Source: a virus
Strand: one strand, 5' to 3'
DNA length: 23,431 bases
Virus record (IMG/VR): IMGVR_UViG_3300020061_000026
Location: 1 to 23,431 of that record
Shown here: positions 1 through 23,431 of the stretch, piece after piece
How positions within the stretch are numbered: the first letter of the stretch is position 1
Layout: each line of letters opens with the position of its first letter
Notes under the pieces: model-generated
The model's database searches: none
Seen by the model: only the letters and a program-made list of their open reading frames with translations
Told to the model about the DNA's origin: nothing
Made by a program: the position numbers and the translations under genes

Positions 1-178
1 AGCGCCTACCAGCCCCGATGGATAGCTACTCACACCGACCCCCTGGGGGAGGTACCCCCTACCCCGCTCACCAGGACCCCGGCTGACATAGCGCCTACCA
101 GCCCCGATGGATAGCTACTCACACCGACCCCCTGGGGGAGGTACCCCCTACCCCGCTCACCAGGACCCCGGCTGACAT
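1..178. repeat. Perfect 89-bp tandem direct repeat, two copies
   Basis: Bases 1-89 and 90-178 read as identical. The match continues for two more bases (179-180) and then stops. Each unit contains C/G runs that can form competing small hairpins: CCCCCTGGGGG, and GGGGG-AGGTA-CCCCC. No credible ORF crosses it. It lies directly upstream of the small terminase gene, where tailed phages usually carry the packaging (cos or pac) site, so a packaging-related role is a reasonable inference. An assembly duplication at a contig end is equally possible, because the first copy begins exactly at base 1. Confidence 0.9.
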
Positions 179-203
179 AGGGAGTCGACGCGAGCATGGA
201 TAA

Positions 204-233
204 GGGACCTCCTAGATCGGCAGAAGGAGGCCC
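204..233 (+). promoter_or_regulatory. Hairpin enclosing the terS ribosome binding site
   Basis: CCTCCT (208-213) pairs with the Shine-Dalgarno AGGAGG (225-230) across an 11-nt loop. The stem extends by GGG (204-206) with CCC (231-233) around a bulged A207. The start ATG follows at 236. When folded, the whole ribosome binding site is paired. The pairing is visible in the sequence; any effect on translation is inference. The remaining non-coding bases, 179-203, hold nothing I recognise. Confidence 0.55.
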
Positions 234-235
234 TG

Positions 236-661
236 ATGCCCGTACGTGGCAACAAGCCCAAGCCTGCAGGCGAAGCCCTCAATCGGAACCCGCTGGTTCA
301 CACCTGGACCGAGGTCGAGAACGTCTCGAACGACGACGGACCTCGACTCACCTTCAAGCGAGCCAATGGCCAGGACTGGACGGAGCCGACCCGCCGCAAG
401 TGGCAGGTCTGGAGGCGGATGCCTCACACCCGTCTCTGGAACGAGGCGGACTGGGAGTTCGCCTTCGACGCTCTGGAGATCTGTGAGCGCTTCCTCGAAG
501 GCGGAGCCACGGCCTACGCCAGCGAGCTTCGTCAGCGCGAGGCCATCATGGGCACCACGCTCGACTCCCGCCTGGGCCTCAAGATCCGCTACGTCGAGCC
601 CAAGCAAGACAAGCCCAAGCTCGCCGTGGTCTCCAACGCCGATGACTTCCGCGACCTCTGA
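236..661 (+). CDS. terS: Terminase small subunit
   Basis: This 141-residue protein is likely the small terminase, which recognises the packaging site and hands DNA to the large subunit. The call rests on position directly before the large terminase, on size, and on resemblance to the small terminases of actinobacteriophages: a charged N-terminus, a helical centre with WEFAFDALEICERFLEG (about residues 70-86), and a C-terminal segment with LGLKIRYVEP. The ATG at 236 is chosen because AAGGAGG (224-230) sits 5 nt upstream, while nearby alternatives in other frames lack conserved content. The end overlaps a possible small Cys-rich ORF by 20 nt. It is the first gene of the late operon. I am fairly sure of the role, but no single motif here is diagnostic. 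Confidence 0.8.
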   Translation: MPVRGNKPKPAGEALNRNPLVHTWTEVENVSNDDGPRLTFKRANGQDWTEPTRRKWQVWRRMPHTRLWNEADWEFAFDALEICERFLEGGATAYASELRQREAIMGTTLDSRLGLKIRYVEPKQDKPKLAVVSNADDFRDL

Positions 662-743
662 CGACTGCGGGCACGGAGAACGCTCCTGCCTCTGCGACAG
701 GTGCCTGTGCGAGTCCTGCGAGCGCGAGCTGGCCGATGACTGA
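642..743 (+). CDS. Candidate small Cys-rich protein between terS and terL
   Basis: This possible 33-residue protein starts at ATG 642 inside the end of terS and stops at 741-743, sharing ATGACTGA with the terL start. Its six Cys residues are arranged C-x7-C-x-C-x2-C-x-C-x2-C, with a His in the first spacer, which could bind a metal ion. Without it, 74 nt between terS and terL would be non-coding in an otherwise very tightly packed module, and its stop-start overlap would couple terL translation. Against it, I see no strong Shine-Dalgarno before 642 and it is very short. No function can be assigned. The Cys spacing is seen; that it is expressed is inference. Confidence 0.4.
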   Translation: MTSATSDDCGHGERSCLCDRCLCESCERELADD

Positions 744-3597
744 CCTCCTGGAGCAAGAAGTCCAGCAGGCCCCTCCGGGCTACTGGACCGACCTCCGGAC
801 CGGTGCTTGGTGCACGATCCCCTGGCCGACCGACCCCGGAGAGCGCCAACGCATCGCCGACAGCTCCCTCGGCCCTCTGATCATCCGGTGGGCGGAGAAC
901 CGGCTGACGCCGGAGGAGTTCGAGGAGTTCGGTCCTGGTCTGGTTCACCCGGACACGGGTGCCGACTGGCGCTTCACTCCCGGCCAGAAGAGGTTCTTGA
1001 TCCTCTGGTACTGGCACCAGCTCGACGCCAACGGCGAAGCCCGGTACGTCTACCGCCGAGGTGTGAAGCGCGGTGCCAAGGGGCCTATCGCCCACGGCAC
1101 TCCGGTGATGACTCCTGGCGGCTGGGTTAAGCACGGAGACCTCCGTGTCGGCTCTCAGGTCTACGCGGTGGACGGCTCGGTCACCACGGTGACGGCCCTT
1201 AAGCCAGAGGTCCTGGAGGACACCTACCGGATTACTTTCCGCGACGGAGCCTCGGTGGAATGCACCGGTACGCACCGCTGGCCGGTTGATGAGTTCACCG
1301 GAAGCAGCAAGCGGGTCCGCCGCATCGCCACCGTGGACGAGATGCTAGCTGCTGCTTCCGGTGACGACCGCGAGCTGACCACCGGCAAGACCAAGGCGTC
1401 CAAGGGCGGAGTCGCACGATTCCGCGCCCTGCCGACACCTGCTGTCGAGGGACAGAACGTGGACCTGGGGATGGACCCCTACGTCCTCGGCTACTGGCTC
1501 GGAGACGGTGATTCCGACGGTGCCCGCGTCACGGCACACACCGACGACATGGCCGCGCTGATCACCGAACTGAACGGCCTGGGCATCTCGCACGGGGAGC
1601 CATCGCCCACACACGGTGACACCTTCCGTATGGGCATCCATGGAGGGGTCAAGAAGGCCCTCCGTAACCTCGGAGTGCTGGGCAACAAGCACATCCCAGC
1701 CTCGGTGCTGCGATCTTCACTGGCGCAGCGCTGGGCGGTCCTTCAGGGCCTCGTCGACACCGATGGCACCGTCTCGCCGACGGGCCAGGTGGAGATCTGC
1801 ATCCTTGACAACCAGCTCGGTCACGACACTTTCGAGCTGGCCGTCTCGCTCGGCCTGATGCCGACGAAGAGCTACCGCAACGTCACCCTGGGCGGCAAGG
1901 AGTACGGACCATATGTCCGTATCCGGTTCACCCCGCAGCCCGGAGAGATTGTTTGCCGCCTGCCTCGAAAGCTGGCCCGGTGCAAGACCGAGACGAAGGC
2001 AATGCCCTTCTCCCGGAGCCGCACTATCACCGCGATCGAGAAGATCGATCCGACACCGGCTCGCTGCCTGACGGTGGCCCACCATGCCCACCAGTACCTG
2101 GTCGGCACACACAACGTTCCTACCTGCAACAGCGGCAAGGACCCCTTCGGTGGGGCTCATGGCAACTGTGAGCTTGCCGGTCCGACCCAGCTCGTCTTCG
2201 ACGAGGAGAAGGGCAAGTGGACCGGCCAGCAGCACCGCATGCCGCTGGTTCAGATCGCGGCCAACTCCGAGACCCAGTGCAAGAAGCTCCTGCGCGTGGC
2301 CAACAGCATGTGGTCGCGTGCCGCGCGCGAGTGGCACAACATCGAGACCGGCGAGACTCGGTCACTGCTCAAGGGCCGAGGCCGATTCGAGGTCCTGACC
2401 GCCTCCGAGGCTTCCGCCGAGGGTGACCCGGCGACCTTCATCATCTTGAACGAGAGCCATCACATGACCGCCACCTCTGGCGGCCACAAGGTGACCGACG
2501 TGGCCCGCCGCAACGTCGGCAAGTCGCCCAAGGAGATGCAGGCCCGCCTGGTCGAGTACACCAACGCCCACCAGATGGGTCAGGACTCGACCGCACAGAA
2601 GAGCTTCGAGTCCTGGCAGCAGCAGGTCTCCGGCCAGTTCCCGAACCTGCGCCACGACATCCTGTATGACTCGATCGAGGCCGACCCGAACCTCTCGGTA
2701 TTCGACACCGAGCAGCTGAAGCGGGCTCTGGCCCAGGCCTACTCCGACGCACCCTGGTACGACGAGGAGCGTCTGGAGGGCGAGGTCCTGGACCCCGCCA
2801 CCACGCTGGGTGAGTCGATCCGCTTCTACCTCAACGGTCTTGCCGTCCGAGAGGACGCCTGGATCGACCCCCGCAACTGGGACAAGCTTTACCGCGAGAC
2901 CGTGCTGGCCGACCGCGAGCAGATCGCGATGTTCCTGGACTGCTCGAAGTCCTCCGACGCCACCGGCCTGGTGGCCGTGAGGATCTCGGACGGTCACGTC
3001 TTCACCCTCGGTATCTGGCAGGCCCCCAAGGGTGGCCGAGGCAAGAACTGGCTGGCTCCTCGCAACGAGGTCGACGCCAAGGTCCGCGAGACCTTCGACC
3101 GATACAAGGTCATGTGGTTCGGAGTGGACCCCTCGCCTGCTCTCGACGACGACACCGAGGCTCTCTACTGGAAGCCGACGATCGACGCCTGGCACCGCGA
3201 TCTCCACCGCAAGGTGAAGCTCTGGGCGACACCAGGAGCCACGATCGGACACTCGGTGCTCTTCGACATGCGGCTCTCCCAGAAGGGCGCTTACGAGCGC
3301 AACAAGGACTTCACCGAGATGGCCGAACAGGTGGCCATCTGGATCGACGAAGAAGGATCGATCACCCACGACGGTGATCCTGCCCTTCGCCTCCACGTCC
3401 ACAACGCCCGCAAGTACTCCGTCAAGTGGGGCACCTCGCTGGGTAAGGAATCGCGCGACTCCAAGAAGCACGTGGACCTCGCCGTCTGCATGGTCGGAGC
3501 CCAGTTGGGTCGCCGACTCGTCCTGAACAACACCAAGATCCGCACCGGCACCCGCACCGGTCGCGTCACATCAGGAAGGGAGACCTACGTCCCGTGA
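736..3597 (+). CDS. terL: Terminase large subunit precursor interrupted by an intein
   Basis: The 953-residue precursor contains a large terminase, the ATPase-nuclease that drives genome packaging at the portal. Residues 117-465 are an intein. Removing it leaves 604 residues, a normal size. Splicing rebuilds a P-loop with the residues GAKGSGKD, the Walker A region; its last position is Asp where Ser or Thr is usual. A Walker B-like stretch FIILNESHH follows near 568-576, with E573 the likely catalytic carboxylate. The C-terminal RuvC-like nuclease shows D735 in MFLDCSKSSDATGLV, D798 in WFGVDPS and D914 in HVDLAV. The ATG at 736 lies inside the end of the upstream Cys-rich ORF and has only weak ribosome-binding sequence, so coupling is likely. 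Its stop overlaps the portal start (GTGA). Packaging should depend on splicing, because the ATP site is split. Confidence 0.95.
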   Translation: MTDLLEQEVQQAPPGYWTDLRTGAWCTIPWPTDPGERQRIADSSLGPLIIRWAENRLTPEEFEEFGPGLVHPDTGADWRFTPGQKRFLILWYWHQLDANGEARYVYRRGVKRGAKGPIAHGTPVMTPGGWVKHGDLRVGSQVYAVDGSVTTVTALKPEVLEDTYRITFRDGASVECTGTHRWPVDEFTGSSKRVRRIATVDEMLAAASGDDRELTTGKTKASKGGVARFRALPTPAVEGQNVDLGMDPYVLGYWLGDGDSDGARVTAHTDDMAALITELNGLGISHGEPSPTHGDTFRMGIHGGVKKALRNLGVLGNKHIPASVLRSSLAQRWAVLQGLVDTDGTVSPTGQVEICILDNQLGHDTFELAVSLGLMPTKSYRNVTLGGKEYGPYVRIRFTPQPGEIVCRLPRKLARCKTETKAMPFSRSRTITAIEKIDPTPARCLTVAHHAHQYLVGTHNVPTCNSGKDPFGGAHGNCELAGPTQLVFDEEKGKWTGQQHRMPLVQIAANSETQCKKLLRVANSMWSRAAREWHNIETGETRSLLKGRGRFEVLTASEASAEGDPATFIILNESHHMTATSGGHKVTDVARRNVGKSPKEMQARLVEYTNAHQMGQDSTAQKSFESWQQQVSGQFPNLRHDILYDSIEADPNLSVFDTEQLKRALAQAYSDAPWYDEERLEGEVLDPATTLGESIRFYLNGLAVREDAWIDPRNWDKLYRETVLADREQIAMFLDCSKSSDATGLVAVRISDGHVFTLGIWQAPKGGRGKNWLAPRNEVDAKVRETFDRYKVMWFGVDPSPALDDDTEALYWKPTIDAWHRDLHRKVKLWATPGATIGHSVLFDMRLSQKGAYERNKDFTEMAEQVAIWIDEEGSITHDGDPALRLHVHNARKYSVKWGTSLGKESRDSKKHVDLAVCMVGAQLGRRLVLNNTKIRTGTRTGRVTSGRETYVP
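1084..2130 (+). mobile_element. Class 3-like intein with LAGLIDADG endonuclease, in TerL
   Basis: This in-frame insert of 349 residues (TerL 117-465) lies between GAKG and SGKD. It opens PIAHGTPVMTPGGW, which matches intein block A except that Pro stands where Cys or Ser is expected. Block B has T177, H180 and W182 (TGTHRW). Two LAGLIDADG motifs, YWLGDGD (253-259) and LQGLVDTDG (336-344), both keep their acidic residues, so the homing endonuclease looks intact. Block F is RCLTV with C444. Block G is VPTCN followed by Ser466. Missing residue 1 nucleophile plus Trp182, Cys444 and Thr463 is the signature described for class 3 inteins, which use the block F Cys as first nucleophile. The usual penultimate His is Cys464. 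The insertion site in the ATP-binding loop is typical of intein homing sites. Confidence 0.92.
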
Positions 3598-5024
3598 CCG
3601 ACGCAATCCGCCTTCCTGGCCTGACTGATGACGAAGACCGACTGCTGAACGGACTGCTCAAGCAGCTCGACGCCAAGATGTCGCGAAACGTGCTGAGAGC
3701 CAGCTATTACGACGGCAAGCGCGCCATCAAGCAGGTCGGCACCGTGATCCCGCCGCAGTACTACCGCCTCGGCATCGTCCTGGGCTGGTCGGCCAAGGCC
3801 GTGGACATCTTGGCACGTCGATGCAACCTGGACGGCTTCGTCTGGCCTGATGGGGATCTCAACTCCATTGGCCAGCGCGAAGTCTGGGACCAGAACCTGC
3901 TGGGCTCGGAGGTCAACTCCGGCCTGGTGTCCTCGCTGATCCACTCGGTCAGCTTCCTGGTCAATACCACGGGGTCGGAGGGCGAGCCTCGGTCCCTGAT
4001 TCACGTCAAGGACGCCATGAACGCCACCGGCGAGTGGAACTGGCGCGCACGTCGTCTGGACAGCCTGCTGTCGATCTCCGACCGCAACGAGGAGAACCAG
4101 CCCACCGGACTGGCGCTCTACCTCGACGGTGAGACCATCACTGCCTCCAAGACCGGCGGCAAGTGGCAGGTGGACCGTCAGGAGCACCCGTGGGGTGTCC
4201 CAGCTGAGCCGCTGCCGTACAAGCCGCGTGTCGGCAGGCCCTTCGGTTCGTCGAGGATCTCGCGCCCCGTGATGAGCCTCCACGACGCCGCCCTGCGCAC
4301 GGTCATCCGCCTGGAGGGTCACGCCGACGTCTTCAGCTATCCCGAAATGTGGATGCTCGGCGCCGATCCCTCGATCTTCAAGAACGCCGACGGCACCCCT
4401 CAGCCGGTCTGGCAGACGCAGATCGGTCGGATCAAGGGCATCCCCGATGACGCCGACGCCGACGATCCGGCCCTGGCTCGCGCTGATGTCAAGCAATTCC
4501 AGGCCGCGTCTCCTCAGGCGCACCTGGACACTCTCAAGCAGCAGGCCCAGCTGTTCTCTGGCGAGACCAGCATCCCGCTGACCTCCCTGGGTGTCTCCGA
4601 CATGAGCAACCCCACCTCGGCTGACTCCTACATCGCCTCCCGTGAGGACCTCATCGCTGAGGCCGAGGGTGCCACCGACGACTGGGCTCCGGCTCTGAGG
4701 CGCAGCATGATCCGCGCTCTGGCCATCCAGAACGAACTCAACGAGATCCCCGCCGAGTGGGCCACGATCGACACGAAGTGGCGCTCTCCGCTCTACCTCT
4801 CGCGAGCCGCCCAGGCCGACGCTGGCACCAAGCAGCTCTCTGCCGCACCATGGCTTGCCGACACCGATGTGGGCCTGGAGCTGCTGGGTCTGTCCGACCA
4901 GCAGATCGCCCGCGCCATGTCCCAGAAGCGCCGTGCCGTCGGCAGTTCGGTACTGCAGACGCTGCAACAGCGCGCCGCCGCCCAGCCTCCGCTGACCGAA
5001 GATGCCAACACCGACGCTGGCTGA
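3594..5024 (+). CDS. Portal protein
   Basis: This 476-residue protein is the likely portal, the dodecameric ring at one capsid vertex through which DNA enters and to which the neck attaches. It has the size and layout of SPP1 gp6-like portals of actinobacteriophages: a helical start with YYDGKRAIKQVG, an early segment LGWSAKAVDILARRCNLDGF, a central region with the stem-like helices, and a long polar C-terminus rich in Ala, Gln and Asp. The GTG at 3594 overlaps the terL stop by four bases and is preceded by AGGAAGGGAG (3573-3582). Its C-terminus overlaps the next gene by 23 nt. Position between TerL and the MuF-like gene supports the call. Confidence 0.92.
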   Translation: MTDAIRLPGLTDDEDRLLNGLLKQLDAKMSRNVLRASYYDGKRAIKQVGTVIPPQYYRLGIVLGWSAKAVDILARRCNLDGFVWPDGDLNSIGQREVWDQNLLGSEVNSGLVSSLIHSVSFLVNTTGSEGEPRSLIHVKDAMNATGEWNWRARRLDSLLSISDRNEENQPTGLALYLDGETITASKTGGKWQVDRQEHPWGVPAEPLPYKPRVGRPFGSSRISRPVMSLHDAALRTVIRLEGHADVFSYPEMWMLGADPSIFKNADGTPQPVWQTQIGRIKGIPDDADADDPALARADVKQFQAASPQAHLDTLKQQAQLFSGETSIPLTSLGVSDMSNPTSADSYIASREDLIAEAEGATDDWAPALRRSMIRALAIQNELNEIPAEWATIDTKWRSPLYLSRAAQADAGTKQLSAAPWLADTDVGLELLGLSDQQIARAMSQKRRAVGSSVLQTLQQRAAAQPPLTEDANTDAG

Positions 5025-5814
5025 GCAGGTCGCCGTCATCTCGGCGGCTGCCACCGAGGACCTCTCGGGCATCTGGGACCTCGGAACACCTTCGGCGACC
5101 ATCGAGGCCCTGTTCGACCTCTTGCCCGCCCTAATCGATACCTGGGCCACTGCCGCAGGGTCTTACACCGCCAACTGGTACGACGACCTCCGCGAGGAGC
5201 GAAGCGTCAAGGGGCGCTTCACCGCGATCGTCCCGGATCTTGGAGACCTCGGAGCAGACCAGCTCGCCGCGTGGACCACTGACGCCATCCTCGTGGACGA
5301 TCCGGACCTGGCCCGCAGTAGGGCCGAAGGCGGGCTCCAGCGCCGCGTGACCAACACCAGTCGCGCCACCGTGATGACTTCCTCGGAGGAGGACCCCGGC
5401 GCCACCGGATGGCAGCGAGTGGCCCGCACGGGTGGCTGCTCCTTCTGCGTCATGCTCGCCAGTCGAGGCGACGTCTACACCAAGAAGGGCTCGCGCTTCG
5501 GAGCCCACGATCACTGCAACTGCTCGGCGGTCCCCGCGTTTGGCGGACAGCCGACTCCGGTGAGGCCGTACAAGCCATCCGATCGCAACATCACCGACGC
5601 CGACCGAGTCGGCCTCCGAGAATGGCTGAAGGCCAACAGTGGTGGCAGAGCATCGAAGTCGACCGAGTCCAAGAGCGTCATCGCCGAGAGACACCTTCCG
5701 CAACTGGAGAAGCGCCTCACGGAGCTGCGCTCCCTGGGCATGTCCGAGGACTCGTCGCCCATCCAGTACCACTTGGCCACCATCGCCAAGTTCCGCGTCC
5801 AGCTTCAGAGCTGA
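5002..5814 (+). CDS. MuF-like minor head protein (capsid morphogenesis)
   Basis: This 270-residue protein follows the portal, where tailed phages encode the MuF/SPP1 gp7-like minor head protein. In actinobacteriophages this gene is often labelled capsid maturation protease. Its conserved core is at about 143-180: C146-x2-C149 with MLASRGDVY, then H169, H171, C172 and C174 in HDHCNCSAVP. That is a clustered Cys/His set of the kind conserved in this family. No classical Ser protease triad is apparent to me, so I prefer the minor head protein label. The N-terminal half is helical and acidic. The start at 5002 lies inside the portal gene without an obvious Shine-Dalgarno, which suggests translational coupling. 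Confidence 0.8.
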   Translation: MPTPTLAEQVAVISAAATEDLSGIWDLGTPSATIEALFDLLPALIDTWATAAGSYTANWYDDLREERSVKGRFTAIVPDLGDLGADQLAAWTTDAILVDDPDLARSRAEGGLQRRVTNTSRATVMTSSEEDPGATGWQRVARTGGCSFCVMLASRGDVYTKKGSRFGAHDHCNCSAVPAFGGQPTPVRPYKPSDRNITDADRVGLREWLKANSGGRASKSTESKSVIAERHLPQLEKRLTELRSLGMSEDSSPIQYHLATIAKFRVQLQS

Positions 5815-5856
5815 CGCGCCAATAGACCTCCCTGACCGCAACGGCTGGGGCTTTTA

Positions 5857-5870
5857 CCCGAAACGGGAGA
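5857..5870 (+). promoter_or_regulatory. Small hairpin overlapping the scaffold ribosome binding site
   Basis: CCCG (5857-5860) pairs with CGGG (5864-5867) around an AAA loop. The 3' arm is part of the Shine-Dalgarno GGGAGA (5865-5870), with the ATG at 5880. The stem is only 4 bp, so its effect is uncertain. The rest of the 65-nt gap between the MuF-like gene and the scaffold shows nothing else I recognise. Confidence 0.35.
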
Positions 5871-5879
5871 AACATCGCT

Positions 5880-6377
5880 ATGACTGTGTCTGACAACCAG
5901 GTTGATGCCGAGGTCACCGAAACGGAGACCGAGGACACCACGGAACAGCAGCCCAAGCCGACCGAGACGGTCGAGTTCTGGAAGGAAATCGCCCAGAAGC
6001 AGGAGAAGCGGGCCAAGGAAAACTCTGCGGCAGCTAAGAAGCTGGCGGAGTTGGAAGAGGCCCAAAAGTCGGACGCCGAAAAGGCTACCGACCGAATCAC
6101 CAAGGCCGAGACGGAAGCTGCCTCAGTTCCCGCCAAGGTCGCCGAGGCGCTCAAGACACATCTGGTTGAGCTTCATGGCATCGATTCCGAAGACGCTGAA
6201 CTGTTTCTGACCGCAGGCGAGCCCGATCTGCTGATCAAGCAAGTGACCCGGCTCCTCTTCCAGTCGGACACCAAGCGACGTAGCAAGAACAACTCCGTTC
6301 CCCGCGAGGGAAATAACCCCACTGCCGCAACAGGCGACCTGCGTGAGTTCACGCAGGGGCTCTTCGGCAGCAAGTAA
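5880..6377 (+). CDS. Capsid scaffolding protein
   Basis: This 165-residue protein sits directly before the major capsid gene, the usual place of the scaffold that guides procapsid assembly and then leaves. It looks like one: an acidic, Thr/Glu-rich N-terminus (1-30), a Lys/Glu/Ala-rich stretch at about 33-90 with strong coiled-coil character, and a basic segment KRRSKNN near 132-138 followed by a short tail ending LFGSK. Scaffolds commonly use a basic C-terminal region to contact the shell. The ATG at 5880 is supported by GGGAGA nine bases upstream. No protease motif is seen, so if the scaffold is removed by cleavage the enzyme is not evident here. Confidence 0.85.
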   Translation: MTVSDNQVDAEVTETETEDTTEQQPKPTETVEFWKEIAQKQEKRAKENSAAAKKLAELEEAQKSDAEKATDRITKAETEAASVPAKVAEALKTHLVELHGIDSEDAELFLTAGEPDLLIKQVTRLLFQSDTKRRSKNNSVPREGNNPTAATGDLREFTQGLFGSK

Positions 6378-6390
6378 CTCCTGAAAGGAG
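6378..6390 (+). promoter_or_regulatory. Hairpin enclosing the capsid gene ribosome binding site
   Basis: CTCCTGAAAGGAG is a perfect 5-bp stem with a GAA loop: arms 6378-6382 and 6386-6390. The right arm is the Shine-Dalgarno AGGAG for the ATG at 6399. The hairpin starts immediately after the scaffold stop codon, so ribosomes finishing the scaffold would melt it. That would couple capsid translation to scaffold translation; the coupling is inference. Confidence 0.5.
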
Positions 6391-6398
6391 CAGCCAGC

Positions 6399-7307
6399 AT
6401 GACTGCTTTCACAACCTCGGGCCTCACCATCCCGACTCAGATCCTGGACCCGTGGCTGGGCAAGGTGAGGTACGGCTCCACCGTGGCCACCCTCTCCGCC
6501 TCGGAGCCAATGAAGTTCGGCCCCGGTCAGTCGATGACCTTCGACATCGGTGAAGCCGAGTACGTCGGAGAAGGCGCGAACAAGAGTGGATCGGTCATCA
6601 CGCCGACCACCAAGACCACCAAGCCCTTCAAGTTCCACAAGACCGTCCGGTGGACCGAGGAAGTCAAGTGGGCCAGCGAGGATCACCAGCTCGAAGCCGT
6701 TGAGTCGATCCTGGCTCTCATCCAGCCCGCGCTGAGTCGCGCTCTGGACTTCGGCGTCTTCCACGGCATCAACCCCGCTGGCGGTGAGGCCGTCGTGGCC
6801 ATGACGGACGTCCTGTCCGAGACCACCAACACGGTCGAGATCTCGCCGACGAGCAAGCCCTACGCCGACGTGGACGCCGCCGACGCGCTGGTCCTCGCCG
6901 ACAGCTTCGTCCCGCGTGACATCGCGCTGGACCCGGCCTTCGCCTCGAAGTTCGGCAACCTGCGCAACGCCACCTCGGAGCAGAAGCTCTACCCGGATCT
7001 GTCCTACGCGACGGCTCCGGCAGGGCGTCTGGAGAACCACAACAGCTCGGTGTCCAACACCGTGGGTGCTGTGGGCGTGGCCGACGATGACACCGACATC
7101 CTGGCATTCGTCGGTGACTTCTCGGGCATCCGCTGGGGCATCCAGCGGGCGATCGGCCTGGAGCTGATCGAGTACGGCGACCCCGACGGTGGCGGTGACC
7201 TCAAGCGCAACAACCAGGTCGCCTTCCGCGCAGAGGTCGTCTACGGCTGGGGCATTGCTGATCTCAACGCCTTCGCCAAGATCGTCGACGTCTACCAGGG
7301 CAGCTAA
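6399..7307 (+). CDS. Major capsid protein (HK97 fold)
   Basis: This 302-residue protein is the likely main shell subunit. It has the gene position after the scaffold, the size of delta-domain-free HK97-fold capsid proteins, and family-like segments: an N-arm (1-40), an E-loop region around FDIGEAEYVGEGANKSGSV (49-67), a spine helix region EEVKWASEDHQLEAVESIL (86-104), and a C-terminal strand with QVAFRAEVVYGWGI before ADLNAFAKI. Like many of this group it probably assembles without proteolysis of a long N-terminal domain, since there is none. The start ATG follows AAGGAG with an 8-nt spacer. A strong hairpin follows the stop, consistent with a highly expressed gene that ends a transcript segment. 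Confidence 0.92.
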   Translation: MTAFTTSGLTIPTQILDPWLGKVRYGSTVATLSASEPMKFGPGQSMTFDIGEAEYVGEGANKSGSVITPTTKTTKPFKFHKTVRWTEEVKWASEDHQLEAVESILALIQPALSRALDFGVFHGINPAGGEAVVAMTDVLSETTNTVEISPTSKPYADVDAADALVLADSFVPRDIALDPAFASKFGNLRNATSEQKLYPDLSYATAPAGRLENHNSSVSNTVGAVGVADDDTDILAFVGDFSGIRWGIQRAIGLELIEYGDPDGGGDLKRNNQVAFRAEVVYGWGIADLNAFAKIVDVYQGS

Positions 7308-7314
7308 CCCAGTT

Positions 7315-7352
7315 GGAGGAGGCGGAGTGCCACGCGCGCTCCGTCTTCCTCC
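7315..7352 (+). terminator. Strong hairpin after the capsid gene
   Basis: GGAGGAGGCGGAG (7315-7327) pairs with CTCCGTCTTCCTCC (7339-7352) over an 11-nt loop. That is about 13 pairs, with one bulged T and one G-T pair. It begins 8 nt after the capsid stop. There is no T run after it, so it may be a partial terminator, a processing site or an mRNA 3' stabiliser. The remainder of the gap to 7387 shows only the next ribosome binding site. Confidence 0.6.
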
Positions 7353-7386
7353 TTCCGGCACACCACTACTCAGAAGGCGGTGACGC

Positions 7387-7857
7387 ATGCCTGCACTGAC
7401 GATCACCAACGACGACCTGGAGCCCTTCGCCACGATCGAGCAGGTCAAGGCCGAGGCCATGATCGTCGACGCAATGGCGATGGCTGTTCTGGCCGCACCG
7501 TGCCTCGATGACGACGACCTGGACCCCAAGAAGGCCGCTGCCGCCAAGGCCGTCATTCGAGGAGCGATCCTCCGCTGGAATGAAGCCGGTACCGGAGCAG
7601 CCACTCAGTTGGCCGCTCTGGGCTTCAGCCAGACCATGGACACCCGGCAACAGCGCCGAGGCATGTTCTGGCCCAGCGAGATCGAGCAGCTGCAGAAGAT
7701 CTGCCAGGACCAGTCCAGTAGCGGCGGAGCCTGGTCTTACGACACCGTGGGCACCACCACGATCCACGCCGACACCTGCTCACTGAACTTCGGCGCCACC
7801 TACTGCTCCTGCGGAGCCGACATCGCTGGCTATCCCCTCTGGGACCCGCAGCCATGA
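7387..7857 (+). CDS. Head-tail adaptor (connector) protein
   Basis: This 156-residue protein is the first of four small neck genes and likely the adaptor that binds below the portal ring. The N-terminal half is helical (IEQVKAEAMIVDAMAMAVLAAPCL, then DPKKAAAAKAVIRGAILRWNEAG), as in gp6/gp15-type connectors. The C-terminus carries a short Cys-bearing segment, TCSLNFGATYCSCGADI (about 133-149), that I associate with connectors of actinobacteriophages. The start at 7387 is preceded by AGAAGGCGG. The stop overlaps the next start (ATGA), which indicates coupling. The role is inferred from order and size; the three-Cys tail has no function I can name. Confidence 0.75.
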   Translation: MPALTITNDDLEPFATIEQVKAEAMIVDAMAMAVLAAPCLDDDDLDPKKAAAAKAVIRGAILRWNEAGTGAATQLAALGFSQTMDTRQQRRGMFWPSEIEQLQKICQDQSSSGGAWSYDTVGTTTIHADTCSLNFGATYCSCGADIAGYPLWDPQP

Positions 7858-8192
7858 GCTTCCCGACGCCGCATGTCGTCGGGCACCAAGTCTTCAACGG
7901 CATCGGTGAGGACGACATGGGCAACGACGTCGAGACGTGGGCTACTCCGGTGGACGTCAAGGTCATCGCCTACCAGCCCTCGATGGTCGAGAACGTCAAC
8001 GGATACACCTCCCGCGTCGTCTCCGACGTCGACGTGGCCGTCCCCGCCGATCTCGTTGTCTCGGTGAGAGACCGGTTCATTCTTCCCGGTGTGGTCAAGC
8101 CCTTCGAGGTGGTCGCCATCGAGGACGCCAATCACGGCTTCCACAACTGGAAGCCAGGCACCATCGTCAAACTCAAGCAGGTGACTGGCTAA
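7854..8192 (+). CDS. Head-tail stopper (head closure) protein
   Basis: This 112-residue, beta-rich protein occupies the place of SPP1 gp16-like stoppers, which plug the portal channel after packaging. It starts with a short proline-containing segment, then FNGIGEDDMGNDVETW, and ends in alternating strands (ADLVVSVRDRFILPG, FEVVAIEDANHG, GTIVKLKQVTG), compatible with a small beta-barrel. There is no clear Shine-Dalgarno; the ATG overlaps the preceding stop by four bases and its TAA overlaps the next ATG by one, so translation is probably coupled along the neck genes. Function rests on position and fold impression, not on a diagnostic motif. Confidence 0.72.
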   Translation: MSFPTPHVVGHQVFNGIGEDDMGNDVETWATPVDVKVIAYQPSMVENVNGYTSRVVSDVDVAVPADLVVSVRDRFILPGVVKPFEVVAIEDANHGFHNWKPGTIVKLKQVTG

Positions 8193-8467
8193 TGGCTCGA
8201 TCCAATCTCAAGTTCAACAAGAAGGCCTGGGACGAGATCGTCAAGCACGTCATCGACACCGAGGGCGTCGACCGCATGAAGCGCGTTGCCGACGCGGCCA
8301 ACGGGCACATCGATTCCGACGGCTACCAGGTCTCCACACAGGGAGACGATCCCCTGGACAAGCGCGACTACTCGGCCACGGTCATCACCGCCGACGCCGA
8401 GGCCATGGCGGATAACGCCAAGCACAACACCCTCGTCCAGGAATTTCATAAGGCAGGTGGCAACTGA
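8192..8467 (+). CDS. Small neck / tail-completion type protein
   Basis: This 91-residue protein lies between the stopper and the tail terminator, where HK97 gp10-like or comparable tail-completion proteins are found. It is mostly polar and basic at the start (MARSNLKFNKKAWDEIVKHV) and acidic toward the end (ITADAEAMADNAKHNTLVQEF). The frame stays open well upstream of 8192, but that extension lies inside the stopper gene and has no start supported by a ribosome binding site, so I take the ATG at 8192, which overlaps the stopper stop (TAATG). The exact role is uncertain. Confidence 0.65.
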   Translation: MARSNLKFNKKAWDEIVKHVIDTEGVDRMKRVADAANGHIDSDGYQVSTQGDDPLDKRDYSATVITADAEAMADNAKHNTLVQEFHKAGGN

Positions 8468-8862
8468 TGACTACGCCTGTCGCCCCGGTGATCCCGTACG
8501 CCGCCAAGGTTGTACGCACTTACCTCACGGCTGCTCTTGGACCCAGTGTCCGAGTGGCCACCAAAGTCCCAGCTGAACGCCCCGCGAAGCTGGTCATGAT
8601 CTCCACCGCACCAACAAGCGGTGGCACGAACCTGGTTCTCTCGTCTCGACGATTGATCATCCAGGTCTTCCACGCTGACGAAACAGTGGCAGGCGAGCTG
8701 GCCGAAACGGTTGTCGCCCATCTGAAGTCGGCGCGATATGTGCAGGGCAATGGTCTACGCAACGTGACCGTGGTCGGAACGCCAGCCCGGTTCGATGACC
8801 CCGACGACTCCACTCCCCGGTTCCAGATGACCGTGGACGTGCTGTTGCGGGCCGTCGTCTAG
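8467..8862 (+). CDS. Tail terminator protein
   Basis: This 131-residue protein is likely the tail terminator, the ring that caps the finished tail tube and joins it to the head. It has the usual place just before the major tail gene and the usual alpha/beta pattern: an N-terminal helix (YAAKVVRTYLTAAL), strands around KLVMISTAP and RLIIQVFHAD, a helix GELAETVVAHLKSARYV, and a final strand FQMTVDVLLRAVV typical of these proteins. The start overlaps the previous stop (TGATG) and has AGGCAGGTGG upstream. A hairpin follows before the major tail gene. Confidence 0.78.
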   Translation: MTTPVAPVIPYAAKVVRTYLTAALGPSVRVATKVPAERPAKLVMISTAPTSGGTNLVLSSRRLIIQVFHADETVAGELAETVVAHLKSARYVQGNGLRNVTVVGTPARFDDPDDSTPRFQMTVDVLLRAVV

Positions 8863-8878
8863 TCAAACCAATCCCCTT

Positions 8879-8910
8879 CTAGCCCAGCCCCTCTTGGGGT
8901 CATGGGTTAG
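8879..8910 (+). terminator. Extended hairpin before the major tail gene
   Basis: CTAGCCCA pairs with TGGGTTAG (8879-8886 with 8903-8910, one G-T pair), and CCCC (8888-8891) pairs with GGGG (8896-8899) over a TCTT loop, with a small internal bulge between the two stems. It lies 17 nt after the tail terminator stop and 30 nt before the next start. No T run follows. It could be an attenuator, a processing site or a 5' stabiliser for the tail tube mRNA. Confidence 0.5.
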
Positions 8911-8940
8911 TTCCGCGTGCCCTTTTAAGGAGCAAACACC

Positions 8941-9525
8941 ATGGCCGCAGATGACAAGAACATTTATGCTGCAGAGCCGCTCGCAACCGGATCGTGCCTC
9001 GTCGCACCTCTGGGAACGCCCGGTCCGACCAGCGCCACCTCCGCCCTCAACGTCGCCTTCATCGACCTGGGCAACATCGGCGAGGATGGCTTCACCGAGA
9101 CCACGGATCGCTCCGTGGACAAGAAGAAGAACTTCGGCGGTCGTACCGTCAAGATCCTTCAGACGGACTACACGCACACCTTCAGCTTCGTGCTGTTGGA
9201 GTCGCTGAACGCCGACGTGCTCAAGGCCGTTTACGGCGAAGACAACGTCACCGTGACACCCGCCAACGGCTCTCACGGTGCGCAGGTTGCGATCAAGAAG
9301 AACTCCAAGAAGCTGCCTCGTCAGTCGTGGGTCATCGACACCACTGACTCGGAGCTGGATGCCTTCTACCGCAACTACATCCCCGAGGGCCAGATCATCA
9401 CCGTCGGAGACGTCGTGGTCGTTCACACCGACACGATCATGTACGAGGTCGAGATGGAAGCCTTCGCCGACGCGAGTGGCAACCACGTCTACACCTACAC
9501 CGACGACGGCCAGCTCGGCTCGTAA
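8941..9525 (+). CDS. Major tail (tube) protein
   Basis: This 194-residue protein is likely the tail tube subunit, which stacks in hexameric rings around the tape measure. Support comes from its place between the tail terminator and the chaperone genes, its isolated, strongly signalled start (AAGGAG at 8927-8932, 8-nt spacer), and a beta-rich sequence with family-like segments: DGFTETTDRSVDKKKNFGG (about 50-68), TFSFVLLESLNADVLKAVYG (80-99), and a C-terminal MYEVEMEAFADASGNHVYTY. No extra Ig-like C-terminal domain is present. RNA hairpins sit on both sides, fitting a very abundant product. Confidence 0.9.
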   Translation: MAADDKNIYAAEPLATGSCLVAPLGTPGPTSATSALNVAFIDLGNIGEDGFTETTDRSVDKKKNFGGRTVKILQTDYTHTFSFVLLESLNADVLKAVYGEDNVTVTPANGSHGAQVAIKKNSKKLPRQSWVIDTTDSELDAFYRNYIPEGQIITVGDVVVVHTDTIMYEVEMEAFADASGNHVYTYTDDGQLGS

Positions 9526-9533
9526 GTAGGTCT

Positions 9534-9596
9534 CGCCGGGGAGGGTTCGTCCCCTTCGCAGCCGTCGCGCCTTCCCCGGCGGGCTTCGACGGCTGC
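9534..9596 (+). terminator. Interleaved inverted repeats after the major tail gene
   Basis: Two long pairings overlap. CGCCGGGGAGG (9534-9544) can pair with CCTTCCCCGGCG (9570-9581, one bulge). GCAGCCGTC (9558-9566) pairs perfectly with GACGGCTGC (9588-9596). A shorter GGGGA/TCCCC stem (9538-9542 with 9550-9554) competes. The order left1-left2-right1-right2 allows either mutually exclusive stems or an H-type pseudoknot. It begins 9 nt after the major tail stop. No T run follows. A terminator or expression-limiting element between tail tube and chaperones is likely. Confidence 0.6.
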
Positions 9597-9627
9597 ACTC
9601 CAACAACATTCAAACGAGAGGCTGCGA

Positions 9628-9984
9628 ATGACCTTCCAGTACACCGTCGAGGATCTGGCCAGCGAGAGTGGCGACGGAACCGAGGAGTTCACGTTCGACC
9701 TGCGTGATGTCGCCGACATCCCCGTCGGCATCCTGCGCCAAAACCGCCGCAACCAGGAGAACCAGATGTGGGCGGTCTTCGAATGGGGTGTTCCCGTCGA
9801 GCAAATGGACGCCTTCGACAGGCTCACCTCCCTTCAGGTCGGCGACGTGTTCGCAGCCTGGAAGGCGTCGCCCTCGGAGCCGAAGCAGGTCGACCAGGAC
9901 AAGCCCGTCGGCCCTCCGCCAACGCCGAAGTCCAAGAAGGCCGTTGCCGTCGAGCCCGATCCCGAGCCTGTCACCGACGAGTAA
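9628..9984 (+). CDS. Tail assembly chaperone 1 (G-like)
   Basis: This 118-residue protein matches the G-type tail assembly chaperone, which helps tube subunits polymerise around the tape measure. The core is at about 27-80: DIPVGILRQNRRNQENQMW, then FEWGVPVEQMDAFDRL, then a Trp in FAAWKA. The C-terminus (80-118) is a disordered Pro/Lys/Glu tail. Normally such a gene is extended by programmed frameshifting into a downstream T frame. Here it ends at TAA 9982-9984 and the next ORF is in the same frame, so a simple -1 or +1 shift cannot join them. GAGAGG lies upstream of the ATG at 9628. Confidence 0.82.
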   Translation: MTFQYTVEDLASESGDGTEEFTFDLRDVADIPVGILRQNRRNQENQMWAVFEWGVPVEQMDAFDRLTSLQVGDVFAAWKASPSEPKQVDQDKPVGPPPTPKSKKAVAVEPDPEPVTDE

Positions 9985-9990
9985 CTCCTG

Positions 9991-10758
9991 ATGGGTCTCT
10001 TCGTCTCTGAGACCCTCCAGGGCACCGTCTCGTTGCCCATGCTGGACACAGTCCCAGAGGCGACCGTGAAGGCCGCCCTGAAGGCTCCAGAGGCCGAACG
10101 CGAATGGGTCTTGCTAGAGCTTCTGGCGCCACCCTCGTCACTGGACGTGATTGACCGGATGACGGTCGACTATCTCCGCCTCGTCATCAAGGACTGGGAA
10201 GTCGCCTCGGACATCTCGATCACCGATCTCATCCGCGTCGTCAGGATCATCGGGGTCCCCAAGCAGCGCGAGGCCATGGCCTCCGATCTCATCGGCAAGG
10301 GAATCCGCCTGCGCGACTTCCCCTCTGACCGGTGCAACTGGTCAGACCTGATGCTCATCATCAGGAACCTCGACGTCCACTCGGCGCTCTACATCCAGAC
10401 CTATCCCGACCGGGCGCACTGGGACCGGACGAACATGCTGCTCGCCAGCATCGACGACCGCCTGCATTGGCTGCAGTGGGCCAAGACCGCCAACGGGCGC
10501 AAGGGCCGCAACCGCCCGAAGCCGATCCCTCGTCCTGGATACATGACTGAGCAGCGCGAGGGCGCAAAGGTCAAGGCCGCACCGCTATCTGAGGTCAGGT
10601 CCAAGTTCGCCAAGCGTTACGCCACTGCCGCCAACGCAGCGATCGATCCCAAGAAGACGCTCACCGCCGGTCTTGGTCGACGCCTCCCCGTGCAACAGCC
10701 TCCGAAGGCCGTCGACCGAATCACCCAAATCGCCAACGCATTCCATGGAAGGAGGTGA
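9991..10758 (+). CDS. Tail assembly chaperone 2 (apparent G-T fusion)
   Basis: This 255-residue protein sits between the first chaperone and the tape measure. Residues about 20-75 resemble chaperone 1: VP near the start, EREWVLLELLAPP, LDVIDRMT, then a Trp in KDWEVAS. Residues about 78-180 look like a T domain: WSDLMLIIRNLDVHSALY, WDRTNMLLASIDDRLHWLQW, and RPKPIPRPGYM, a typical end of T-type chaperone cores. The ATG at 9991 is six nucleotides after the TAA of chaperone 1, in the same frame, with no Shine-Dalgarno. Reinitiation or stop readthrough are the possible routes. The last codons form the tape measure ribosome binding site. The G-like assignment is by eye and needs a profile search. 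Confidence 0.75.
   Translation: MGLFVSETLQGTVSLPMLDTVPEATVKAALKAPEAEREWVLLELLAPPSSLDVIDRMTVDYLRLVIKDWEVASDISITDLIRVVRIIGVPKQREAMASDLIGKGIRLRDFPSDRCNWSDLMLIIRNLDVHSALYIQTYPDRAHWDRTNMLLASIDDRLHWLQWAKTANGRKGRNRPKPIPRPGYMTEQREGAKVKAAPLSEVRSKFAKRYATAANAAIDPKKTLTAGLGRRLPVQQPPKAVDRITQIANAFHGRR
10749..10758 (+). promoter_or_regulatory. Full-length Shine-Dalgarno of the tape measure gene
   Basis: AAGGAGGTGA matches ten bases of the anti-Shine-Dalgarno tail of 16S rRNA. The last three bases are the stop codon of chaperone 2. GTG 10762 follows after three bases; GGAGG is 6 nt from the start. It fixes the tape measure start. Confidence 0.85.
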
Positions 10759-10761
10759 CCG

Positions 10762-13700
10762 GTGGCCACCGAACTCGCATCTGGATTCATCAACCTGACC
10801 GTCAAGTACGCCGACGGCATGAAGCAGATCGACTCCGACCTCCGGGGCCTCCAGGGCACTGCGACCAAGGCTGGAACGAACGCCGGTAACGCTCTCTCCA
10901 CTTCTCTGACCCGCGCCGCCAAGATCGACTCCTCCGACGCCAAGCGGGCGTTGACCCCCTTCGAGGCTGCTGCTCGTCGTACCGGTACCGATGCCGGTCA
11001 GGAACTCGGCCAAGGCATCGTGCAGAGCGCACGCCGTGAGGTTCAGTCCAAGGGCGACAAGATCACCGAGGGCCTGGGCTCAGGCGCCAAGGGTGCTGGC
11101 GCGGAAGCCGGTGAAGGCTTCCTCTCCGGTATCGGTCCCGCCGTCGCGTCGTTGGGCACCAAGGCCGGTCCGATCGGTCTGGCCCTGTTGGCCACCGTCG
11201 GCATCGCTGCCGGTATCGGCGCTCTGCTGGCCAAGGAGGTCATGTCGGGCTTCGAGCGCGACATGGCCAACCGCAAGCTCCAGGTTCAGCTGGGCATCGA
11301 TGACAGCCAGATGGCATCGGTCAACCAGGCCATCAACAACGCCTACAAGAACAACTTTGGCGAGTCTGTCGACTCCCTGCGCGAGGACGCCGCCTCGATC
11401 ATCAAGAACGGCCTGGTGCAGGCCAGCGACACCAAGGGTCTCCAGGCAGCCTTGGAGAAGGTCGACACGACCGCTCAGGTGACCGGCCATGACGCCAGCG
11501 AGATCACCAACGCCGTTGGCACCCTGATCAAGTCGGGTGTGGTCAAGGACTACGCCCAGGGCCTGGACCTCATCGTCAAGGGCTCACAGGAGGGCCTCGA
11601 TGTCTCCGGTGACCTGATCGACACCCTGGTCGAGTACAGCGTCCAGTTCAAGAAGGTCGGCATCGACGGCCCGCAGGCGCTGGGTCTGATCAAGCAGCTG
11701 ATGGACGGTGGTGCTCGCAGCACAGACCTCGCTGCTGACGCAATCAAGGAGTTCTCGATCCGCGCCATCGACGGATCGAAGACGACCACCGATGCCTACG
11801 CCATGATCGGTGTCGACGCCGACACGATGGCCCAGAAGCTCGCTGCCGGTGGACCTGCCGCTACCGAGGCCTTCGACACGATCGTCACCAAGCTCAACGC
11901 CATCCAAGACCCCGTCAAGCGCAACGCTGCCGGTGTGGCCCTGTTCGGCACGCAGTGGGAAGACCTCGGCGCGGCCATGAACAAGCTGGACCCGGCGCAC
12001 GCCCGTGACGCCATCGGCCAGGTCGAAGGTGCGGTGCAGAAGGCCAGCGACACCCTCGGTGGTGGCGCACTCGGTGGCTTCGAGTCTCTGGGTCGCACCT
12101 TCGAAGTCCTTCGGGGACAGTTCCAGGACTTCCTGGCCAACGCCTTCGGTCCCATGGCGCAGCAGATCTCGACGTGGATCACCCAGAACTTGCCGCAGAT
12201 CATCCAGTTCTTCACCGATCTGGCGTCGGCGGCGATCACCGGCACCGACGGCATCCTCGGCTTCTTCCAGTTCACGATGAAGTGGGGCGGCAAGTGGCAA
12301 GAGTTCATGGCCAACACGCTCGGCGAGGTCATCAAGCAGATCTCCCAATTCGCCAAGACCGCAGGCGAACTGCTCAAGTTCGTCCCCGGCATGCAGGACG
12401 AGGCCGAGGCGCTGATCAAGGTCGGCCAGGGCGGTATGGACCTGGTGGACGGCTGGCGCAACGGTGCCAAGAACATGCAGGGCTGGTCTGACAACATCGG
12501 TACTGTCCGTGAGGGTTTGCGCGGAGTGCGTGACGACGTCAACGCTGCCGGAACCAGCATGGCCAATGCCACTGCCAACACCCAACTGTTGGCCACCGGG
12601 ATCAATACGCTGCCCGACGGCCAGATCGTCCTGAAGGACAACACCCCTGAGGCGATCAAGCGAGTCGAGGACCTGGGTTACACGGTCACACACCTCCCCG
12701 ACGGCAACCTCGCCATCAAGGTCGTCTACAAGGACCAGAACGGCCAGCCGATCGACCCGAGCCAGTTGGGTGTCTCGCAGCGCCAGCAGTCCGCCGCTGC
12801 TGGCAACGAGGGCCCCAAGCCCCACTTCGCCCGAGGCACAGGGGCAATCAAGGGGCCTGGCAGCGGCACCTCCGACTCGATCCTGGCCTGGCTGTCCAAC
12901 GGTGAGGGCGTCGTCACCGCCCAGGGCATGGCCAGCGGTGGAGCGCCTCTAGTCGCTGCGCTGAATGCCGGTTGGGTTCCGCCTGCCGCACTTCTGCACT
13001 CGATGCTCCCTGGCTTCGCCGATGGCGGACCTGTCGAGAAGTTGTACAGCGTCGCCAGCTCTCTGGTCGGCACTCCTTACCAGCGCGGCGGTCACGGTCA
13101 GAACGGTTTGGACTGCTCGGGCGCTGCCTCGGTGCTCGTCAATGCGCTGCTCGGCCTGGACCCCTACGGCGACCGCATGGCCACCGCCAACGCAGCAGAT
13201 TGGCTCGCCGCCAAGGGTGCGATCTCGGGCAAGGGTCCTGCAGGCACGATGCGGATTGGCTGGAAGAACGGTGGACCCGGCGGCGGACACATGGCCGTCA
13301 CGCTGCCCGACGGTCGCAACGCCGAATCCGGCGGCTCGGTAGGCGAGTTCACCATCGGTGGCGGTGCTGCCGGAGCCGATGATCCGCAGTTCACCAACCA
13401 GGCTTACCTCCCCTTCGACGCCGTCTTCCCCGATGGCTCTCCAAGCGGCGGCAGCAGCGGCTCGTCGCTGAACTACGGCACTGGTAGCTCCGGCGGTAGC
13501 TCCGGTGGTGGAGGCGGTGGTGGAGGCGGAGCTGCCACCCAGCAGCAGCTGTCTGCCGCCCAGGACAAGATCACCGACCTAGAGAACAAGGTCCAGACCT
13601 CACAGCTGGCCCTCGACGAGGCCGAGAAGGACCCCAAGACCAAGGAATCGGCGCTAAAGGCCAAGAAGGACGCCGTCGACAAGAACAAGCGCGAGCTAGA

Positions 13701-14346
13701 CCAGGCCAAGCAGGACCTCGACACCCTGAAGGCCAAGACCGACGACAGCACTGGTGGCAGCAACTCTGACAACCCGTTCTCCCAGATCGGTTCTGGCGTC
13801 GGTCAGTTGGTCGACCTCGCCAAGGGTGGCATCAAGGAGACCTTCCTGCCTCCGGGCTTCAGTGACCCGGAGAGCTGGGGCATCACCAAGATGCTCTCGG
13901 GCCTGCTCGGCTTCGGTGGCGGTGTACTCGGTGGCCTGGGAGAGAAGAACGGTGACCCAGGACTCAAGACAGCTGGGGCGATCCTCGGAGCTGGTGGCCA
14001 GATCGCCGGTGGATCGACCGGTGATGGAGTCGCCTCCCTCATCAGCCTGATCCCGGCCCTGAGTGGTGCCAGCTCTGTCGCCCCTGGTGGCGACAACGCC
14101 CAGATCGTCGGCGAGAACACCGCGCACCCCGGCACTGGCGCTCTCCCTGGACCCGAGTCCCCCATGAGCGCCAACCCCGACCCCACCGGAGGCGGTGGAG
14201 GCGGAGGCACCACGACCGTCGACAACTCCACGCACATCGCTGAGGGCGGCCAGATCAACCAGGACGCCACCCAAGTCATGGAGGCGGCCAAGCGCCAGCA
14301 AGTCGCGCAGCAGACGCCTCAACTCGGAACTCGGAGGTTCGTCTAA
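10762..14346 (+). CDS. Tape measure protein with NlpC/P60-like domain
   Basis: At 1194 residues this is the longest spliced product, and it sets tail length. By the family rule of about 1.5 angstrom per residue it suggests a tail near 180 nm. The N-terminal part is Ala/Gly/Lys-rich and helical; a hydrophobic segment lies at about 137-157 (IGLALLATVGIAAGIGALLA). The motif ARGTGAIKGPGSGTSDSILA at 690-709 is typical of tape measures of this group. Residues about 759-890 resemble an NlpC/P60 cell-wall peptidase: C785 in LDCSGAA and H843 in GGGHMAV. A Gly/Ser linker is followed by a coiled coil (about 927-996) and a Gly-rich end. GTG 10762 is chosen for its perfect ribosome binding site. Its TAA is adjacent to the next ATG. 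Confidence 0.95.
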   Translation: MATELASGFINLTVKYADGMKQIDSDLRGLQGTATKAGTNAGNALSTSLTRAAKIDSSDAKRALTPFEAAARRTGTDAGQELGQGIVQSARREVQSKGDKITEGLGSGAKGAGAEAGEGFLSGIGPAVASLGTKAGPIGLALLATVGIAAGIGALLAKEVMSGFERDMANRKLQVQLGIDDSQMASVNQAINNAYKNNFGESVDSLREDAASIIKNGLVQASDTKGLQAALEKVDTTAQVTGHDASEITNAVGTLIKSGVVKDYAQGLDLIVKGSQEGLDVSGDLIDTLVEYSVQFKKVGIDGPQALGLIKQLMDGGARSTDLAADAIKEFSIRAIDGSKTTTDAYAMIGVDADTMAQKLAAGGPAATEAFDTIVTKLNAIQDPVKRNAAGVALFGTQWEDLGAAMNKLDPAHARDAIGQVEGAVQKASDTLGGGALGGFESLGRTFEVLRGQFQDFLANAFGPMAQQISTWITQNLPQIIQFFTDLASAAITGTDGILGFFQFTMKWGGKWQEFMANTLGEVIKQISQFAKTAGELLKFVPGMQDEAEALIKVGQGGMDLVDGWRNGAKNMQGWSDNIGTVREGLRGVRDDVNAAGTSMANATANTQLLATGINTLPDGQIVLKDNTPEAIKRVEDLGYTVTHLPDGNLAIKVVYKDQNGQPIDPSQLGVSQRQQSAAAGNEGPKPHFARGTGAIKGPGSGTSDSILAWLSNGEGVVTAQGMASGGAPLVAALNAGWVPPAALLHSMLPGFADGGPVEKLYSVASSLVGTPYQRGGHGQNGLDCSGAASVLVNALLGLDPYGDRMATANAADWLAAKGAISGKGPAGTMRIGWKNGGPGGGHMAVTLPDGRNAESGGSVGEFTIGGGAAGADDPQFTNQAYLPFDAVFPDGSPSGGSSGSSLNYGTGSSGGSSGGGGGGGGGAATQQQLSAAQDKITDLENKVQTSQLALDEAEKDPKTKESALKAKKDAVDKNKRELDQAKQDLDTLKAKTDDSTGGSNSDNPFSQIGSGVGQLVDLAKGGIKETFLPPGFSDPESWGITKMLSGLLGFGGGVLGGLGEKNGDPGLKTAGAILGAGGQIAGGSTGDGVASLISLIPALSGASSVAPGGDNAQIVGENTAHPGTGALPGPESPMSANPDPTGGGGGGGTTTVDNSTHIAEGGQINQDATQVMEAAKRQQVAQQTPQLGTRRFV

Positions 14347-15462
14347 ATGGCTCTGCCAACTCCTTCCACTGGACCACCTGACATCAGCTTCTTCCGGCTC
14401 GATCCACGCCTGCAGGGTCTGGAGACCCACATCGTCTATGTCGGCATCCCCGACAAGGACGGCAATCGGTCTTGGTGGAACCTCTGGGGTCCCAACTCGG
14501 GCATCCAGGGGTGCCAGCTGGCCCCCAAGGTCGCTGGCCTCATGCACGTCCCGTTTGACCAGCTGGTCTCCGAAGGTGCCTACCAGATCGGTGCCACCCA
14601 TGAGCGGACCATCTGGAAGAAGCGTGAGATCGGCATCAAGGTCATGATCGGCGTCGGCGATCCCGACACGATCTTCCGCTACCGGATGGTCGAGCAGCGT
14701 TGGTGGGCAAGCTGGTCGGCCACCGAGGACGGCTACATCGGCGTCTACACCCGGACCCATGGCTGGCGCTTCATCCGTGTGCGCCTCGGCGCCACCCCGC
14801 CGAACATGTTCGACCTGGACCCCGCTGCCATGGACAACAACTACATGGAGTGGGACATGACGGCTGTCGCTGTCGATCCCTACTGGCGCAAGCGCATCGA
14901 ACACGCCACCTGGATCAACGACGGCGACGAAGACGGTGGAATCCCCAGCACCCCGTGGGACCAGTTGGAAGAGCTGATCGAGGACATCCTCGAAGGCCTG
15001 TTCCCCGGCATCTCAAACCTGCTGCCCGGTGTGCACATTGGCGAGGGCAACCTCGTCATCCCCAACCGTGGCACCGAGCCCATCTGGCCAAAGTTCCTGG
15101 TGTCCAGCCCCGGTCGGACCTGGATTCAGGACGGACCTGGTGGCCGCATGGTCGAGCTGCCTCTGCTTCATCCCGGTGACGGTGTGGTCCTGGTCGACAC
15201 CGACCCGCAGGCCCGCACCCTGACCGCCAGCTCAGACCCGGTCGATCCGCTGTTCTACCGGATCGCCCGCAACAGCCAGCTTCTCGACTTCATCCTGCAC
15301 GACATCACCAATGCAGGGCTGCCGGTGTGGCGTCGGTTCGAGGACCGCTTCTCTGTGCCGTGGCCAGCCAAGACGGTCAACCGCATCAAGGTCCAGCACT
15401 CGCAGGGCGGCGGTTCCGTGACCGCACTCATGCCGCAGAAGTATTCGATGGCCTTCTCTTAA
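14347..15462 (+). CDS. Distal tail / minor tail protein
   Basis: This 371-residue protein follows the tape measure, the place of the distal tail protein that opens the tail tip. It begins with a Pro-rich start and a predicted beta-strand HIVYVGIPDKDGNRSWWNLWG. A middle segment (WKKREIGIKVMIGVGDPDTIFRYRMVEQRWW, seen in parts at about 87-117) and VDPYWRKR near 178-185 resemble minor tail proteins of actinobacteriophages. A late section (about 236-330) with WPKFLVSSPGRTW and GDGVVLVDTDPQAR resembles a galectin-like Dit domain. The ATG follows the tape measure TAA directly, with CGGAGG about 10 nt upstream. Distal tail function is inferred from order. Confidence 0.75.
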   Translation: MALPTPSTGPPDISFFRLDPRLQGLETHIVYVGIPDKDGNRSWWNLWGPNSGIQGCQLAPKVAGLMHVPFDQLVSEGAYQIGATHERTIWKKREIGIKVMIGVGDPDTIFRYRMVEQRWWASWSATEDGYIGVYTRTHGWRFIRVRLGATPPNMFDLDPAAMDNNYMEWDMTAVAVDPYWRKRIEHATWINDGDEDGGIPSTPWDQLEELIEDILEGLFPGISNLLPGVHIGEGNLVIPNRGTEPIWPKFLVSSPGRTWIQDGPGGRMVELPLLHPGDGVVLVDTDPQARTLTASSDPVDPLFYRIARNSQLLDFILHDITNAGLPVWRRFEDRFSVPWPAKTVNRIKVQHSQGGGSVTALMPQKYSMAFS

Positions 15463-15533
15463 CCCCTGACCAACCGATCCAACCGCACCTCGCTCTGAGG
15501 CTGCGGGACTTCGTGCTGCCCGAGAGGAGCCGC

Positions 15534-17408
15534 GTGTCCACCATCGACTTCTCCGATTACTCAATCGATTTCAACAGGGCTCTGGCCTCGATCCCCGATC
15601 ACATCGTGGGCCGAAATGGTGTCCCCGACCTCACCGACCCGATGGCCTACTACCGCTATCTGGAGAAGCGCCGCTCGGTCACCATCGAGTCAGTCCGCCA
15701 GCGGCCACTCATCCGGCTGTGGGACAAGAACATGCGCCCCATCGGCCAGATCGCTCAAGAGCGTCAGGTCATGGTCGAGGAGGTCATGGCCGACTCCGGA
15801 GCCGGTCAGTGCGTCATCCGTCGCGACAACTGGCTCTCGAACTTCATCCTGCACGACCGTCGGATGGAGGAAGACCTCCACATCACGGTCGATCCGATTG
15901 CCACGGCTCCGGATTGGCGTACCAGGTGGGGCGGCAAGGTCATCTCGGTCAACGCCAAGCGTGACAAGGACGGCCTGCACACCGTCGAGATGGAGATGGT
16001 CTCCAACCGGGAGCACCTCAAGCACATCCTCGGCGGGGCAAACCCGATCTTCCCGCCTGAAGTGCAGCTGCCCAAGATGTGGATCCTGCCCTGGAACATC
16101 CGGACCAGCGCCTCGATCACGATGTTCATCAACCTTGCGCGGCAGTACTTCCCCTTCCTGAGCATCCCGACGAACGTCTTCAACCCTGGTGGGTGGATCG
16201 GCACCGGGCTCACCGGAGTTGACCCCCTGTCCTGGCCCATCCAGGTCCAGTTCGTCAACCCCATCACCGACCAGAGCCGATTCTCGATCCTGACCTCGCG
16301 CTGGACCGACTTGCACACTGTCACAGCGCCTCTGCTCGAAGACGCGGGTTGCATGATCCGCGCCTACACCTGGCTGACCACCGACACCACCAGCCCGCAC
16401 CCCGAGCTGGAGTTCGGCCTCAAGGACATCCCGTTCATCGGTGGGGTCCTGGACGGCATCGCCGACAGCATCGGCCTGCCCGACAGCCTCGACGATCTCG
16501 CACGGCCACACCGCAACTGCATCGTGATGGCCGTCGAAGACAAGTCGGGCACGACAGGACCGACAGGCACCTTCCTGGACGGAATCATCAAGCTCGCGAC
16601 CAGCACCGCCGACGACATGATCACCGAGGTCATCTCCAACGTCGTCGACCTGGACGCCGACGACGACGGCAAGACGGACCCCTTCTTCGCCAAGCTGTTT
16701 CTCACCGCACCCGAGCCTCCATGGGCGATATTCCGTGACGGCGAATATTCCGGAATCATTGAATCGTCCCGGACTTTGCACGCCGCAACGGCCAAGACCA
16801 TTATGGTCGGTTCAAAATCTCCTGGCTGGGTAAATCAACTTCAGACATTTGCTATCAAGTATGGTCTGTCGCAATTGAGTGAATTGATTTATGGTCCGTC
16901 TGGTCTGGCTATTTCCGGATTCATGGGACCCGGAACCCCGGGACTTGAGGAACTCTACCAGGGACAATTGGACGATACGCTGCTGGCCTGGCAGAGGTTC
17001 ACTGATCCAGTTCGCGCAATTCAAATGGGTGACTTTGGCTTTCTTGAGCACTTCGAAAGAGGTAGCGGGAGCGCTTACACAATTTCCGGTGTATTGGATA
17101 TTCGGACCGGTCATTGGAAGACACGGAGTTATTCGAGTTTCAAGACTTCGGTCCGGAATGGTGCGCCCTATTTGTACGGCACCGACTTCCAACTCGGCGA
17201 CCGCCTGGGCTTCCAGATGGCCAACATCATCCACGTCGATCAGCTGACCGCCGTGAAGTACTCCTGGGACCGCACCTCACCGATCCAGGTCGACCTCACC
17301 ATCGGCAACGGCAACGACGAAGAGGACCCGGTGGCCAAGGCCACTCGGACGCTCGCCGCGATCTGGAATACCTTCGGGATGTTCCTCGGAAGTTCCGATC
17401 TTTTTTAG
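15534..17408 (+). CDS. Minor tail protein, hub-like (Gp37-like family)
   Basis: This 624-residue protein comes second after the tape measure, the place of the baseplate hub or tail-associated protein. It resembles the minor tail group named after Rhodococcus phage ReqiPepy6 Gp37, with IRLWDKNMRPIGQI (about 61-74), IRRDNWLSNFILHDRRMEED, and a late stretch QLGDRLGFQMANIIHVDQLT (about 554-573). The frame is open further upstream, but GTG 15534 is preferred because GAGGAG (15524-15529) precedes it; GTG 15513 lacks such a site. Codons between about 16728 and 17174 (residues 399-547) are far richer in A/T at third positions than both flanks, which suggests recombination within the gene. The reading frame stays intact across it. 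Confidence 0.8.
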   Translation: MSTIDFSDYSIDFNRALASIPDHIVGRNGVPDLTDPMAYYRYLEKRRSVTIESVRQRPLIRLWDKNMRPIGQIAQERQVMVEEVMADSGAGQCVIRRDNWLSNFILHDRRMEEDLHITVDPIATAPDWRTRWGGKVISVNAKRDKDGLHTVEMEMVSNREHLKHILGGANPIFPPEVQLPKMWILPWNIRTSASITMFINLARQYFPFLSIPTNVFNPGGWIGTGLTGVDPLSWPIQVQFVNPITDQSRFSILTSRWTDLHTVTAPLLEDAGCMIRAYTWLTTDTTSPHPELEFGLKDIPFIGGVLDGIADSIGLPDSLDDLARPHRNCIVMAVEDKSGTTGPTGTFLDGIIKLATSTADDMITEVISNVVDLDADDDGKTDPFFAKLFLTAPEPPWAIFRDGEYSGIIESSRTLHAATAKTIMVGSKSPGWVNQLQTFAIKYGLSQLSELIYGPSGLAISGFMGPGTPGLEELYQGQLDDTLLAWQRFTDPVRAIQMGDFGFLEHFERGSGSAYTISGVLDIRTGHWKTRSYSSFKTSVRNGAPYLYGTDFQLGDRLGFQMANIIHVDQLTAVKYSWDRTSPIQVDLTIGNGNDEEDPVAKATRTLAAIWNTFGMFLGSSDLF

Positions 17409-17414
17409 GCTTGA

Positions 17415-17435
17415 CCTGGACCTATTCCGTCCAGG
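17415..17435 (+). terminator. Perfect 7-bp hairpin after the hub gene
   Basis: CCTGGAC (17415-17421) pairs with GTCCAGG (17429-17435) around a CTATTCC loop, 6 nt after the hub stop. There is no T run downstream; a six-T run lies upstream, across the end of the gene. Termination is possible but weakly supported. The remaining gap to 17489 contains the palindrome CCTTCCGGAAGG (17465-17476), which overlaps the next ribosome binding site. Confidence 0.4.
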
Positions 17436-17489
17436 AATTGCCCTAACCCTCTTGTCTATCAACACCTTCCGGAAGGAGGGCTATTCGTC

Positions 17490-17675
17490 GTGCGTATCCA
17501 ACTCGAAGGGCCTCTCGACTCCGAGGACCAGCTGCCTCAGCACCTGTCCTCGGGCAAGCACTCCGCCGACATCGGACGTACCTGGTGGATCGATCTCGTC
17601 TGGCACATCTGGATCGGAACCGGTTGGCAGAAGGCTCTCGCCACCTCCTCGGGTCCGAACTCGGTGGCGCAGTGA
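17490..17675 (+). CDS. Small tail protein, single W/G-type domain
   Basis: This 61-residue protein starts at GTG 17490 behind a strong GGAAGGAGGG (17471-17480). Nearly its whole length matches a segment of the 359-residue minor tail protein at 18229. Both have an acidic D-x-LPQ-x-L start, then DIG-x2-WWI, then V-x2-W-x-G. In phage tail fibres and minor tail proteins this kind of module usually occurs as one domain among several; here it stands alone. It may be a tail tip decoration or connector, but no function is established. The stop overlaps a possible GTG start of the next gene. Confidence 0.7.
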   Translation: MRIQLEGPLDSEDQLPQHLSSGKHSADIGRTWWIDLVWHIWIGTGWQKALATSSGPNSVAQ

Positions 17676-17677
17676 CG

Positions 17678-18229
17678 ATGCCGTTCCCCCTGAAGGGGAC
17701 GCCGGAGCCCGTCACCGCTGCGGTCCGCAACAAGCAGAAGAACTCCTACATGAGCCGCGTGCTGGGTCAGATGCTCGAAGACCTGCAGTACCCGCAGGCC
17801 AAGGACGGCTCGATCGTCGACACCAAGGGCTTCGCCCACTTGGTCGCTTGGCACCTCGTCCGCTGCGGCTGGCGCAAGCCCAACAACCTCGACAACTTCG
17901 CGCTCCGCGAGGAGTTCGACGACCCGATCATCAAGAAGCGCAAGGTCCTTGGTGGTGGCGTCTTCGAGGACGCCGTGGTCTGGGTCGGCTTCAACGAGAC
18001 CGACGATCCGCTCGAAGGCCTCGAAGACATGACCATGCGCGAGATCGAAGCCCTGCCAGACGAAGTCAAGTACGAAGCCAAGCGCCGCCTCGGCCTCGCC
18101 CCAGCAGTACCGCCTCGTCCGTCTCCAGACCAGCTGGAGATGCCCTGGCAGGCCAACCCGCTCATCACCATCGCCGATGCCCCCGAAGAGGACCTCGTCG
18201 ACCAAACCAACGAAGGAGGGGACTACTAG
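17678..18229 (+). CDS. Tail-tip region protein of unknown function
   Basis: This 183-residue protein is embedded in the minor tail gene run. Its core reads VDTKGFAHLVAWHLVRCGWR (about 48-67), then FDDPIIKKRKV and VFEDAVVWVGFNE (about 80-108), then an acidic helix MTMREIEALPDEVKYEAKRR, then a Pro-rich and acidic tail. I recall similar proteins beside minor tail genes in actinobacteriophages but cannot assign an activity. ATG 17678 is used; GTG 17672 in the same frame overlaps the previous stop and is a real alternative. The ribosome binding site is weak, suggesting coupling. The end carries the ribosome binding site AAGGAGGGG of the next gene. Confidence 0.7.
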   Translation: MPFPLKGTPEPVTAAVRNKQKNSYMSRVLGQMLEDLQYPQAKDGSIVDTKGFAHLVAWHLVRCGWRKPNNLDNFALREEFDDPIIKKRKVLGGGVFEDAVVWVGFNETDDPLEGLEDMTMREIEALPDEVKYEAKRRLGLAPAVPPRPSPDQLEMPWQANPLITIADAPEEDLVDQTNEGGDY

Positions 18230-19308
18230 TGCCCATCCCAGGCCAGGACGTATACCTCGGAAGCATTCTCAGCAACGTGCATTTGTGGGGCATTATCAGT
18301 GACCTCGATACGCCAAGCATGATGTCTGGCTCCTTCGAGATCCTGGGCAACGACGGTGCCATCACCCTCGATGCCCTTGTCGGTCCGAAGGGCAACGCCG
18401 GTCAGAACGCCCCCATCGTCGACATGCAGTGGGAGGACTTCGAGACCCCAGATGACCTGCCGCAGAACCTCACCGACGAGGCCGTCGACATCGGCAAGGC
18501 GTGGTGGATCGGCAACCAGGTCTACGTCTGGGACGGCGAGGTCTACAAGATCCGCGCCATGGGCACCCAGGGACCTCCTGGTCCGGTGCCCAACATCAGC
18601 CCCACGGTGGAGCTGCTCGACCCCGATGACGACGACCTGGACTCCAGCATCGAGGTCACCGGCACGGCGGCCAATCCTGGCTGGCTGCTGAAGCTCAAGG
18701 CTCCTCGGGGTCCTCAGGGCAACAACGCCACACTCCGGGACGCCACTGACTATGACGACTCCGAGGCTCCCGAGATCGGTGAGGCAATCGTCTGGAATGG
18801 CAGCGACTTCCAGGCCCAGCCCATCGGCAACATCGGGTCGAAGTTCTTCACGATGCCGCAGGCCAACTTCACCGACTTCACCGGCCTGACAACGCGCCAG
18901 CAGATCGGCCAGCTCGTCATCCCGCCCCAGGAGTTCGACTGGGTGCCCTACGTCAGCGGACACATCCGCGCCATCGGCGTCGAGGCTGACTCCGACCCGC
19001 TGGTCCTGTGTTGTGAGGTCCGCCTCGGGCATCCGACCACCGGCCAGCTGATCGCTCGCGGGTTCGGCAACAGCTCGACCTGGACCACGATCGTCCCTCA
19101 CGTCTCGATGCCTTCGGCACCCAACGACGCCATCACCCCGGACAACGGCGTGGGTGTGGTGGATGCCGGTGCCACCGGCGCTGCCTCCACGATCTACGTC
19201 AACCTCTTCAACGACGGCATCATCGGCGTCTACCTCTTCAACAAGGCCAATGCCCAGCTGAGCGTCCTCTGCATCCCGGTCAGTGGAGCAGATCTCGGCG
19301 GTTCGTAA
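18229..19308 (+). CDS. Minor tail protein with collagen-like triplets
   Basis: This 359-residue protein starts at GTG 18229, which overlaps the preceding TAG by one base and follows AAGGAGGGG at 8 nt. After an N-terminal attachment-like region it has three short collagen-like runs: GPKGNAGQN (about 52-60), GTQGPPGPV (112-120) and APRGPQGNN (162-170). Such runs often form trimeric stalks in phage fibres. Between the first two lies a W/G-type domain (about 67-111) matching the 61-residue protein encoded upstream. The C-terminal 150 residues are beta-rich, with a Cys pair in LVLCCEVRLGHP, and probably form the distal domain. A role in tail tip or host contact is inferred. Confidence 0.78.
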   Translation: MPIPGQDVYLGSILSNVHLWGIISDLDTPSMMSGSFEILGNDGAITLDALVGPKGNAGQNAPIVDMQWEDFETPDDLPQNLTDEAVDIGKAWWIGNQVYVWDGEVYKIRAMGTQGPPGPVPNISPTVELLDPDDDDLDSSIEVTGTAANPGWLLKLKAPRGPQGNNATLRDATDYDDSEAPEIGEAIVWNGSDFQAQPIGNIGSKFFTMPQANFTDFTGLTTRQQIGQLVIPPQEFDWVPYVSGHIRAIGVEADSDPLVLCCEVRLGHPTTGQLIARGFGNSSTWTTIVPHVSMPSAPNDAITPDNGVGVVDAGATGAASTIYVNLFNDGIIGVYLFNKANAQLSVLCIPVSGADLGGS

Positions 19309-19311
19309 CCG

Positions 19312-21453
19312 ATGCCTCGCGCAGTAGATAGGTACCAGCCGCAGTCGGAGGGCGACCCGAACGTCTCGGGCACCGAGTTCCACGTCGCGAACCTGATCAA
19401 GGATCTCGACGAACTCCTGCTTGGGGCTACGCAGCAGGCGCTGGAGAACATCAAGGTCGCGATCGTCGAGTTCATCAAGGAGATCGTCGGCATCGACTTC
19501 TCCAGCCCAGAGCTGTTCGTCATCAGCCTGATCGACGTCATCACCACCGGCGGTCCGGTAGGCGAGTTCGCCACGATGATCCTCAACATCCTCACCAACG
19601 CCCTGGGCATCGGGCCGGTGCAGGACATCCTGCCCAGGATCTTCGCCGCCTTCGATGGCATCGACATCACCAACCCCGGAGCCATCCTCACCGCTATCGC
19701 CAACGCCATCGTCGATGCGCTAGAGGGTCTTCCGGTCATCGGCGACATCATCCAGGCCATTGAGAACCTCATCCTCAGTGGCGGCAGCGTGGACTCGGGC
19801 ATCCCCTACACGATCCCCTTCACCATCGGCGGCAGTGACACCAACCCGCTGGCCACGTTCTTCGCCAACTTCCGGTCCTTCTTCGACTTCCTCGACTTCA
19901 GCGACATCGCCTTCGACATCGGCGCGGCCTGGGACTCCTTCCTGGACGGCACTCCGCTCGGCGATGCCCTGCAGAGCATCCAGGGCCTGATCCAGGGATT
20001 CCTCAACACGGCCTGGCAGGCGCTGGTCAACGACGACGAGGGTGCGATCGACCGGACGGCATACGAAGTGGCCGACGCGCTGAAGAACATCCCGGTCATC
20101 AACGTGCTCGGTTACGGCGCAGCAACTCTGGTCGACACCTTCACCGACATCCTCGACAACCTCTGGTCCGCACTTACGCGCACCACTGGCACTGGCAAGT
20201 CGATGGCCGACGTCGCCAACGCCGCCACCGACACGGCGAACATGGCCGACACCGGCGTCCAGATCGGTGAGTGGAACAACGCCGTCCTGGGCCTGCGCAA
20301 CAACAAGAGCCTGATGTCGGGCATCGACGAGACCGAAGAGTCGACCTTCCTGCTCACGGACCTGTACACCGGCGGTTCTGACCCGACGTACATCTCGGCC
20401 ACAGCAGCCTCTGTGCCCATTGCCTTCTGGCGCGCGACCGAGACGGCCAAGAAGGGCTTCGTCTCCTGGCTTGGCAAGGGCTTCGCGAGCATCACCGCGC
20501 TCTATGTGGACATCTACAAGTTCAACTTCACCACTTCGGAGATGGAGCTGGTCCACACTTCGCCGTCCCAGATCGCCTCGGTGACATCGTCGTGGTCCTA
20601 CCTGGTCTACAACATCGCCAGCGAGTCGGACCGCATCGACGTCGTCTCTGGCGACATCCTGGGCTTCGCGGTCCGCGTGGTCGGTGCTGGCACCCACCTC
20701 ATCGGCGGAAAGTCGGCGGGAGCCTGGCTGCCAGACCACCCGACGGTCGTCCCCTCGCGCCCTGCTGCGACCCGGACAGGCTCGGGCGACCTAGCTTTCG
20801 GTTCCATCACTTATTCGAGCAACGTGCCGTGGTTCGGCGTCGGCATCCTCTCCGGAGACGCCCCACCGAACTTCTTCGCGCCTCGCACGACTCAGTTCTC
20901 GGAACCTGGTGAGTCCACCTACTTGATCCCCGACTGGGCCAACTTCATCGACGGTGTCTACATCGGCGGTGGCGGAGGAGGCTGCGGCGGCAACGTCATC
21001 TTCGGTTGGGGCGGCGAGGGTGGATACGCGGGCGCGTGGGAGGGCGAGACGCTGGTTCGTGGTGTCGACTTCCCAGTCGACGCAACGGAGATCACCGTCA
21101 CCGTCGGCGCAGTCGGCGCAGCCGGTCCGGGAACTACACCCGGCGGAGCTGGCGGCGACACCATCCGTGCCGACATCGACGACGGAACTGCATCGGTCAC
21201 TGCTGCTGGTGGCGCGGCGGGCAATGAGCAGAACGTCGGTCATTACGGCGGCGATCCAGCAGGCAACTTCACCTTCAACGACGTGACGTACATCGGCGGC
21301 ACCGGCGGCGGGGCTGCGCCCTTCTCGAACGGTGCTGCCGGTACCGCACCAGGTGCGGGTGGCGGTGGCGGCGCAGGCGGCACGTGGGGCGTGGCGTGGC
21401 CGGGTGGCATTGGTGCCCGTGGCGGCGCGTGGATGACCGCGAGGAACACGTAA
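19312..21453 (+). CDS. Minor tail protein with glycine-rich C-terminus
   Basis: This 713-residue protein has three parts. Residues about 25-290 form a hydrophobic, Ile/Leu/Asp-rich helical region without clear transmembrane helices. Residues about 340-520 form a beta-rich region (YISATAASVPIAFWRATET, LGFAVRVVGAGTHLIGG) like domains in other actinobacteriophage minor tail proteins. Residues 549-713 are extremely Gly-rich, with runs such as YIGGGGGGCGGN and GAGGGGGAGGTWG, ending GARGGAWMTARNT. Gly-rich ends of this type are seen in phage adhesins built from polyglycine helices, so host receptor binding is plausible. The ATG at 19312 follows the previous stop by three bases without an evident Shine-Dalgarno; coupling is likely. 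Confidence 0.8.
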   Translation: MPRAVDRYQPQSEGDPNVSGTEFHVANLIKDLDELLLGATQQALENIKVAIVEFIKEIVGIDFSSPELFVISLIDVITTGGPVGEFATMILNILTNALGIGPVQDILPRIFAAFDGIDITNPGAILTAIANAIVDALEGLPVIGDIIQAIENLILSGGSVDSGIPYTIPFTIGGSDTNPLATFFANFRSFFDFLDFSDIAFDIGAAWDSFLDGTPLGDALQSIQGLIQGFLNTAWQALVNDDEGAIDRTAYEVADALKNIPVINVLGYGAATLVDTFTDILDNLWSALTRTTGTGKSMADVANAATDTANMADTGVQIGEWNNAVLGLRNNKSLMSGIDETEESTFLLTDLYTGGSDPTYISATAASVPIAFWRATETAKKGFVSWLGKGFASITALYVDIYKFNFTTSEMELVHTSPSQIASVTSSWSYLVYNIASESDRIDVVSGDILGFAVRVVGAGTHLIGGKSAGAWLPDHPTVVPSRPAATRTGSGDLAFGSITYSSNVPWFGVGILSGDAPPNFFAPRTTQFSEPGESTYLIPDWANFIDGVYIGGGGGGCGGNVIFGWGGEGGYAGAWEGETLVRGVDFPVDATEITVTVGAVGAAGPGTTPGGAGGDTIRADIDDGTASVTAAGGAAGNEQNVGHYGGDPAGNFTFNDVTYIGGTGGGAAPFSNGAAGTAPGAGGGGGAGGTWGVAWPGGIGARGGAWMTARNT

Positions 21454-21512
21454 TGCCCCTCAACTCAATCCCTTTGATCGTCCCCAAGACCCGTAAGGAG
21501 TCAATGACGTGA
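21453..21512 (+). CDS. Candidate 19-residue bridging ORF
   Basis: The frame [19 protein letters not shown] runs from ATG 21453, which overlaps the previous TAA by one base, to TGA 21510-21512, which overlaps the tail fibre GTG. GAGGAA lies about 6 nt before it. It fills an otherwise empty 55-nt gap exactly. It may be only a coupling device or chance; no family is recognised. Confidence 0.25.
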
Positions 21513-23431
21513 CCCTCAAGAACACCTGGACCACCGGCGAGTCGTATGACGCTACTGCCATCAACGCCGTTGCCACCCAAATCAATACGAACACCACCGA
21601 CATCACTGGTAAGCAGGCAGCCGATGCCGACTTGACTGCGCTTGCAGCCCTGACCGCCCCGGCTACCAAGTTGGCTGGCATCGCCACCGGTGCCACGGCC
21701 AACGACACCGATGCCAACCTGAAGGCCCGTGCGAATCACACTGGCACTCAGGCTGAGTCGACCGTCGTCAACCTGGTCACCGACCTTGCAGCCAAGCAGG
21801 AGACCAGCGAGAAGAACCAGGTCAACGGCTATGCGGGTCTGGACAGCGGCGGCAAGGTCGCCTCGGCTCAGCTCCCGTCCTATGTCGACGACGTCCTGCC
21901 GTACACCAACCTCGCCGGATTCCCCGGCACGGGTGAGAGCGGCAAGATCTACGTCGCCGAGGACACCGGCAAGACCTACCGGTGGTCCGGTTCGGCGTAC
22001 GTGGTCATCAGCGAGACGCTGGCCATCGGCACGACTTCCTCGACGGCGAAGGCCGGTGACTACCAGCCGAGTTGGACGGATGTCACCAGCAAGCCCACCA
22101 CCTTCGCCCCGATCATTGGCTCCGGTGCTGGCGATGCGGTTGCGGGCAATGACTCTCGCCTGACCGACGCCCGCACTCCGACCGACGCCACTGTTACGAC
22201 GGCCAAGATCGCTGCAGCCACGTTGGTGACTGCATCGGAGGGCATCGGGTCCAACAACAACGACACCACCATCCCGACCTCGGCTGCCGTGAAGGCCTAT
22301 GCCGACTCGGTCGGAGGTGGCAGCGGCACTGTCGAGTCCGTCGTGGCAGGTACCAACATCGACGTCGACAACACCGACCCGGCCAACCCGGTCGTCAGCG
22401 TCGAGGCGCTGACCGCCGACGACTTCACCGACGGCACCACCAACCACGTCTTCACCGCTGCCGACGACACCAAGCTCACTGGCATCGAGGCCCTGGCCGA
22501 CGTCACCGACGCGACCAACGTGGATGCTGCTGGTGCGGTGATGAACGCCGACACCTCGACGGCCTCGATGTCGTTCGTGGTCGACGAGGACAACATGGCC
22601 TCTGACTCGGCGGTGAAGGTTCCTACCCAGCAGTCCGTCAAGGCGTACGTGCTGGCCGTGCGAGACGCGCTGATCGCCTCAGCCCCAGGCCTGTTGGACA
22701 CGCTCGACGAGATCGCGGCGGCGCTCAACGACGACCCGAACTTCGCGGCCACCATGACCACGGCGCTCGGCCTGCAGGCCCCGCTGGCCAGCCCTGCGTT
22801 CACCGGCACCCCGACCGGCATCACCAAGTCCCACGTGGGTCTCGGCAGTGTCGACAACACCAGCGACACAGGCAAGCCCGTCAGCACTGCCCAGCAGACC
22901 GCTCTGGACCTCAAGGCACCACTAGCCAGCCCTACCTTCACCGGCACCGTTGCGGGCGTCACCAAGACCCATGTGGGCCTGGGCAGCGTCGACAACACCG
23001 CCGACACAGGCAAGCCGGTCTCCACGGCTACCCAGACAGCGCTCGACGGCAAGGTCGACGAGTCCACGCTGACCACCAAGGGCGACCTGTACGTGGCTAC
23101 GGCGGCAGGCACCATCACCCGGCTGCCGGTCGGCACCAACGACCAGGTGCTCACCGCCGACTCGGCTCAGACCCCCGGCGTGAAGTGGGCAACTGCTGCT
23201 GGTGGTGGTGACGTCACGCTGACGGGCACCCAGACCCTGACGAACAAGACCATCAGCGGGTCGGGCAACACCCTGAGCAATATCTCGGCGGACTCGACGG
23301 TCGATGGCACCACCAACAAGGTCTTCACCGCGACCGAGAAGACCAAGCTCTCGGGCATCTCGGGCACCAACACAGGAGACCAGACCTCCCTCAGCGGCAT
23401 CACGATGACCAAGGCCCAGTTGAACACGGCG
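21509..23431 (+). CDS. Tail fibre protein (3' end outside the window)
   Basis: An open frame of 641 codons runs from GTG 21509 to the right edge without a stop. GTAAGGAG (21493-21500) supports the start. The sequence is a chain of modules common in tail fibres: RANHTGTQ (about 75-82), a unit from [20 protein letters not shown] into a W/G-type domain [20 protein letters not shown], two copies of a TTN-VFTA-TKL-GI unit, [13 protein letters not shown] and [11 protein letters not shown], two 46-residue repeats with [18 protein letters not shown] (residues 425-516), then [20 protein letters not shown] and [14 protein letters not shown]. It is Asp/Thr/Ala-rich, as in elongated trimeric fibres. The receptor-binding tip is presumably beyond the window. 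Confidence 0.88.
22781..23056 (+). repeat. Two tandem 138-bp tail fibre repeats
   Basis: Units at 22781-22918 and 22919-23056 encode 46 residues each, both from PLASP-FTGT through [10 protein letters not shown] to TAL. They are similar but not identical, and the fibre frame is kept. Repeat number changes could alter fibre length. Confidence 0.85.

Follow-up and report, generated by a model that had tools for sequence, protein, structure and literature searches.

Programmed frameshifting between the tail assembly chaperone genes G and T, which in phage lambda gives a ratio of about 30:1, has been called widely conserved in long-tailed phages with the exception of T4 (review, PMC5009743). In the classical G/GT systems of actinobacteriophages, which belong to PHROG 1326, a single G gene yields G and, via a −1 frameshift at GGGGGAA, the longer GT. 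Examples are genes 13/14 of the Gordonia phage SummitAcademy, genes 13/14 of the Mycobacterium phage LilSpotty, and genes 11/12 of phiGD20-1. T4-like phages are reported to have a short chaperone gene and a second, long one that is fused (Vladimirov, Gautam and Davidson 2022, as related in PMC10885494), so a split design is already known in principle.

The window analyzed here is the whole stretch of DNA under study, a virus record of 23.4 kb whose tail module follows the usual gene order (terminase, portal, capsid, connectors, tail tube, two chaperone ORFs, and tape measure). Both chaperone ORFs are located between the genes of the major tail protein and the tape measure protein. The upstream neighbor encoding the tail tube (8941–9525, plus strand; PHROG 117, E = 2.7e-52; Pfam PF25681) fixes their tail-module context; the downstream neighbor (10762–14346, plus strand) was assigned by the PHROG tape measure families and PF10145. 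Part of the tape measure protein also looks like a cell-wall peptidase (GTPYQRGGHGQNGLDCSGAASVLV), and its residues 669–1180 match PHROG 971, annotated as endolysin. Within the ORF of the terminase large subunit (736–3597), an intein-like insert sits close to the Walker A region (RGAKGPIAHGTPVMTPGGW ... GTHNVPTCNSGKDPFGG); homing endonuclease and LAGLIDADG matches fall under the Pfam cut-offs. The phage appears to be of the actinobacteria type, a label that rests on its relatives.

The first chaperone ORF (ORF1; 9628–9984, plus strand) extends from an ATG at 9628 to a TAA at 9982–9984 and encodes 118 amino acids. It was assigned as a short, G-like tail assembly chaperone from PHROG 1326, its relatives, the AlphaFold (AF2) model, and the slippery-site scan. 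Residues 5–80 match positions 44–118 of PHROG 1326 (tail assembly chaperone; E = 1.4e-7). The model (pLDDT 84.8) displays two strands (residues 2–11 and 18–26) and four helices (33–38, 43–54, 57–64, and 68–80). The C-terminal tail is charged and proline-rich, and ORF1 contains no slippery site.

The second ORF (ORF2; 9991–10758, plus strand) is read in one uninterrupted frame from an ATG at 9991 to a TGA ending at 10758. Its product of 255 amino acids was assigned as a long chaperone, a hard fusion of a G-type domain (G') with T, from PHROG 1326, the AF2 model, and BFVD. The PHROG 1326 match is unbroken, covering residues 11–208 and profile positions 58–258 (E = 1.2e-45). The G' domain comprises residues 1–81 (9991–10233, plus strand); when isolated, it still matches PHROG 1326 (E = 2.7e-5, positions 58–123) and PHROG 8595 (E = 0.0017). 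The T domain comprises residues 82–255 (10234–10755, plus strand), can be aligned to the T frames of classical relatives, and contains Pfam DUF5361 (residues 144–179, E = 2.5e-16). The model of ORF2 reached a pLDDT of 89.2, with N-terminal strands at residues 3–8 and 11–16 and helices at 23–30, 34–45, 48–55, and 59–73. Its top structural match in BFVD is the frameshifted long tail assembly chaperone of LilSpotty (E = 3.2e-16), and the short G of LilSpotty by itself can be superposed on ORF2 with 81 columns aligned at 2.4 Å. Foldseek searches against the PDB gave nothing significant for the model of either ORF.

The original prediction, made from the letters of the window, had placed both ORFs in the same frame, separated by TAA and six bases, and had stated that no single −1 or +1 shift could fuse them. 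Both statements are correct. The junction (9982–9993, plus strand) consists of the TAA of ORF1, the spacer CTCCTG, and the ATG of ORF2; beyond the ORF1 stop, the −1 frame stays open for 26 nt and the +1 frame for 7 nt, so that neither shift reaches T. The further claim that ORF2 holds its own G-like domain ahead of T was borne out as well, since the PHROG 1326 matches of the two ORFs overlap on the G positions. A profile–profile comparison (hhalign) of six ORF1 with six ORF2 proteins gave a probability of 88.6% (E = 2.6e-6, 62 columns), and the two proteins of the window alone were matched by BLASTP with E = 6e-4. As described above, both N-terminal domains are predicted to form two strands and four helices, and these are of similar length. 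With secondary structure and profile common to both, the objection that the domains might be structurally unlike falls away. The listed motifs fill aligned columns, namely IP/VP, W-x3-E, D-x2-DR-x-T (DAFDRLT in ORF1, DVIDRMT in ORF2), and a later Trp; only the "W-V" of the prediction has to be restricted to ORF2 (WVLLE), as ORF1 reads WAVFE. Judged by these sequence comparisons, the N-terminal domains are homologous, and their likeness exceeds chance. They do not resemble recent duplicates.

Scans of viral and genome contigs with single ORF1 and ORF2 sequences found no relatives, and relatives were located via the neighboring tail tube and portal genes and alignments. Five divergent contigs (L007, L008, L009, L010, and L012) carry the order G, G'-T, with 38–48% identity in ORF2, and ORF1 relatives were found in all five. 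The two ORFs share a frame in five of these six loci, counting the window; L009 differs. Two further loci, L054 (5863–6842) and L114 (3350–4261; L115 is identical), have the reversed order, in which the fused long chaperone comes first and the separate G second, followed by the tape measure gene. The G of L054 was recognized only by a profile built in this analysis. In this locus, the fusion begins at an ATG that overlaps the stop codon preceding it (TAATG), and the AGGAGA site of G is strong. A separate short gene and a long fusion gene without frameshift are thus present in eight loci, the window and seven non-redundant relatives. The G C-termini are charged and mostly acidic in the window (9880–9984), L007–L010, and L012; in L010, the tail is encoded by a run of GAGGAC-type repeats, Shine–Dalgarno-like codons just upstream of ORF2.

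Classical frameshift loci are found in L011, L119/L120, and the named Gordonia and Mycobacterium phages. The tail tube protein of L011 is 72% identical to that of the window, the same level as for L010. The tail genes of L011 and L119 are equally close, yet both loci have kept the classical −1 frameshift at GGGGGAA. All six classical loci scanned have this heptamer toward the end of G; it is missing from all eight split loci. In the six classical loci, the −1 frame remains open for 362–473 nt past the G stop, whereas the shifted frames of the split loci close after 7–257 nt. Exceptions are L009, in which ORF2 itself occupies the +1 frame with no recognized slip site, and L054, in which the downstream −1 frame runs for 3866 nt and is apparently that of the tape measure gene. 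A hidden frameshift giving a short G' was also sought, but no X XXY YYZ site was found in any split GT; L054 contains one GGGTTTG heptamer in mid-domain. The programmed frameshift, which is usual but not universal for G/GT chaperones, was accordingly not found in the window. In the fused proteins of L007, L008, L009, and L012, a "GE" peptide occupies the position of the classical slippery codons and continues in frame into T, and this peptide may be read as a relic of the former slippery site.

In two overlapping samples of bacterial genomes, 15 of 395 from the class and 17 of 399 from the order contained a T-domain match; none was recognized as hard-fused, and G lay in a frame other than that of T in at least seven. 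Several hundred of the 50,697 known phage records had matches, and among the matches listed, all those spanning G and T were in two pieces, as for a frameshift.

The origin of the two G domains was addressed with domain trees. The ORF1 G domains group with the classical G of L011, and the split T domains also fall on the L011 side (support 96/95). The G' domains of the window group instead join L057, L059, L002, L005, L006, and L039 (98/94), a grouping that also takes in Gordonia-type Gs. A single clade of ORF1 G and G' was rejected by the AU test both without (p = 0.0026) and with the reversed loci (p = 0.013). The G' domains of the two gene orders did not form one clade either (p = 0.021), which suggests two origins of the split arrangement; judged from these trees, phages of this group probably gave up the frameshift at least twice. 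The duplication of G assumed in the original prediction is not supported by this topology. If G had been duplicated in tandem and an indel had then fused one copy to T, the homology of the neighboring domains would be accounted for, and the "GE" peptide is what such an event could leave behind. The domain is moreover short (about 80 columns) with long branches, compatible with a fast-evolving duplicate. With the nearest relative of ORF1 G in L011 and G' in another G lineage, we nevertheless regard duplication as unlikely, and recruitment of a second G-type domain is favored, although the short domains and long branches make this a loose preference. In that case, a classical G/T unit would probably have acquired another G-type domain, joined to T in the same frame, and its slippery site would have disappeared.

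ORF1 could also be a diverged accessory protein with no role as a tape measure chaperone, leaving the chaperone work to ORF2 alone. Its conservation is lower than that of T, its C-terminal tail varies, and the frameshift site is missing. ORF1 was, however, kept beside G'-T in eight of eight split loci, and the ORF1 proteins tested retain the G family profile and the predicted secondary structure, which makes this reading improbable.

Still less credence is given to readthrough of the TAA at 9982–9984, a possibility raised in the original prediction, by which a G-G'-T fusion would arise and the same-frame layout would be functional recoding. In the window, L007, L008, L010, and L012, the ORFs are in one frame and the ORF1 stop is the only one that separates them, and in L007 no ATG is present at the expected place of ORF2. 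Against this, ORF2 comes with an N-terminal domain of its own and requires nothing from upstream, a GAGGAG in L007 lies six bases ahead of a CTG at 5979, and the stops of the split loci are mostly TAA, usually an efficient terminator. The different frame in L009 and the reversed order in L054 and L114 led us to reject readthrough as a general mechanism.

That a classical frameshift still operates, with ORF1 or the fusion being a sequencing or assembly artefact, is hardly conceivable: L011 and L119 do retain the classical arrangement, but this reading is refuted by independent loci, six of one order and two of the other (three of the six G, G'-T loci in IMG/VR records resembling isolate-genome prophages, by record number only), no slippery site is present, and most shifted frames hit early stops. 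The split arrangement in independent contigs is thus no sequencing error and sits among frameshifting relatives. Such relatives had been named as an objection in advance and do exist, but they likely show the ancestral state and therefore do not contradict the split.

With two complete genes, the G:GT ratio would be set at translation initiation, with abundant G and scarce GT. In the window, a predicted RNA hairpin (9986–10022, plus strand; stems of 7 and 5 bp in the 70-nt fold) holds the start codon of ORF2. Folding of the region from −30 to +40 gave −26.5 kcal/mol (dinucleotide z −2.12); among 16 gene starts of the window that were checked, ORF2 had the lowest local energy, and ORF1 was the most open. 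By energy, all eight split loci have a more stable fold at the GT start (−21.0 to −28.9 kcal/mol) than at the G start (−6.8 to −17.4 kcal/mol); by dinucleotide z-score, this holds for seven of the eight. In each G, G'-T locus, the GT start had the lowest energy among the tail genes compared, including the start of the tape measure gene, which is also a gene junction. Part of the contrast is composition, since ORF2 starts inside GC-rich coding sequence; the dinucleotide z-score is near 0 at two of the eight GT starts, and the opening energy favors G in only five of the six G, G'-T loci. Shine–Dalgarno strength was rejected as the source of the ratio, because G is stronger than GT in the window, L012, and L054 and weaker in L007, L008, and L010. 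In L007 (5949–6018), where the expected ATG of ORF2 is missing, the CTG is a possible start, and a GTG is present at 5988.

In the predicted folds, the ORF1 start is open, whereas that of ORF2 is held in a stable hairpin and is in some cases non-AUG or served by a weak ribosome-binding site; ribosomes would therefore start on ORF2 inefficiently for the most part, or by reinitiation, which is possible after the nearby ORF1 stop. Many G and few G'-T molecules would then coat the tape measure protein, and the T domain would recruit tail tube subunits, as is established for lambda. From the computed contrast between the starts and the family assignments, we infer chaperone function, protein ratio, and initiation control; for the role of T and the requirement for a ratio, we rely on lambda. 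We consider it likely that ORF1 and ORF2 are the short (G) and long (GT) chaperones, encoded as two complete genes whose ratio is set by initiation and not by −1 frameshifting. The wider proposal is put forward tentatively and may well fail in one of its parts: the frameshift would have been lost at least twice in actinobacterial siphophages and replaced by two genes with two specialized G domains, one of them recruited from a different chaperone lineage, the ratio being set by RNA structure around the initiation site of the long gene.

Among the recoding events of long-tailed phages, the G/GT frameshift is frequently ranked with the most conserved. A family using either design is a natural experiment on whether the frameshift is needed for the ratio or for the sharing of one G domain by G and GT, and with two different G domains present, one can test whether a specialized G part is required in the long chaperone. 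For annotators, it is a warning that two chaperone genes should not be forced into a frameshift join.

The closest likeness is to the classical actinobacteriophage G/GT of PHROG 1326, shared in position, G family domain, DUF5361 T domain, and predicted fold. The split loci differ in that G and G'-T each have a complete gene of their own, the G-type domains of the two are different, and the slippery site is missing. The likeness to gpG/gpGT of lambda is by analogy and concerns presumed roles only, with G coating the tape measure protein and T recruiting the tube protein. In the open-licence papers searched, no description was found of a split in two gene orders in actinobacteria-type siphophages with frameshifting relatives. 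The split loci resemble T4-like phages in having a short gene and a separate long fusion while the frameshift is absent. T4-like phages, however, are contractile-tailed myophages, whereas the present case belongs to an actinobacteria-type siphophage family, so that, judged by phage group, its split is very probably of separate origin.
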